From NCBI GenBank assembly GCA_949296365.1, contig CASFPZ010000001.1:62001-126000 (forward strand): a DNA stretch of 64,000 nucleotides, written 5' to 3'. The stretch is from an uncultured Akkermansia sp. Its GTDB lineage: Bacteria > Verrucomicrobiota > Verrucomicrobiia > Verrucomicrobiales > Akkermansiaceae. Positions within the stretch are counted from its first letter, which is position 1; every line of letters starts with the position of its first letter. A program made the position numbers and the translations under genes. Under the pieces are notes generated by a model that did no database searches, was not told the DNA's origin, and worked only from the letters and a program-made list of their open reading frames with translations. Of this stretch, positions 1-64,000 are shown in pieces.

Positions 1-90
1 CAGGCTTAATCCTGTCTCAAGCTAGGAAGGAATTCCCCTACATTTTGGGAATTCGTTCGAAAAATGTGTGTGATTGTACAAAATTCGTAC

Positions 91-118
91 GATTTTTGTG
101 CAAATAATCACAAAAATC
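91..118. repeat. 10-bp inverted repeat upstream of AAA ATPase
   Basis: A perfect inverted repeat: GATTTTTGTG at 91-100 and CACAAAAATC at 109-118, with an 8-base AT-rich spacer. It lies about 100 bases upstream of the likely start of the DUF4143 ATPase. It could be an operator or an RNA hairpin in the leader. A second, looser repeat (GAATTCCC/GGGAATTC) lies near 30-55. No T-run follows either one, so neither looks like a terminator. Confidence 0.45.
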
Positions 119-214
119 ATTGGGAAAATGAGTGTGAGGATGGGGAATTACTTGGAATTTGGGGGGATCGGGTTAGGATTGGGATTGTCCACCGACATTG
201 GATCAATTCGGATT

Positions 215-1528
215 ATGTATCGATATGCTATCGAAGAGCTTCGGCAGTGGAGGAAGAAGCCTAACAGGAAACCGCTCATCATACGTGGGGCACGTCAAGT
301 AGGGAAAACCTGGTTGATGAAGACCTTTGGTGAGGAGGAATTCAAGCAGACAGCCTACATCAATTTTGATCACAATAAGTCATTGCAGTTATTGTTTTCT
401 GGTGATTTTAATTTGAAGCGCATTATTTCTGGGTTAGAGATTGAGGTTGGGCATCCTATTACTCCGGAAACGTTATTGATTTTCGACGAAGTCCAAGAAG
501 TGCCCCAAGCGTTGACGAGCCTGAAATATTTTTACGAAAATGCCCCTGAGTATACAATTTTGTGTGCGGGCAGTTTGTTGGGGGTAGCTATGCATGCGGG
601 AAGTTCTTTTCCGGTGGGAAAAGTCGAGTTTCTCGATCTTTATCCCTTATCGTATCCGGAATTCCTCCTGGCTATAGGGATGAGTCGGTATGTTGACATT
701 TTACGGGAAGGACAATGGGAGACGGCGGGAGCATTTAAGTTACATTACACGGATGCGCTCAAGAGATACTACTATATTGGCGGAATGCCGGAAGTTGTGC
801 AATCGTATGTCGAAAACCAGAATTTCTTAGAAGTTCGGGCGATTCAGCGGAATATTCTCGAGGCATACGAACAGGATTTTTCTAAACATGCGCCTTCTGG
901 CATTGTACCACGTCTCCGCATGTTGTGGACTAGTATTCCAACGCAGTTGGCCCGAGAACAAAAGAAATTCATGTATGGCCTTGTGAAGAATGGCGCTAGG
1001 GCTCGAGATTATGAATTGGCGTTATCTTGGCTGATTGATAGTGGGTTGGTTTACCAAATCCATCGTGCTTCCGTTCCGCGTCTTCCGTTGAAAGCCTATG
1101 AAGATACAAAGGCCTTCAAGTTATTCCATGTGGATGTGGGGCTTTTGTCGTGTATGGTTGGGGCGCCTCCTAACATTTTATTGAATGGCAACGATTTGTT
1201 CCAAGAATTTAAGGGGGCCTTAACTGAACAATATGTTTGCCAACAACTGAAAACGATTAAAAATCTTCAGACTTATTATTGGACTGCCTCCCAAGGTACG
1301 GCGGAGATCGATTTTGTGGTCGACAATGGTCTACAGGTTATACCGATTGAGGTTAAGGCAGAAGTGAACCTTCGGGCCAAAAGCCTCAAGGTGTATCGAG
1401 AACAATTCAATCCTCTCTTATCGATACGAACTTCCTTAGCTGATTACCGTTTCGATCCGGGCTTGCTGAACCTTCCTCTATGGGCCTTCCCTTTTTGGGA
1501 TTTTTTCGCCAATTCAAGCAATTATTGA
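215..1528 (+). CDS. AAA ATPase with C-terminal DUF4143 domain
   Basis: P-loop ATPase of the bacterial/archaeal AAA + DUF4143 family, whose physiological role is generally unknown. With the start at 215 the protein has 437 residues. Walker A (GARQVGKT) is at about 25-32, Walker B (LLIFDE) ends with D91-E92, and the C-terminal DUF4143 part has an E-I-D-F ... I-E-V-K pattern like a PD-(D/E)XK nuclease fold. The frame is open back to a TTG at 74. I prefer the ATG at 215 because family members begin with a short helix of the type M-Y-R-Y-A-I-x-x-L directly before the P-loop. No strong ribosome binding site is visible. The 3' end converges on, and overlaps by 7 bases, the SWIM protein on the other strand. 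Such genes are often scattered as accessory single genes. Confidence 0.85.
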   Translation: MYRYAIEELRQWRKKPNRKPLIIRGARQVGKTWLMKTFGEEEFKQTAYINFDHNKSLQLLFSGDFNLKRIISGLEIEVGHPITPETLLIFDEVQEVPQALTSLKYFYENAPEYTILCAGSLLGVAMHAGSSFPVGKVEFLDLYPLSYPEFLLAIGMSRYVDILREGQWETAGAFKLHYTDALKRYYYIGGMPEVVQSYVENQNFLEVRAIQRNILEAYEQDFSKHAPSGIVPRLRMLWTSIPTQLAREQKKFMYGLVKNGARARDYELALSWLIDSGLVYQIHRASVPRLPLKAYEDTKAFKLFHVDVGLLSCMVGAPPNILLNGNDLFQEFKGALTEQYVCQQLKTIKNLQTYYWTASQGTAEIDFVVDNGLQVIPIEVKAEVNLRAKSLKVYREQFNPLLSIRTSLADYRFDPGLLNLPLWAFPFWDFFANSSNY

Positions 1529-2235
1529 GGGGACGAGAGGTCGATGCCGAACAGGGACGAAAGTTTGTCTGTTGGCAGGGAAGGGGTAGAAGATGGCAAA
1601 GGGAGGGAATCTGCTTTAGGCAATAGGGAATCTGGCGTGATGCCGCGCAGAGTAAATAAGAGTTCGGGTGATTGATCTAACAAGACACCGACACCGTAGA
1701 GGAGAGCGGCAGAATGGCGGCAGAGGTCTGCCCAATCGTCGCAGTTACACTGCATCTTCCAGTCCTGAGGTGACGGCAAGATGCCTGATTCTGGTTGGCA
1801 GAGGGCCAATAACAATTCTGGGTTGAGGTGGCCGCTGAGCAAGTCGATCCACGATGAGACGTGGCCAAGGCAGAGAATGCGAAGACGATCTAACTGATCG
1901 GAGTCAACAGGGAGGATGGAGATGGAAACCTCATAGGAACGTTCGTCACAAACGATCCCCGAGATCTTTCCGGTGGCGATTTGCAAATCGAGAACACACC
2001 CACAACGCAACAAGGTGCGGCCAGGCGAGAGACGGAATCCGTAGGTCTCGCTACGGGCGAGATTCTTCATCCAGGCTTGACTCCAGAATTGCCGTGCGAG
2101 GGCACGGGGGGCAGGTGGAGGGAGGGGATGTAGCGACCAGCCCTCATCGGTTAGTTGTTGGGTGATAAGCTGAGCTTGTTGTTTGAGCCAAGCATTGCTC
2201 CCAGGCCGGAAAGATTCGTTTGTTTGATCGTCCAT
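1522..2235 (-). CDS. SWIM zinc-finger protein
   Basis: A 237-residue protein from the ATG at 2235; the frame extends upstream to 2271. It carries a SWIM zinc finger with the spacing CxC-x6-CxH (C163, C165, C172, H174), in the sequence CNCDDWADLCRH. SWIM fingers bind DNA or proteins and are often linked to SNF2-family helicases. The region before the finger resembles the usual N-terminal part of small bacterial SWIM proteins. The C-terminal tail is rich in Pro, Ser and Leu. No SNF2 helicase lies next to it in this window, which is unusual. The partner is therefore unknown, and the function is inferred only as nucleic-acid related. Confidence 0.8.
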   Translation of the reverse strand: MDDQTNESFRPGSNAWLKQQAQLITQQLTDEGWSLHPLPPPAPRALARQFWSQAWMKNLARSETYGFRLSPGRTLLRCGCVLDLQIATGKISGIVCDERSYEVSISILPVDSDQLDRLRILCLGHVSSWIDLLSGHLNPELLLALCQPESGILPSPQDWKMQCNCDDWADLCRHSAALLYGVGVLLDQSPELLFTLRGITPDSLLPKADSLPLPSSTPSLPTDKLSSLFGIDLSSPQ

Positions 2236-2344
2236 AAGCGTGTAACAGGACAGGTGGAACCATAGTAACACGTATTTATTTCAATACAAGCATGGCATGA
2301 GCATGGATTGACGTTGGATATGGATTGTGGCATGAGAGGTAATC

Positions 2345-2995
2345 ATGTGGCTGGTGCAGTTCATGTTTTTATTTCCTGCCGTTATTATATTTTTGATTTT
2401 GATGATGCTAAGGCATACGAAATCGAAAAGGCTTTTGAACCATTATGGTAACCAACCGTTGCCAGGGTTCCCAGGACCAGCTGGATTGGTGATGAGGTTG
2501 GATGGCATGGACAGAAAACAACGTAAGATTGTTCACGGACGCCGGTTGGGTAATAAAAAAGATGGAGTTGTCGTTTTGCCGCCTGCATGGGAACAACATA
2601 TGACGGCGGGCCGCATGGCTTGCGTTGCCCACGCCTGGGCTTGGAGTGTTTTAGCAGAAACAGATCCAGAGGGAGATACCAAACGCATGAAATCAATCAA
2701 TCAGGCCAAAATCGTCTGCTTTTTCGCCTGTTTGATTGCGTTAGCCATCGTTTTTTTCAGGCATGCAAATCCTTTGACTGTTTTTGCTATAACAGCGTTT
2801 CTCTGGGCTTTTTTGGCGTTTGCCGGGCTTCCGACTCAGATTCGCGAGAAGCAGGCTACAGATTTGGCGAAGAAAGGCTTGAAAGAAGCAGGCTTGTGGC
2901 CGCAATTGACTGAAGATGCCTATGCTCTCGAGGCGTGTTTGCAGGCCATGTCCTGGAGCCGCGTGGCGGGGTTCCCGAGGATATGGCCCCGGTGA
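2345..2995 (+). CDS. Degenerate YugP-like membrane protein (pseudo-metallopeptidase)
   Basis: A 216-residue protein with an N-terminal membrane segment (about 3-22) and two close hydrophobic segments (about 123-139 and 145-162). The order of parts follows the YugP-type neutral zinc metallopeptidases: N-terminal helix, a loop ending in V-V-L-P-P-A-W, a region where the HExxH helix should be, then two membrane helices and a motif like L-P-x-x-x-x-x-x-x-A (GLPTQIREKQA, 161-171) matching the family's TLPVEF-x-A block. At the metal site it reads VAHAWAW (95-101): the first His is kept (H96) but Glu and the second His are replaced by Ala and Trp. It is therefore predicted to lack protease activity. 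The family assignment is inferred by eye from motif order and spacing. Confidence 0.6.
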   Translation: MWLVQFMFLFPAVIIFLILMMLRHTKSKRLLNHYGNQPLPGFPGPAGLVMRLDGMDRKQRKIVHGRRLGNKKDGVVVLPPAWEQHMTAGRMACVAHAWAWSVLAETDPEGDTKRMKSINQAKIVCFFACLIALAIVFFRHANPLTVFAITAFLWAFLAFAGLPTQIREKQATDLAKKGLKEAGLWPQLTEDAYALEACLQAMSWSRVAGFPRIWPR

Positions 2996-3000
2996 CGTGT

Positions 3001-3564
3001 TTAGTTGTTTTGTCCGGACTCGAGTTCTTCGAATCGCGCCAAAATCCACAGTAGATCAGAGAGGCGATTGATAAAAATGGCGGAGTGTTCGTTACTGAGG
3101 TCGCCGTCGATGCGCAGGGTGGCGATGCGTCGTTCTGCCCGGCGGCATACGGCTCGAGCCCAATCGAGGTGGGCGGAACCTGCGAGGCCTTTTTGTCCTG
3201 GCCGGGCCCAGCCTTTGAATCGGATGTCGCAATCGTGTTCGTACTGTTTCGAGATTGTCTCGATCCAGGAAACATCGGCCGCGGTGATTCGTGCGTAACC
3301 TTTTTCATCGTACTTAGGTAGATCTTCTTCCAGTGTTGCCAATTCGCCCATGAGGCCAACAAGGCGTTTTTGGACATCGTCGATGAGATCTATGGCGGAT
3401 TGAGAAATTCCGGAATGGCGAACAACGCCCAAAACGGCGTTCAATTCGTCAACTGTACCGTAGGCTTCAATACGGTTGGCATTTTTGGACAGTCGTTTGC
3501 CGAACATGAGGTCGGTTTGACCATCGTCTCCTCTTTTGGTAATGATGCTCACGTGCATACGCAT
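3001..3564 (-). CDS. ATP:cob(I)alamin adenosyltransferase, PduO type
   Basis: 187 residues, the normal length for a single-domain PduO-type (MMAB-like) corrinoid adenosyltransferase. The enzyme transfers the 5'-deoxyadenosyl group of ATP to cob(I)alamin to make adenosylcobalamin. Visible family motifs are the N-terminal ATP loop TKRGDDGQT (about 9-17), YGTVDELNA (35-43), the R-x-x-C-R-R-A-E-R-R helix (about 138-147) and NRLSDLLW (about 166-173). The start at 3564 leaves only 11 bases to the start of the divergent queE, so each promoter must lie inside the neighbour. An alternative ATG at 3558 is nearly as good. Confidence 0.93.
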   Translation of the reverse strand: MRMHVSIITKRGDDGQTDLMFGKRLSKNANRIEAYGTVDELNAVLGVVRHSGISQSAIDLIDDVQKRLVGLMGELATLEEDLPKYDEKGYARITAADVSWIETISKQYEHDCDIRFKGWARPGQKGLAGSAHLDWARAVCRRAERRIATLRIDGDLSNEHSAIFINRLSDLLWILARFEELESGQNN

Positions 3565-3575
3565 ACCATGGATTT

Positions 3576-4256
3576 ATGAAGTTGGCACGATTAAATGATC
3601 AACCAGAGATTTTTCAGTCGTTACAAGGCGAGGGAGCTAGTATTGGGACGCCTGCTGTTTTTGTTCGCCTTTATGGGTGTAACTTGTCATGCGTATGGTG
3701 CGATACGGCCTATGCTTGGGATGGTGCTGTAGCGCCCATCGACATATCGGCGAGAGAGGTTGCTGCCTGGGTACGGCGTTGGGCGACGCGTCGAGTGGTG
3801 TTGACTGGGGGCGAACCGTTGTTGCAGCAATCAGAGTTAGTGAGATTGTTGGACCAACTGCCTGGATGGTTTGCAGAGGTTGAGACGAATGGCACTGTGA
3901 TCCCGAAAGCTGAACTGGCGGGGCGAATTGGCCAGTTTAACGTTTCTCCCAAATTGATGGGATCGGGCAATTGCTGCGCTTTGCGACAGGAGGTCTTGAC
4001 ATGGTATGGAACCGAGGTGCCTGACCGTGCGTGGTTCAAATTTGTTGTCGATACAGAAGACGAGCTCCGAGAAGTGGAATCACTAGCGAAAACCTGTCGG
4101 TTAGAACGTTCCCGTATTATATTAATGCCACAGGCCAAGACAATGTTAGAGTTGGAAACCAGGCGTCTTCAGGTTGCCAAGTGGTGTATTCAATCGGGGT
4201 TCCGTTTTTCTGATCGGCTTCAAATGACGTTGTGGGGAGAAAAAAAAGGCGTGTAA
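3576..4256 (+). CDS. queE: 7-carboxy-7-deazaguanine synthase QueE
   Basis: Radical SAM enzyme that converts 6-carboxytetrahydropterin to 7-carboxy-7-deazaguanine in queuosine and 7-deazaguanine biosynthesis. 226 residues. The [4Fe-4S] motif CxxxCxxC is at C35, C39 and C42 (CNLSCVWC). An N-terminal SLQGEG motif (15-20) and a LTGGEP SAM-binding motif (about 76-81) are both typical of QueE. The next gene's reading frame opens before this one ends, but its likely start lies about 108 bases downstream. Other queuosine genes (queC, queD, queF) are not in the window. Confidence 0.93.
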   Translation: MKLARLNDQPEIFQSLQGEGASIGTPAVFVRLYGCNLSCVWCDTAYAWDGAVAPIDISAREVAAWVRRWATRRVVLTGGEPLLQQSELVRLLDQLPGWFAEVETNGTVIPKAELAGRIGQFNVSPKLMGSGNCCALRQEVLTWYGTEVPDRAWFKFVVDTEDELREVESLAKTCRLERSRIILMPQAKTMLELETRRLQVAKWCIQSGFRFSDRLQMTLWGEKKGV

Positions 4257-4363
4257 AGAAAGAGTATTTACGTTACTGGGTGAAAGAGCAGCAGGCAAAG
4301 TGCCGTATGCATAAGCACATTGTTTCAGAGTACACAGTATTTAACAACCTGACTACGATATCT

Positions 4364-5515
4364 ATGAGTGATTCCGTTCAATTGTCTCGGCAACACATTG
4401 CCTGGGTGGATGTGTTGCGCATTGTCGCTTGTTTCCTGGTGGTTTTGGCTCATTGTTGCGACCCATTTGTGGCTAATTTTGATAAAAATCCCGTGGAGTT
4501 TCAAAGCGGGGTTTTGTGGGGGAGTTTTCTGAGACCATGCGTACCGTTATTTGCGATGATTTCGGGGGTGTTATTGTTCCCAATTAGGTCGGATATGGGT
4601 ACCTTCTATATCAAACGCCTGAAACGTGTTGTGATTCCTCTTATCGTGTGGGCTTTGGCGTTGCCGTTAATGTACTATTTGTATTTTGCTTTTGGGGGAC
4701 AAACGGTGAATCCCAATATTGACCTAGCCAATTATACTTGGGAGGCGACGTTGAACAAGATGTACACATTTGTGTTCAACTTCAATTACGATACAACACC
4801 TCTGTGGTATTTGTATATGTTGATAGGAATTTACCTGTTTATGCCCATTGTGGGAAGCTGGTTGAACAATGCGACGCAGAAGGATATCAAGATATTCCTG
4901 GGTATTTGGGTGGTGACGATGTGCGTTCCCTACATTCAGATCCTGGCGCCGTTCCTTGGGTATCATGGTAATTTTGGCAATATGGGATTGTGGGGAATTT
5001 GTGATTGGAACCCCTATGGTATGCTCTTCTATTTCTCGGGATTTATGGGATATATGGTGTTGGCATACTATTTGCAGAAATATCCCTTGTCTTGGAGCCT
5101 GGGTAAAACCCTTGGTTTTGCTGTTCCTATGTTTTTGGTGGGATATGCCATTACTTCGATAGGCTTTTTTGAAATGCAGAAACATTTTCCTGGGGACTAT
5201 TCCAAATTGGAGATCGTCTGGTATTTTTCGGGCATAAATGTCTTCTTGATGACGTTTGCTGTGTACCTTGTCATGCAAAGGATTCGAGTGAATCCCAGCC
5301 CTCTGTTGATGAAGATGGCGTCGCTTACCTTTGGGATTTACCTCTGCCACTTTGTCTTGGTCCAATGTGCCTACGACATCGTTTATCCGCTCTTGGAACC
5401 CGTGATCCCACCTTATCTTATTATTCCTTCAGTGGCGGTTGTGGCTTTCTTTTTCTCTTTCATCTTGGTGTGGCTGTTGAGTCTTACGCCGATAACGCGT
5501 CGGGCTATTATGTAA
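4364..5515 (+). CDS. Acyltransferase-3 family membrane protein
   Basis: 383 residues from the ATG at 4364. The frame is open back to 4232, overlapping queE, but the upstream part is basic and does not resemble the family. The family's N-terminal signature is present: W-V-D-x-L-R-I-V-A-C-F-x-V-V-x-A-H-C, with R and the catalytic-type His in the first membrane helix, followed by about ten hydrophobic segments. Members O-acylate cell-surface sugars (O-antigen, peptidoglycan, exopolysaccharide) in the inner membrane; the acceptor here cannot be told. It ends in a strong rho-independent terminator at 5548-5588, so it is the last gene of its transcription unit. Confidence 0.85.
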   Translation: MSDSVQLSRQHIAWVDVLRIVACFLVVLAHCCDPFVANFDKNPVEFQSGVLWGSFLRPCVPLFAMISGVLLFPIRSDMGTFYIKRLKRVVIPLIVWALALPLMYYLYFAFGGQTVNPNIDLANYTWEATLNKMYTFVFNFNYDTTPLWYLYMLIGIYLFMPIVGSWLNNATQKDIKIFLGIWVVTMCVPYIQILAPFLGYHGNFGNMGLWGICDWNPYGMLFYFSGFMGYMVLAYYLQKYPLSWSLGKTLGFAVPMFLVGYAITSIGFFEMQKHFPGDYSKLEIVWYFSGINVFLMTFAVYLVMQRIRVNPSPLLMKMASLTFGIYLCHFVLVQCAYDIVYPLLEPVIPPYLIIPSVAVVAFFFSFILVWLLSLTPITRRAIM

Positions 5516-5547
5516 TGATAGCGGTTTAGAAAGATCATTAATTGTTC

Positions 5548-5588
5548 GATCTCTCTCGTACCTTTTATAACGAGAGAGATCTTTTTTT
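5548..5588 (+). terminator. Rho-independent terminator after acyltransferase
   Basis: A perfect 12-bp stem (GATCTCTCTCGT at 5548-5559, ACGAGAGAGATC at 5570-5581) with a 10-base loop, followed directly by seven T. It sits 33 bases after the stop of the acyltransferase gene. Confidence 0.92.
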
Positions 5589-5603
5589 GTCTAAGGGATC
5601 TAA

Positions 5604-5644
5604 ATAAAAAACCTGTTCTCCGAGTGATAAGTCAGAGAACAGGT
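5604..5644 (-). terminator. Rho-independent terminator after pgi
   Basis: A perfect 10-bp stem (5611-5620 with 5635-5644) and a 14-base loop. Read on the minus strand it is followed by a T-rich tail (TTTTTATTT). It lies about 50 bases beyond the pgi stop. Together with the plus-strand terminator it insulates two convergent genes. Confidence 0.88.
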
Positions 5645-5696
5645 GAAAAAGATGGAGGCCTAAATTGAGAAATGCTGGAGCCTAGGAATGGGGAGA

Positions 5697-7346
5697 TTAT
5701 TCGTCTTCTCCCTCAAGTTGAGTCCCTAGCTCTTCTAGCATTTGTTGAATTTCTTGTTGTTTTTCTTGGATTTCTTCTTCAGTCAACTTGCGGAAGGTGT
5801 CTTGGTCAGGAGAATCCATCTCCTCTTGCAGGACGACATCGTTGAGGGCGCAATCGCATGCAGCCATGTGGACGAGGCAATGATAGACGGATTCGACGTC
5901 GTTTTCTCCTACACGTGCGGCAATTTCGGCAGCGGTCTCCGGAGTGATTTGAACGGCGCTACGAACTTTGTTCAAAAGCTTGAGGAAAGACGAAGCTGCT
6001 TTTTTGCCAGCTTCGACACCCGGCTGATGATAGGCATTGATGTGAACCAACGAGGCGTAGAAGGTTACAGCACGTTCAAACAAAGCAATTAACATGCCCA
6101 ACGTGAGGTCGCTTACATCGCTGATCGAAATCGTGATGGATTCACGACCTGAGTCGGTCAAGGCCTGGCGAGTGCCTCGCAAGAAACCTTGGAGGTAGTC
6201 GCTGACTTTCGTCCCAGGATCGACTTCGATATCTAATTCTGGGTAGTTAATGTCGCGCACTTCGATGAAAGTGACGAAAAAATTGGCGAGGCCGTCTCGC
6301 AATTGTTGGACGTAGGCGTGTTGGTCAGTCGATCCCTTGTTCCCATAGACAGTTAGTCCTTGATGGACAGTATTGCCGTCGAGGTCTTCTTTTTTGCCAA
6401 GAGACTCCATGACCAACTGTTGCAGGTATTTGGAGAAGAGGACAAGGGAATCCTTGTAGGGCAAAACAACCATGTCTTTTTTCCCTTGACCATCTGTGGC
6501 TTTGTACCAGGCTAACGCCAGTTTCATGGCGGCGTTTTTACTGACGTCGTGAAGGCGGGTATATTCATCCATGGCAGCAGCGCCTTCAAGGAAAGCTTCA
6601 ATATCGATACCTTGAAGAGCAGCTGGAAGTAAGCCAACGACAGAAGTGACAGAGGTTCGGCCGCCGACCCAATCTTCCATGGGGAAGCGACGAAGCCAAC
6701 CTTCTTGTTCGGCAACTTTATCGAGATGAGAGCCCTTACCCGTGATGGCTACTGCTTGTTTGGCAAAATTCAGGTTATTTTCCTTGAATACGTTTTGTAC
6801 GACAAGCATGCCGTTGCGGGTTTCTGGTGTACCGCCTGATTTAGAAATGACAACAACGAGCGTTTGTGCAAGTTCCAATTGAACTAGAGTTCGCCTCATG
6901 CCGTCCGGATCTGTGTTGTCGAGGAAAACCATGTTTAAGCCTACCCCTTCATCCCGAAGAGCGTCAGCAACTAATTCAGGGCCCAAGGCGGAACCTCCAA
7001 TGCCAATTACGAGAGCAGTGGTGAAAGTATCGGTATCTGGAGGTGTAATTTCTCCATCGAGTACCATCGCGGCAAAGTCGATGATATCAGTTTTAACAGA
7101 TTCGATTTGTTCCTTTAATTCTTCAGTCGGGGCCAAATCGGAATTGCGAAGCCAGTAATGACCAACCATGCGGTTTTCGTCTGGGTTGGCAATAGCGCCC
7201 GCTTCCAATGCGTCCATCTCTTGGAAGGCACGGGCGATTTTATCGCTCATTGAGTCCAAAAAACTGGGTGTTAGGGGAAGTCTGGAAAAATCAGCAGAGA
7301 ATCCCAGATCGCTATAGCGGGTGAGTTGTTCGGAATATGTTTTCAT
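5697..7346 (-). CDS. pgi: Glucose-6-phosphate isomerase
   Basis: Interconverts glucose 6-phosphate and fructose 6-phosphate in glycolysis and gluconeogenesis. 549 residues. The sugar-isomerase (SIS) domains are recognisable: V-I-G-I-G-G-S-A-L-G-P near residue 115, and the sugar-phosphate loop V-V-I-S-K-S-G-G-T-P-E-T, a classic Pgi motif, near 165-175. The C-terminus is acidic and rich in Gln and Glu. It reads as a single-gene unit with its own terminator; the Sel1-repeat gene upstream is on the same strand, 72 bases away. Confidence 0.96.
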   Translation of the reverse strand: MKTYSEQLTRYSDLGFSADFSRLPLTPSFLDSMSDKIARAFQEMDALEAGAIANPDENRMVGHYWLRNSDLAPTEELKEQIESVKTDIIDFAAMVLDGEITPPDTDTFTTALVIGIGGSALGPELVADALRDEGVGLNMVFLDNTDPDGMRRTLVQLELAQTLVVVISKSGGTPETRNGMLVVQNVFKENNLNFAKQAVAITGKGSHLDKVAEQEGWLRRFPMEDWVGGRTSVTSVVGLLPAALQGIDIEAFLEGAAAMDEYTRLHDVSKNAAMKLALAWYKATDGQGKKDMVVLPYKDSLVLFSKYLQQLVMESLGKKEDLDGNTVHQGLTVYGNKGSTDQHAYVQQLRDGLANFFVTFIEVRDINYPELDIEVDPGTKVSDYLQGFLRGTRQALTDSGRESITISISDVSDLTLGMLIALFERAVTFYASLVHINAYHQPGVEAGKKAASSFLKLLNKVRSAVQITPETAAEIAARVGENDVESVYHCLVHMAACDCALNDVVLQEEMDSPDQDTFRKLTEEEIQEKQQEIQQMLEELGTQLEGEDE

Positions 7347-7418
7347 AAGATCGTGTTAGCTTAGAATGAAATTGTTAAACTACAAGGGAAACCGGTGTGT
7401 TGACAATGCGTAAAAAAG

Positions 7419-8522
7419 TTATTTGGCCAACGAGCGAAGCGCTGAAGCTGCTTGTAGATCGCCTTTTTTAGCAGCAGCTGAAAGCCATTTTTCTGCTTTT
7501 TTCATATCTTTGGGAAGTCCATACCCATTTTTGAACATCGTGCCAACATTAAATTGTTCGGCAATGCAACCTTCAGCGGCTGCACGTTGGCATGTAGACA
7601 AAATGGCTTGAGCGTCTTCCGGAAAAATATCCAATGTTTTCATAGCTTGATCGTATTTTTTATCAATGAGAACTGTCGCGAGGGCAAATCCTTTTTCCGC
7701 GGCAATTCTGTAACACTTTTGGGATTTTTCTTCGTCTTTGGGAATTCCTTTGCCGCCTTCGTAGAGTACGCCCATGGCCCAATAAGCGCGAGACGAGCCC
7801 AAAGCGGCTGCTTTTTCGAAAAACGACAAAGCAACCTTGCCATTGCGGATTGCCAATGCAGACATCCCTTGGGCGTTGTACTTGTCAGCGGTCTTAAGGT
7901 CGAGAAATTCGGGAACTTTGTCCCAGTCTTTCACCATTTCCATCACGGTACGTCCTGGCTTGATTTTACCACGAACGAATGCCGTAGCTACGTAGCATTT
8001 GTTATCATGATCACGGAGAATTCCCGTGAGGATAGAAGATTGCCCAGAATCGACATGCCAAGTGTGCAAATAAGCAATGCGGCCAGGCTTCAGGCGAGAT
8101 GGATCAGGCCAGGCTGGGCACTCGAGCGGCAATCCGTAACGATCCGAAATGGTCATGTACAGATTCTTGTATCGGGCTCTAAAGCGAGTTTTGTAGAAGT
8201 TGGGTTCAAAACCTGTTTTAGAAATAAAGGCAATAGACGACAACTGATCGTTTGAATTGAAACGGAACATGAGCTCGCAGGGATCGCCGAAGAAAGTTTT
8301 GCGCGTGACAAATCGATCGTTTTCCGAGGTAGATCCCATGACGGTCATTTCCCCCGGAGGTTCAAATGCTGGATTAGAACGCAAGACGGCATCGAGTTCC
8401 GAACGAGTCATATCGAACGAAAGCGGGCCCCAGATTTTACCCAATGAGGGAAACGCTGTGAGAAATGCTATCCCCAATATCAAAAGGACAGTATGGCTCA
8501 TGATGGTGTAACGTGGTTGCAT
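7419..8522 (-). CDS. Secreted Sel1-repeat (TPR-like) protein
   Basis: 367 residues from the ATG at 8522 (or 8501). The longer frame to 8651 would overlap the upstream methyltransferase gene and has no signal-peptide character. From M51 of that longer frame the sequence starts M-S-H-T-V-L-L-I-L-G-I-A-F-L, a plausible signal peptide. The middle part (about 30-190) is unassigned. The C-terminal third has Sel1-like repeats, for example Y-W-A-M-G-V-L-Y-E-G-G-K-G and F-N-V-G-T-M-F-K-N-G-Y-G, each followed by K-D-x-x-K-A and A-A-x-K-G. Such repeats mediate protein contacts in the periplasm. The specific role is unknown. Confidence 0.82.
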   Translation of the reverse strand: MQPRYTIMSHTVLLILGIAFLTAFPSLGKIWGPLSFDMTRSELDAVLRSNPAFEPPGEMTVMGSTSENDRFVTRKTFFGDPCELMFRFNSNDQLSSIAFISKTGFEPNFYKTRFRARYKNLYMTISDRYGLPLECPAWPDPSRLKPGRIAYLHTWHVDSGQSSILTGILRDHDNKCYVATAFVRGKIKPGRTVMEMVKDWDKVPEFLDLKTADKYNAQGMSALAIRNGKVALSFFEKAAALGSSRAYWAMGVLYEGGKGIPKDEEKSQKCYRIAAEKGFALATVLIDKKYDQAMKTLDIFPEDAQAILSTCQRAAAEGCIAEQFNVGTMFKNGYGLPKDMKKAEKWLSAAAKKGDLQAASALRSLAK

Positions 8523-8541
8523 AGAGAATACGTGTTGCGAT

Positions 8542-9480
8542 TTAGTGTTGAAGGTCGATAAAAAGTGTCTTGAGATAAGCTTCTCCAGGAAAATCAAAGG
8601 GCATAGGATAACTGACGATGGAAGCTGCGGGCAGCTGAGAATGAATGGCATGCTTGAAGGAAGCGAGACTCAACCGACGGCAATTCGTAGAACACAAAAG
8701 CCACCCCCCAGGCGCTAAACAGGCTGCAGCCAAAGCGACCAATCGCCCAAAATCCTCTTCGACACGGAAAATATTGCCGCGACCATCGCGAGAAAAAGTT
8801 GGCGGATCGAGAATGATCCCGTCGAAGACCCTTCCTTGCCGCTTGAAACGTTCTAACCAATGGAATGTGTCGCCTTTGCAAAAGAAATGTTCTTGTGGGT
8901 CTAGCCCGTTAATCCTGAAATTTTCTTTAGCCCATTCAAGATAAGGAGACGAAAGATCTAGTGTTGTTGTGGTAGCGCCTCCCAAAGCGGCATATACCGA
9001 GAAAACCCCAGTGTATGCAAACGTATTGAGTACTCGCATGCCTCGCTGGCATAGATCTCGGACTCGTTGGCGGTTGTCTCGTTGATCTAAGAATATTCCC
9101 TGCGAATAGCCAGAGGACATATCGAGCATGACTCGGACACCTTGTTCCATTGCCTCAAATCGTTGGGGGGCAAACCGAGCTGACTCCGTAAGCGGTTCTG
9201 GTGGCAACTTGTCTTGAGCAAGTTTTTTGTGATAAATCAATGGCGACACTTCCAGCATTTGTTGAACGAGATGTTGCGGCACCTGAGTCTCGCGAGTAGA
9301 TAGTAAAAATCTCTCGCCAAAACAATCGACAAAAACATCCGGGTATCCATCGGCTTTGCTGTCAATGACTCGGAAAATCTTGGTGTCTTGGGGCAATCTG
9401 GCTGAACGCTGGGATAGAATTGCCTGGTACTGAGTCGGCACACATTGACAATAGTCGGGATTGGCGTTCCTGCAAGGCAT
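8542..9480 (-). CDS. Class I SAM-dependent methyltransferase, RlmI-like
   Basis: 312 residues. Motifs of the RlmI / COG1092 rRNA cytosine methyltransferase group are visible: G-I-F-L-D-Q-R-D-N-R (about 128-137), the SAM motif N-T-F-A-Y-T-G-V-F-S (about 152-161), an acidic strand-2 end (T-L-D-L-S), and the catalytic-type I-I-L-D-P-P-T-F-S-R (about 222-231). RlmI itself is near 396 residues with an N-terminal PUA domain. Here that part is short or missing, so the target (23S rRNA or another RNA) is uncertain. It is upstream of the Sel1-repeat gene, with a gap of about 20 bases, and is probably co-transcribed with it. Confidence 0.82.
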   Translation of the reverse strand: MPCRNANPDYCQCVPTQYQAILSQRSARLPQDTKIFRVIDSKADGYPDVFVDCFGERFLLSTRETQVPQHLVQQMLEVSPLIYHKKLAQDKLPPEPLTESARFAPQRFEAMEQGVRVMLDMSSGYSQGIFLDQRDNRQRVRDLCQRGMRVLNTFAYTGVFSVYAALGGATTTTLDLSSPYLEWAKENFRINGLDPQEHFFCKGDTFHWLERFKRQGRVFDGIILDPPTFSRDGRGNIFRVEEDFGRLVALAAACLAPGGWLLCSTNCRRLSLASFKHAIHSQLPAASIVSYPMPFDFPGEAYLKTLFIDLQH

Positions 9481-9527
9481 TTTTTAGCCAATAATGAACA
9501 ATAACCCTCTACTTACACAGATCACTC

Positions 9528-9556
9528 TTGTCCTAAAACTCGCTTGTGAGTATAAT
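9528..9556 (+). promoter_or_regulatory. Sigma-70-type promoter of tRNA-Arg
   Basis: TTGTCC at 9528-9533, a 17-base spacer, and a perfect TATAAT at 9551-9556. The tRNA begins 13 bases after the -10 box, so the transcript would start just before the mature 5' end. Confidence 0.75.
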
Positions 9557-9569
9557 TCTCCCTCACGTT

Positions 9570-9644
9570 GGCCCCGTAGTTCAATGGATAGAACGACCCT
9601 CTCCTAAAGGGTAGATATGAGTTCGATTCTCGTCGGGGCCGCCA
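9570..9644 (+). tRNA. tRNA-Arg (anticodon CCT)
   Basis: A full cloverleaf: acceptor GGCCCCG (9570-9576) pairs with CGGGGCC (9634-9640); D arm GTTC/GAAC; anticodon stem ACCCT/AGGGT around the loop CTCCTAA with anticodon CCT at 9603-9605; T arm ATGAG-TTCGATT-CTCGT. The discriminator is G9641 and the 3' CCA (9642-9644) is encoded. It decodes AGG. Confidence 0.95.
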
Positions 9645-9757
9645 TGCATGGACATAGACTCAGCGGCGCGGGAAATGTAGTTCGCATAAATTGAAATCTG
9701 CGGCAGTGTGGGATAAATTGTTTTGACAGACAAACTTTATGAGACAATTTTCCTTAT

Positions 9758-11917
9758 ATGAGTTGCGCATTTGTCCCGAGAAAAATAGGAGTTATCTGCG
9801 TAATAGGGGTATGGGTTGCACATGGTGAAGAGGGCGCCGTACATGAGATGCCGGAGGTTGTTGTTGAGGAAACTGCGGTTTCTTCTTATGTGCCACAGAC
9901 GGTGGTGGGAGCAACGGGAACGGCTCTGCCGACAAGCCTATCCCCCCAAACGGTTAACGTTTTGACCAAGGATCTTATCGAGGCGGTACAGGCTGATAAT
10001 TTAGATGAAGTCATGGTTTACGATACGTCGGTATCGACAGGCGGAGCGTCGTTATATTCTCGCACGTCGGGGAAATATTCTATCCGCGGTTATTCTGGTA
10101 GCGACGTATCGTTGCAAGGGTTGCCATTGGCGGACGGTATGGGGATGATGCTTGATGCGGCGTTGATCGATCAAGTGGAAGTGGTGCGCGGACCTATTGG
10201 TTCTTTGCAGGGTGGACAGACTTCGACGCTTGGCCCTTATGGAGCTGGAGGGGCAATTTTGTTGAAATTGAAACAACCGACGTTGGAAGATTTGACAGAA
10301 ACGAGTTTGGGCGTACGCTTGACAGAAAGTGGCGGGCAAAGATATCGTCTGACTCTTGATCACAATACGGTTGCTTGGGGTGAGGAAGGTTCCTTCGATT
10401 TTGGCTCTCGGACTATTGTAACTGGGGAATATGATCGTCCGTTCTGGCTAAACGGCCACTCCAAAGGGGGGCAGTGTTATACAATTGCTCCGTCTTTTAT
10501 GTGGCGAGATTCTAAGAGCCGAATTGCTCTGAATATGGCTTTCCAATACCAGGACGCACCATCTTATCAAGGGGTACCGGTTTTAGGAGGACAATTTGTG
10601 GGGCCGTATGGGATTTGGCTTGGCAGCCCCAATTCTAGGAATGAATACAAAGGAGCATTAATCCAACTGAATGGAGAATGGGAACTTGATTCAACGTGGA
10701 CGGTGCGGGCAGGAGCAGGGACTTCTTTCAGCGATGTCGATTATAATCTCTGGGCGTTGTCTTCTGGAGCGCCCAGCCGAACGATTTCTACGTTGGATTA
10801 CTACAATTCGATTATTGCGACCGGGAAGGGATACTATGAGTATGCTTGGGCAGATACAGTGTCTGTCAATTGGAATGCCTATGGGCAAGCTTTAGCAAAG
10901 GTCAAGACAGGGAGCGTTGATCATGAAGTCCTCATAGGTCTTGATTATACGGCCAGGCACAAGCGAGGGCATAGCTCGTTTGCTACGACTGATCAATTAT
11001 TCGACATTTGGACACCGGAAGCCCCGTGGGCGACTGAACGCGATTATGGTATAGATACCAAGCAATCGCAGACTGTTCATCGTACGGGGGTGACTCTTCA
11101 GGAGTTGGCTTCATGGGAACAATGGAAATTCCTTGCAGGTTTTCGGATGGATGGACATTTCAGTGCCGAGGGCAATGCCGCGTTTTCGGTGAGTCCGCGC
11201 GTTGGGTTCTCGCGTTCTTTTGAAGACCGCGTTGTTGTATTTGGAAATTTTTCGCGGACAGAATCGCCTAATTTTAATTATCTGGATGCTAATGACGAGG
11301 AGATGACTTCCAGTTGGAATGCTAATCAGGTCGAGGGGGGTGTGCGCGTTAACCCTTGGGGATCGCTCTGGTTGAGCGCTTCTGCCTTTATGATCGAGCA
11401 AAATCATTCTCCAGAACTTTTGCCCAACGACAGAACGCATTACTATGATAATGGAAAAAGTCGTTCCAAAGGCATCGAATTGACGTTGAATGGCAACATT
11501 ACGCCAGCCTGGAGCTCCTATTTGTCGTATACATTCCTCGAGTATAAAGACATTGATGCCGGGCAGAGTTTCGATCGTTATCCTCCGCATGCGTTGGCGT
11601 TGTGGCAACAATATAAAATTCAGGGAGGCTGGCTCTCTGGAACGAAACTAGGGGTCGGGTATCGCTTCCGAGCTTCGAGTCTGGCAACAATTCGCGGCAA
11701 TAAGATTGCAGATAACTACACGATTCCTTCTTACCATGTTTTTGATTGTGCCGTGGAAGTCCCGTTGTCTGCGAATGATTATATCCCCGAATCTAGCATC
11801 CGATTCGCGGTGTACAATATTTTTAACGAACGCTATGTAGCTTCGTCTAGACATGCTGTGCAGTGCTTTGCCGGAGAGCCAAGAACGTTTGAAATTTGTT
11901 GGAAATCAAAATTTTAG
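9758..11917 (+). CDS. TonB-dependent receptor, siderophore-type
   Basis: 719-residue outer-membrane receptor. After a short signal peptide comes a plug domain: P-Q-T-V-N-V-L-T-K-D-L-I near 68-79, S-I-R-G-Y-S-G near 109-115, and V-E-V-V-R-G-P near 140-146. A 22-strand-type beta-barrel follows, ending in aromatic residues with a final Phe, as expected for barrel insertion. The plug motifs are those of ferric-siderophore receptors. Other small substrates cannot be excluded. The stop codon directly touches the ATG of the ABC ATPase gene, so receptor, ATPase and permease form one transcription unit. No cobalamin riboswitch or Fur box was recognised upstream. A TTGACA is at 9723, but no convincing -10 pairs with it. 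Confidence 0.9.
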   Translation: MSCAFVPRKIGVICVIGVWVAHGEEGAVHEMPEVVVEETAVSSYVPQTVVGATGTALPTSLSPQTVNVLTKDLIEAVQADNLDEVMVYDTSVSTGGASLYSRTSGKYSIRGYSGSDVSLQGLPLADGMGMMLDAALIDQVEVVRGPIGSLQGGQTSTLGPYGAGGAILLKLKQPTLEDLTETSLGVRLTESGGQRYRLTLDHNTVAWGEEGSFDFGSRTIVTGEYDRPFWLNGHSKGGQCYTIAPSFMWRDSKSRIALNMAFQYQDAPSYQGVPVLGGQFVGPYGIWLGSPNSRNEYKGALIQLNGEWELDSTWTVRAGAGTSFSDVDYNLWALSSGAPSRTISTLDYYNSIIATGKGYYEYAWADTVSVNWNAYGQALAKVKTGSVDHEVLIGLDYTARHKRGHSSFATTDQLFDIWTPEAPWATERDYGIDTKQSQTVHRTGVTLQELASWEQWKFLAGFRMDGHFSAEGNAAFSVSPRVGFSRSFEDRVVVFGNFSRTESPNFNYLDANDEEMTSSWNANQVEGGVRVNPWGSLWLSASAFMIEQNHSPELLPNDRTHYYDNGKSRSKGIELTLNGNITPAWSSYLSYTFLEYKDIDAGQSFDRYPPHALALWQQYKIQGGWLSGTKLGVGYRFRASSLATIRGNKIADNYTIPSYHVFDCAVEVPLSANDYIPESSIRFAVYNIFNERYVASSRHAVQCFAGEPRTFEICWKSKF

Positions 11918-12682
11918 ATGATGAATACAGAGCCAGTGATTAAGCTCGAACACGTGTGTAAGTCTTTCCCGTCTGGGGAGGCGCGGGTTGAGGTCTTACA
12001 CGATGTGAATCTAACAATAAATACGGGCGAATTTGTTTCTGTTATGGGGGCAAGTGGGTCAGGCAAGACGACTTTACTCAATTTGATGGGAGGTTTGCTC
12101 CAAGCGGATTCGGGGGAAGTACAAGTTGCAGGCAAAAAACTCATGACGCTCAACGATCATGATTTGACGTTATTTCGGCGGCGTGAGTTGGGGTTTGTTT
12201 TCCAAATGTTTAATTTGATACCAGGTTTGACGGTGGAGGAGAATTTGTTGTTGCCGAGCCTTGCAGCGGGCGGAGGTTGGGGGGCTGAAGAACGACGAGC
12301 TTGCGCCGAAATGTTGGAACGAGTAGGGCTACAGGGAAAAGGTAGGCGTTTCCCTCGTTCTTTGAGCGGGGGAGAACAACAGAGAGCCACTATAGCTCGT
12401 GCCCTGATGCATCATCCTCGGTTGGTACTAGCAGATGAACCAACGGGCAATTTGGATTCTGAGACAACCCAGGAGATAGGCGAGTTGTTTCGTTCGCTTC
12501 ACAGGGATTTGGGGGTGTCTCTTGTTCTGGTGACACACGAACCGAGTGTAGCGTTGTGGGGGAAACGCCTGGTTTTGTTGCGAGATGGCTGCGTGGCCGC
12601 GGAAACAAGCACAGAGAAGTTGGGGTCGCCAGCAGAGGTCTCTTCATTCTGTCAGTCAGTCTTTCAACGAGAAAAACCATGA
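11918..12682 (+). CDS. ABC transporter ATP-binding protein, LolD/MacB type
   Basis: 254 residues with all ABC motifs: Walker A G-A-S-G-S-G-K-T-T, signature L-S-G-G-E-Q-Q-R, Walker B L-V-L-A-D-E-P-T-G-N-L-D, and the H-loop V-T-H-E. The D-E-P-T-G-N-L-D sequence is typical of the LolD/MacB/FtsE class, which drives export or lipid/lipoprotein extraction by a mechanotransmission mechanism rather than nutrient import. It starts at the base after the receptor stop and shares ATGA with the permease start, implying translational coupling. A second ATG at 11921 is an equal start candidate. Confidence 0.92.
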   Translation: MMNTEPVIKLEHVCKSFPSGEARVEVLHDVNLTINTGEFVSVMGASGSGKTTLLNLMGGLLQADSGEVQVAGKKLMTLNDHDLTLFRRRELGFVFQMFNLIPGLTVEENLLLPSLAAGGGWGAEERRACAEMLERVGLQGKGRRFPRSLSGGEQQRATIARALMHHPRLVLADEPTGNLDSETTQEIGELFRSLHRDLGVSLVLVTHEPSVALWGKRLVLLRDGCVAAETSTEKLGSPAEVSSFCQSVFQREKP

Positions 12683-15585
12683 AATTCCTCGTTCTTCTGC
12701 TCAAGGCCGAATGGCTCGAACGTCCTGGGCGTTTCCTGACAGGGATTGGCGCAATGCTTGTGTCGGTCTGTCTCGTCGTTTGGTTAATTGGCAGTTACGA
12801 TCATATGCTCAAAGGGTTCGACGAAGAAGCCGATTCCTACATGGGGGTCTATCAACTCTGCATTGGTAAAAATCAATCTAAGCGGGGTCATACCAAAAAG
12901 AGTGTCGATGGAATGGGCCTTGGGTTCGGATTTCTTGGAACGGGAACTGGTTCCCGAGACAAGGCCCCATCGGAGGGGCAACAGCCCCGAATCGGCAGAG
13001 AATCCGGAGATGACTCAGGAAAACCCAAGAGAATAACTAGATCGCAATCTGTATCCTTATTGCCTTTAGTTGAGGAACTTCAACAAGACCCTGCTGTGGA
13101 GACTCTCCACATGGCTGCGCGTGCCCGGTTGCCCATTGGGAAAAAAGATGCGCCTGACGGACAAACTCTTGACGATTTGATTCGCAAACAGATGGGAACC
13201 CCCTCGCCTTACCCCGTCTTGATGGGGTGTGATGCCTCGTGGTGCCCGTATGAACTAAAGGAAGGGCATTGGCCTGATATGGCAGAGTCGACATTGATGG
13301 AAGGTGTTCTTGGCAGCGGAAGCGCTGAGGCTTTTCGCATTCATGTCGGAGATGAAGTAGTCATTCGATCGGGAATTAAGGTATGGACTGTGCGCATTGT
13401 TGGGATTATTGAGCAATCACACAAAAGCGCGGGCGTGGGCACTGTCTCAGCTGGCCCGCCATTGGCTTCGCTGATTGTGCCAAGGCAAGTGTTTGCCCAA
13501 ATTACAGAGCAAGATTTTCAACCAGATCTTTTGTTTTTGAAATTAGGAGAGTCTCTAGAACTCTCGACTTTTGTTCAACGCTGGCAGAGTCGTTTAGACC
13601 GTTTTGGCGCTGTTTTTGCCGATACTGCCTCTGTTAAAGCGGCTATGACAAATAATCGCGCGGCTGAGGCTAAAAAAACGAGCGCGTATTCTGCGACCGG
13701 GCTTGTGTTAGCTTCTTGCATTTTTATTATTTTTACGACATTGAGCATGGGTGCTCGCGAACGTGCCCGCAGGTTGTCATTGCTGCGTGTTTTGGGGGTG
13801 AGTAGGCGCCAGATTGTTGCTTTTGTGCTTGGAGAAAGCCTCGTCCTCAGTTTGCCTGCGATGATTGGGGGCATTGTTGCAGGATGGGCCTTGCTAGCTG
13901 TGTTTAATCCGCACCCTGATATTTCATCATTCCCATCGCTGACAGCTGTGGGAATGGCTGTGGTTTGTGCTCTTGCTGGCAGCGTGATTGCGGCCATTGT
14001 CCCTTCTTGGCGTGCGTCTTGCGTATCGCCTCTTGAAGTTCGCAATACTTCGTGGGAGGAAGGGATCCGGCCCAGACGCAGCTTTCTTGTGATTCTTGTC
14101 GTAATAGGCTTGGTTGCTTGGTGCGTTCAACCACTTGCTTTACTCATTCCAGGCTTGAGTGAAGGTGTTGTACGGAACCTTTTTGTCTTGGTGGGATATC
14201 CGTGCCTGATTCTTGGAACGTTGTGTTTGGCTCCTGCTTTTGTCTTGCTGGCGGAACGTTGGTTGTCTCCACTTGTTGGACGCTGTCTGGGGGTACCTGG
14301 TGCGTTTTTTCGTTTACAATTATCCAGTAACCTGGCGCAGAGCTCAGGTACGATCATTTCGATGACGGTAGGATTGGGGTTGTTTATGGCCATTCAAATG
14401 TGGGGGTATTCGATGCTGGTGCCTTTTACGCCGGATACTAGCATGCCTAAAGTCTTGATTTCAGTTTTTCATACTGATTTTTCTCTTGACGAATCTCATG
14501 AAGTCTTACAGCAGCTGAATTTAGATCCTACGCGCATCTTCCCAATTTACGTAGAGGAACCTGCGATTGCCGATGCTCAACTTCGTTCCCCCCAATTTGA
14601 GAAGGTAAACCGTAGGACTATTGTTGCTGCCGGTATCCCCGTCAATCGCATGATGGAGGGCGAAAATCCTTCTGTCTCGTTTCGTTTCCTCCAGGGGGAT
14701 CGACGAATTGCCCTTGAACAATTGAAACGAGAACGGGCCTTGTTAATCCCGGAAACCTTGGCGATGACGGCACACCTTGGCGTGGGTGATCGTCTGATGC
14801 TTGCCAATCCTTCTCATCCGGGCGAAATCCAAGCTTGGAAGATTGCAGGGGTTGTCTCGATACCTGGGTGGCATTGGTTGACGAAGACGAGCGGGTTGCG
14901 TGTACGTACGGGAAGTTTCATTGCAGCATTTGTCCTGGCCGATGAACAACAGTTGCGCAAAGCCTTCAATCTCGAACGTGTTCGCTTTTTTTGGGGCAAC
15001 CTGCCAGATGGCGTAGAAGAACAAGCTCTCCAGTCGTCGTTTGAGTCTTTGTTGGCGCGACGTACATGGGATTCCAATGGTTCTGGGCAATCGGCAATGG
15101 TGCGTCCGATGGTTAAAGTGATGACTCGAGATAGTTTGTCTGCTAGGGTGGGAAAACGGGCTGATGATGTGTTGGAGGCGATGTGCCGTCTGCCTCTTGT
15201 TGCTCTGATTATTGCTGTGCTTGCTGTCATGAATACTGTGATGGCGTCGGTCAATTCCAGGAAATACGCCATTGGTGTAATGCGTGCCTCCGGAGCAACG
15301 AGAGGGATGATTGTTCGCATGGTGCTAGGCGAGAGTTTATTGTTGGGTCTGGGGGCTGTCCTGTTAAGTATAGCTCTGGGGGTGTTGGTCTCGTGGGGTG
15401 CATTGGAAATTCAACGTTTTGGTTTTATCTTCGGCTCCATTGTCCCTCCTTTGCATGTTCCGTGGTTGCATATAATTGGAGGGGCTGCCTTTGCTTTAAT
15501 TTTATGTACGTTGGCTGGTGCTTGTGTTACTAATCGCATTGTGAAACAAGGTGTCGATGACCTCTTGCGTGATCGTCCAGAGTGA
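12679..15585 (+). CDS. FtsX-type ABC transporter permease (two FtsX domains)
   Basis: 968 residues from the ATG at 12679. The frame is open to 12556, but that part overlaps the ATPase and is not membrane-like. A first membrane helix (about 20-38) is followed by a large periplasmic domain, then an FtsX domain at about 338-455 (M-G-A-R-E-R-A-R-R-L-S-L-L-R-V-L-G-V-S). Further helices, a second periplasmic domain (about 590-830) and a second FtsX domain at about 836-965 (Y-A-I-G-V-M-R-A-S-G-A-T-R) complete it. The duplicated layout matches large YtrF/MacB-related exporters that act as one subunit per half. A Lys/Gly/Arg-rich insert lies near 75-115. It is the partner of the ATPase. Given the receptor in the same operon, it may handle the receptor's ligand in the periplasm, similar in idea to siderophore recycling systems (inference). 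Confidence 0.88.
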   Translation: MKFLVLLLKAEWLERPGRFLTGIGAMLVSVCLVVWLIGSYDHMLKGFDEEADSYMGVYQLCIGKNQSKRGHTKKSVDGMGLGFGFLGTGTGSRDKAPSEGQQPRIGRESGDDSGKPKRITRSQSVSLLPLVEELQQDPAVETLHMAARARLPIGKKDAPDGQTLDDLIRKQMGTPSPYPVLMGCDASWCPYELKEGHWPDMAESTLMEGVLGSGSAEAFRIHVGDEVVIRSGIKVWTVRIVGIIEQSHKSAGVGTVSAGPPLASLIVPRQVFAQITEQDFQPDLLFLKLGESLELSTFVQRWQSRLDRFGAVFADTASVKAAMTNNRAAEAKKTSAYSATGLVLASCIFIIFTTLSMGARERARRLSLLRVLGVSRRQIVAFVLGESLVLSLPAMIGGIVAGWALLAVFNPHPDISSFPSLTAVGMAVVCALAGSVIAAIVPSWRASCVSPLEVRNTSWEEGIRPRRSFLVILVVIGLVAWCVQPLALLIPGLSEGVVRNLFVLVGYPCLILGTLCLAPAFVLLAERWLSPLVGRCLGVPGAFFRLQLSSNLAQSSGTIISMTVGLGLFMAIQMWGYSMLVPFTPDTSMPKVLISVFHTDFSLDESHEVLQQLNLDPTRIFPIYVEEPAIADAQLRSPQFEKVNRRTIVAAGIPVNRMMEGENPSVSFRFLQGDRRIALEQLKRERALLIPETLAMTAHLGVGDRLMLANPSHPGEIQAWKIAGVVSIPGWHWLTKTSGLRVRTGSFIAAFVLADEQQLRKAFNLERVRFFWGNLPDGVEEQALQSSFESLLARRTWDSNGSGQSAMVRPMVKVMTRDSLSARVGKRADDVLEAMCRLPLVALIIAVLAVMNTVMASVNSRKYAIGVMRASGATRGMIVRMVLGESLLLGLGAVLLSIALGVLVSWGALEIQRFGFIFGSIVPPLHVPWLHIIGGAAFALILCTLAGACVTNRIVKQGVDDLLRDRPE

Positions 15586-15698
15586 TCGCGCAAAAAAAGA
15601 AAAATCTCCTGTCTGTAGACCTGGACAGAGTGAAGAGATAGGAATTGGAAAATGCCAAATACTGTGATACTGTATGAAATAAGTCTGAGGAAAAACGT

Positions 15699-17522
15699 AT
15701 GGGTATCATTGCTGAAGAGAGCATCAAACGTGTTTTGGCCGCAACGGACATCGTAGAGTTGATTAATTCTTATGTGCCGCTCAAAAGAAGCGGCGCAAGT
15801 TGGAAGGGGGTTTGCCCATTCCATCCAGATACGCATCCTTCGATGACAGTGAGCCCAGCTCGCCAGAGCTTTATGTGTTTTGCTTGCCAAACTGGTGGAG
15901 ATGCGTTGACTTTCGTCATGCAGTACGAAAATATTCCTTTTGTAGAGGCGGTTAAGAAGCTGGCCGATCGGGCTGGCATCCCCCTTGTCATCGAACGCAA
16001 TAATCCCCAGGAAGAATACCTTGCTCGCCATCGCCGAGATCTTGTTGCCGTTAACAAAATGGCAGCGGAATATTTTCATATGCTATTGATGAAGTCTCGA
16101 GAAGCTGATCACGCCCGTGCTTATCTCAATTCGAGGGGATTGGGGCGCGATATAGCCCGGAGATGGAAAATTGGTTGGGCCCCTGCTCAGGCTAAAAACG
16201 TGTTCGACTGGGCCAATGAAGCAAAAATTCCTCCTAAATTCCTTGAAGAGATTGGGTTGTTGGCGAGAGGGGAAGACGGGAAAGTCTATTGCCGATTCCG
16301 CGATCGTCTCATGTTTCCTGTCTGCAATGAACGCGGCGAATGTGTTGCATTCTCTGGCCGAATTCTGGGGCCAGTTGCCAATACGGGTAAATACATCAAT
16401 ACTCCAGAAACGCTCCTCTTTCGCAAACGAGAAGTGCTTTTTGGCCTTGATCGCGCCCGGATGTCGTTTCATAAAATGGGGAAAGTTGTCCTTTGCGAAG
16501 GCCAACTCGACGTTATTTCGTGCCACGAGGCGGGCCAAACTTGCGTCGTCGCCCCTTTGGGTACTGCGCTTACTGCTGACCATGCTCGCTTGCTTACCCG
16601 TTACAAAACGAAAAAAGTGATTTTGTGCTTTGATGCCGATCGGGCTGGTATGTCAGCTGCCGACAAGGCTTTTCGTCTGTTGGCGGCGGAGGGGTTTGAT
16701 ATCTATTTGGCAGAATTGCCCGAGGGTGAAGATCCTGATTCGTTCATACGTAACAAGGGAGGAGAAGTATTCGGCCGTTATTTGGACGAAGCTAAATCTT
16801 TCTTTGAGGCTCGTATCAACCGAGCTCGAAAGCTAGGCCAGCTGGAATCTACAACTGGTCGTGCCGAAGTGTCTCGTCTCATGGTTGATTTGCTCGCCTA
16901 CATTAAAGACCCTATTGCGAGGGAATTAGCCTCAGCGGATGTCGCAACTCGGTTGAGAATGGGGCTTGATACGACTCAACAGGAGGTCTCGAAAGCTGTC
17001 CAACAAGTTAAACGCGAATCCCGAACCGCTGAAAAATATCAAGAATCTGTGGCTCAACCTGCGGTTCCCATTCGGGCGCTTCCTCTCGAAGTTGATCGGT
17101 CGATTGTCATCCTTTGCGAAATGGCGTTAGCTGATGCTGAAATCCAGCAATTGCTCGTCGATCGATTCGAAGACCTCGTCGATCCGATGAAGTGGATCCC
17201 TGGGGGAGCCCTTCTCCGCAAAATCCTCCAAAAAACACCAATACCGCAAAATCAACAGTCCTTACAGGAATTTTTCGACACACTTACCCCAGAAGAACAA
17301 GAAGCTTTACGCCGTATGAACATTACTGCTCTACCTCTCAAAAATCTCCCAGAAGCGGTTGAAGAGGCTTGTGGTGCCGCATGTCGAATTGCTATCGAAA
17401 AACAACAAGATGCTATTCTTGCTGAATTGCGTGACGATTCTCTTTCCCCAGAAAAAAAACTGGAACTTCTCCAGCAAAGCGTAGATCTTCACCAAAGGCT
17501 TATTGCTATAACCCCCAAATGA
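15699..17522 (+). CDS. dnaG: DNA primase DnaG
   Basis: Makes RNA primers at the replication fork. 607 residues. The N-terminal zinc-binding domain has C39-x2-H42 ... C60-x2-C63. The TOPRIM core has the acidic E of C-E-G-Q-L-D (near 266) and the D-A-D-R-A-G motif (near 312). The C-terminal ~130 residues fit the DnaB-binding domain. A GAGG-like ribosome binding site (TGAGG) is placed 9-10 bases before the ATG, one of the few clear ones in the window. rpoD follows about 320 bases later, the classic dnaG-rpoD order seen in many bacteria, but here with its own promoter region. Confidence 0.96.
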   Translation: MGIIAEESIKRVLAATDIVELINSYVPLKRSGASWKGVCPFHPDTHPSMTVSPARQSFMCFACQTGGDALTFVMQYENIPFVEAVKKLADRAGIPLVIERNNPQEEYLARHRRDLVAVNKMAAEYFHMLLMKSREADHARAYLNSRGLGRDIARRWKIGWAPAQAKNVFDWANEAKIPPKFLEEIGLLARGEDGKVYCRFRDRLMFPVCNERGECVAFSGRILGPVANTGKYINTPETLLFRKREVLFGLDRARMSFHKMGKVVLCEGQLDVISCHEAGQTCVVAPLGTALTADHARLLTRYKTKKVILCFDADRAGMSAADKAFRLLAAEGFDIYLAELPEGEDPDSFIRNKGGEVFGRYLDEAKSFFEARINRARKLGQLESTTGRAEVSRLMVDLLAYIKDPIARELASADVATRLRMGLDTTQQEVSKAVQQVKRESRTAEKYQESVAQPAVPIRALPLEVDRSIVILCEMALADAEIQQLLVDRFEDLVDPMKWIPGGALLRKILQKTPIPQNQQSLQEFFDTLTPEEQEALRRMNITALPLKNLPEAVEEACGAACRIAIEKQQDAILAELRDDSLSPEKKLELLQQSVDLHQRLIAITPK

Positions 17523-17845
17523 CGGGACTTCGACGTTTGAATATAATCATGGGATCGGTATCAATTCCTCAATTTTTTGACGAATGACAGACTGAATATA
17601 CAAGGCTAGAGTCCGGTATGTTTCCCTTTAATAAAAAGAAAGAAAAATTTTATCACTTTTTGATGATTTTTCGTAATATATTGATTATCAATATTATATT
17701 ACAAAAGTTGAATTAGATTTCTTTAGGGCAAGTGTCATACATGTGAAAGATTGTTGACTTTTAGGAGTACAAATGTATGATTTTCGCTTGCAAGATCCTG
17801 AGGTGGGTCTTGTATAATGGTATTATAGTGCCTAAAATCAATCAT
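17523..17845 (+). other. rpoD leader/promoter region, 323 bases without a gene
   Basis: AT-rich intergenic stretch. It holds a perfect 17-bp palindrome at 17678-17694 (8-base arms around a central T), which overlaps a 19-base element shared with the dnaK upstream region. It also holds an imperfect dyad CAAGATCC/GGGTCTTG at 17791-17812, directly before a TATAAT box. A TTGACT lies at 17755-17760. No open frame here looks coding. Confidence 0.6.
17813..17818 (+). promoter_or_regulatory. Candidate -10 box for rpoD
   Basis: A perfect TATAAT at 17813-17818. The only -35-like sequence, TTGCAA, lies 19 bases upstream, so recognition may need help. The overlapping dyad 17791-17812 could be an operator. 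A start of transcription near 17825 leaves the ATG at 17846, not the upstream ATG at 17777, as the first start codon of the message. Confidence 0.55.
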
Positions 17846-19945
17846 ATGTTAGAAACTGGTGATTTTTCTTCTTCTGAAAACCCTGATCAAGGGGCGATGG
17901 AAAACCATGCCTCTGTAACGAAGCAAACTGTGCAAAACCAGTCCGAAAAAGCTGAGACCAAAACAAAGAAAAAGCGTACTGCAGCAAAGAGTGCTCAGAC
18001 AGCAGCGCCTAAGGCGGAACAAGAAGTGTCTCGGGGAACCTCGGTAGCTAAAACCTCAAAGACGGTGAACAAATCGGCCTCACCTAAATCGACGAAGACT
18101 GCGACGAAAGCGATAGCTACCAAGGAAGATTCGGGAAAGAGCAAAACTTCCAACAAGACAGTTAAGGCTAAAACATCTGCTAAGAAAACGATTGTGAACA
18201 AATCGGTTCCTAAAGATGTTGTGCCCGATGAAAAAGAAACGGGGGCAACTAAGAAGATACGTGAACAATTGGCGGAGGAAGGAGAATTCCGCCAGATGAA
18301 TCGCAAGAGCGACAGCTTGGTGGATTCTCCTGAAATTCAGGAAAAGATCCGCGATATGATCAAGTTGGCGAAAGAACAGGGCTATTTAACCTACGATGAC
18401 ATCAACGAGTCGTTGGGCAATGATATTGTCGATCCTCAAGATTACGACACCATCATGGAACGCTTGCGCAGCATGGCGTTTGATATCATTGATGCTTCTG
18501 ATGTAGATAGTTATGCCGATCGACGTTCTCGAGACAATGAAGAGGAAGACGAGGATGAGAAGCTGGAAGCCAAGATGGATATCTTGGATGATCCGGTCCG
18601 GATGTACTTGAAACAGATGGGACAGGTTCCTTTGCTGAGTCGCGAAGAAGAAGTGGCTATTTCTCAAAAGATCGAAAAAGCTGAAAAAAAGGTTCAGGAG
18701 TATATTCACAAATTCGGGTTTATTGTGAATTCGTATTTGCAGGTAGCTAGCGAATTAGACGGCAAGGAGGAACGCTTTGATCGAGTCATTCTCGATAAAA
18801 AGATTGATTCTCGACAGCAGTACATGAATGGGTTGGCTCGTGTGCGGCTGCACATTCAGCAGGTGCATGATGATGTTAGTGCTGTATACAAGAAGCTTTA
18901 TAGAGCGAAAAAGACAGGCAAAGACACTAAAAGGTATGAAAACGAATTCCATCGTGAACATAGTGCTCTGATGAAGCAGTATGGTCGTCTCTACTTCAAA
19001 CACAAGATTATCGAAGAATTTGCTTCGGTGATTCGAGAGGCCAAGAAGATTGTTGAACGTCATATGCGGGATCTGAAGTCGCCTAATTTGACAGAACGGA
19101 GTCGTAAAGAGACTGAAGACAAATTGGAACAGTGCGAACTCAAGATGTGGATGACTCGAGACGAAATGCTTGAAACTTGTAAAGCGTTGGAATCATATCT
19201 ACGCGATGCTCGCAAGGCGAAAGACGAAATGGTTGTTGCCAACCTGCGCTTGGTCATTTCCATTGCCAAAAAGTACACGAATAGGGGGCTTTCTTTCCTA
19301 GATTTGATTCAAGAAGGAAATATGGGCTTGATGAAAGCGGTGGAAAAGTTTGAGTATCGCCGGGGGTATAAATTTTCTACGTATGCGACCTGGTGGATTC
19401 GCCAAGCAATTACGCGGTCGATAGCAGACCAGGCGCGTACAATTCGTATCCCGGTCCACATGATTGAGACAATCAACAAGTTGATGCGTGTGCAAAAGCA
19501 GCTTGTACAGGAATTTGGACGCGAACCCACTCCTGAGGAAATTGCTGAAGAAATCAATTTGCCTGTGGATCGAGTGCGATCCGTATTGAAGATGGCTCAG
19601 CAGCCTATTTCTTTGCAAGCGCCCGTGGGGGATTCTGACGATACGTCGTTTGGCGATTTCATTGAAGATAAAGCGGCAGAAAACCCGATGGAAGAAGCCT
19701 CGTTTTCGTTCTTAAAAGAGAAGATCAAGGATGTCTTGGATACTCTTTCGGGGCGTGAGCGGGATGTGATTGAACAACGATTCGGCTTGAAGGACGGTAG
19801 CCCACGAACTTTGGAAGAAGTCGGGAAACAGTTCAACGTCACAAGAGAACGTATCAGACAGATTGAAGCAAAAGCGCTGCGGAAGTTGCGCCATCCCACT
19901 CGTCTGAACAAAATCAAAGGGTTCTTGGAAATGACAGGGGCCTGA
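17846..19945 (+). CDS. rpoD: RNA polymerase primary sigma factor RpoD
   Basis: Housekeeping sigma-70 factor. 699 residues from the ATG at 17846; the frame is open to 17777, but the -10 box lies inside that extension. Residues ~15-140 form a low-complexity Lys/Ala/Thr/Ser-rich arm, absent from E. coli RpoD and resembling histone H1-like tails. Region 1.1 follows at about 155-215, region 1.2 ([11 protein letters not shown]) near 250, the non-conserved charged region at about 290-440, regions 2.1-2.4 at about 457-530 ([20 protein letters not shown]), then regions 3 and 4 with the 4.2 helix-turn-helix ([10 protein letters not shown]) at about 665-690. No frameshift. Confidence 0.96.
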
Positions 19946-19976
19946 TAGTGTCTGCTGCCCTAAGATTAGATCAGTT

Positions 19977-20777
19977 ATGAATTTCAATTTGGCAGCATTG
20001 AAACGATCGTTTCAGTCCCTCAGGCAAAAGTTTTGCTTTTGTCTGGGGGGCTTGGTTCTTATGGTCGTTTTTCTGACTTCATTGTCTGGGTGTTCGTCTG
20101 TCCCGAAGCAGCCTAAACTCAACCAACCTGAATTAGTAACGATGCCCGTTGGTTTTGTTTACCTCGACGAGGTAGCGCCTGAGGTGCTAGTAGATTTGAA
20201 ATATGCCGGGTATGACAATTTCATTGGTCGGCCGTTGGATGGCTACCGGGGAAAACGCGCTATTCTTCGGGTGCAGGCGGCAGAGGCGTTACGGCTCGTA
20301 TCTGATGACCTGATGGGGCAAGGGTATCGTCTGGTGATCTATGATGCCTATCGGCCACATACAGCCATGATCGACATTAATGCATGGGCACGCGATCGGG
20401 CGGATCAGAAAATGAAGGCGCGTTTTTATCCGAGAATCGACAAGGATCGCATCTTTGAAGATAAGTATCTCCGTGATTATTCGGAACATTCCCGTGGAGT
20501 AGCAGTGGACATTTCACTTGTAGACCGATCTAGCGGCAAACCTGTAGACATGGGAGGGCACCATGACTTATTGGATCCCTCGTCGGCTACAGCGTACCCC
20601 AATTTAACACATCGACAAAAGAAACATAGGCAATTGCTCAAAGAGACGATGGAACGGCATGGATTCGTTAATTATTCTCTGGAGTGGTGGCATTATCGGC
20701 TTTCGCCAGAGCCTGATACGACGGCTTATTATTATTTTCCTGTTTGGGATGGAATGAAGTCCCAAACCCTGCATTAA
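19977..20777 (+). CDS. D-Ala-D-Ala dipeptidase, VanX-type lipoprotein
   Basis: Peptidase M15D family. 266 residues with a lipoprotein signal peptide ending in a lipobox L-S-G-C (C39), so it is predicted to be membrane-anchored facing the periplasm. Zinc ligands and catalytic residues of the VanX/DdpX family are present: H171-x6-D178 in S-E-H-S-R-G-V-A-V-D, and E236-W-W-H239. It hydrolyses D-Ala-D-Ala. In bacteria without vancomycin clusters this serves peptidoglycan recycling. There are no vanH/vanA-like genes here, so resistance is not implied. It lies 31 bases after rpoD. Confidence 0.9.
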   Translation: MNFNLAALKRSFQSLRQKFCFCLGGLVLMVVFLTSLSGCSSVPKQPKLNQPELVTMPVGFVYLDEVAPEVLVDLKYAGYDNFIGRPLDGYRGKRAILRVQAAEALRLVSDDLMGQGYRLVIYDAYRPHTAMIDINAWARDRADQKMKARFYPRIDKDRIFEDKYLRDYSEHSRGVAVDISLVDRSSGKPVDMGGHHDLLDPSSATAYPNLTHRQKKHRQLLKETMERHGFVNYSLEWWHYRLSPEPDTTAYYYFPVWDGMKSQTLH

Positions 20778-20842
20778 TAGCATCAATACCATACTTGAGC
20801 TGTTCTATCTACCGGGAGAGCAGTTCGCATCACCAATAAATT

Positions 20843-22465
20843 ATGAATACATTTTTTAGAGGAAAGATACTTATTCGTTGGTTGTGCTTGTTGTCTGCTT
20901 TGTTAAGTTTTCTGTTGGCGATGCCGATACAGACGGCAGAGGCGGCTGGTGGAGGACATGTGGCTCAACCTGTATACCACGATGAAACTGGCAAAGCGCA
21001 ATATAGTCATTTTCCTGTGCCATTAAGTGTTTATGAACAGGAAGAGAAAGAGGCAGGCATTACGGGAGTATGGGATAAATTGGTTTTCCGAGTGCAGAAA
21101 GACCCTTTCAATTTGGCGGTGACATTGGTGTTTTTGGGGGCGATTATTCATACTTTTTTGGCTGGAAAATTTGAACGGATATCCCACCATTTAGCCTTGA
21201 AACACAAGGCTAAACTTCAAAAATCCGGGTATAGGATTATGCACCCGGAGGAACGACGCCCCATCTCATTTTTATCGGCCGTTTTCCATTTTTTGGGAGA
21301 AGTAGAAGCCGTATTTGGGATATGGATCATTCCTTTCCTCTTTGTGTGCAATCGGTATTACAGTTTTGAGGATTTCAAGCTTTACTTGAATTATGATTGT
21401 TCATTTACTGAACCTTTGTTCGTGATGGTGGTGATGATCATTGCCTCGTCGCGACCAGTTTTTAAACTGGCAGAGTCAGTACTGCATTTGGGGGCTCGGC
21501 TGGGGCAATCGACCCCTAGCTCTTGGTGGTTGTCGGTGATGTGTTTGTCTCCTTTATTGGGGTCGTTGATTACCGAACCTGCGGCAATGACGATTGGCGC
21601 TTTGTTGCTGGCTAAGAAATTCTACAACTTAAAGCCAAGTAAACCGTTGATGTATGCGACTTTGGGATTGCTGTTTGTCAATATATCAGTGGGGGGAACG
21701 TTCTCGTCATTTGCGGCTCCGCCCGTAGTCATGGTGGCTGAAAAATGGGGGTGGGATACGATGCACATGATTGGCCACTTTGGCTGGAAGGCCCTGGTCG
21801 CTATTTTAATTTCCAACTTTGTCTATTTTGTGATTTTCCGCAAAGAATTCAGACGTCTCAACGAATTAAATGCAGCGACGATATCGAATTTTGGCGATGC
21901 AGTGCCGTTAGCTTGGGAGGATCGCAAGGATAGCATTCCTATTTGGGTGACGATTGCCCACGTTTTCTTTTTGGGATGGACGGTGTATTTCTCTCATGTG
22001 CCAGCCTTGTTTATCGGAGGCTTTTTGTTTTACATGGGCTTTACTCTGACAACGCCGCAGTTCCAGAATAACATGACAATTAAGGTACCAATGATGGTGG
22101 CTTTCTTCTTAGCTGGATTAGTGATTTTGGGCGGAGTGCAGGCTTGGTGGTTGCAGCCTGTGTTGGTGGGATTGAATGCTGATTTTGTGATGGTTGGCGC
22201 AACGATTCTGACTGCTTTTAACGACAATGCGGCTGTGACTTTCTTAGCCTCGACGGTTCCAGACTTGAGCGATAGTGTTCGCTATGCTGTTGTTGCAGGC
22301 GCGGTGACAGGGGGTGGTTTGACGGTGATAGCCAATGCTCCCAACCCGGCAGGACAGGCCATTTTGGGTAAATTTTTCAAAGGAATTAATCCTTTGTGGC
22401 TTTTTGCTTTTGCCATTTTCCCGACTTTAATAGTTTATGTGCTTTTTACCTGTTTTGGAACTTAA
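20843..22465 (+). CDS. Putative Na+/H+ antiporter (pfam07399 family)
   Basis: 540 residues with a signal-like first helix and about 11-12 further membrane segments. It resembles the putative Na+/H+ antiporter group found in Chlamydiae, Verrucomicrobia and some proteobacteria. Marker features are the T-E-P-A-A-M-T-I-G-A-L-L-L-A segment, the G-G-T-F-S-S-F-A-A-P-P-V segment and a second polar helix with T-A-F-N-D-N-A-A-V-T near 455-470. These two polar helices have the inverted-repeat look of ion-transporter folds. It would expel sodium in exchange for protons in the inner membrane. ribE follows 15 bases later. Confidence 0.82.
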   Translation: MNTFFRGKILIRWLCLLSALLSFLLAMPIQTAEAAGGGHVAQPVYHDETGKAQYSHFPVPLSVYEQEEKEAGITGVWDKLVFRVQKDPFNLAVTLVFLGAIIHTFLAGKFERISHHLALKHKAKLQKSGYRIMHPEERRPISFLSAVFHFLGEVEAVFGIWIIPFLFVCNRYYSFEDFKLYLNYDCSFTEPLFVMVVMIIASSRPVFKLAESVLHLGARLGQSTPSSWWLSVMCLSPLLGSLITEPAAMTIGALLLAKKFYNLKPSKPLMYATLGLLFVNISVGGTFSSFAAPPVVMVAEKWGWDTMHMIGHFGWKALVAILISNFVYFVIFRKEFRRLNELNAATISNFGDAVPLAWEDRKDSIPIWVTIAHVFFLGWTVYFSHVPALFIGGFLFYMGFTLTTPQFQNNMTIKVPMMVAFFLAGLVILGGVQAWWLQPVLVGLNADFVMVGATILTAFNDNAAVTFLASTVPDLSDSVRYAVVAGAVTGGGLTVIANAPNPAGQAILGKFFKGINPLWLFAFAIFPTLIVYVLFTCFGT

Positions 22466-22480
22466 TAGAATGAGAAGACA

Positions 22481-23083
22481 ATGTTTACTGGACTTGTAGA
22501 AACGACGGCCAAGGTCGTTCGCATTCTTCCTTTGGAAGGGGGAGCGAGATTGACCTTGGATATTCCCTTCGCCAACGAATTGGGGTTGGGTGATTCTGTA
22601 GCTGTGAATGGATGCTGCTTAACTGTAGATGATCTTGATAATCAGGAGGTAAGCTTTGACCTCCTCGCACAAACATTGCGCGTTACTAGTCTTGGGGCCC
22701 TGCGCGAGGGTTGTCTTGTTAATTTAGAACGCGCGATGTGCCCGACAGATCGCTTAGGGGGGCATTTCGTGACGGGGCACGTTGATGTCTGTGGCGTAAT
22801 CACCGATTTGTCGCCTGTGGGCCAGGATCATCGTTTCGAGATTGAAATTCCGGCTGAATTAATGCGCTATTGCTGTGACAAAGGGTCCATTTGCATCAAT
22901 GGTATTTCGCTAACAATTGCTGCAATTGTGTCTTCAAGTCGTTTGGAATTTTGGATTACTCCTCACACTTTTGCCGTAACGAATTTGCACGTGCTTAAAG
23001 TCGGAGATCCCGTCAATGTTGAAGTCGACATGTTGGCCAAGTACGTAGAGCGCTTGCTTCAACCAGCTGCTCAGACGGACTGA
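22481..23083 (+). CDS. ribE: Riboflavin synthase alpha chain
   Basis: Dismutates two 6,7-dimethyl-8-ribityllumazine molecules to riboflavin. 200 residues, the usual length, made of two lumazine-binding repeats. The universal N-terminal M-F-T-G-L-V-E is present. The first repeat has A-V-N-G-C-C-L-T-V, the second has C-I-N-G-I-S-L-T-I, and G-G-H-F-V-T-G-H-V-D lies between them. No FMN riboswitch was recognised upstream; the gene is close behind the antiporter gene and may share its transcript. Confidence 0.95.
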   Translation: MFTGLVETTAKVVRILPLEGGARLTLDIPFANELGLGDSVAVNGCCLTVDDLDNQEVSFDLLAQTLRVTSLGALREGCLVNLERAMCPTDRLGGHFVTGHVDVCGVITDLSPVGQDHRFEIEIPAELMRYCCDKGSICINGISLTIAAIVSSSRLEFWITPHTFAVTNLHVLKVGDPVNVEVDMLAKYVERLLQPAAQTD

Positions 23084-23195
23084 GGATGGCCGTCTTGTTT
23101 CTCGAGAAACTGGTAACTGATAAACTTTTGTCACAGTATCGGCACGATGTTCTGATTGAAATTTAACAATTTCCTCACATACTAATGGCGCATTC

Positions 23196-25109
23196 ATGAG
23201 AATCGATTTTCTGACAGATCTTCTCCCTCCAGGAATTCCGAATTTTCTGCCTTTGCAGTTAGCAGAATTTTTGAAAAACCGTGGACACCGTGTGTTTATC
23301 AGAAATGCTGCAACGGCTAACCGAATCATTAAAGGTCCGTTGGGGTATATGCCTGAACCCGACGAATCTGAGGACGACAATAGTTTTAAAACTCGTTGGG
23401 CTCGCAAAAGACCCGACCTTGTCTACATGATGTTGACCGCGATGAGAGATGAGTCGGTGGTCGAATTGGTTGGTTCGTTGGAGATCCCCGCTGTGCTGGA
23501 CTTGAGATCGTGGCGATTAGGGGAGGATGAGTTGGAAAAGCTTGCTGTAGAAATAGCTGATGTCGAGCATCAAGGAATATATATTCTTGTGCAGACTGAA
23601 CATGTTGCAACTCAACTTCGCGAGCTCGGATTGAACCAAGTTATTTGTCTTGATCAGGGGGTCGATCGGCGTCTCTTTCACTCGAGTCGTCACGACGAAC
23701 GCTTGCGCGACTGTTGGCAATGTCAGCCAGGGTGTCCTGTTATTGGCTTAATTGACTGGGAACAACCCCGAGAAGATACAGAAACGATTCTCACTTGGTG
23801 CCGTCCTTGGTTGCAGCAGGGAAAATGTCGGTTGGTCCTTATGACGGCAGATCCTCAGGGGGTAGAAAAGAAACTTATGGAGCGTTTCCCCGAACTTGTC
23901 ATCCAACCGGTCCGCTCGTTGGATGATCAAATTCGGTGTATGTCTTCCATCGATATCTTCTTGGCGGCCTCCCAGGATTTTAGCAATCGCGCCACTTACC
24001 GAGAAGCATTGAGTTGTGGCAAAATGGTCATTTACCCGGGAGTCCTCAATGGTAATCGTGGTTCTCAACCGCTGCTAGCCCCCGTTAGGTTGTATAGCGC
24101 CGGAGATGAAAATGATTTCCAGAGTGTGCTCAAGGAAGTGTTGACGAAATGGAAACCGACCCCGGAGCTTGAAGCAAAAGCTCGCGAATTGACAGCTAAT
24201 CAGGATGTGCGGCGCATTTACAGCGAAATTGAAGAAATCTTAAGACGCAGCCTTCTTCAGCCTGATGTCCGAGGCTCAGGGCGTGCTCCTCGCAATGCTG
24301 TGTATTCGTGCCGTACTATTTTCTTGTCTGATATTCACCTGGGAACTACGGATAGCAAGGCCAACGAATGTCGCCGTTTCCTTAAACACATACGTGCCGA
24401 AAAAATCGTGTTGATCGGCGATATTGTAGATGCCTGGGCGTTAAGTCGAGGTTCGTCTTGGTCTAACAAACATGGGCGTCTTGTGCGTACTTTGTTACGC
24501 AAACTTGACCGCGAAAATACGGAAATTATCTATTTGCGTGGCAACCACGATGAAATTATAGAACGTTTCATGCCAATGACTCTGGGTAATCTTCACTTTG
24601 ACCGCGAATACATGCATCACTCGGCTGATGGCAAAACCTACCTCTGTATCCACGGAGATGGATTTGACAGTATTTGTTCGCATTTCAAATGGATTGCTCA
24701 TTTGGGGTCTGTTGGTTACGACATCTTGTTGTGGTTTAACCGTATTTACAACAAGTTCCGTGCATGGAGGGGTAAAGCCTATTACTCTATTTCTAAAGCA
24801 ATTAAAGGTAAAGTTAAAAGCGCCGTCAGTTTCATCGATAATTACGAGAAACAACTTGAAATGATGGCTAAACGACGCAATTGCGATGGCATTATCGCGG
24901 GGCATATTCACCAGGGTGCTGACAAAATGATCGGTCCAACCCGTTATCTTAATTGTGGTGACTGGGTCGAATCCCTCTCCGCTGTCATTGAAGAACACGA
25001 TGGTACGATGCGTCTTATCCATTATGACGAGTGGATGCGGCGATTGACGGTTGAACATGCTGAAGCCTGCTTTTCGGAGCACGTTGAGAGGACTCCAAAT
25101 GCTGAGTAA
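23196..25109 (+). CDS. Fusion: GT-B-like glycosyltransferase + LpxH-like metallophosphoesterase
   Basis: 637 residues. Residues 1 to about 360 look like a GT-B (family 4 type) glycosyltransferase: an N-terminal F-L-T-D-L-L-P-P-G-I-P-N-F start and a C-terminal part with an acidic Y-R-E-A-L-S-C-G-K donor-site motif. From about 371 comes a calcineurin-like phosphoesterase of the UDP-2,3-diacylglucosamine pyrophosphatase group (LpxH/COG2908). It has S378-D-I-H-L-G, the G-D-I-V-D-A-W motif, the R-G-N-H-D-E motif, the C-I-H-G-D-G-F motif and a late G-H-I-H-Q metal-binding motif. The two activities are usually encoded by separate genes. A role in lipid A or other outer-membrane glycolipid assembly is the natural inference. 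No frameshift is visible; the joint reads through continuously. Confidence 0.82.
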   Translation: MRIDFLTDLLPPGIPNFLPLQLAEFLKNRGHRVFIRNAATANRIIKGPLGYMPEPDESEDDNSFKTRWARKRPDLVYMMLTAMRDESVVELVGSLEIPAVLDLRSWRLGEDELEKLAVEIADVEHQGIYILVQTEHVATQLRELGLNQVICLDQGVDRRLFHSSRHDERLRDCWQCQPGCPVIGLIDWEQPREDTETILTWCRPWLQQGKCRLVLMTADPQGVEKKLMERFPELVIQPVRSLDDQIRCMSSIDIFLAASQDFSNRATYREALSCGKMVIYPGVLNGNRGSQPLLAPVRLYSAGDENDFQSVLKEVLTKWKPTPELEAKARELTANQDVRRIYSEIEEILRRSLLQPDVRGSGRAPRNAVYSCRTIFLSDIHLGTTDSKANECRRFLKHIRAEKIVLIGDIVDAWALSRGSSWSNKHGRLVRTLLRKLDRENTEIIYLRGNHDEIIERFMPMTLGNLHFDREYMHHSADGKTYLCIHGDGFDSICSHFKWIAHLGSVGYDILLWFNRIYNKFRAWRGKAYYSISKAIKGKVKSAVSFIDNYEKQLEMMAKRRNCDGIIAGHIHQGADKMIGPTRYLNCGDWVESLSAVIEEHDGTMRLIHYDEWMRRLTVEHAEACFSEHVERTPNAE

Positions 25110-25310
25110 GATCCTCGCCTATTAAGACATGGAAGGAGATGGTGAGATGGAGCCTCTTCTTCACGGTAGATGGAGTCTCTCTGGGGGACGAATTTGGCCT
25201 ATTAGCCTCGTACACCAGGTTCCATGGCAGTGGCTGTGTATTATGCTGTTCTCATTAGCTATTCCATGGAGCTATATGCTCGATCTTGTTGGCATAGATA
25301 GAAAAGTGGT

Positions 25311-25375
25311 ACATTTTGACGCAGGGGGGAGGTGTGACAAAATGTAAGCAAGTGAGTCAAAATGACGCGTTTTGA
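25311..25375. promoter_or_regulatory. Two TTTTGA/TCAAAA dyads upstream of dnaK promoter
   Basis: Dyad 1: ACATTTTG (25311-25318) with CAAAATGT (25338-25345). Dyad 2: TCAAAA (25357-25362) with TTTTGA (25370-25375), spaced by 7 bases. Both use the same TTTTG core, and GACGC occurs next to both. Their distance from the -24/-12 element is what upstream activator sites of sigma-54 promoters have. Function is inferred only. Confidence 0.4.
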
Positions 25376-25488
25376 TGGGTTAGTTTAGTGGTTACGTGTG
25401 CCTTTTTTGTTGAGAGTGGAGAATGGATTTTGTGATAATATACTAATTATCAATCATTTGTTATTATTTGTAAAAATGAGTCGAAAAA

Positions 25489-25505
25489 TTGGCACAGCAT
25501 TTGCA
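25489..25505 (+). promoter_or_regulatory. Sigma-54-type (-24/-12) promoter of dnaK
   Basis: TTGGCAC begins at 25489 and TTGCA ends at 25505. TGGCACA (25490-25496), 4 bases, then TTGC (25501-25504) is an exact spacing match to the consensus TGGCACG-N4-TTGC, with one mismatch. The dnaK ATG lies 78 bases downstream. I saw no other sequence of this form between genes in the window. Confidence 0.6.
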
Positions 25506-25510
25506 GATAG

Positions 25511-27529
<2,019 letters not shown>

Positions 27530-27599
27530 CTCCTTTTTGTCAGGGAATGGGGTTGGCCGTGTGACAAGCTGCCGCCCCGTTCTAGGAAAACAAATGATT

Positions 27600-27654
27600 T
27601 TCTACAACAAACCAGGTAGAAACAACCAAACAACAACCAACAATAAACAACATT
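27600..27654 (+). promoter_or_regulatory. A/C-rich, CAA-repeat leader of groES
   Basis: The 55 bases before the groES start are almost devoid of G and rich in CAA/AAC units, with no Shine-Dalgarno sequence. Such leaders are unstructured and can favour ribosome entry without a ribosome binding site. The groEL start also lacks one (an A-rich leader). Confidence 0.45.
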
Positions 27655-27945
27655 ATGGCTACAATTAAACCATTAGGACAACGCGTTCTGATCAAGCGCA
27701 TCGAAGCTGAAGAAAAGACAGCTGGCGGACTTTACCTTCCTGATACCGCTAAAGAAAAGCCCCAGGAAGCTGAAGTGATTGCCGTTGGTACGGGTGGACG
27801 CGACGATCAGGGTAAGTTGATTGAGTTTACCGTTAAAGTTGGCGATCGCGTGCTCACGTCTCGCTATGGTGGCACGGACGTCAAGATAGACGGGGAAGAT
27901 TATGTAATCATCTCTGAAAATGATATTTTGGGAATCATTGCGTGA
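27655..27945 (+). CDS. groES: Co-chaperonin GroES
   Basis: 96 residues, normal length. Forms the heptameric lid on GroEL. Family pattern: [12 protein letters not shown] near the N-terminus, the mobile-loop region K-T-A-G-G-L-Y-L-P, and [13 protein letters not shown] in the core. groEL follows 49 bases later; together they form the usual groESL operon. No CIRCE inverted repeat was found upstream. Confidence 0.96.
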
Positions 27946-27982
27946 AATATTCCTATTTTCTGTAACAACTAACCAATTTTAA

Positions 27983-29638
<1,656 letters not shown>

Positions 29639-29679
29639 TTGCCCTCCATAACTCGATAAAATAACCATTTTTATCATCA

Positions 29680-29716
29680 AGAGCTTTCTCCAATATTGGA
29701 GGAGGCTCTTTTTTTG
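29680..29716 (+). terminator. Rho-independent terminator of groESL
   Basis: A 13-bp stem (29680-29692 with 29697-29709, including a few G-T pairs) with a 4-base ATAT loop, followed by seven T. It is 41 bases after the groEL stop. Confidence 0.92.
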
Positions 29717-29778
29717 TGTCAATGTCAGGATTTAGACATGTCCTTGGGAACCTCTGTTTATATGGTTTTGAGTAGGGA

Positions 29779-30525
29779 ATGCCAGCTAAATTGAAATTGG
29801 AGCCGTACCGAGTTGAACGGCGCCAGCCAGAACCGAGCGTTTTGGCTCATTCTGTGCAAGCGCGAGCTTTTGTCTTTTCGGCGGGTATTTTTATCCTATT
29901 AGGAGTGTTTTTGTGTTTATTTAAATTGCAGGTATTTAATGAACGTCTACCTGTTGTCCTAGTTGTTCATACTGTAGAGGAAACATATACATCGCCATCC
30001 CCAGTTCCAGTTAGTCCCCCCCCAAATCCTGAACCTGTAGCCCCGGCGATGAATTGGGATCTATCATCGGCTGTTGAAAAGGTGAACATTGCATCCGTTG
30101 AAGTAGATGAATTAGTCTGGACGCCATATGAAACAGCAGAACTTGACGTCGGAACGCTCTGGGTAGACAAGCAAACGGTTACGTCGATCAATTCGAAACC
30201 ATCGAAATCGCAGACAGGAGATGCGGAGGAAACTCAAGCTGCGAGCATTGTTGAAACGTCCCCTCAGGTATTGCAGGCGCCATTGCCGCCCTATCCAGAA
30301 TCGGCCCGACGCGCTGGACAAACTGGCGTGGTGAAACTTATGGTTTCTGTGGATGAACTGGGTGGGGTGAGTGAGGTTTCGCTAGAAGTATCCAGTGGAT
30401 ATGTTACACTCGACCGCGCTGCTATGAATTGGGTCAAGGATCGTTGGAAATTTCGCCCCGCCAACCGACAAGGTATCCCCATTGCTTCTCGTGTCCTGAT
30501 CCCTGTACGATTTTCACTTAAATAA
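29779..30525 (+). CDS. tonB: Energy transducer TonB
   Basis: 248 residues. One membrane helix near 30-50, a Pro-rich periplasmic linker (P-S-P-V-P-V-S-P-P-P-N-P-E-P) near 73-86, and a C-terminal TonB domain with P-P-Y-P-E-S-A-R-R-A-G-Q-T-G-V-V (about 173-188) and W-K-F-R-P near the end. It transmits proton-motive energy from ExbB/ExbD to outer-membrane receptors such as the one at 9758. No exbB/exbD genes are adjacent. The pyrophosphatase gene starts 12 bases after it. Confidence 0.9.
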   Translation: MPAKLKLEPYRVERRQPEPSVLAHSVQARAFVFSAGIFILLGVFLCLFKLQVFNERLPVVLVVHTVEETYTSPSPVPVSPPPNPEPVAPAMNWDLSSAVEKVNIASVEVDELVWTPYETAELDVGTLWVDKQTVTSINSKPSKSQTGDAEETQAASIVETSPQVLQAPLPPYPESARRAGQTGVVKLMVSVDELGGVSEVSLEVSSGYVTLDRAAMNWVKDRWKFRPANRQGIPIASRVLIPVRFSLK

Positions 30526-30537
30526 CATGAGCCTATC

Positions 30538-32229
30538 ATGAATGAATGCCTTTTCAATCCCCTGTACGTCATTGGCCATAAAAATCCTGATACGGATTCT
30601 ATTTGCGCGGCTATAGGCAATGCTGCTTTTTTGCGTAAACATGGGTATCCGGAAGCAATTGCGGCTCGTTGCGGAGAATTAACCCAGCGCATTTCGTGGG
30701 TCTTGGAACAAGCTGGCCAACCTCTTCCTGTATTGATTCGTGATGCTACGCCAACAGCAGAATCTATTTGCCACAATAACATGGTATCTGTCTTGCCTGA
30801 CGATACGTTTTTGACAACTTACCGGCGCATGATCGAAAATAATCTCGATGTGATTCCAGTGATTGACAATGCGGACAATTTGCATGGCTTGATTCGGCAC
30901 TTTGATTTGTTGAACTTGTTATTGCCACGTCAATTGAGTGACGATAGCGTGCGGACGGTCGTTGCCAGTCTCGACAACATTGCCCGTACGATCAATGCTC
31001 GTTGTTTGACAGGCGAGACTCTTAGTACAGACGATGAAGAACTTTATCTTTTAGTCGGTGCCTCTAGCGAACCAAGTATTCGTTCGCGTCTGGCTAATTA
31101 TAAGCGCAAAGGCCTTGCAGGCAAACTGTGCGTGATTTGTGGCGACCGACCGAATATTCAATTATTTGCAGTGGAATATGGGGTCCGCGCTCTTGTGATT
31201 ACTGCCGAAGCTCATCCTACTGCCGATATTCGCGAAGCTGCCCAGGAATCGGGAACTTGTATTCTTAGTACCCCTTGGGATACTTCGAGTGTGGGCCAGT
31301 TGATTCGTTGTTCTCGTCGAGTTCACGATGTTGTTCATCGAGAATTTGTCACTTTCAGCTCGACGATGACTTTGACGCGAATGCGACAAATTGCCGTTCA
31401 GAGCCGTCAATCCCTTTTCCCTGTACTTTGTAAACATACTAATAAAGTCATTGGTATCATTTCTCAAACTGACCTTGTCGATCCGCCGCGTATGCGTCTC
31501 GCACTCGTCGATCACAACGAGTTCGGACAAGCTGTCGATGGGGCAGAAGAAGCTGAAATAGTCGAGGTGATGGATCACCATCGTTTGGGAACTCTGATTG
31601 CTACGCGCGAGCCTATTCGTTTTATCAATGAACCAGTTGGCTCGACGTCTACTCTCGTTGCTCGCCGATTCTTCCATCGCGATGAAAAACCAGAACCAGG
31701 AATTGCCCTATGTCTGTGCGCTGGCATCCTCTCAGATACCATCAATTTGACCTCTCCGACGTCAACGAGTATCGATCGGCAGATGATGGAGTGGCTGATT
31801 CCCATTGCCGGAATCGATCCTGAGAAGTTTACTGACGAATTTTTTGCAACGGGTTCGTTGTTGCGAGGTAAAGATACTGATCCCTATGCGATCATCCAGG
31901 CTGATCGCAAAGAATTTGTCGAATTCGGCTCTCGAATTAGTATCTCTCAGGTGGAGGAAGCGGGTGTTTATGGCTTCGAGGCTGTGCGCAAGAAACTTCA
32001 AAAGGCGTTGGAAGAACTATTGCAGCAGGGCAAATATCGTCTGGCCTGTCTGTTGGTAACTGATATTACGTCTCATGATTCTCTCCTGTTGGCTGTCGGA
32101 GATGAAGCCGTTCTCGACAAATTGGAGTTTAAACGGCAGGACGATAATTTATTCCTTGCGAAAGATGTTGTCAGTCGTAAAAAACAACTCTTTCCTGCTA
32201 TTTCCCGGGCATTGAAGAGTATTGAATAA
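30538..32229 (+). CDS. ppaC: Manganese-dependent inorganic pyrophosphatase with CBS and DRTGG domains
   Basis: Family II (DHH) pyrophosphatase of the long, regulated form. 563 residues against about 310 for the plain form. The N-terminal DHH motif I-G-H-K-N-P-D-T-D-S is at 11-20, further Mn ligands lie in L-V-D-H-N-E and M-D-H-H-R, and DHHA2 lies at the C-terminus. Between them is an insert of CBS repeats flanking a DRTGG domain; CBS pairs usually bind adenine nucleotides and tune activity. It hydrolyses pyrophosphate from biosynthesis. Co-transcription with tonB is likely from the short spacing. Confidence 0.9.
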   Translation: MNECLFNPLYVIGHKNPDTDSICAAIGNAAFLRKHGYPEAIAARCGELTQRISWVLEQAGQPLPVLIRDATPTAESICHNNMVSVLPDDTFLTTYRRMIENNLDVIPVIDNADNLHGLIRHFDLLNLLLPRQLSDDSVRTVVASLDNIARTINARCLTGETLSTDDEELYLLVGASSEPSIRSRLANYKRKGLAGKLCVICGDRPNIQLFAVEYGVRALVITAEAHPTADIREAAQESGTCILSTPWDTSSVGQLIRCSRRVHDVVHREFVTFSSTMTLTRMRQIAVQSRQSLFPVLCKHTNKVIGIISQTDLVDPPRMRLALVDHNEFGQAVDGAEEAEIVEVMDHHRLGTLIATREPIRFINEPVGSTSTLVARRFFHRDEKPEPGIALCLCAGILSDTINLTSPTSTSIDRQMMEWLIPIAGIDPEKFTDEFFATGSLLRGKDTDPYAIIQADRKEFVEFGSRISISQVEEAGVYGFEAVRKKLQKALEELLQQGKYRLACLLVTDITSHDSLLLAVGDEAVLDKLEFKRQDDNLFLAKDVVSRKKQLFPAISRALKSIE

Positions 32230-32399
32230 TTAATATTACCTTCTGCAGGATGGGCATCAGTAGCGCTGTTTCCTAACTCCTACGAATGATAATCGCAACT
32301 GTTGGCGTTCCTCTGATCGTTATAATTTTGTATCAGCCATGGACAAAGGAGAAACCCTAAGAGCTGATTTTTCGAAGTGCTTCAATGTTATCTTAAAAT

Positions 32400-33248
32400 T
32401 TAAAGCCATGAGTTGGCTATGATGACCATCGCTGGAAGACAAAGGATTATAGCTATACTCAGTTCTGTCAAGATGAGAGAATCCCCCGATTGTGTACTAA
32501 ATAATGCTTTCCAGTTGGCTAAAAGGAGACTAAGAGTCAAAGTCCACGCAAATTCAATCCCATCCCAAAAGGCCCATACAATCAAAACGATGGACCAAAA
32601 GGCAATCCCTGCTTTTGCAAGCTTTATATTTGTTTCTATTTCTTGTTGAGCCCAGTAGTGGAAGTGGTCGTGGACGTCGATAGAGCGATGTTCGTGTGAA
32701 CATAAACGCATGCACAAATCGCGTGTATAAACAATAATACCCATGTATAACCCTAGAATAAAGGGGACTGCGCTGAAAATATAGTTCCAAACACTGTAGT
32801 AATATGCCGGAAATGATACAATGAACATAAGAGAAAACCCTATCGACATACTTCTACGAAAAGCTTGGGGGGCGTCGTGTAGGATTCCGAACAAAGCTAA
32901 ACTTACAGCAATGAATGCCATACCAAACATGAGACTGCTGACGCAAAAGTAGAAAATTAAAGCAGCCGCAATCCATAATATTATCATCATGAGTATGATA
33001 CGCCCCCACGAATCATCCTGGTCTTGTTGGCTGAACTTGGCTGCTTGGTGGATAGGTTTCAGGATCCCTCGGTTGAGTGCTAACCCCAAAAACCATGAAG
33101 CTATGAAAATGAAAGTATATTCAAGTGTAGGCAATTTCCACACATAATATACCCGGCTTAAAGCATAAGTCCAAATGATGGCAGCAACAGGATAAATAAG
33201 CCCAGACGATATAATATGAGCAGACGAACGAGACAATTCTAATGGCAT
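32400..33248 (-). CDS. Polytopic membrane protein of unknown function
   Basis: 282 residues with about eight hydrophobic segments. I do not recognise the family. A hydrophilic His/Asp-rich loop between helices (H-E-H-R-S-I-D-V-H-D-H-F-H-Y-W, about 183-197) could bind metal, but this is speculation. It is AT-richer than its neighbours, is a single gene on the minus strand, and has the divergent rpmE beyond about 190 bases of upstream sequence. Start is the ATG at 33248. Confidence 0.7.
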   Translation of the reverse strand: MPLELSRSSAHIISSGLIYPVAAIIWTYALSRVYYVWKLPTLEYTFIFIASWFLGLALNRGILKPIHQAAKFSQQDQDDSWGRIILMMIILWIAAALIFYFCVSSLMFGMAFIAVSLALFGILHDAPQAFRRSMSIGFSLMFIVSFPAYYYSVWNYIFSAVPFILGLYMGIIVYTRDLCMRLCSHEHRSIDVHDHFHYWAQQEIETNIKLAKAGIAFWSIVLIVWAFWDGIEFAWTLTLSLLLANWKALFSTQSGDSLILTELSIAIILCLPAMVIIANSWL

Positions 33249-33440
33249 AATGATGCGTGATAAGTATTGGAAATGATAAAATGGATCATAGCAAGAGTTT
33301 GTTCTGTCACATCATCAATGATAGTCTTTGTGTGGTCCAATAACAAAGATTCCTCAATGCGGGCTTGACTCCATCAAATGAATCTATATAATTTCTTTCC
33401 CATTCATTGCGTTGGAAACGTAAATAACTAGAAAACCATC

Positions 33441-33713
33441 ATGAAACCCGATATCCACCCAGAATATAATCCGGTCGTATTTGTTGATATTTCGACTGGA
33501 CGCCGTTTTATTACGCATTCGACTGCTCGTTCCAATAAGAAAGAAGTGATCGATGGTGTTGAACACTATGTGATTACCTGTGGTATTACATCCGATTCGC
33601 ATCCTTTCTTCACTGGGAAGAGTCAATTCGTCGATACCGAAGGACGTATTGACAAGTTTGCCAAGCGTTTCGGATCTGTTCGTCGTGCGAGCAAGCCCAA
33701 ATTGCACAAGTAA
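33441..33713 (+). CDS. rpmE2: Ribosomal protein L31, type B
   Basis: 90 residues. The N-terminal M-K-P-D-I-H-P-E-Y-N and the T-C-G-I-T-S-D-S-H-P-F-F-T-G-K region mark the YkgM/type B form without the zinc-binding CxxC pair. In bacteria with both forms, type B is used when zinc is scarce. If this genome has no zinc-type copy, it is the housekeeping one. A strong terminator follows. Confidence 0.95.
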   Translation: MKPDIHPEYNPVVFVDISTGRRFITHSTARSNKKEVIDGVEHYVITCGITSDSHPFFTGKSQFVDTEGRIDKFAKRFGSVRRASKPKLHK

Positions 33714-33744
33714 TTTTGTGCTGTTTTTTGTAAGTTTTTATAGG

Positions 33745-33778
33745 CGAGGGTATGCGTGTTGCGTACCCTCGTTTTTTT
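33745..33778 (+). terminator. Rho-independent terminator after rpmE2
   Basis: An 11-bp stem (33745-33755 with 33761-33771, one G-T pair) around a GTGTT loop, followed by seven T. It lies 32 bases after the stop codon. Confidence 0.92.
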
Positions 33779-33850
33779 ATCTAAAATTCATGAGAAGCTC
33801 ATTACCTCGAAATAAGAAATTTTTAGGTAGCAGGCAACGTATTTAATTGC

Positions 33851-36124
33851 ATGATTAGGTGGTTATTCATATGGAGCTGTTCATTGGCAATGAGTTGCAT
33901 GCCTGCTATGGCTGGTAGTATGCTACCGCAGGAAGGGAGGTATTCGGCGACTTGCTCTAATAATCTGAGAAACCAACCAGCAATATTGACCGTTAGCAAG
34001 GACGGACGCTTGTTTTCTTTGGAGTATCAAGGCCGTACGATTGCAAGTGCCCAATTTCCTATAAAACCGGAGATATCTAACCAGGTTTCCGGCTTGGGCA
34101 AGGCGATTGAACAAAAGATAACGATTCGTTTTCCGGAAACAAAGGATTGGGCTTTGCGCGTGAATGGCAGTGATCAGTCTCTAGCGGCGGAAACGCGTGG
34201 AAAAGCGCAGGAGCGCTTCCCGCTGATTCGTACAACTCATGGGTTAAGCAACAATATTCGCAACAATGCAATCTACGATCGACAGGATGACTGGATGATG
34301 GAAGTTCCGGAGGGAATTCGAATTAGAAGCAGCAGGTTGGCTGACGGGTCGCATCATTTCGAGATGAAGGGAACTCACAAGGAAGTTGTCTTTGTTTTTC
34401 GACCACTCTATTACCAAAAGCACAAAAATTTGGAATATTTCGAGCCCTGGAAATATCGAGTGTACGAAGGTTCTATTTCTGGCTGGTCGTCGTGGTGGGC
34501 TTACAATCGCCGGTTTAACGAGGCTGAAATGGATCGTTTGTTATCTGTATGGGATAAGCTCCATCTGGCCGACTACGGGTATACATTTATGCAGATAGAC
34601 GATGTTTTCCAGGGTGAATTCGATCGAAATAAAAAGCATTGCGCTCGGGCTAATGGTTATTGGGGAGGGAGTCCAAGTACTTGGCTTGATTGGAAGAAAG
34701 ATCTTTTCCCCAGAGGCTTGGATCATTATGTGAAATCAATAGAAAAGACTGGTTTTAGCTCAGCCATTTGGGTGGCAAGTCATTTTTCAGATGAAACCTT
34801 TGTTGAGCAGCATCCTGATTGGTTTGTCCAGGATGCCGCGGGACAACCTTTTGCGGCTCCTTGGGTAAGCTATATCATGGATGCGACGAACCCAGAAGTA
34901 GCTGAAACCTTGATACGCCCGACATTCCGGGGGTTGAAGAATGCTGGTATTGATTATGTGAAGATCGATATTTTGCGGCATTACCTTTATGACGGTTTGC
35001 ATAATCAGCCCCAATGGTTGGAGAAAAAGGGTATAAGGGGAGCTGATGTTGTCCGAGCCTACCTCACGATTGCACGGGAAGAGATGGGGACGGACTCCTT
35101 TATTTTGGCCTGTTGGGGGGTTAATTTGCCTGCTATTGGTTTGGTGGATGCTTGCCGCATTGGTGGGGATGGGTATGGCCCGGCCACGATGCAGCAATAC
35201 AATTCGTGGAATGGAATAGTTTGGCGTAATGATCCTGATCACTGCGATATCCACCCCGAGAGAAAGGGGATAGGGCAGGGCAATGTATTTCAGTTTTCTG
35301 CCAACAAGGCCGTTCAAGCCGATACGATCATCCGACCTGCGTTAGCTTCCATTGCCGGATGTTCGTTATTGTTGAGTGACAAGCCAGAAGTCTATGAAGA
35401 TCACAATAATACCATTGGACTCAAACGTGTGGCGCCTGTTGTCTTTTCTGTCCCTGGGCAACTCTATGATTTTGATCCTAGTAAAACAAATTGGATCAAG
35501 CAACATCGGTTAGAGGAAATACGCGCAGGAGCCAACCCCGCACCTTTGGATGCTGATCAATTTGGCACAGTCTGTCCGTATTGGCTCAATGAATTCAATA
35601 CCGGATTTGATTCCTGGTACGTTCTTCACCGTTTGAATTGGCCTGTTGATGGGGGAAAGGACATGCCTGCTCAAACCATTTATTTCAACGATTTAGGCCT
35701 CGATCCTTCGCAGGAGTACGTGGTTTACGAATTTTGGACGAACCGGATGTTAGGGGTGTTTAAAGGGTCGTTTGTGGCCCCTGGTTTGCCCCTTAACAGT
35801 ATCGCCTCGATGGCAATTCGGGCTAAAGTCGATCGGCCGCAGCTTTTGTCGACCAATCGGCATATTTCCCAAGGTTGTGTGGATATCGAACAGCTCTATT
35901 GGGAAAACAATACGCTGACCGGCCGCAGCCTTATGATTGCCGACGATGAATATTCAATGACCATCTATGTCCCAGAAGGGTATAACCTTCAACTTGCTTC
36001 GTTGGACGGTTCCCGGCAGTGGAAAACTCGCATGGAGGGGCGCCTCCTGCGTCTGTCGTATCGTCCGCAGCAGACTGGAACGGTTGGATGGCAACTTAAG
36101 TTTGAAAAGGCGAATGTTCAGTGA
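33851..36124 (+). CDS. Secreted GH-D clan (GH36/GH27-like) alpha-galactosidase
   Basis: 757 residues with an N-terminal signal peptide (M-I-R-W-L-F-I-W-S-C-S-L-A-M-S-C). A beta-sandwich N-terminal domain, a TIM barrel (about 210-560) and a C-terminal beta domain fit GH36/GH27-type enzymes. The predicted nucleophile is D373 in Y-V-K-I-D-I. The acid/base is D440 in C-R-I-G-G-D-G, matching the R-x-x-x-D pattern of the clan. It would release terminal alpha-galactose, or a related sugar, from glycans in the periplasm or outside. It ends overlapping the convergent phosphatase gene by 7 bases. Confidence 0.82.
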   Translation: MIRWLFIWSCSLAMSCMPAMAGSMLPQEGRYSATCSNNLRNQPAILTVSKDGRLFSLEYQGRTIASAQFPIKPEISNQVSGLGKAIEQKITIRFPETKDWALRVNGSDQSLAAETRGKAQERFPLIRTTHGLSNNIRNNAIYDRQDDWMMEVPEGIRIRSSRLADGSHHFEMKGTHKEVVFVFRPLYYQKHKNLEYFEPWKYRVYEGSISGWSSWWAYNRRFNEAEMDRLLSVWDKLHLADYGYTFMQIDDVFQGEFDRNKKHCARANGYWGGSPSTWLDWKKDLFPRGLDHYVKSIEKTGFSSAIWVASHFSDETFVEQHPDWFVQDAAGQPFAAPWVSYIMDATNPEVAETLIRPTFRGLKNAGIDYVKIDILRHYLYDGLHNQPQWLEKKGIRGADVVRAYLTIAREEMGTDSFILACWGVNLPAIGLVDACRIGGDGYGPATMQQYNSWNGIVWRNDPDHCDIHPERKGIGQGNVFQFSANKAVQADTIIRPALASIAGCSLLLSDKPEVYEDHNNTIGLKRVAPVVFSVPGQLYDFDPSKTNWIKQHRLEEIRAGANPAPLDADQFGTVCPYWLNEFNTGFDSWYVLHRLNWPVDGGKDMPAQTIYFNDLGLDPSQEYVVYEFWTNRMLGVFKGSFVAPGLPLNSIASMAIRAKVDRPQLLSTNRHISQGCVDIEQLYWENNTLTGRSLMIADDEYSMTIYVPEGYNLQLASLDGSRQWKTRMEGRLLRLSYRPQQTGTVGWQLKFEKANVQ

Positions 36125-36612
36125 TTAGGGACGATTACCTTAATGAGATTGCTGCAAGCATGATCAAGTAACTCGACAACATGATCAAAATCACGGGGAT
36201 CCCCGTAATAAGGGTCGGGTACCTCTCTGTCTCGGAACTTGTTTGTATCCACAAACTGGCACATTGGCGCCACTTTGGCCTTAGCTATTGAATCTGGCGC
36301 TAATCGCTTGATATCGTGTAAGTTATCATTGTCCATCCCCAAAATCAGATCATACCGAATGAAATCTTCTGGATGAAGCGGGCGTGAATACGTCGAATAT
36401 ACATTAAACCCATGTCGGCCTAATGCCGCAATCATTCGCGAATCTGGCAATGAGCCTTCGTGGTATCCCATTGTCCCCGCAGAATCAACTCGTATTACAT
36501 CAGACAGCCCGGCTCTCTCCAGTAAATTGCGGAAAATAATTTCGGCAGCAGGAGACCGGCAAATATTGCCAAGACATACAAACAACACACTCGATACAGA
36601 TTGTATCATCAT
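36118..36612 (-). CDS. Low-molecular-weight protein-tyrosine phosphatase
   Basis: 164 residues. The P-loop CX5R is C13-L-G-N-I-C-R19-S, and the acid loop D-P-Y-Y-G-D is present near 138-143; these are the catalytic Cys/Arg and Asp of the family. It dephosphorylates protein tyrosines; bacterial forms often act with a tyrosine kinase in exopolysaccharide control, but none is adjacent. The ATG at 36609 is an equal start option. Confidence 0.93.
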   Translation of the reverse strand: MMIQSVSSVLFVCLGNICRSPAAEIIFRNLLERAGLSDVIRVDSAGTMGYHEGSLPDSRMIAALGRHGFNVYSTYSRPLHPEDFIRYDLILGMDNDNLHDIKRLAPDSIAKAKVAPMCQFVDTNKFRDREVPDPYYGDPRDFDHVVELLDHACSNLIKVIVPNH

Positions 36613-36682
36613 AACATACTTAATGTGGCTGAACTCTATCTGAAAATCAAGAATTAATCCCAGGAGTGTAAAATGTGATGAT

Positions 36683-37855
36683 CTATGTTTCTATCGATTG
36701 TTTAGCAAATCCCATGAGGGCATAGACAAGCATTTGTGTTTTTTGTCCAGGGAGAACGTGAAGATCCATGTGATTCATGGTGTAGGCGAAGGATATTCCC
36801 GTGGCGGGGTCGCCAAAGGCATGGGATCCGCCGGCTCCTGCATGTCCAAAACCTTCGAATCCAAATAAATTCCTCAATGGCATACCCGTTTGGGGATTGC
36901 GTGGATCCATCATAAATCCACAAGAAAAGGCAGTTCGTGTTAACATGGTTTGGTCAAATCCATCAGTAATGATAGTTGACATCCATGTGCGCACCTCATC
37001 GGGGAAAAATGGTTTCTGAGAACCAGGCAGAGTGAGGTTGCCTAGGCAGATCTGGTAAAATTTGGCAAGAGCATGAGCAGAAGCGATACCTCCATAGGCG
37101 GGTGACGTACAGAGCCAGCCCATAGGGGAATTCATTTGCCGAACCGTGTTGATACCCTGGAGTGAATGAAATGCTCGGAAAATTGGCGTACCTGGTTTAA
37201 GGTAAGCTCGGTAGAAGTCAGAAGACAATTGCGATTGCTCGGCTTTACCAGGGTAGAGGGTAGCAATGCGGGAAAAGCAGGATTCGGGGGTATCAATGTA
37301 AAGATCTAAATGAAAAGGTTTGCGAATGTGGGCTTCCCACCATGCTGCAATCGTTTCTCCCGTTAGGCGGATCATGATTTCATCCATAATTGGGCCAAAC
37401 GTGTGGGGATGGTAGCCGTGTATTGGCGGAGCCCAGGCACATGGAGTTTCTTCGATAGCGGCAACACAGTCGGCTTGATCAAAGAGATTGGCAGAACGAC
37501 TTAGGCCAGCTAGCCCGCACTGGTGAGACATAACTTGGGCAATCGTGGCGTGAGGCATGGGGAAACGCGGCCATAGATCGCCTATGGATATGAAGGGTGT
37601 GGCGCCATGCTCATACAGAGCCAACAACAGACAGGCTGAAGCAGGGCCTTTCGTGGCGGAGTAAACAGGAACGAGCGTGCGGGCTGACCACGGTTTTGTT
37701 TGTTCTCGGTTGGCATAGCCACGGTGGAGCCCGATGATTTCCTGACCGTGTTGCCAAATAGATACGGAAGCTCCAAGTTCACCCAGAATTTCGAAATTGT
37801 TATGAAAGGCTTGGGAGAGGCGAGTCGGTCGATTAGCAGACAGAATCGTAGCCAT
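36683..37855 (-). CDS. Beta-lactamase-fold serine hydrolase
   Basis: 390 residues, beta-lactamase/class C esterase family (COG1680). The active-site motif SxxK is S66-A-T-K69. A Tyr-containing motif (Y-H-P-H) lies near 145, and a conserved C-terminal H-A-G-A-G-G-S-H box near 340 fits the third motif. No signal peptide, so it acts in the cytosol, probably as an esterase or peptidase rather than a true beta-lactamase. It starts 2 bases beyond the trmO stop. Confidence 0.88.
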   Translation of the reverse strand: MATILSANRPTRLSQAFHNNFEILGELGASVSIWQHGQEIIGLHRGYANREQTKPWSARTLVPVYSATKGPASACLLLALYEHGATPFISIGDLWPRFPMPHATIAQVMSHQCGLAGLSRSANLFDQADCVAAIEETPCAWAPPIHGYHPHTFGPIMDEIMIRLTGETIAAWWEAHIRKPFHLDLYIDTPESCFSRIATLYPGKAEQSQLSSDFYRAYLKPGTPIFRAFHSLQGINTVRQMNSPMGWLCTSPAYGGIASAHALAKFYQICLGNLTLPGSQKPFFPDEVRTWMSTIITDGFDQTMLTRTAFSCGFMMDPRNPQTGMPLRNLFGFEGFGHAGAGGSHAFGDPATGISFAYTMNHMDLHVLPGQKTQMLVYALMGFAKQSIET

Positions 37856-37857
37856 AA

Positions 37858-38544
37858 TTAATTTTTTTGCTGAATGTCTGTAACAATGAGGGTATCCCCT
37901 TGCACTCTGAAACGAATATGAAGATCAGCAAAGGTGAACCCATAGGTACGAGTGGGATCATCCTGATAAGAAGGACGCGGATCTTGAGCTAGAATTTTTT
38001 GCAGATCAGACACGTATTCTGCCGGGATAAGAGACTGTAAATTGGGGGGAATCTCAACCTGGAGCAGATTGTAATTGATGTTGGCGGTAAAGCCGGCAAC
38101 AGCATGGGGGATACTGTCGCATTGTGGCAAATAAGGCTTAATATCTAGAATGGGAGTTCCGTCTGCAAGATCGGCGCCGCGAATGTGCAAAATAGGTCCT
38201 AGTAAATGGGAAAACTCGATACGTTCAAACTGGACTACCGAAATGCCAATGGGGTTAGGACGGAAGGGAGAACGTGTCGCAAAAACTCCCATGCGGATGT
38301 TACCACCGAGTTTAGGCGGGCGTACTGTAGGCTTCCAAGGTGATGCCAAATTCCGGTCAAATACCCAAATCAACCACAAGTGCGAAAACCCCTCTATGCC
38401 ACGGAAGGCTTCTTGATGGCGATACCCGGGTTTGAACACGATGGTGGCAGGAGAATTGACTATGCCGCTTTGGCGAGGTATGCCGAATTTTGTCGAATAA
38501 GGTGTTTTGATTTCTGCAATTACTTTTAGATCAAATACTTCCAT
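37858..38544 (-). CDS. trmO: tRNA (m6t6A37) methyltransferase TrmO
   Basis: Adds a methyl group to N6 of t6A at tRNA position 37. 228 residues from the ATG at 38544; the frame extends to 38592, but the extra residues do not fit the family. Motifs: F-G-I-P-R-Q near the N-terminus, G-F-S-H-L-W-L-I-W, R-S-P-F-R-P-N-P-I-G-I-S (the SAM-site signature) and D-I-K-P-Y. The C-terminal half is longer than in small archaeal forms and fits the bacterial type. It is near the end of the pyr gene row. Confidence 0.9.
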   Translation of the reverse strand: MEVFDLKVIAEIKTPYSTKFGIPRQSGIVNSPATIVFKPGYRHQEAFRGIEGFSHLWLIWVFDRNLASPWKPTVRPPKLGGNIRMGVFATRSPFRPNPIGISVVQFERIEFSHLLGPILHIRGADLADGTPILDIKPYLPQCDSIPHAVAGFTANINYNLLQVEIPPNLQSLIPAEYVSDLQKILAQDPRPSYQDDPTRTYGFTFADLHIRFRVQGDTLIVTDIQQKN

Positions 38545-38621
38545 ACGACGGGCGAGGCACCAAACATGTCGGGAGCATCCAGGCTTTCTCATGGCGCAAA
38601 GAAAGCCCGAATGACGATAGT

Positions 38622-39902
38622 TTATTCGTTAAAATCGTGATACACGCCATTGACAAATACTCCCCGTACTTTACCAGCAAGCGTTGAGCCGAGGAAAGGT
38701 GAATTGCGAGAACAACTTCTTAAAAAGGAATCCGAAACGAGGGATTCCCCTTTGGGATCGAAGAGGACTAAATCGGCATGGGAAGACTCTTGCAAGGAGA
38801 CTCGTGGTACATGCATGAGTTGTCTGGGATTGTCGCAACAAAGTCGGATGATTTGTTCCCACGACAGAAGATTGGGTCTTACAAGATAGGTATACAAAGC
38901 AGGCAGGAAGGTATCTAAACCGATCATCCCGTAGGGAGCTGTACGAAAATCCTGTTTTTTTTCAAAAACAGTGACAGGGGTGTGGTCTGATACGATGCAG
39001 TCGATCGTACCATCCTGGAGGGCGGCAATTAGAGCCTCATTGTCAGTTTTGTCTCGCAACGGTGGAAGGGTTTTGAATGTTGTATTGTAATCCCCAACCT
39101 GCTCGTGCGTAAAAATCAAATGGTGCAAAGCAACTTCAGCGCTTAGGGGGGTAGAAAGTTTACTCTTCCATTGACGGACGATTTCAGCCCCGCCTGCCGT
39201 TGATATGGTTTGAATATGGATGGCAGCTCCGGTCTCTTGTGCCAACCGAATGAAGGTAGAGATCCCGATTTCTTCTGCACAAACGGGGGATCCCGCTAAT
39301 CCTAGTCGATAAGAGGTTGTCGATGGATGCATGAGACTGTTGGCTGTCAAGGCCGGAACGTCGCCATGCAAGGCAAAAGTCAAGTTGAACGGAGCGGCAT
39401 ACTGCATTGCCCGGTATAACAACAACAAATTAGAGGGAACATGATCAGCGTCTGTGACGAAATGCACCCCTTTGTTTTTGAGAGCGTAGAAGGAAACTTG
39501 TTCTTCTCCCGCTGCGTTCTTAGTAATGCAACCTGCCGGAATGATGTCAATGGCGGATTCGTGACGGCAAAGTTCCTCTAAAGCCTGGATCTGTGCTGGA
39601 TTGTCCATGGCTGGCGAGGTATCTGGCATGGCTAACAATCCTGTGACTCCGCCATGCAGAGCGGCGGCAGAGGCCGAAGCAATGCACTCGCGGTTTTCAA
39701 AACCGGGTTGGCCTAGATGGGCGTGGAGATCGAACAATCCGGGCAGGACGAGAAGTCCTTCCGCGTCGATAACATTGGCGTTAGAAAGGGATTTAGTGTG
39801 ATCGTGGAATCCAATCTGTTCAATCACGCCATTGGCTATCGTGATATCGACAAGGTCGCCACTTGAGGCGATGCAAGCTTTGCGGATAAGATAGGTGTTC
39901 AT
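38622..39902 (-). CDS. pyrC: Dihydroorotase
   Basis: Cyclises carbamoyl aspartate to dihydroorotate in pyrimidine synthesis. 426 residues, the type I (long) form usual for genes next to pyrB. Metal ligands are in F-D-L-H60-A-H62, preceded by P-G and followed by G-Q-P-G. The catalytic Asp is in S-D-H-T-P near the C-terminal third. pyrB ends 9 bases upstream. Confidence 0.95.
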   Translation of the reverse strand: MNTYLIRKACIASSGDLVDITIANGVIEQIGFHDHTKSLSNANVIDAEGLLVLPGLFDLHAHLGQPGFENRECIASASAAALHGGVTGLLAMPDTSPAMDNPAQIQALEELCRHESAIDIIPAGCITKNAAGEEQVSFYALKNKGVHFVTDADHVPSNLLLLYRAMQYAAPFNLTFALHGDVPALTANSLMHPSTTSYRLGLAGSPVCAEEIGISTFIRLAQETGAAIHIQTISTAGGAEIVRQWKSKLSTPLSAEVALHHLIFTHEQVGDYNTTFKTLPPLRDKTDNEALIAALQDGTIDCIVSDHTPVTVFEKKQDFRTAPYGMIGLDTFLPALYTYLVRPNLLSWEQIIRLCCDNPRQLMHVPRVSLQESSHADLVLFDPKGESLVSDSFLRSCSRNSPFLGSTLAGKVRGVFVNGVYHDFNE

Positions 39903-39911
39903 GAAAATAAC

Positions 39912-40838
39912 TTAGCGATGAGTTTGCGGCGTGAGGTGATAGAGGACGGACATGCGGCAGGCGATCCCGTTTTCGACTTGTTTGTTGATGAGGCAACGCT
40001 CATATTCCATGGCTTCGTCACATATTTCAACACCTCGGTTGACGGGGCCTGGATGCATGATGTACATGCCTTCGTCCGCAATACGTTTCAACCGTTCTTT
40101 TGTCACTCCGTAAATCTGATTGTATTCCCGAGCATTTGGGAAGAACGGGGCATCCTGACGTTCTTTCTGAACACGTAAAAGGTAGATGAAATCGGGTCTC
40201 CACGCAAAAGCCTCGTCAAACGAACGGAAGGTCGTAAGCCCTGAATGAATTTCTAATGGAGTTAACGAACCCGGCCCCATGTAACGGACTTCTGCCCCGA
40301 GCCGAGTCAAGATCAGCGAAGTGGATCGCGCTACTCGCGAATGGAGGATATCGCCGATGATGACGACTTTTTTCCCTGTAATCGTACCGCAGGCTTCGCG
40401 AATAGTGAATGCATCTAGCAAAGCTTGCGTAGGATGAGCATGGGCGCCGTCGCCGGCATTAACGACGCTGGCGTTGGTTGCTCTTGCAATGACAGCGGGC
40501 AATCCACTGTTGTAGTGGCGCACAATGATATAATCCATCTTCATGGATTGCAATGTGGCGATTGTGTCGTGTACAGATTCGCCCTTGACAACCGACGAGG
40601 TAGATACAGTGAAACTCGTGACGTCGGCTGAGAGACGCTCAGCTGCAACCTCAAATGATGAATGGGTACGCGTACTGGGCTCATAAAAAAGCGTCAAAAC
40701 AGATTTGCCTTTAAGAGCTGGTACCTTTTTGACGCTTTTCGTGAAAAGTTCTTTCATGGGCCCCGCCGATTCGAGCAGGGTTTCTATTTCTTCGATGGTA
40801 AGCGAAGAAATATCCAGGAGATCCTTGATGGGTTTCAT
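39912..40838 (-). CDS. pyrB: Aspartate carbamoyltransferase catalytic subunit
   Basis: Joins carbamoyl phosphate and aspartate. 308 residues. The carbamoyl-phosphate motif F-Y-E-P-S55-T-R-T58 is present, plus H-P-T-Q-A (about 136-140) and H-P-G-P-V-N-R-G near the C-terminus. No regulatory subunit (pyrI) gene is next to it. It follows pyrR by 17 bases. Confidence 0.95.
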   Translation of the reverse strand: MKPIKDLLDISSLTIEEIETLLESAGPMKELFTKSVKKVPALKGKSVLTLFYEPSTRTHSSFEVAAERLSADVTSFTVSTSSVVKGESVHDTIATLQSMKMDYIIVRHYNSGLPAVIARATNASVVNAGDGAHAHPTQALLDAFTIREACGTITGKKVVIIGDILHSRVARSTSLILTRLGAEVRYMGPGSLTPLEIHSGLTTFRSFDEAFAWRPDFIYLLRVQKERQDAPFFPNAREYNQIYGVTKERLKRIADEGMYIMHPGPVNRGVEICDEAMEYERCLINKQVENGIACRMSVLYHLTPQTHR

Positions 40839-40855
40839 AACACAGGATGGTAAAA

Positions 40856-41392
40856 TTATGCTTTTGAACGAAGAGTAACAATGTCGAGGCCGTCGCTTTC
40901 TTGTAATTTAACAACGACTTCAGATCTGGTGTTGTCCATCAAATGACCAACGTAATCTGGTTGGATTGGCACTTCTCGACAATTGCGATCAATCAGACAT
41001 GCCAATTCAACACGCGCTGGTCTCCCATAGTCGAAGAGGGCATTGAGCGCTGCCCGGATTGTCCTCCCAGTATTCAATACATCGTCAACGAGAACGATTC
41101 GCATGTCGTCAGTCGAAAATGGCAGATCCGACGATCGAAGAGCCGGGTGAGACTCAAGCTTGTAAATGTCGTCCCGATAAAGCGAAATATCAATTGAACC
41201 ACATACTGCGGAAACACCTAATTCTTTGATCATGTCAGTTAACCGTCGAGCCAAAATATCTCCGTGGCTGATCAATCCCACAATGCCCAATGGCTCGCCG
41301 CTATGATTCCTGGCAGCGATGCCCATGGCCATGCGTTGAAGGGCTAGTTTGATTCCGTTTTCATCAAGAACGGGTTCGATGATGTGATTCAT
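40856..41392 (-). CDS. pyrR: Bifunctional pyr regulator / uracil phosphoribosyltransferase PyrR
   Basis: 178 residues with the PRPP-binding motif V-L-V-D-D-V-L-N-T-G-R-T (about 100-111). In Gram-positive bacteria PyrR binds a pyr mRNA anti-antiterminator when UMP is high; outside them the RNA role is often unproven. The short space before it here has no evident attenuator. Its place directly before pyrB and pyrC supports pyrimidine control or UMP salvage. Confidence 0.92.
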   Translation of the reverse strand: MNHIIEPVLDENGIKLALQRMAMGIAARNHSGEPLGIVGLISHGDILARRLTDMIKELGVSAVCGSIDISLYRDDIYKLESHPALRSSDLPFSTDDMRIVLVDDVLNTGRTIRAALNALFDYGRPARVELACLIDRNCREVPIQPDYVGHLMDNTRSEVVVKLQESDGLDIVTLRSKA

Positions 41393-41422
41393 GGCAAATG
41401 ATCAAGCAAAAAGAACTTAGTT

Positions 41423-41833
41423 TTACTTGCTGGCTAACTGGAGAATCCTGTGAGCTGCCATAGCCGCGTTGATTGGGGATTTCTTGTGTAACCCAACTGT
41501 TGTGCAAGGAACTCCCCCTGGAACTTGGGAAATCGCTAATAATGCATCGATCCCATTCAGAGGCCCACCAGGAACTGGTACTCCAATCACGGGTAGTGAA
41601 CACGACATGACAACAACTCCTGGCAAAGCAGCTGATAACCCTGCAACTGCTAAAATGACTGCCTTTTCATGACTCTCGTCCAGCTTCTTCAAGTAGTCAA
41701 TGAGTTTGGGCAGATCGCGGTGAGCTGAGAGAACTTGTTCTTCAATGGCTACATTTTCTTTCGTTAAATATTCCCGTGCGGGTTCCATGAAAGGTATGTC
41801 GCTGGCACTTCCGTATATGATGATAACTTTCAT
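41423..41833 (-). CDS. purE: N5-carboxyaminoimidazole ribonucleotide mutase PurE
   Basis: 136 residues from the ATG at 41833, where M-K-V-I-I-I-Y-G-S-A-S-D begins; the frame extends to 41887. It converts N5-CAIR to CAIR (or AIR carboxylation, class II). Motifs: G-S-A-S-D, the S-A-H-R-D variant (usually S-A-H-R-T-P), V-A-G-L-S-A-A-L-P-G and Q-V-P-G-G-V-P. It is about 25-30 residues shorter than E. coli PurE. No purK lies nearby. First gene of the purE-pyrR-pyrB-pyrC row; purines and pyrimidines in one likely operon is notable. Confidence 0.88.
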   Translation of the reverse strand: MKVIIIYGSASDIPFMEPAREYLTKENVAIEEQVLSAHRDLPKLIDYLKKLDESHEKAVILAVAGLSAALPGVVVMSCSLPVIGVPVPGGPLNGIDALLAISQVPGGVPCTTVGLHKKSPINAAMAAHRILQLASK

Positions 41834-42067
41834 TATGGAGGAATCTAGTACTACGCGAGTTATCCCATGATTCTCATTCAATGGCAAGGAAATAATAAAA
41901 TTTTAATTTTCTATTACTCGTAATGATTTAATATCATTATAGATTGTTGAATTTTTAAAATTATTTTGAAAGATAGATATATAATTTAATTATATGGCGA
42001 CGAATTGTTCTAAATGACAGATAAATAGACTTGGAATGAGTTCGTTTCCTTTCAATTTGAACTTCCT

Positions 42068-43114
42068 ATGTTTAACAAAATAAAGTCACGATATCGTAGT
42101 GAAGAACTTGCAATTTCTCTTTTAGAAGGTAGCGGCATTAGGCTGATAGACGCTGTCATTCTAGCTTTGGATTTAATCAGAGAATGTGGGGGAAAGGGCA
42201 ACAAATTGAAACGAGCGCGGAAGGGCATTTACATGGGGGCAGAAGCTTTGAAAAGTTATGAGAAGACGGTGACGTTTGAGCATGCTGTTCAGGAGACGCT
42301 TGCCTCTAAACGAGACAGACGACCTAGAACATTGCAGGATATTCGCTATGTAATGGGAAGATTGTTAAGGGAATGTCCAGAACTCGGCAAACGGCACATC
42401 AGCTGCATTAAAACAAGCGATTGCCAAGAATATTTAGATAAGTCGTTTCACTCGCTTCGCCAGAGGTTTAAAGCCCGAGTTTTGCTGCATGGAGTTTTTG
42501 TTGTTGCGAAAAAACGCGGTTGGTGTCGAGAGAATCCTGTCGAAGGTGTTGAGGTACCCTATGTGGCAGAGAATCGGATTCGGGCATTGACCTTGGATGA
42601 AGTCATGAGACTTCGCGAAGCTGTTTTTATGGGGCCAGAACTCAAACAGTGTGGCCCTGCGTTGGGGGTGATGCTCTACGCCGGTATTCGGCCTGCTGAA
42701 ACACGTCGACTGCGTTGGAGAGATATCGATCTGAGGGAGAACGTGATTAATGTAATGCCCAACCACAGTAAAACGGGAGGCTCTCGGCATGTGACGATTT
42801 ATCCGGTACTCAAACATTGGCTGGATCAATTTCCTCATGGTTTGCCTGAGGATACTATTTGCCCAGTTTATTGGGAATTAAAATGGAAAAAACTTCGTGC
42901 AGTAGCTGGTTGGGGTAATAAACCTGGTTTGCAACCCTGGATCCAAGATTGCTTGAGGCATACTTTCGCTTCATACCATGCTAAATATTTCAAGAGCTTC
43001 GATATTTTACAGATAGAGATGGGGCATTTTTCATCTGCTTTATTGAGAACTCGATATCTTAACATGGAGGGCGTGACGTCTGAAAATGCTGAGATTTTTT
43101 GGAATATGGAATAA
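42068..43114 (+). CDS. Tyrosine recombinase / integrase
   Basis: 348 residues. The N-terminal ~170 residues include a SAM-like core-binding domain (about 70-160). The catalytic domain has R208 (G-I-R-P-A-E), K235 (H-S-K-T-G-G), R297 (D-C-L-R-H), H320 (M-G-H-F) and the nucleophile Y330. D294 takes the place usually held by His in the HxxR box, a known variant. It has no adjacent excisionase or att pair that I can see. It is an orphan integrase between purE and a permease gene, preceded by an AT-rich, probably promoter-bearing region. Phage-like genes lie 5-8 kb away. Confidence 0.88.
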   Translation: MFNKIKSRYRSEELAISLLEGSGIRLIDAVILALDLIRECGGKGNKLKRARKGIYMGAEALKSYEKTVTFEHAVQETLASKRDRRPRTLQDIRYVMGRLLRECPELGKRHISCIKTSDCQEYLDKSFHSLRQRFKARVLLHGVFVVAKKRGWCRENPVEGVEVPYVAENRIRALTLDEVMRLREAVFMGPELKQCGPALGVMLYAGIRPAETRRLRWRDIDLRENVINVMPNHSKTGGSRHVTIYPVLKHWLDQFPHGLPEDTICPVYWELKWKKLRAVAGWGNKPGLQPWIQDCLRHTFASYHAKYFKSFDILQIEMGHFSSALLRTRYLNMEGVTSENAEIFWNME

Positions 43115-43148
43115 GTCTTAGCACATTTGGGAAAATTTTGCCTAGTCT

Positions 43149-43178
43149 CCCCCAATAAGTACGAGCTCTTATTGGGGG
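43149..43178. repeat. Perfect 11-bp inverted repeat after the integrase
   Basis: CCCCCAATAAG (43149-43159) and CTTATTGGGGG (43168-43178) around an 8-base loop, 34 bases after the integrase stop. No T-run follows on either strand, so it may be a weak terminator between convergent genes or a recombinase-related structure. Confidence 0.5.
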
Positions 43179-43204
43179 TTAAAAAACATGTAGAACCTCT
43201 ATGA

Positions 43205-44491
43205 TCAAAGGAAACGTATATAAAGGTAAATTGCCGAAATGAGAATAGAGACTAACATGAGCGGGAATGCTACTTTCATGTACTGTAGGAATGTAATGAC
43301 ACAACCACGCTTAGACGCCATGCTAATCGAGACGACATTGGCACTGGCTCCAATGATAGTACCATTCCCTCCCAGGCAGGCCCCCAGGGAAAGCGCCCAC
43401 CACAAGGGCTCGAGGTTTGTAATCCCCAGAGTTCCCATGTCTTTAATAAGAGGAATCATGGTGGCAACGAAAGGAATGTTGTCGACAAAGGCAGACATGA
43501 TGGCTCCAACAAATAAGATCGACATGGTGGTGATTGTAGGATCTCCATGGGTAGCGTGGAGGGTAACTTGAGCCAATTCTTTAATGACTCCTGTTTCAAC
43601 TAATGCGCCTACTAATACAAATAATCCTACAAAAAAGAAAATCGCAGTCCATTCAATGCGGGTGAAGACGTTCTCAAGAATTCGCGTATTTGTGGAAAGT
43701 GTCAGGAACATGAGGAAGGAAGCGCCAGCCAAGGCAACGGTGCCAGATTCGAGATGAAGCTGGTTGTGGAAAACAAATAGTAAAATAGTCAATGCTAATA
43801 CAAATAGACTTTTCTTAAGCAAGATAGGACGTTTAAGGTATCGTTTCTCATTGAAATTCATGACTTTCCTCTTTAATTCGGGCGTTGTCTGCAACTCCTT
43901 TCTATAGATTAAGAGCAAGAGCCCTAAAGTAACCAACAAAATGATCAGACAGATAAGGCCCAAATTGTTGAGAAAGGACATGAAAGTAAGTTCTTTGACT
44001 GCACTGCCGATCATAATGTTAGGAGGATCTCCTATTAAGGTACTGGTTCCACCGATGTTCGAAGCCATAATTTGGGCAATAACGAATGGTTTGGCTGAGA
44101 CTTCGATTTCTCTGGTGATGTTCAATGTCATGGGAACCATGAGCAATACTGTTGTGACATTGTCCAAAAAAGCTGAACACAATGCCGTTAACAGGGAGAA
44201 AAAAATGAGCAATGTGATAGGGTTCCCACGGGCTTTCTTCGCCGACCAAACAGCTAGATAATTGAAAACGCCAGTTTGTGTAATAATTGTTACCAGGATC
44301 ATCATTCCAACGAGCAAGCCGATGGTATTGAAGTCAATATGCGTTAACGCCTGTTCTTGAGAAATGATGCCGGCCAATATCATGATGATAGCGCCAAACA
44401 TTGCTACAATTGTCCGGTGAATCTTCTCCGAAATAATTAATCCGTAAGAAATTACGAATATAACAATTGCAATCCATGCTTCGTGGCTCAT
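43205..44491 (-). CDS. ArsB/NhaD-family permease
   Basis: 428 residues with about 11 membrane segments. It shows the ion-transporter superfamily repeats: F-L-D-N-V-T-T-V-L-L-M-V-P near 110 and A-F-V-D-N-I-P-F-V-A-T near 315 (paired D-N motifs), plus S-N-I-G-G-T-S-T-L-I-G-D-P-P-N near 145. This pattern marks the ArsB/NhaD group (arsenite efflux or Na+/H+ antiport). No arsR or arsC is nearby, so a Na+/H+ or anion role is as likely as arsenite. It stands alone on the minus strand. Confidence 0.85.
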   Translation of the reverse strand: MSHEAWIAIVIFVISYGLIISEKIHRTIVAMFGAIIMILAGIISQEQALTHIDFNTIGLLVGMMILVTIITQTGVFNYLAVWSAKKARGNPITLLIFFSLLTALCSAFLDNVTTVLLMVPMTLNITREIEVSAKPFVIAQIMASNIGGTSTLIGDPPNIMIGSAVKELTFMSFLNNLGLICLIILLVTLGLLLLIYRKELQTTPELKRKVMNFNEKRYLKRPILLKKSLFVLALTILLFVFHNQLHLESGTVALAGASFLMFLTLSTNTRILENVFTRIEWTAIFFFVGLFVLVGALVETGVIKELAQVTLHATHGDPTITTMSILFVGAIMSAFVDNIPFVATMIPLIKDMGTLGITNLEPLWWALSLGACLGGNGTIIGASANVVSISMASKRGCVITFLQYMKVAFPLMLVSILISAIYLYIRFL

Positions 44492-44712
44492 TGCGTGTAA
44501 TTCCTTTCCTGTGCTTAATTTTTTAGGCTGAACTGCCTCTTAGTTCAAGGAACCGTATTTCCCCCCGTTTATCAAGGTAAAATCAAGTAAACTCTTGGCT
44601 TTTTTAATAACCAAGAGCGTACAAGAAGGGCGGTTCTTATTTTCAAGATGAACTATTTCTTCCATATTTGGGAACTCTTCTTTTTTGGGTACAAAAATAC
44701 TCCCTACAAAAG

Positions 44713-44743
44713 AGAATGGGAAGCCATATCGACTTCCCATTCT
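44713..44743 (-). terminator. Terminator-like hairpin after the GH97 gene
   Basis: A perfect 11-bp stem (44713-44723 with 44733-44743), 9-base loop. Read on the minus strand it is followed by CTTTTG, a short T-run. It lies about 28 bases beyond the GH97 stop. Confidence 0.6.
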
Positions 44744-44770
44744 AAAGGATATATTGCCTAAATGCTGCGC

Positions 44771-46771
44771 TTATTTGGTTGTTGGAGCAAGCCAGGCTAC
44801 GCCGCCGCCGCGTTTTCTGACACTAAACTTGATCTCATCTCCAGAAGAGGACGTTTGTGAAGCAACATCCCAACCGTCGTTTTTACTGTTTAGATCTCGG
44901 AAGGTGACAACGTCGTAAGTGTGGCCTTTCTTCAAGAAATCTAACTTAATCGAAAGATCTTTCTCTTGATGGTCGCCATTGATGACGGCCAAGAACCAAT
45001 TTTCTCCGGATCGGCGGGCCATGACAACACAATCACCAATCTTCGAGGGCGGTAGAACCAACGTCTCATCCCATGTAGTAGGCAGAGCAGCCAATGCCTT
45101 TCGCTGTAACGAGCCTTTCGGGAAAGCCGCATTCATATCCTTAGGATTAGAAACCCAGTGCATGATTGGAGACGTATAAATGATATTGGCGGCCAATTGA
45201 AGGGACCAAGACGAGCCTCGCAACTTAGGACCATGGCCGAAATAACCACCGGTGAAATCTGCATGCCCAGAGATGTATCGAGTGAAAGGCAGGGCAGTGT
45301 AGTGTTCTCCTTTTACTTCGCCCCAGATGTTTTGTTCCCCGCCGAAAATTGCTTCACGGCTCATTTCGTGAGGCCAGGCGGTAGGCTCTCCTGTCGGAGT
45401 ATTGGCGCCGTGAAAATTGACCATGAGCTTGTTTTCTGCGGTGAAGCGAGCCACCGCATCGTAGAAATGCAGCCGGTCTTGAGAAGCCGAATCCATAAAA
45501 TCAATCTTGATCCCCTTAACTCCGCTTTCAGCTAGCTTTTTGAATTCCTTCTGCATGGTTGCCCAGTTGTCGGCCGGATTATTGACATCAACCCAACGAA
45601 CCCAGACCCAAATGCCGACTCCTTTATTAGCAGCGTATTTGGCGAGTTTGGCCACTCGGTCGATGCACTCATCTAGCGTTGGCGCCCATTTTTTCCAGCC
45701 TTCGTCGACTAGATGGTATTTCCAGCCAAATTCAGAGGCCATGTCGACAAATGGATACTGTTCTTGTTCTAAGACGCGAGTGCTGTCCCACCACGTCCAG
45801 GACGAATGGCCCGGCTGGATCCATGGGGTAGCATATCCTTGCGGGAAAAGATCGTGGTCGTGTTCCTTTGAGAGAGAATCAATGATATCGTTGTGAACAA
45901 GATCGTTGAGGTTGTTATCGACTAGAATGACTCGCCAGGGCATTTCTGTGTCGGGGGTGACGGAAAACCCTTTAGGATCTTGGAAGTAAGTGGCATGGCA
46001 GGCTTCGTTGTAAAGCGCCCACTTGATCCCACTCCAACCTTTTTCAAAGTTCCCGGCTTCTTGAATGACAGCATAATGTCCGCTCGGGAGCTCTGCTGTA
46101 ATGGGAGCTGTACGAATGTAACTACGTGGATTTTTGGTGTCTTTCTTGAAGTTTTGAATGCTGGACGGACTCCACACGCCTTCACAGGGCCCTAAAGCAG
46201 AATTGGCGTCTTGGGTCCATAGAGTAGCCCCGTCTGTAAAATGGAATGAGGTGGTTTCGTCTGAGATCTTGAGGTCACTCTTTTTTTGAGCAAACGGCGC
46301 TAAATCATAACGAAATGCAACGCCATTATTGTAAATGCGAGCTTGAATGATGAGTGGCGAATCGGGTGTTGTCACCTTGTATTCGTTGTATGTTACCTTC
46401 CCTTGTGGGTATTTCCCCCTCGTCGGGAAGGTTCGCGTGACGTTAGAAGCTGTCTTTTGAACATCTACTCCTTTGATTGATTCGTTATTGAGGTTTTTCC
46501 CGTCGATAACAAGGCCTAAATCCGAACTAAAGAGAATGGGGGACCCATCTTTCTGCAGAATATGACGAACACCATCGCTCACCGTTCCGGTTTGCGTGTT
46601 CTCTTTGGGAACTTGGGCCGCTGGTGTTATCCGACACCCTGCTGAAACCTCAATTGTCCACGTCAACTGCCCATCTGGAGAGGTCATGGAAACTGACGGC
46701 TCTGCTGCCATTGAGGCGCTAACCGTGCTTAATCCCATGGCGGTACAAGTAAGCAATAATGATTTTCTCAT
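44771..46771 (-). CDS. Secreted glycoside hydrolase family 97 enzyme
   Basis: 666 residues from the ATG at 46771, giving a signal peptide M-R-K-S-L-L-L-T-C-T-A-M-G-L-S; the frame extends to 46813. GH97 layout: N-terminal beta-sandwich, TIM barrel with K-Y-H-L-V-D-E-G-W and G-I-K-I-D-F-M-D, and the C-terminal beta domain. The Asp in K-I-D-F fits the nucleophile of the retaining subgroup (alpha-galactosidase-like) rather than the inverting SusB type, which I infer from memory of the family. Acts in the periplasm on starch-like or galactosyl oligosaccharides. Single gene with its own promoter-like upstream sequence. Confidence 0.9.
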   Translation of the reverse strand: MRKSLLLTCTAMGLSTVSASMAAEPSVSMTSPDGQLTWTIEVSAGCRITPAAQVPKENTQTGTVSDGVRHILQKDGSPILFSSDLGLVIDGKNLNNESIKGVDVQKTASNVTRTFPTRGKYPQGKVTYNEYKVTTPDSPLIIQARIYNNGVAFRYDLAPFAQKKSDLKISDETTSFHFTDGATLWTQDANSALGPCEGVWSPSSIQNFKKDTKNPRSYIRTAPITAELPSGHYAVIQEAGNFEKGWSGIKWALYNEACHATYFQDPKGFSVTPDTEMPWRVILVDNNLNDLVHNDIIDSLSKEHDHDLFPQGYATPWIQPGHSSWTWWDSTRVLEQEQYPFVDMASEFGWKYHLVDEGWKKWAPTLDECIDRVAKLAKYAANKGVGIWVWVRWVDVNNPADNWATMQKEFKKLAESGVKGIKIDFMDSASQDRLHFYDAVARFTAENKLMVNFHGANTPTGEPTAWPHEMSREAIFGGEQNIWGEVKGEHYTALPFTRYISGHADFTGGYFGHGPKLRGSSWSLQLAANIIYTSPIMHWVSNPKDMNAAFPKGSLQRKALAALPTTWDETLVLPPSKIGDCVVMARRSGENWFLAVINGDHQEKDLSIKLDFLKKGHTYDVVTFRDLNSKNDGWDVASQTSSSGDEIKFSVRKRGGGVAWLAPTTK

Positions 46772-46784
46772 AAAAACGACGATT

Positions 46785-46813
46785 CTATTAAAAAGTACGC
46801 GTTGACTTGTCAA
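46785..46813 (-). promoter_or_regulatory. Candidate promoter of GH97 gene
   Basis: On the minus strand a perfect TTGACA (46808-46813), a 17-base spacer and a poor -10 (TAATAG, 46785-46790), 14 bases before the ATG at 46771. The -35 is strong; the -10 is doubtful. Confidence 0.35.
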
Positions 46814-46854
46814 TATCTTTCATCTCCACTCGTGGATGACGGGGGGTACCGAAA

Positions 46855-47583
46855 ATGATTAAGCAGACTTTGGACTATATTCGGACTAATGTCATCAAAA
46901 AGCGGATTATCAAACCAAAAGATAAGGCAGAATCAATTACATTTTTCAATTATCCTTATCAGGCCATTGAGGAAGCTGTTGTCAATGCGCTTTATCACAG
47001 AGATTATCAGGAGCGAGAACCTGTAGAGATAACCATCGAACCCAAAAAGATTTCCATTCTCAGTTATGCTGGGCCGGACCGTTCAATTAGTCTGGATGCT
47101 ATTCATAAAGCCGAACATCTGAAGTCACGCCGCTACCGCAACCGCCGTTTGGGTGACTATCTGAAGGAACTCCAATTGTCAGAAGGCCGTGCGACGGGTA
47201 TTCCTACGATACAGGACGAATTACGCAAGAATGGTTCGGAGCCGGCAAGGATTGAAACGGATGAAGACAGAACCTATTTCTTGATTGAAATTCCTTGCAG
47301 AGAAGGATTTGAAAATGCGAGTGAGCCATTAAATGAGCCATTAAATGATAAAGAAATGCTGATTCTTAGAGAAATATCAAACAGACAACCTATTAACAGG
47401 AAATTGCTTACCCAAATTACCGGAATATCAGCCTCAACAGTTACCAGAATCATTTCGAAGTTATCTACCGATTCGTTCCTCTTGATTGAGCGCCATGGAA
47501 CTAAAAAGGATGGTGGATATATATTGACTGAGAAAGGTCAAATATACTTGGAGGTGTTGAAAGCGTCTGGTGTGAACACATAG
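46855..47583 (+). CDS. N-truncated AlbA/Schlafen-type ATP-binding protein
   Basis: 242 residues. It matches only the C-terminal part of the 'putative DNA-binding AlbA_2 plus HATPase_c_4' family (often named RecG-like in databases, about 450-500 residues). The P-Y-Q-A-I-E-E-A-V-V-N-A-L-Y-H-R-D-Y motif is near 35-52, and the ATPase N-box and the C-terminal winged helix (M-L-I-L-R-E-I-S ... T-V-T-R-I-I) follow. The N-terminal AlbA_2 domain is absent, and an in-frame TGA lies 6 codons before the ATG. Probably a decayed remnant of a mobile accessory gene; may still be expressed. Confidence 0.7.
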   Translation: MIKQTLDYIRTNVIKKRIIKPKDKAESITFFNYPYQAIEEAVVNALYHRDYQEREPVEITIEPKKISILSYAGPDRSISLDAIHKAEHLKSRRYRNRRLGDYLKELQLSEGRATGIPTIQDELRKNGSEPARIETDEDRTYFLIEIPCREGFENASEPLNEPLNDKEMLILREISNRQPINRKLLTQITGISASTVTRIISKLSTDSFLLIERHGTKKDGGYILTEKGQIYLEVLKASGVNT

Positions 47584-48385
47584 TTGTAGATTGAATTTGA
47601 TCCGAGTAGTATAGACGTTTCTCCAAGAATCATGTGAAGGTGTGTCGCAAGACCAAGTTGATAACAGGTTATGCCTCGACGTCTGCCTCTGTGCATGATT
47701 CACGATGTTCATCAGAACTAATTGACAGCAATGATGTTAAAGGAATGAGCTTTACATGGATTTAGGCTACGTAGGCACGGAGAGTGCTTTTGAGAGAAAG
47801 GGGGGCATAATTTGTTCAACTGACGTATTTTTTGTCCATATTGCAACCCAACGCTGAGCAGTTGAGCCACGGTCTTGGGGAAACTTGGTTTTGTCAGTTC
47901 ATATGAATGGATTTTTAGAACCTCCCTTTTGTAAATTTTGTTTTACACGTTTTAGGACGGCTCGTTGGCGAGGTCAGGTAATCTCACTTTTCTTCTCATC
48001 TTGGGCGTCTGTGGATTTTATGGATTTTTCACGGATGCTTTTGTCTTATCTCTTGTCTATTTTCCGATGTCAAGGCTCCCCTCAAATAGCCTCTTAGAGG
48101 CTTCTCTCTTCTGTAAAAGGCGTAAATAAGCGCAAGATTGATAGTTGTATGACACAAAACAACAAGGCTGCAAGCTCTTGATTTGCAACCTAGTTAAATC
48201 GATAAGTCAATAAGGGAATTTATAATCTGGTCAAATAATCCCGATATTTTTTCACTACATTACACCCTTTGAATATCAAGGGATTACAAGGTCACTGTAC
48301 AGTAAATTGTAAATTTCTTGACTGCACGGCAAGGAAACTATAAAATTCGGCTTTTCTACTATTTGAACAGACGTATGATATACCC
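47584..48385. other. About 800 bases without a supported gene
   Basis: Between the truncated AlbA protein and the coiled-coil pair. A 70-codon frame at 47885-48097 has no family features and I do not accept it. The tract holds a GCCTCT/AGAGGC hairpin near 48089-48101 and, at the downstream end, a nested dyad (48284-48312) before a TTGACT (48318-48323) and TATAAA (48339-48344). It may be decayed coding sequence; nothing else was recognised. Confidence 0.55.
48284..48312. promoter_or_regulatory. Nested dyad operator candidate
   Basis: The 10-base palindrome ACTGTACAGT (48294-48303) lies at the centre of outer arms TTACAA (48284-48289) and TTGTAA (48307-48312). It ends 5 bases before the TTGACT of a promoter candidate (TTGACT 48318-48323, TATAAA 48339-48344, a short 15-base spacer) that precedes the coiled-coil gene at 48386. 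Such concentric dyads are common repressor operators of phage-like units. Confidence 0.4.
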
Positions 48386-48676
48386 ATGAGTGACAGTACA
48401 CAGTCGGTAGTTCATATAGTCTTGCTTGGTATTGTTTTGTGCCTTGGATCTCGGATAGTAAACGAAAATCTCACAATTCAGGAAAACAAGGAAAAAGATA
48501 AAAGCAGAATAGAATCTTTACAGAAAGATGCCGATAAAGCTGAATTCTTAGAATCAAACGCCTTATCGGAATTAGGAAAAACAGAAGAAAGCGTCAAGGC
48601 GGAAAGAGAGCAATTTATAAAAAAACTCGATGACGAGATAAAAGAATTAGAGGAAAAATACAAACCAATGCGATAA
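48386..48676 (+). CDS. Small membrane-anchored coiled-coil protein (paralogue 1)
   Basis: 96 residues: one hydrophobic N-terminal segment (about 9-24), then a highly charged Lys/Glu coiled coil to the end. Not a recognised family. AT-richer than the neighbours. The next gene has the same layout, and the first ~40 residues of both align (H-I-V / H-N-I-V, then N-E-x-x-x-I-E or similar, then E-K-D-x). A phage spanin- or holin-like role is possible but unproven. Confidence 0.6.
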   Translation: MSDSTQSVVHIVLLGIVLCLGSRIVNENLTIQENKEKDKSRIESLQKDADKAEFLESNALSELGKTEESVKAEREQFIKKLDDEIKELEEKYKPMR

Positions 48677-48694
48677 TACTAACAAAAAAACAAT

Positions 48695-48976
48695 ATGAAC
48701 GATAAAATACATAATATTGTCAATTGTATTTTAATTTTTTTAGGCGTTTGTTTTTATACCTATTCGTTAAACGAACAAGAACGGATCGAATCAGCTAGAG
48801 AAAAAGATCAAAAACAGATCGCTTATTTAGAGAAATATATTAAATACAAAGAAAGCTCACGCGATAAAATAAGTGACGACATCGCGAAAACTGCTACAGA
48901 GTGGAGAGAAGAAAAGAAAAAGCTATACAATGAACACGTTGAGAGGAAAAAGGAAATTATCGACCGTAGTTACTGA
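48695..48976 (+). CDS. Small membrane-anchored coiled-coil protein (paralogue 2)
   Basis: 93 residues with a membrane segment (about 8-23) and a charged coiled coil. It is similar in layout and in the S-L-N-E-Q-E-R-I-E-S-A-R-E-K-D part to the upstream gene, 18 bases away, so probably a tandem duplicate. Its 3' end overlaps the convergent phage-like gene by 7 bases. Function unknown. Confidence 0.6.
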   Translation: MNDKIHNIVNCILIFLGVCFYTYSLNEQERIESAREKDQKQIAYLEKYIKYKESSRDKISDDIAKTATEWREEKKKLYNEHVERKKEIIDRSY

Positions 48977-50403
48977 AGCATCCCACCGTTAACGTTCGCG
49001 ATAAGCGTGTCGTCGACCTCCAGATAAAGCACGATGTCGCCGCAAGCGTGGATCGTGATTGTGTCGTCTGATATCGTCGCAATCAAAATTGAATAGGTAG
49101 GCGGGTCGTCTGGCTGCCACTCTGGAGAGTCTTTCGGGATGTTCCCCACGTGGACGGGCCAATCTGTCGAGTATTGCTTTTCTTTGGTGATCGACGAGCT
49201 TTCTAATTCTGTCAACGAGTTCGTCTTGTATCTAACATTAAGATAAATTTCTGTAATCTCGGATCCTTCCAACAGAACCCAACCATCCGAATCTCTCTTG
49301 TTGGTGCATGTCTGCACCCACCCGCGCCCCGCTGCATTGACTCTTGGTGCCTTGACATAAAAGCCTGCAATATTTCCGTCTTCGTCGTTGTAGGGTTTCA
49401 CTTGGCATGTGAAATCCCATGCCATTGTGGCATTCTCGACGGTTCGGCTCATTGGCGGGATAGTCGGGGCTTCTGGCCGTTTCCCGGAGTTAGATGATCC
49501 TGTTGGCTCAGGGCCGCCGGGAGTGTCTGCCATGTCGCTTGAATTTTGGCTTGTGCGGTTCGCATTATTGTATAAATCGGCCAATTCTTGAATACCAAGA
49601 TAGGACGGTGGGCCGCACGTTAAACTTGTCTCACCCGTCAGCAAATCGCGACTGACAGATTGTACTATCGTGTTGAGATTTTGCCACTCTGGCCGCGCGT
49701 TTAGTATGCTAACGCGTCGACCTACGAAAGGACGCTGACTCGACGGGATCAACGAAATAGAGCCTTCCCACGGTGTCGAGCGGGTGTTCTTGTAGATATA
49801 TTCACAGATGTCTTGATAGGGGGTGACGTCGCTTTGAGATCCTGTCCCGTCGTCGTCTTCCGGCGGTTCTGGTTCTTCGGCTGGGGTTGTCTGGTAGTCC
49901 CAACTGATAATGTAGTCGTGTCGGCTTGATGATATCGTACGGATAACGCCTACAAACGTCTTCATCAAGCGCCCGTTTCTGTAAGGCTGGAACTCTTGAC
50001 GATGATCTTCTGGGATTTTGTCTCGCGGGATTGCAACAAGCTGCTTCACCTCAACATCGCACCACTGAATGCCGCGATCACCCGAATTGAGATTTCCGGA
50101 GGTATGTTGATAATTAAAGACATTGAGCTGATGATTTTTAGGTTTCTCGCCTTCATCTAGATCGTATTCTAGCGCCTTGCGTTTTTGGGTGCCCAGTAGC
50201 CAATCGGTGCCGCTCTCTTGCAACCATGGATACAACCGCTTCCAAAGCTTGATCGCGTGCGTGTCTGTTTGATATGGCACGCCCTTGATTGTGTTCTTCT
50301 GAAGGTTCATGTTCCAACCTGAACCAGAGTTCCCGAAAATAGTGCCTCTGAAGATAACGAACTGCTTTTGTGTAATTGACGGAAAAGAGGGTGCATCGTT
50401 CAT
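48970..50403 (-). CDS. Phage-structural-like protein of unknown function
   Basis: 477 residues, no signal peptide. The middle part (about 200-280) contains R-P-F-V-G-R-R-V-S-I-L-N and T-G-E-T-S-L-T-C-G-P-P-S-Y-L-G-I-Q-E-L, resembling tail/baseplate proteins of prophages where a T-G-E-T-x-x-x-x-G-P-x-x-x-L pattern precedes a disordered Ser/Asn-rich linker. A linker of this type follows (about 280-330), then a C-terminal domain rich in Thr/Trp/Ser. No capsid, portal or terminase genes are near, so it is an isolated gene. The phage link is a low-confidence inference. Confidence 0.5.
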   Translation of the reverse strand: MNDAPSFPSITQKQFVIFRGTIFGNSGSGWNMNLQKNTIKGVPYQTDTHAIKLWKRLYPWLQESGTDWLLGTQKRKALEYDLDEGEKPKNHQLNVFNYQHTSGNLNSGDRGIQWCDVEVKQLVAIPRDKIPEDHRQEFQPYRNGRLMKTFVGVIRTISSSRHDYIISWDYQTTPAEEPEPPEDDDGTGSQSDVTPYQDICEYIYKNTRSTPWEGSISLIPSSQRPFVGRRVSILNARPEWQNLNTIVQSVSRDLLTGETSLTCGPPSYLGIQELADLYNNANRTSQNSSDMADTPGGPEPTGSSNSGKRPEAPTIPPMSRTVENATMAWDFTCQVKPYNDEDGNIAGFYVKAPRVNAAGRGWVQTCTNKRDSDGWVLLEGSEITEIYLNVRYKTNSLTELESSSITKEKQYSTDWPVHVGNIPKDSPEWQPDDPPTYSILIATISDDTITIHACGDIVLYLEVDDTLIANVNGGMLQ

Positions 50404-50549
50404 GACGACACACCCTCGATTGGTTTAAGATGAAGTTGATTGTTACTAATAGAGCCTGCTTCGTAGGGTACGAAGAGGAAATAAAGCAACTTAATAACCT
50501 TACCGATAGCGACTAAAATTTTGGGTAGCTAAAGGTTCAAGACATGAAA

Positions 50550-52391
50550 TTACTTCTTTAATAAAAGTTTTTCCAGCAGTTCTTGAGATGACTTGGCGAT
50601 GTCGGCAGGGTTTTCGAGCATACCAGCGCGAAGCAAAGCCGTATTTGTGATTTGGTCTGCAACAATTCGGGCCAATTCGGGATCTTCTGCTTTTAAATCG
50701 GCCAGTTTTCGGACAAGCTCATTTTTGGGATTTAGTTCAATTTCCGGATGGGCTTCAGGGATGTCTTGTCCCATAGCCTTCATGTATTCTCGGATTTCGC
50801 TACTCATATCGTCTGCTCCATGGAGAGCAACAGCTGCCCCGGAGACAAGACGATTCCCAAATGTAATTTTGGAGAATTTTTTCCCATACATATTAATCAA
50901 CCAATCCTGGAGAGATTTTGTCTGGTCTGCTGTTAGGGATTCCCCTTCGGTATCCGGTGTTTCTGGAATCGTTACATCCGCTCTGTCGATGGATTTGATT
51001 TCGGCCTCCCCAAATTTGTTAATAGCATCTAAAACAAATTGATCACCATGGTCAGTGAAGAAGGCAACTTCATAACCATTTGCCTTGAAGGATTCTAGAT
51101 AAGGACTATTTTCGAGCATTTCGCGAGATTCACCCGTTAATACATAGATTTCCTTTTGGTTTTCTTTCATGCGGCTGACGTATGAGTCGAATGATGTCAG
51201 TTTACCGGGGTCTGTCATCGTTGATTCGAATCGAAGCAATTTGGCAATGGGGTCTTTATGTTGCCAAGAGGTAACGATACCTTCCTTGAGGTAGCGAGAG
51301 AATCGACTGTAAAAATCAGCATAAGTTTCAGGTTGATCTTTGGCGAGTTTGTCGAGGTGCTTGAGGAATCGGTTGGTCAAGATATCGTTGATTTTACGAA
51401 TCAAAGAACTATCCTGGAGCATTTCTCGCGAAATATTTAACGGCAAGTCTTCGCTATCTACAACTCCGTGGAGGAAACGCAACCAGTCTGGCAGTAATCC
51501 TTCTGGTTTTGCATCGATCAATACCCGGTGGCAATACAGCGCAACATTGTGATCAACTCGCCCAAATCCAAATTTCTCCGGGTTTTCATCAGGGACAAAT
51601 AAAAGTGCATTCAATACGATGGGAGCATCGGCGTTGAAATGCATCAGAGTCAACGGTTTTTGTTCAGTGTGCGCGATGAATTGGTAGAACTCATCGTATT
51701 CCTCAGGTTTGACCTCCGATTTCGGACGCAACCAGATAGCTTCGACAGTGTTGATGCGATCACCCTTGAAATTTAGAGGGAACCCGACAAAATTAGAATA
51801 TTTGACCAAGATCGAGCGGACTCGGTATTCTTTCGCAAAGTCTTCATATTCCTTCTTGAGGTGAATGACGATTCGCGTTCCACGATCGAGGGTATCGACT
51901 GTATCGATGGTATAGGATTCCCGGCCGTCACTCGTCCAGAGCAAGCTTTCACCTGACTCATCCCAGGAGTGAGTGTAAACTTCCACTCGGTCGGCTACCA
52001 TGAAGGAACTATAGAATCCGACGCCGAATTGGCCGATCAAATCCGATTTATTATCAGCTTGTTCCAGGCTTTCCAACAATTTTTTCGTACCAGAGTGAGC
52101 GATTGTGCCGAGATTCTCGACGAGCTCATCTCGCGTCATGCCGATGCCGGTGTCGGCAATTGTGATCGTGTGGTTGTCTTCATCTGTAGAAATGGAGATT
52201 TCTAACGGTTTGTCTGCTTGATAGACTGTCTGGTTTTTGAGCTGAAGGAGGCGAAGCTTTTCGAGAGCATCAGAAGCGTTAGAAATTAATTCGCGAATAA
52301 AGATTTCTCTGTCACTGTATAAAGCATTGATGACGATATCCAGCAATTGGCGAACTTCGGCTTGGAAAGTATACGATGAACTGTTACTCAT
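50550..52391 (-). CDS. htpG: Chaperone HtpG (Hsp90)
   Basis: 613 residues. GHKL ATPase domain with E-L-I-S-N-A-S-D-A-L-E-K-L-R (about 33-46), D-T-G-I-G-M and G-Q-F-G-V-G-F-Y-S-S-F, the middle domain, and a C-terminal dimerisation domain. It is an ATP-driven chaperone of client proteins. The start at 52391 gives M-S-N-S-S-S-Y-T-F-Q-A-E-V-R, as in the family. It is on the strand opposite to ispE and starts about 160 bases from it. Confidence 0.96.
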   Translation of the reverse strand: MSNSSSYTFQAEVRQLLDIVINALYSDREIFIRELISNASDALEKLRLLQLKNQTVYQADKPLEISISTDEDNHTITIADTGIGMTRDELVENLGTIAHSGTKKLLESLEQADNKSDLIGQFGVGFYSSFMVADRVEVYTHSWDESGESLLWTSDGRESYTIDTVDTLDRGTRIVIHLKKEYEDFAKEYRVRSILVKYSNFVGFPLNFKGDRINTVEAIWLRPKSEVKPEEYDEFYQFIAHTEQKPLTLMHFNADAPIVLNALLFVPDENPEKFGFGRVDHNVALYCHRVLIDAKPEGLLPDWLRFLHGVVDSEDLPLNISREMLQDSSLIRKINDILTNRFLKHLDKLAKDQPETYADFYSRFSRYLKEGIVTSWQHKDPIAKLLRFESTMTDPGKLTSFDSYVSRMKENQKEIYVLTGESREMLENSPYLESFKANGYEVAFFTDHGDQFVLDAINKFGEAEIKSIDRADVTIPETPDTEGESLTADQTKSLQDWLINMYGKKFSKITFGNRLVSGAAVALHGADDMSSEIREYMKAMGQDIPEAHPEIELNPKNELVRKLADLKAEDPELARIVADQITNTALLRAGMLENPADIAKSSQELLEKLLLKK

Positions 52392-52547
52392 AATCTAATA
52401 CCTAACGAATTTATTAGAGCGAGTGAGGCTATTTATGAAGATACATATTGCGTCATAAATGGATTTTTAGGGACAAAGGAGAGAAAGATATTTCCTATTT
52501 TGAGTGAACACTTGACTCGTGTGGATATTCGGGGCAAACACGTGCGT

Positions 52548-53396
52548 ATGTTCACTTGCCTGGCTCCGTGCAAAATTAATTTGTCGCTTCGCATTGTGGG
52601 GAAACGTTTGGATGGGTATCACGAATTACAGACGTTGATGGCGCCACTAGCATTAGCCGATACTCTAACCTTTGAGAAAAACGAGAATGGAGGACTAGCT
52701 TTCTATTGTGACCATGAAGAGATTCCCCATGATGAGTCAAATTTAGCGGTGAAAGCCGTACGAATTATGGAACGCGAGCTAGGACGCCCGTTAGCGTGGA
52801 CACTAACTCTGGAGAAACGTATCCCGTTTGGCGCAGGGTTGGGCGGGGGGAGTAGCGATGCCGCCTCTGTGTTGTTGGCGTTGAATGAATTGGAACATGC
52901 TGGCTTATCTCAATCACGTCTTCTCGAACTTGCTGCGGAATTGGGTTCGGATGTCGGTTTTTTTATCATGCGTTCTGTTTGTAATTGTTCAGGAAGGGGT
53001 GAAATTGTTCAGTTGGCAGACGGGCCTGCTCAAAGATTTGTTTCGCCAGTCCTTTTGCTTAAACCGCGTTTTGGAGTGTCGACTCCCGAAGCGTATCAAC
53101 ATTGGGCACAATCGCGTCGTCTACCCGGGATTTCTTATGAGCCTGTTACCTGGAATCGGATTGAATTTGTCAATGATTTGGAACGCCCTGTCTTTGAGAA
53201 ATTCATCTTTTTAGCCGAGGTAAAAATGTGGTTGATGCAACAACCAGGTGTTCACGTGGCGATGATGTCAGGGTCTGGCTCTACAATGTTTGCTTTAATT
53301 GATACCATTGACCGAGGACAGGAAATTGCTCAACAGGCTCTGCAGGAACTTGATCCTACGTTGTGGACTTGGTGTGGAATGGGTGGCTGTCTATAA
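52548..53396 (+). CDS. ispE: 4-diphosphocytidyl-2-C-methyl-D-erythritol kinase
   Basis: GHMP kinase of the MEP isoprenoid pathway. 282 residues from the ATG at 52548; a TTG frame opens at 52500, but M-F-T-C-L-A-P-C-K-I-N-L is the usual start. The ATP motif P-F-G-A-G-L-G-G-G-S-S-D-A-A is present, as are A-P-C-K-I-N-L near the start and M-S-G-S-G-S-T-M near the end. A secreted-protein gene and dinG follow in the same direction. Confidence 0.93.
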   Translation: MFTCLAPCKINLSLRIVGKRLDGYHELQTLMAPLALADTLTFEKNENGGLAFYCDHEEIPHDESNLAVKAVRIMERELGRPLAWTLTLEKRIPFGAGLGGGSSDAASVLLALNELEHAGLSQSRLLELAAELGSDVGFFIMRSVCNCSGRGEIVQLADGPAQRFVSPVLLLKPRFGVSTPEAYQHWAQSRRLPGISYEPVTWNRIEFVNDLERPVFEKFIFLAEVKMWLMQQPGVHVAMMSGSGSTMFALIDTIDRGQEIAQQALQELDPTLWTWCGMGGCL

Positions 53397-53435
53397 GCTT
53401 GACGCCATACGAATCCATCAATAGGATGAAATGCC

Positions 53436-53978
53436 ATGATCAGGTTTCTTATATTGTGTATTGCATTGTTGGCAAACGTGAGTTTAGCACAAGATGCGGC
53501 GTCAGCCCAAAAGGCTGCGCGTGAATTGTCTGGCGCCGTGAAGACGGGGGATATGATGTGGATGGTGGAAAAGATGTACCCGAACATGAAAAAGAGTTTG
53601 GCGCGGCGTCTGCCTGGCGGCATGGAGCAGTTGGAGACTACCTACCGGAAAATGGGAGAAGAAATCAAAAAACAGGGAATTCGCATCGAATCTTATGAAG
53701 TGATGGCTCCAGCAGGCGAATATCCCGTGAAAGCAGGTACTGAGATGTTGGTTGTATTGCCAATTCGGATGGTAGTTTCGATGAAAAATCCGCAAAATGG
53801 CCAGCTAGTGAGGATTGAACAGCGGAGTTTTCTATATGCAATTGCGCAGAAAGGGGATCACCCGACCTGGTTCTTTATTGATGGTTCATCATTGTCAATG
53901 AACGAATTGAGATCGTATATCTACGATATCCCACTCAATATTCCGTTGCCTCCTGTGTCTAAAAAAGTATTACGGTAA
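53436..53978 (+). CDS. Secreted protein of unknown function
   Basis: 180 residues with a clear signal peptide (M-I-R-F-L-I-L-C-I-A-L-L-A-N-V-S-L-A). After it comes a helical stretch with K-A-A-R-E-L-S-G-A-V-K-T-G-D and then a beta-rich part (about 90-150). No named family. A DUF of NTF2-like shape is possible. Conserved-looking position between ispE and dinG; gap of 20 bases to dinG. Confidence 0.75.
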   Translation: MIRFLILCIALLANVSLAQDAASAQKAARELSGAVKTGDMMWMVEKMYPNMKKSLARRLPGGMEQLETTYRKMGEEIKKQGIRIESYEVMAPAGEYPVKAGTEMLVVLPIRMVVSMKNPQNGQLVRIEQRSFLYAIAQKGDHPTWFFIDGSSLSMNELRSYIYDIPLNIPLPPVSKKVLR

Positions 53979-53998
53979 GACTTTTTAAGGATAGTGTC

Positions 53999-55990
53999 GT
54001 GATAGGATTTCAAGAAGGTATCTGCACCTGGGGAAGCGATGATCTGGAGTCTCAGGTGCATGAGGCCTTTTCGGCAACTGGAGTTTTTTCACATGCAGAT
54101 GATTTTGAGTATCGTCCGGAACAGCAACGTATGGCCACCGCTGTGGCTCGGGCTTTATCGCAGGATACTTCATTGCTCATCGAGGCAGGTACGGGAGTTG
54201 GTAAATCTCTTGGGTATTTGTTGCCAGCAGTCAAGTTTGCTCTAGCCAACCAGCGAAAAGCCATCATTTCGACTCATACGATCAATTTGCAAGAGCAATT
54301 GTTCGGTAAAGATATCCCCATACTCAAACAGGCCCTAGGTACCGATTTCTCTGCTGCCCTCCTTAAAGGGCGTCAAAATTATGTTTGTTTGACACGCCTT
54401 CAAAGGGCTTTGGTTCAGAGCGATGATTTGTTTTCTTCTTCAGAGTCTGGCGAGGTGAGGAGAATTGCAGAAATGGTTCGCCAGGGGTGTACCGACCGTA
54501 GCGATTTTAATTTTAGATTGTCCCCTAAGGTTTGGGCTTCTATTTGCAGCGAACCTCAGTTGTGTACGATGCGTACGTGTGGCCCCAATTGCCCGTACCA
54601 GGTCGCCCGGCGTATGGTTCAGGAAGCTAATCTCGTGATTCTGAATCATACTCTCTTTTTTGGGCTGCTAGGTCAAATGGCTGAGTGTGAACAAGAGGAT
54701 GACGAGGGGTTTGTGTTCCCCAATGACTTTGTCGTGTTGGATGAAGCCCATACGATTGAAAACATCGCGGCTCGGCAACTAGGTGATGAAGTTTCACATC
54801 ATTGGCTGAGGTATGAACTTCAACGTCTGTATAACCCTGTTACACGCAAAGGGCTTTTGAGAGCAACAGGTAATGTCGAACTTTTTGCTCTCATTAAGAA
54901 TACCTTAGAATCTTGTGATCATTTTTTTGAACATGTACGAGATAACCTGGAGCTGGAGAAACGATCCCGTCCATTGCGCCTGACTACCCCCGATTGGGCG
55001 GTCGATTGCCTGAGCTCGCCATTAACGACCCTTATCGGGACATTGAAAGAAATTGCCAAGGAGGAGGATAGCGAAGTCTCAAAAGCCGAATTCCAGGATT
55101 ATGCCTCTCGACTGGATGAATATCGACTTTCATTAAAGGCATTGCTCGAGATGGACAATACGGGGAATGTGTATTGGGTGGAAAAATCTGCTGAAAGTGG
55201 CCAGAATACGATTATTTGCTCGGCCCCCATTGAAGTTTCGGCCATTTTACGGAAGAAACTGTTCGAGGCAGGACGTGGTTGTGTGATGACCTCGGCCACC
55301 TTAGGTACAGGAGAATCTGGTATGAAATATTTTGCAGGGCGTGTTGGAGCAGAAAATGTTCCAGGTATTCAGATTGGTAGTCCATTTGCTTACCGAGATC
55401 AAATGCGTCTTATTGTTGCCCGTTCTATGCCAGAGCCATCGAATCCGGAATACGAGCGGGAGTTGCCGCAATGGATTGTCCGGTACTTGACTGAATCGGA
55501 CGGGAGAGCTTTCGTTTTGTTTACAAGTTACCTGCTGATGCGTCGCATGGTGGAAGCCGTGCATGAGTCATGTACCAAACATGGTTGGACTCTGTTAGTA
55601 CAGGGTAGTGGCGTTAGCCGAGATTCGTTGATTAGGGATTTTCGGCGCGATGTCCGTAGCGTCTTGTTCGGTACGGATAGTTTTTGGACTGGTGTTGACG
55701 TCCCAGGAGAAGCTCTTTCTAATGTGATCGTGACGAAACTCCCCTTCGAAGTCCCAGATCATCCACTTGTCGAATCTCGGATTGAATGTATCAAAGAACG
55801 CGGAGGCGATCCATTTATGGAATACTCTCTCCCTGAAGCTATTTTGAAACTACGTCAAGGCGTTGGCAGGTTGATTCGTAGTAAAAAAGACTCAGGGATG
55901 GTAGTCATTCTTGATTCTCGTGTAGTAACAAGACGCTACGGGCTTCGTTTCTTAAAAGCTCTCCCGGATACCGTTATTGAATACGTCTAA
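53999..55990 (+). CDS. ATP-dependent helicase, DinG/XPD family
   Basis: 663 residues from a GTG start at 53999, supported by an AAGGA ribosome binding site at 53986-53990. Walker A is A-G-T-G-V-G-K-S (63-70); helicase motif II is V-L-D-E-A-H. A cysteine cluster (C-S-E-P-Q-L-C-T-M-R-T-C-G-P-N-C, plus the Cys in Y-V-C-L) fits the XPD/DinG iron-sulfur domain. Superfamily 2 5'-3' helicase for DNA repair and R-loop removal. A shorter type than E. coli DinG (716). Confidence 0.92.
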   Translation: MIGFQEGICTWGSDDLESQVHEAFSATGVFSHADDFEYRPEQQRMATAVARALSQDTSLLIEAGTGVGKSLGYLLPAVKFALANQRKAIISTHTINLQEQLFGKDIPILKQALGTDFSAALLKGRQNYVCLTRLQRALVQSDDLFSSSESGEVRRIAEMVRQGCTDRSDFNFRLSPKVWASICSEPQLCTMRTCGPNCPYQVARRMVQEANLVILNHTLFFGLLGQMAECEQEDDEGFVFPNDFVVLDEAHTIENIAARQLGDEVSHHWLRYELQRLYNPVTRKGLLRATGNVELFALIKNTLESCDHFFEHVRDNLELEKRSRPLRLTTPDWAVDCLSSPLTTLIGTLKEIAKEEDSEVSKAEFQDYASRLDEYRLSLKALLEMDNTGNVYWVEKSAESGQNTIICSAPIEVSAILRKKLFEAGRGCVMTSATLGTGESGMKYFAGRVGAENVPGIQIGSPFAYRDQMRLIVARSMPEPSNPEYERELPQWIVRYLTESDGRAFVLFTSYLLMRRMVEAVHESCTKHGWTLLVQGSGVSRDSLIRDFRRDVRSVLFGTDSFWTGVDVPGEALSNVIVTKLPFEVPDHPLVESRIECIKERGGDPFMEYSLPEAILKLRQGVGRLIRSKKDSGMVVILDSRVVTRRYGLRFLKALPDTVIEYV

Positions 55991-56211
55991 CTTTCCCTGA
56001 GCAGTCGGATAAGGCAGGTTGTGGTATGGCAGGGCTTTGGGAGGGGGTGTGAAAGGCTAAACGGGGGGGGTATTTACAACAGGGAAAGCAATTTGTCACA
56101 TATCTGGCGGAAACGTCACGCAAAGCCCCTGTATTTGGCGAAGGCTTTCCGTTAGAGATATCCCAATTCGAGGCGTTAAGGCCCGAAGGTCAAGTAACCT
56201 GAAAACGATAT

Positions 56212-57066
56212 ATGAGAATTTTACGTGCATTCGTGATGACGTTGTTGATGTTGCCATGGCTGTTGTGTGCTGATGACAAACAAATAACTATCGGTCTTAT
56301 CCCATCTGAAGACTCCCAGGCAATGATTGAAAGTAGCCAACAGGTCATTGATCAACTCGAAAAAAAATTGGGTGTGCCAGTCAAACCTTTTGTCGCTACA
56401 GACTATAATGGAATCATCGAAGCGCTTCGTTCAAAAAAATTAGATGTTGCTTATTTAGGGCCATTTTCTTATGCACTGGCGAGTTCTGTGGCGAATGCGG
56501 AGGCTTTTGCGGTGGCTGTGACGAAGAAAACAGGAGGAAGTTCCTATCACAGTGTGATTATTGCTCACAAGGACAGTGGCTTGAAGAGTATTCAGGATTT
56601 GAAAGATCACACTTTTTCTTTTGTCGATCCCAGTTCGACCTCAGGACATTTGTTCCCTAAAGCCGGATTAATGAAATTGGGGATTGATCCTGACAAATAT
56701 TTTTCACGCCTTCTGTTTTCTGGCTCTCATGATGCGAGCATTCTGTCTGTGGCTAACAAGAAGGTTGATGCTGCGGCAGTTGCTGATCGTATTCTGGCTT
56801 CGGCTATTGCGCGTGGCATTGTTCAAGAATCTGATTTTGTCATTTTGTGGAAGTCCAATGCGATCCCTGAATCACCTATGGTGTGGAGACGAGATTTGTC
56901 TCCAGAATTGAAAGGCAAACTTGCAAAAGCTTTTTCTGAAATCAAGGGCTTGCCCTGGGGAGACCAGGGGGTGCTCAACGGGTTCCAAAAGACCACTGAT
57001 CAGGCATATGACATTATCCGGGAGACAGCTAAAATCCTCGATCTTGATTTGAAAGGAATGAAATAA
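56212..57066 (+). CDS. phnD: Phosphonate ABC transporter substrate-binding protein
   Basis: 284 residues with signal peptide (M-R-I-L-R-A-F-V-M-T-L-L-M-L-P-W-L-L-C-A-D). PhnD-type features: an early I-G-L-I-P-S-E-D-S, D-V-A-Y-L-G-P-F-S-Y near 82-91, and F-V-D-P-S-S-T-S-G near 136-144. Binds phosphonates, or phosphite/phosphate in some members, in the periplasm and hands them to PhnE. Its stop shares an A with the phnC start. Confidence 0.92.
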   Translation: MRILRAFVMTLLMLPWLLCADDKQITIGLIPSEDSQAMIESSQQVIDQLEKKLGVPVKPFVATDYNGIIEALRSKKLDVAYLGPFSYALASSVANAEAFAVAVTKKTGGSSYHSVIIAHKDSGLKSIQDLKDHTFSFVDPSSTSGHLFPKAGLMKLGIDPDKYFSRLLFSGSHDASILSVANKKVDAAAVADRILASAIARGIVQESDFVILWKSNAIPESPMVWRRDLSPELKGKLAKAFSEIKGLPWGDQGVLNGFQKTTDQAYDIIRETAKILDLDLKGMK

Positions 57067-57899
57067 TGAATAATGCAATTGCCATAGCCCAACTTGTAAA
57101 AGATTATGGGACTAATCATGTTCTGAAAGGAATCGATTTGGAGGTCCCGCGTGGGCAATTCCTTGTCATTCTAGGGCCGTCTGGTGTTGGTAAATCGACG
57201 TTGTTGCGTTGTATGAATCGTCTGGTGGAGCCTACCTCGGGATTATTGCAGATTGCGGGATTTGATGCCACGGATGCGAAGCAGACTCGGATGTTGCGTC
57301 AGCATGTTGCCATGATTTTCCAGAATCACAACATTGTTCCGCGCTTGAGTGTTCTTAAAAATGTGTTGACGGGGCGCTTGGGCTCTGTAGGTACCTGGTC
57401 GTCTCTATTCCAACTGTTTCGCAAGAGCGATGTGGAAATTGCTATGGAATGTTTGAGACGTGTGGAATTAGAGCACAAGGCAAACGAACGAGCTGACTCG
57501 CTATCTGGCGGTCAGAAACAACGTGTTGGTATTGCCCGTGCTTTGGCTCAGATGCCACAGGTAATCCTAGCTGATGAACCTGTTGCTAGCCTCGATCCCA
57601 AAACGTCGCGTATTGTTTTGCAATACTTAAAAATGGCTGCTAACGATCTTGGCATTACTGTGATCTGTAATTTGCATCAGGTCGATTTCGCGAAGGAATT
57701 TGGAGACCGTATCGTTGGTATTTGCGATGGAAAAATTGCATTTGATGGAACTGGCGATGAATTGACTGGAAGTGATTTGAAACGCATCTACGAAGTGGCC
57801 CCACGCATGGCAAAACCCGTTAGCGAAGAAGATGACGACGAATCGGTAAAGAAACCTGGTCCGTCAGTTTTACAACCTGTAAATGGAGATATTTATTAA
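57066..57899 (+). CDS. phnC: Phosphonate ABC transporter ATP-binding protein
   Basis: 277 residues. Walker A G-P-S-G-V-G-K-S-T, signature L-S-G-G-Q-K-Q-R, Walker B V-I-L-A-D-E-P-V-A-S-L-D (the P-V-A-S-L-D form is typical of PhnC), then N-L-H-Q. It energises phosphonate import with PhnE and PhnD. Acidic C-terminal tail. Start overlaps the phnD stop by one base; phnE begins 6 bases after the stop. Confidence 0.94.
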   Translation: MNNAIAIAQLVKDYGTNHVLKGIDLEVPRGQFLVILGPSGVGKSTLLRCMNRLVEPTSGLLQIAGFDATDAKQTRMLRQHVAMIFQNHNIVPRLSVLKNVLTGRLGSVGTWSSLFQLFRKSDVEIAMECLRRVELEHKANERADSLSGGQKQRVGIARALAQMPQVILADEPVASLDPKTSRIVLQYLKMAANDLGITVICNLHQVDFAKEFGDRIVGICDGKIAFDGTGDELTGSDLKRIYEVAPRMAKPVSEEDDDESVKKPGPSVLQPVNGDIY

Positions 57900-57905
57900 G
57901 AAATT

Positions 57906-58721
57906 ATGAGTCAGGAATCATTGACGTGGACAGGGCCAAGGCCTCAAGGCTGGTTAGGCTGGAGTAAATTGGGCGGAGGCATTTTATTAGTGCTGGTGGT
58001 ACTCATGTGGAGTGCCGAAGGCTCGCAGATTAGTTGGAGCGAACTGATTGCAGGATTACCGCAGATTGCTGATTTCATCTCTCGGACGATTCCACCGGAT
58101 TGGGAGATCCTTGGGCGTTTGGTGCGACCTGCTCTTGAAACCGTACAGATTGCCATTTGGGGTACCCTGTTGGGAATCATTATGGCTATTCCTCTGTCTT
58201 TCTTAGCAGCTCGTAATATTAATAAAAGTAAATTTTTGTATACGACAACTCGGCAAGTACTCAACGTGACGCGCGGCATTAACGAATTGATCATGGCGTT
58301 GGTGTTTGTGTCGGCTGTTGGTCTTGGCCCGTTCCCGGGGGTTCTGGCTTTAGCGTTGCATGGCGCTGGAATGTGTGGCAAGTTTTTTGCCGAGAGTATT
58401 GAAGAGATTGATCAAGGCCCGATTGAAGCCTTGCAGTCAACTGGTGCTGGTTCTCTCCAAGTCATCGTATTTGGGGTGTTACCCCAGGTTATTACGGCTT
58501 GGATTGCCACTATTCTCTACCGGTTCGAGGTAAACTTGAGACAGGCAACCGTATTAGGAATGGTCGGTGCTGGTGGCCTTGGCTTTGAATTGGTTAGTAG
58601 TATCAAATTGTTTAAATACCAGGAAACGGCAACGTGTATTATCGTCATTACGGCAATGGTTGTTGCGTCAGATGCAATTTCTAACAAATTAAGGGCGATG
58701 ATTCAGGGTAGCCGCCGATGA
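57906..58721 (+). CDS. phnE: Phosphonate ABC transporter permease
   Basis: 271 residues with about six membrane segments and an EAA-like loop (P-I-E-A-L-Q-S-T-G-A-G) near 175-185, plus the R-F-E-V-N-L-R-Q-A-T-V-L-G-M-V-G-A-G-G-L-G segment typical of PhnE. Forms the inner-membrane channel of the phosphonate importer with PhnC. The iron alcohol dehydrogenase gene follows after 40 bases, probably in the same operon. Confidence 0.93.
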   Translation: MSQESLTWTGPRPQGWLGWSKLGGGILLVLVVLMWSAEGSQISWSELIAGLPQIADFISRTIPPDWEILGRLVRPALETVQIAIWGTLLGIIMAIPLSFLAARNINKSKFLYTTTRQVLNVTRGINELIMALVFVSAVGLGPFPGVLALALHGAGMCGKFFAESIEEIDQGPIEALQSTGAGSLQVIVFGVLPQVITAWIATILYRFEVNLRQATVLGMVGAGGLGFELVSSIKLFKYQETATCIIVITAMVVASDAISNKLRAMIQGSRR

Positions 58722-58761
58722 CTCTTGGCATTGCCTCCATGATATGAACTTTTAATAAACG

Positions 58762-59853
58762 ATGAAATGGAATTATTATAACCCGGTATCGATACATGGT
58801 GGAATCGGTGTTTTAGAAAACCTGCCGACTATTGTTGGGAATCGAACGGCTCTACTAGTTGCGTTCCCTGAAGCTGCTGAATTAGGCCTGTCTCAGCAAG
58901 TCGAAAAACTATTAGGAGACCGATTGCAAGGAGTCATTTTGGATGTGCGACCCAATCCCGATGTTTCTTGGTTACAAGATACGTACGCTGAGGTCTGGCA
59001 ACGTTATGCTCAAGTTGACTGCATTATTGCTTTGGGGGGAGGAAGTTCCATCGATTGTGCCAAGGCCTTGCTATCTGCTACCTCGACGAGGGATTTTAGA
59101 CCATTGCTTGAATGCCTCCGTTCGGGGAGTTCGGTGCCCTTCTGCGGATGCAAAAAATTGATCGCTATACCAACGACAGCCGGAACTGGAAGCGAGGTAA
59201 CGCCATGGGCAACGGTGTGGGATAGTGGAATGGATCGTAAATATTCTTTGCATCTACCCTGGACTTGGGCGGAACATGCTATTGTGGACCCGTCCCTGAT
59301 GGTGTCTTTGCCAAAATCAGTGACGTTGGCAAGCGGATTGGATGCTATGTCGCATGCGCTCGAATCAATTTGGAATGTGAATCGTAACCCTATTTCTGCA
59401 GGATTTGCTTGTCAGGCTATTGGATTGGTCATGGCGACTTTGCCAACCTTGATGAATGATTTGGGGAATGTGGCTCTTCGTAAGAAAATGGCAGAAGCCG
59501 CCCTTAAGGCTGGGTTGGCTTTTTCTAATACAAAAACGGCTCTAGCACATTCTATTTCGTATGAATTTACATTACATAATGGGTTGCCGCACGGTATCGC
59601 TTGCTCGTTCTGTTTGCCGCGTGTGATGCAATTGGCTTTTGGCAGAAATGCTGAGGTTGACAATCTCTTAAAAGATATTTTCCAGGTGCAAACCCCTGTG
59701 AACGCAGTGGAACGATTGACCCAATTCCTTGAATCGATGGGCGTCGCAACTCACCCAGACGCTTATGGTGTAAGCGAAGAAGAATGGGCGTCTCTCGTCA
59801 ACCGGTCATTGGAAGGGGCTCGTGGGAAAAACTTCCTCCCTGGTACTAAATGA
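58762..59853 (+). CDS. Iron-containing alcohol dehydrogenase, phosphonate-associated type
   Basis: 363 residues, Fe-ADH fold. The NAD(P) motif I-A-L-G-G-G-S-S-I-D-C-A-K and a metal site with D in S-G-L-D-A-M-S-H-A and His in H-N-G-L-P-H-G are present. It resembles the phosphonate-metabolism Fe-ADH group (phosphonoacetaldehyde reductase, PhpC-like), which reduces phosphonoacetaldehyde to 2-hydroxyethylphosphonate. Placement directly after phnDCE supports this. No pepM, phosphonatase or C-P lyase gene is in the window. Confidence 0.8.
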   Translation: MKWNYYNPVSIHGGIGVLENLPTIVGNRTALLVAFPEAAELGLSQQVEKLLGDRLQGVILDVRPNPDVSWLQDTYAEVWQRYAQVDCIIALGGGSSIDCAKALLSATSTRDFRPLLECLRSGSSVPFCGCKKLIAIPTTAGTGSEVTPWATVWDSGMDRKYSLHLPWTWAEHAIVDPSLMVSLPKSVTLASGLDAMSHALESIWNVNRNPISAGFACQAIGLVMATLPTLMNDLGNVALRKKMAEAALKAGLAFSNTKTALAHSISYEFTLHNGLPHGIACSFCLPRVMQLAFGRNAEVDNLLKDIFQVQTPVNAVERLTQFLESMGVATHPDAYGVSEEEWASLVNRSLEGARGKNFLPGTK

Positions 59854-59903
59854 CTCATTGAGTTCTGGTCAATTCCCCGATGTCCTGAAGGGATTCTCTC
59901 TCA

Positions 59904-59942
59904 GATAAACTCTCTACATCGCAAGGTGTGGAGAGTTTTATC
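59904..59942 (+). terminator. Terminator of the phn operon
   Basis: A 14-bp stem (59907-59920 with 59925-59938, two G-T pairs) with a GCAA tetraloop. The stem ends in T-rich sequence. It lies about 50 bases after the dehydrogenase stop and may serve both strands. Confidence 0.75.
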
Positions 59943-60054
59943 ATATAGATGCCTGGCATGAATTGACCTCATGAGTGAAAACCCCACGCGAAAGGATCTA
60001 CTGTCGTCAACGTAATTGCAAATAATATGTTCATGTTCGATATTACTTTTTTTG

Positions 60055-62682
60055 TTATTCGTTCTCAAATTGAACATCTGGATATTTCTTTTTGAGGTAA
60101 ATGGTTTGTAGGTTTTTAACATCAGCCTCACTCATGGAAGAAATTTTTTCTTTGAGTTCCATCACTTGCAAAAGCGGTTTTTTCTGTGATTCTGGCAAAT
60201 AATCTTTCCAATCAATACCCATATATTGCATGATCTCAAGTTCATTAGGATCAAAGGGAACAACTCTCGGACTATATGGGAAAAAAACCTCTGATCGACA
60301 GGTAACATACATGTCTTGAACATGATGCCAAATTTTCTCCATTGCCAACTCAAACTGATGATGGTCTTGTTGATCCCAAAATCTTAAAAACCAACGCCAA
60401 TATGAGTTGAGATAAGACGCGTCTTGTTTCTCTAATTTTCTGTATATTCCATACTGCATCAATCTGTTCTGCGATAAAAATCCTCCGGAAACATAATGTG
60501 CCTGGTTGATAGCCGGAGAATCCTTAACTGCCCAGAAAGAAGCCCGTTGCCAATCCTTTAATAACTCTGCGTTCTTTTCAAGTTCGTTGCGTTTCGGGTC
60601 TACTGGTTTCAAGGGCTTCTCTCCATAAGCAAGTTGGTCGTGATAAAAACGTACATCTACAGGAAATCCTGTGCCTTTTTCTAACAATGAAGTAAATATG
60701 CCATTCAATATCGTTTTTGTAGAATAATTATTTAAAATTCTTACATAATATCTACCAGGTTCACATACATAAAAAGATTTATAAACGCCACAACCATTAA
60801 AATCATACGCACGAGTACGAGCCAATACGGGTGCGCTAATGATCTGTTTTATCTCTTCCCCTGAAAATTGAGTTGGTTCTCCAGGTTGAGTTGGTTTTTC
60901 AGGAATATCGTCTTTCCTTACTTCTATCACATAATCCAAACATGAGTCACGACCTCCATCCTGTTTGTCATAATGGTAAAAATACAATGCCAACTCATAC
61001 GAACCTTCCGGTACATCAATAACAGTCCACATATCTGGCCCATCGAACCCCTCTGGATAGTTTTCCCCATTTCTGTCCATTGATTGAGCTGCGGTACGAG
61101 TCCCTGTGTGGGGATTATAGATCACATTGCGATTTTCTAAGACATTCCCTTGGAAGAATTGATTCCAGATTCCACCATCGCTTACATGGTGAGGTCCTAT
61201 CAAACAACGGTTTTCACGTATATATGGTAATTCCTTAAACTCCAATGTGTCGTCTTCCAAAATCCATGGAACGGTGCTAGCGCCAATTTTATCGTTTCGG
61301 GGCTGGTCAGTACCGCAAAGCAATGCCATATGCGCCCCGTAACGTTGGCACCAATCCCCTTGCGTCGCCCAATCTTCCTTCCAAAAAACAATAGGAGACG
61401 TACCCCCTTCACTTAAAAGACGATCGCGTTTGGCCCATTCATTGTCCCAAGCAGAGTTTTGGGGTAATGGTGGAGGAATAGGATTGGAAATCGAATGACG
61501 CTGTTTAGGAAGAGACAACGTATTCCGCGAATTACCTTGATGAATTTCCACCAAGCCTTCTCCGTACGTCGCGGCATACACGTATCCTCCTGGCAACACC
61601 AGGAACGATTTAATGCATGGAAATGCATTTTTTCCAGGAAACTGGCTTTCTTTGATCTTTGTTAATGTTGAAGAATTCAGTAAACACGCACCCTGTTTGC
61701 GAAAACCAACCCAAACTCCTTCCCGGCTCTCCGCGATGCATGTGATGAAATCTTCCGGTAAAAGCTTTTCGGAAGAAACAGTAGATGGGCTGTGAGGAAC
61801 GACAATATCCCAAAGACCTTTGTTCTTTTCTATATAATTCTTTCCCCTTATATAATGCCACTCGGGCTTCCCTGTGCGTTGTTTCCAAAAAGCCAACCCG
61901 CTGTGCGTCCCAAGAAGTACCATCCCATTTTGCAAAACCGATATGTCGTTACACAAATTGGACGGCAATCCTTTTCCCTTTGCCTCAAAGGGCTGTCTCG
62001 AACGGTTGTTTTTATCCCAACTCCATGGCGCCTGCCCCGAATAAAGAAGTTTACGTGGCTCTCTTCCCGATATCACAGAAACGCCACTGCACTGGTAGGC
62101 AATCCATAAATTCCCCTTGCGGTCGTAAACAAGAGAAGCAACCTGGTCTTCCTGCAAGCCGTCCGCCCTGCTCAATGTGTGCCAAGATTCATCTGCCGGA
62201 CAATAGATCGTTACCCCTCCAGATGTTGCTATTGCAACCTCTCCGGTTATCGGAGATACCGACAGATCAAATATCCGTTCTCCTGGTAGCGCATTGTCTC
62301 GATTATAACAGTTCCATTTTTCACCGTTAAACACGAAAACTCCCTGATTATCAGTTCCTATCCAGATTCTACCTTGTTTATCTTCGGCTATTGCATAGCA
62401 ATTAACATGATGTTCTAATCCGGAATAGTAAGATACTTCCATCCAGGAATCCTGATTGCGTTTGCTATAATCTCTTTCAGGATACAAACGATAAACGCCT
62501 TCCCCTTCGCTGATCACCCAAATCGATCCATCTGACGCTAATAAAGCTCCTGTCAAATACTTCGCTGGACAAGGCGGCAATTTCCCGTCAAATTCGATCG
62601 TTCTAGCTTGAACGTATAGAGAAAAAAACGGGAAAATTATACTAATTATACTAATTATACTGATTATACTAAATATCTTCAT
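60055..62682 (-). CDS. Secreted two-component-regulator-propeller-like protein
   Basis: 875 residues with a signal peptide. Residues ~35-350 carry Reg_prop-type repeats (W-I-G-T-D-N-Q-G-V-F, D-R-K-G-N-L-W-I-A-Y and others), the beta-propeller blades found in hybrid two-component sensors of glycan users. Here there is no sensor kinase or HTH part; instead a long unassigned C-terminal half rich in Trp, Tyr and Asn follows (about 400-875). The signal peptide core is encoded by four 9-base repeats. The start lies 6 bases after the stop of the transglutaminase-like gene's C-terminal frame, so they are probably one operon. Confidence 0.75.
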   Translation of the reverse strand: MKIFSIISIISIISIIFPFFSLYVQARTIEFDGKLPPCPAKYLTGALLASDGSIWVISEGEGVYRLYPERDYSKRNQDSWMEVSYYSGLEHHVNCYAIAEDKQGRIWIGTDNQGVFVFNGEKWNCYNRDNALPGERIFDLSVSPITGEVAIATSGGVTIYCPADESWHTLSRADGLQEDQVASLVYDRKGNLWIAYQCSGVSVISGREPRKLLYSGQAPWSWDKNNRSRQPFEAKGKGLPSNLCNDISVLQNGMVLLGTHSGLAFWKQRTGKPEWHYIRGKNYIEKNKGLWDIVVPHSPSTVSSEKLLPEDFITCIAESREGVWVGFRKQGACLLNSSTLTKIKESQFPGKNAFPCIKSFLVLPGGYVYAATYGEGLVEIHQGNSRNTLSLPKQRHSISNPIPPPLPQNSAWDNEWAKRDRLLSEGGTSPIVFWKEDWATQGDWCQRYGAHMALLCGTDQPRNDKIGASTVPWILEDDTLEFKELPYIRENRCLIGPHHVSDGGIWNQFFQGNVLENRNVIYNPHTGTRTAAQSMDRNGENYPEGFDGPDMWTVIDVPEGSYELALYFYHYDKQDGGRDSCLDYVIEVRKDDIPEKPTQPGEPTQFSGEEIKQIISAPVLARTRAYDFNGCGVYKSFYVCEPGRYYVRILNNYSTKTILNGIFTSLLEKGTGFPVDVRFYHDQLAYGEKPLKPVDPKRNELEKNAELLKDWQRASFWAVKDSPAINQAHYVSGGFLSQNRLMQYGIYRKLEKQDASYLNSYWRWFLRFWDQQDHHQFELAMEKIWHHVQDMYVTCRSEVFFPYSPRVVPFDPNELEIMQYMGIDWKDYLPESQKKPLLQVMELKEKISSMSEADVKNLQTIYLKKKYPDVQFENE
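62635..62670 (-). repeat. Four tandem 9-base repeats in a signal peptide
   Basis: Minus strand: four copies of AGTATAAT[T/C], one C variant, encoding Ser-Ile-Ile four times in the hydrophobic core (residues 5-16) of the propeller protein. Copy number changes would stay in frame and lengthen or shorten the core. Confidence 0.75.
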
Positions 62683-62688
62683 AACTCC

Positions 62689-62901
62689 TTAATTTAATTT
62701 TATCTGTTCTATTTTTTTCAAATATTGTTTGATTGTAAAATCATCTTTTTGTGATTTAGCAATATTTAAGCCTATTGTCAATAAGTCTTTCAAATACTCT
62801 TTATTGCTATATGATATTGGGTAGGATTTTACAAATTCATGTGCCACATCATTCAATCTTTCATTCTTCCAAGAACCTAGTAAATCAATATACAAATTCA
62901 C
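62689..62901 (-). CDS. C-terminal part of frameshifted transglutaminase-like protein
   Basis: A GTG-started 70-codon frame that is not a free gene in my view. In this frame the sequence upstream of the GTG reads on without a stop for over 30 codons (to about 63015), as F-F-L-Q-E-V-I-S-S-L-E-T and similar, continuing the helical C-terminus of the upstream transglutaminase-like gene. The shift is +1 relative to the upstream frame. It therefore represents the C-terminus of that protein. Confidence 0.6.
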   Translation of the reverse strand: MNLYIDLLGSWKNERLNDVAHEFVKSYPISYSNKEYLKDLLTIGLNIAKSQKDDFTIKQYLKKIEQIKLN

Positions 62902-62920
62902 AAACCTCTTCCTTGTATTG

Positions 62921-64000
62921 TTACAAGTTTCTAACGAAGAAATGACCTCTTGAAGGAAAAAAACAAATTTTCTTTTTTGTTTGAGATTTAATTTTGTCAG
63001 ATAAACAATACTCTTTCATTCTTTGTAAAATATTGCTGCTTGTTTTATGATCATAATGAATCTTCATTTCAGAAAGTTCGGAGATGTTCTCGCAAATGAG
63101 TTTCCACGCATTTCTCAAATAAATTTCTTGAGATGTGGCAGATTCTTTCTTATCTACTAAATATGATAGGATATGAAGTATTTCTTTGTTTTTTATCCCT
63201 TTCATTTTAGGGATTACATGACTTTGAATAATATATTCCATAAATGCGGGTTCTTCATGAAAAGCTGTCTGAAGCCCTTTCATAATATTTTTTAAATTTA
63301 ATCCAAATTGTTTTTTTGAGATTTTTCGTAATTTTGCTTCCCATGCTGGATAATTTTTTCTGTTACATTTTATTGATTCTTCAACTAGTTGATCTCGCAG
63401 AGACAAATCTTTTACTAGACAAGCCCAATAAAACATAGTGGTTCTCTTTCTATTGTCAGACAGACCTAAATAATGATCTAGTACCTGAATCATGATAGCA
63501 GGGCCTTCCCAGGGGATAGAGAGCCCACCCTGTATCCAATTCCATCCTCCACACACATTATTGCCGATGACCCAATTGTTTTCAGATTTTTTCCAGATAA
63601 ATGCACAGTGCCCTGGCTGTCCTACCGGATATGCAGGGATACCTTTAACTCTGCAGAAACCACTAGCACCTTTTGAAACGGCTCCACAAACTCCCCCATA
63701 CTCAATATATAATTGCAATGAAATAGGTTTGTTATCATAGAATAGGCTTCCTTGATGAACACTAATCCCATTCTTGTTTTTAGACCGATATGGAATAAAC
63801 CCAGTCGCCACATCACCGATATTTGATGGCTTTACCTTGTCTTTTTTATCTAAGTAGTCAAGGGCCCATTGATAATCACTCGGATCTCCTATAGATTCTA
63901 TAGTCATCAGAAGAATACTCATTTCCCACGGCCGAAGATGCTCAAATTGCGGAAATAACCGACCTTCTAAATAAGATTTCTTATAATAATCTATCTTAGA
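62921..64000 (-). CDS. Transglutaminase-like protein, partial and frameshifted
   Basis: The frame is open to the window edge (26 codons before the ATG at 63922, no stop), so the 5' end is missing. Residues in G-G-V-C-G-A-V-S and G-F-C-R-V-K-G-I-P-A, then G-H-C-A-F-I-W match the Cys-His core of transglutaminase/protease-like folds. The C-terminal half is alpha-helical and unassigned. Its final ~20 codons (P-S-R-G-H-F-F) look out of frame: a +1 shift near the homopolymers 62957-62963 (A7) and 62973-62978 (T6) would join it to 62689-62901. Substrate unknown. Co-directional with the propeller protein. Confidence 0.72.
   Translation of the reverse strand, partial: SKIDYYKKSYLEGRLFPQFEHLRPWEMSILLMTIESIGDPSDYQWALDYLDKKDKVKPSNIGDVATGFIPYRSKNKNGISVHQGSLFYDNKPISLQLYIEYGGVCGAVSKGASGFCRVKGIPAYPVGQPGHCAFIWKKSENNWVIGNNVCGGWNWIQGGLSIPWEGPAIMIQVLDHYLGLSDNRKRTTMFYWACLVKDLSLRDQLVEESIKCNRKNYPAWEAKLRKISKKQFGLNLKNIMKGLQTAFHEEPAFMEYIIQSHVIPKMKGIKNKEILHILSYLVDKKESATSQEIYLRNAWKLICENISELSEMKIHYDHKTSSNILQRMKEYCLSDKIKSQTKKKICFFPSRGHFFVRNL

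What the first reader, a model, noticed from the sequence alone, without database searches (positions are those of the whole stretch)
25311..25505. dnaK may be under sigma-54 control with upstream activator-type dyads
TGGCACA-N4-TTGC at 25490-25504 has exact -24/-12 spacing, and two TTTTG-type dyads lie 115-180 bases upstream, the usual place for enhancer-binding-protein sites. Hsp70 genes are normally driven by sigma-32, sigma-70 with HrcA/CIRCE, or related; sigma-54 control of a chaperone would link it to an activator ATPase.
Basis: partly seen in the sequence, partly recalled or inferred. Interest (0 to 1): 0.6.

Follow-up and report, generated by a model that had tools for sequence, protein, structure and literature searches.

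The report
Sigma-54 promoter drives Verrucomicrobiota dnaK
In this Verrucomicrobiota-type bacterium, and in almost every relative checked, the gene for the main heat-shock chaperone (DnaK) carries a sigma-54 promoter with upstream activator sites, so the cell probably makes its chaperones through an ATPase-driven activator rather than the usual heat-shock sigma factor or HrcA repressor.

Summary
TGGCACAGCATTTGCA (25490-25505) is the only perfect sigma-54 -24/-12 site in the 2.67-Mb genome. All 53 dnaK upstream regions retrieved independently of promoter, covering the genus and its order, have TGGCAY-N6-TGC; letter-permuted motifs average 0.04. Across the phylum, 216 of 388 genomes match a combined site-plus-dnaK pattern. 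Several other lineages carry the site at a fixed -27/-28 from the ATG, which predicts leaderless dnaK mRNA. The "TTTTG dyads" are copies of a 17-bp palindrome, TGNGNCA-N3-TGNCNCA, conserved 60-175 bp upstream of -24. The genome encodes RpoN and exactly one GAFTGA activator, an NtrC/AtoC-type response regulator with a kinase gene beside it, orthologous across the phylum. HrcA is absent from all 59 genomes searched. No sigma-70 site is conserved. Sigma-54 chaperone promoters are already mapped in Flavobacterium and predicted in Bacteroidota and Planctomycetota. Verrucomicrobiota, the operator and the activator are the new part. Nothing has been tested at the bench.

The parts
25490..25505 (+). 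sigma-54 -24/-12 promoter element TGGCACAGCATTTGCA (GG 25491-25492, GC 25503-25504)
   Evidence: Only perfect consensus match in the genome; the equivalent site is in 53/53 dnaK upstream regions of the order; T, G, G, C, A and T, G, C are invariant in 33/33 genus sequences
25307..25323 (.). upstream activator site 1, TGGTACATTTTGACGCA (palindrome TGNGNCA-N3-TGNCNCA, 1 mismatch)
25333..25349 (.). probable weak activator half-site, TGTGACAAAATGTAAGC (left half perfect, 3 mismatches overall)
   Evidence: position fits the 18-25 bp centre spacing seen in relatives
25353..25369 (.). upstream activator site 2, TGAGTCAAAATGACGCG (1 mismatch)
25448..25460 (+). IHF-like site TATCAATCATTTG between activator sites and promoter (exact WATCAANNNNTTR)
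   Evidence: exact sites in 5/33 genus sequences versus 0.35 for permuted patterns; suggestive only
25516..25516 (+). predicted transcription start (12 nt after the C of GC)
   Evidence: inferred from sigma-54 promoter geometry; not mapped
25528..25552 (+). 5'-UTR stem-loop TGTTCTCGTGAGACATGTGAGAACA, starting at about +13 of the predicted transcript
   Evidence: a stem of different sequence near +9 (median) in all 33 genus leaders, mean z -1.66
25583..27529 (+). dnaK (Hsp70) coding sequence
   Evidence: PF00012, 838 bits; the [14 protein letters not shown] start is shared by relatives
27655..27945 (+). groES, probable second gene of the dnaK-groES-groEL operon
   Evidence: PF00166; synteny conserved, gap 53-125 bp; no terminator found in the gap
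27995..29638 (+). groEL, probable third gene of the operon
   Evidence: PF00118; synteny conserved
25410..25439 (+). sigma-70-like TTGAGA-N18-GATAAT with extended TG: possible basal promoter, not conserved

Best explanation
dnaK, and probably groES-groEL behind it, is transcribed by sigma-54 RNA polymerase from the -24/-12 element at 25490-25505. An NtrC/AtoC-type response regulator, the only sigma-54 activator in this genome (7-9 kb beyond the window on the same contig, with a PAS histidine kinase gene beside it), binds the TGNGNCA-N3-TGNCNCA palindromes centred 129-175 bp upstream. The DNA is looped, perhaps with IHF help at 25448-25460, and ATP hydrolysis by the activator opens the promoter. 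Shown by sequence: the promoter motif and its conservation, the palindromes, RpoN, the single activator, the absence of HrcA. Inferred: that this activator binds these palindromes, that the kinase responds to protein-folding or related stress, and that groESL is co-transcribed.
For: Only perfect site in the genome. 53/53 conserved with exact N6 spacing, while other spacings give 0-1 and permuted motifs average 0.04. In the genus only the sigma-54 element is strongly conserved in the interval examined, and sigma-70-like sites are at chance. Palindromes 77 versus 0.29 expected, centred 60-175 bp upstream of -24. The combined sigma-54 + palindrome pattern hits 39/59 genus genomes with a control of 0, and 29 of the 30 loci fetched are at dnaK. 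rpoN present. One GAFTGA activator, orthologous in 58/59 relatives and 213/241 phylum genomes. HrcA absent in 59/59. Combined pattern in 216/388 phylum genomes. 5'-UTR hairpin at a nearly constant offset from the predicted start. Mapped sigma-54 dnaK promoter in Flavobacterium.
Against: No transcription start, RNA or binding data. The window's own palindromes are imperfect (1, 3 and 1 mismatches). The activator ortholog also occurs in lineages whose dnaK promoter differs in layout, so presence/absence does not single it out. Palindromes without sigma-54 sites occur at a few other loci in relatives. RpoH was not searched for.
Confidence: 0.87

Rival explanations
1. dnaK has a housekeeping sigma-70 promoter as its main promoter, and sigma-54 only adds a minor or conditional start (as in the tandem sigma-66/sigma-54 promoters of the Chlamydia hrcA-grpE-dnaK operon).
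For: TTGAGA-N18-GATAAT with extended -10 at 25410-25439; tandem promoters reported in Chlamydia (PMC8762339); DnaK is usually needed at some level at all times.
Against: Sigma-70-like sites in this interval occur in 3/33 genus sequences versus 3.9 expected. Sigma-70 consensus scoring may not fit this phylum, so this is not decisive.
Confidence: 0.3
2. The promoter is sigma-54 dependent, but the palindromes are bound by another regulator (a repressor or a second activator), not by the NtrC/AtoC-type protein.
For: No binding data. In Bacteroidota, where no clear ortholog of this activator was found, a related palindrome TGNCA-N3-TGNCA still occurs upstream of dnaK.
Against: The palindrome lies at enhancer distance, mostly in 1-4 copies spaced about 18-25 or 42-46 bp, and has the 17-bp geometry of NtrC operators (TGCACC-N5-GGTGCA, from my own knowledge). 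This genome has no other sigma-54 activator.
Confidence: 0.15
3. The sites are coincidental in an AT-rich intergenic region.
For: About one perfect match per genome of this size is expected by chance; promoter scans of AT-rich DNA give false hits.
Against: Conservation in 53/53 sequences against 0.04 expected, and across 216/388 phylum genomes.
Confidence: 0.01

Closest known systems
Sigma-54 (motif SM4) protein-quality-control promoters of Flavobacterium psychrophilum (PMC9723704)
   Same: dnaK has a -24/-12 sigma-54 promoter, there with a mapped start; other chaperone genes included
   Different: There the regulon is wide (groESL, grpE-dnaJ, htpG, lon, clpB, motility) and the passages read name no activator. 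Here, in Verrucomicrobiota, dnaK is the only recurrent target found in the genus, with a defined palindrome and a single receiver-type activator
In silico sigma-54 regulons, aRpoNDB (PMC12316311)
   Same: Predicts chaperones including DnaK, GroEL, GroES, GrpE and DnaJ under sigma-54
   Different: Enrichment of this chaperone cluster is reported for Bacteroidota and Planctomycetota, not Verrucomicrobiota; no activator operator for it in the passages read
Chlamydia hrcA-grpE-dnaK operon, tandem sigma-66/sigma-54 promoters with HrcA/CIRCE (PMC8762339)
   Same: Sigma-54 promoter upstream of a dnaK operon in the wider PVC group; an AtoC-type activator is named there
   Different: Chlamydia keeps HrcA/CIRCE and a sigma-66 promoter; the order studied here has no HrcA
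E. coli ibpB and rpoH sigma-54 promoters; Bradyrhizobium groESL3 under NifA (from my own knowledge)
   Same: Stress or chaperone genes reached by sigma-54
   Different: Accessory promoters or paralogs, not the main dnaK promoter across a phylum

Membership tests
sigma-54-dependent promoter | GG-N10-GC with TGGCAY/TTGCW context | tested here: met
sigma-54-dependent promoter | rpoN gene with all three domains in the genome | tested here: met
sigma-54-dependent promoter | GAFTGA-bearing AAA+ activator in the genome | tested here: met
sigma-54-dependent promoter | transcription start about 12 nt after GC, lost without rpoN | not testable with these tools
   no RNA data; hairpin offset is indirect
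NtrC/AtoC-type enhancer control | palindromic activator sites about 80-200 bp upstream | tested here: met
NtrC/AtoC-type enhancer control | receiver + AAA + Fis-type HTH domains and an adjacent kinase | tested here: met
   below the NCBIfam equivalog cut-offs shown, so not AtoC or NtrC proper
NtrC/AtoC-type enhancer control | the activator binds these palindromes | not testable with these tools
   inferred from its being the only activator
NtrC/AtoC-type enhancer control | IHF bend site between enhancer and promoter | tested here: inconclusive
   exact match in the window, modest enrichment in relatives
HrcA/CIRCE control | hrcA gene | tested here: not met
   0/59 genomes of the order
HrcA/CIRCE control | CIRCE element | tested here: not met
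   0 in window with up to 3 mismatches
sigma-32 (RpoH) control | CTTGAA-N13-CCCCATNT site upstream of dnaK | tested here: not met
   no match near 25583; window count equals chance
sigma-32 (RpoH) control | rpoH gene | not tested

The most novel reading that the evidence does not exclude
Across Verrucomicrobiota, and in related form across the FCB/PVC bacteria, sigma-54 plus a palindrome-binding activator is the ancestral control of Hsp70. In this genus the sigma-54 system with its single activator is retained essentially for dnaK-groESL. In several same-class lineages the same promoter sits at a fixed -27/-28 position so that dnaK mRNA is leaderless.
Probability: 0.5. Interest if true: 0.8.

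Novelty: new variant of a known kind. Interest (0 to 1): 0.62.

Why it matters
Textbook bacterial heat-shock control is RpoH or HrcA/CIRCE. Here is a sequence-level case that most of a phylum uses sigma-54 with an ATP-driven activator for dnaK, with HrcA missing from the whole order tested. It names the operator and the candidate regulator, so the heat-shock switch of a large, poorly studied group becomes directly testable. It also suggests why small genomes with one activator keep rpoN.

Tried and rejected
Chance: rejected by permutation, spacing and orientation controls. Conserved sigma-70 promoter: not found. CIRCE/HrcA: not found. Sigma-32-like site: not found. Rfam: only a tRNA in the window. 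I first read the phylum scan as loss of the site in many same-class families; fetching their dnaK loci showed a sigma-54-like site too close to the ATG for my pattern. One shared activator for Bacteroidota and Verrucomicrobiota: clear orthologs only in Verrucomicrobiota. Recurrent further targets of the palindrome in the genus: none clear, apart from a lone palindrome roughly 70-100 bp upstream of the kinase-activator operon in two relatives without a sigma-54 site. Laying out the whole genome was not available. Several literature searches found no report on Verrucomicrobiota.

Full report
OBSERVATION. The dnaK gene (25583-27529; PF00012 at 838 bits) is preceded by TGGCACAGCATTTGCA at 25490-25505. 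With the consensus TGGCACRN4TTGCW this is the only perfect match in the window and the only one in the 2.67-Mb genome, which is 99.6% complete. One-mismatch matches in the genome are moderately above the reversed-pattern control (54 versus 33), so single weak matches mean little. The perfect match at dnaK, in the right orientation, 78 nt before the ATG, is what needed testing by conservation.

CONSERVATION. dnaK was retrieved by protein similarity from relatives, without reference to promoter, and upstream DNA was taken for 33 genomes of the genus (the window's own included) and 20 of other families in the order. All 53 have TGGCAY-N6-TGC within 200 bp of the start codon. Two thousand letter-permuted motifs average 0.04 sequences (maximum 8); spacers of 3, 4, 5, 7, 8 or 9 give 0 or 1; the reverse orientation gives 3. 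In the genus alignment anchored on the site, the invariant columns are T, G, G, C, A and T, G, C; sigma-70-like sites are no commoner than in shuffles, 3 of 33 versus 3.9. A pattern joining the sigma-54 site to the dnaK start, with a 36-96 nt gap, is present in 216 of 388 genomes sampled across the phylum; simple base counting predicts fewer than one.

A SECOND LAYOUT. Other families of the same class seemed to lack the site. Their dnaK loci show why. Many have a sigma-54-like element whose start sits at a fixed -27 or -28 from the ATG, which puts the predicted start of transcription at or next to the start codon. I count this layout in 13 of 22 loci, some with weaker matches. The fixed distance predicts leaderless dnaK mRNA. 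This is an inference from sequence only.

THE DYADS. In the window it lies at 25307-25323, 25333-25349 (weak) and 25353-25369. In the genus there are 77 copies with at most one mismatch in 32 of 33 sequences, against 0.29 for permuted half-sites; in the rest of the order 18 against 0.16, in other families of the class 21 against 0.23, and elsewhere in the phylum 22 against 0.15 (the last set was chosen by its sigma-54 site). In the genus, copies are centred 60-175 bp upstream of -24 and spaced mostly 18-25 or 42-46 bp. This is enhancer distance, and the half-site geometry resembles that of NtrC operators (own knowledge). An exact IHF consensus lies at 25448-25460; such sites are moderately enriched in relatives, 5 of 33 exact against 0.35.

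THE REGULATOR. The genome has one rpoN with activator-interacting, core-binding and DNA-binding domains. It has one protein with a strong sigma-54 activator domain and a GAFTGA motif; the weaker Pfam hits lack GAFTGA. That protein has receiver, AAA and Fis-type HTH domains, and a PAS histidine kinase gene lies directly upstream. Its nearest NCBIfam models are AtoC and NtrC, below cut-off. An ortholog is found in 58 of 59 relatives and in 213 of 241 genomes of the phylum. In the genus, a pattern joining the sigma-54 site with the palindrome is found in 39 of 59 genomes with no hit for the control, and 29 of 30 loci fetched hold dnaK. The palindrome alone occurs at scattered other places; the only recurrent one of note lies upstream of the kinase-activator operon in two relatives, without a sigma-54 site.

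OTHER CONTROLS ABSENT. HrcA is found in none of 59 genomes of the order. The window has no CIRCE even with three mismatches, and sigma-32-like matches are at chance with none at dnaK. RpoH was not searched for.

TRANSCRIPT. From the predicted start (25516) the leader is 67 nt. It carries a stem-loop (25528-25552) followed by an A-rich stretch. All 33 genus leaders have a stem near +9, of differing sequence, mean z -1.66, while the last 30 nt of the leader score -0.36. This fits a 5' stabilising hairpin rather than a thermosensor over the ribosome site (inference). groES and groEL follow dnaK in the genus with 53-125 bp gaps and no terminator detected in the window, so co-transcription is likely but not shown.

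BEYOND THE PHYLUM. Because the scan was cut off and selected by the motif, it gives no frequencies. Bacteroidota upstream regions carry a related palindrome TGNCA-N3-TGNCA, 22 copies in 19 of 35 against 0.10. A clear ortholog of the activator was not found there.

WHAT IS KNOWN. Sigma-54 promoters with mapped starts exist for dnaK, groESL, grpE-dnaJ, htpG, lon and clpB in Flavobacterium psychrophilum (PMC9723704). A 2025 in silico survey reports the chaperone group enriched among predicted sigma-54 targets in Bacteroidota and Planctomycetota (PMC12316311). Chlamydia has tandem sigma-66/sigma-54 promoters before hrcA-grpE-dnaK (PMC8762339). Searches of the held library found nothing on Verrucomicrobiota; subscription papers are mostly not held. 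So sigma-54 control of dnaK is not new as an idea. Its breadth in this phylum, the operator, the sole-activator inference and the predicted leaderless layout appear to be new. The taxon names rest on the record titles and on shared sequence features; the window's own genus was not named by any tool.

VERDICT. Supported at sequence level, confidence 0.87 that the site is the functional promoter under an enhancer-binding activator; binding by the named activator and the inducing signal remain inferred.

Noticed in passing
L326-L329, L332, L333, L336, L337, L339-L341 (same-class families, dnaK loci): Sigma-54-like element at a fixed -27/-28 from the dnaK ATG with no leader left for a Shine-Dalgarno: predicted leaderless dnaK mRNA
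   Followed up: partly
window 25528-25552; 33 genus leaders: Stem-loop of changing sequence at a nearly constant position in the dnaK 5' leader, followed by an A-rich unstructured stretch; similar hairpins lie in the dnaK-groES gap of relatives
   Followed up: partly
L388 and L411, about position 1501: Lone copy of the dnaK-type palindrome upstream of the kinase-activator operon, which may mean autoregulation
   Followed up: no
window 27560-27576: One-mismatch copy of the palindrome (TGTGACAAGCTGCCGCC) in the dnaK-groES gap, one of only six in the window
   Followed up: no
L368 (Marinimicrobia, 0.9 Mb) and L369 (Prevotella): Receiver-less sigma-54 activators of about 410 residues in genomes with a sigma-54 dnaK promoter; the Marinimicrobia genome shows a single activator, a good candidate for the chaperone activator of that group
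   Followed up: partly
L228: Contig titled 'Akkermansia sp. isolate RGIG3086' whose dnaK leader closely matches those of the window's own genus; the submitted name is doubtful
   Followed up: no
G111 and G131 (0.9-Mb genomes of the same class): The activator ortholog is kept in strongly reduced genomes
   Followed up: no
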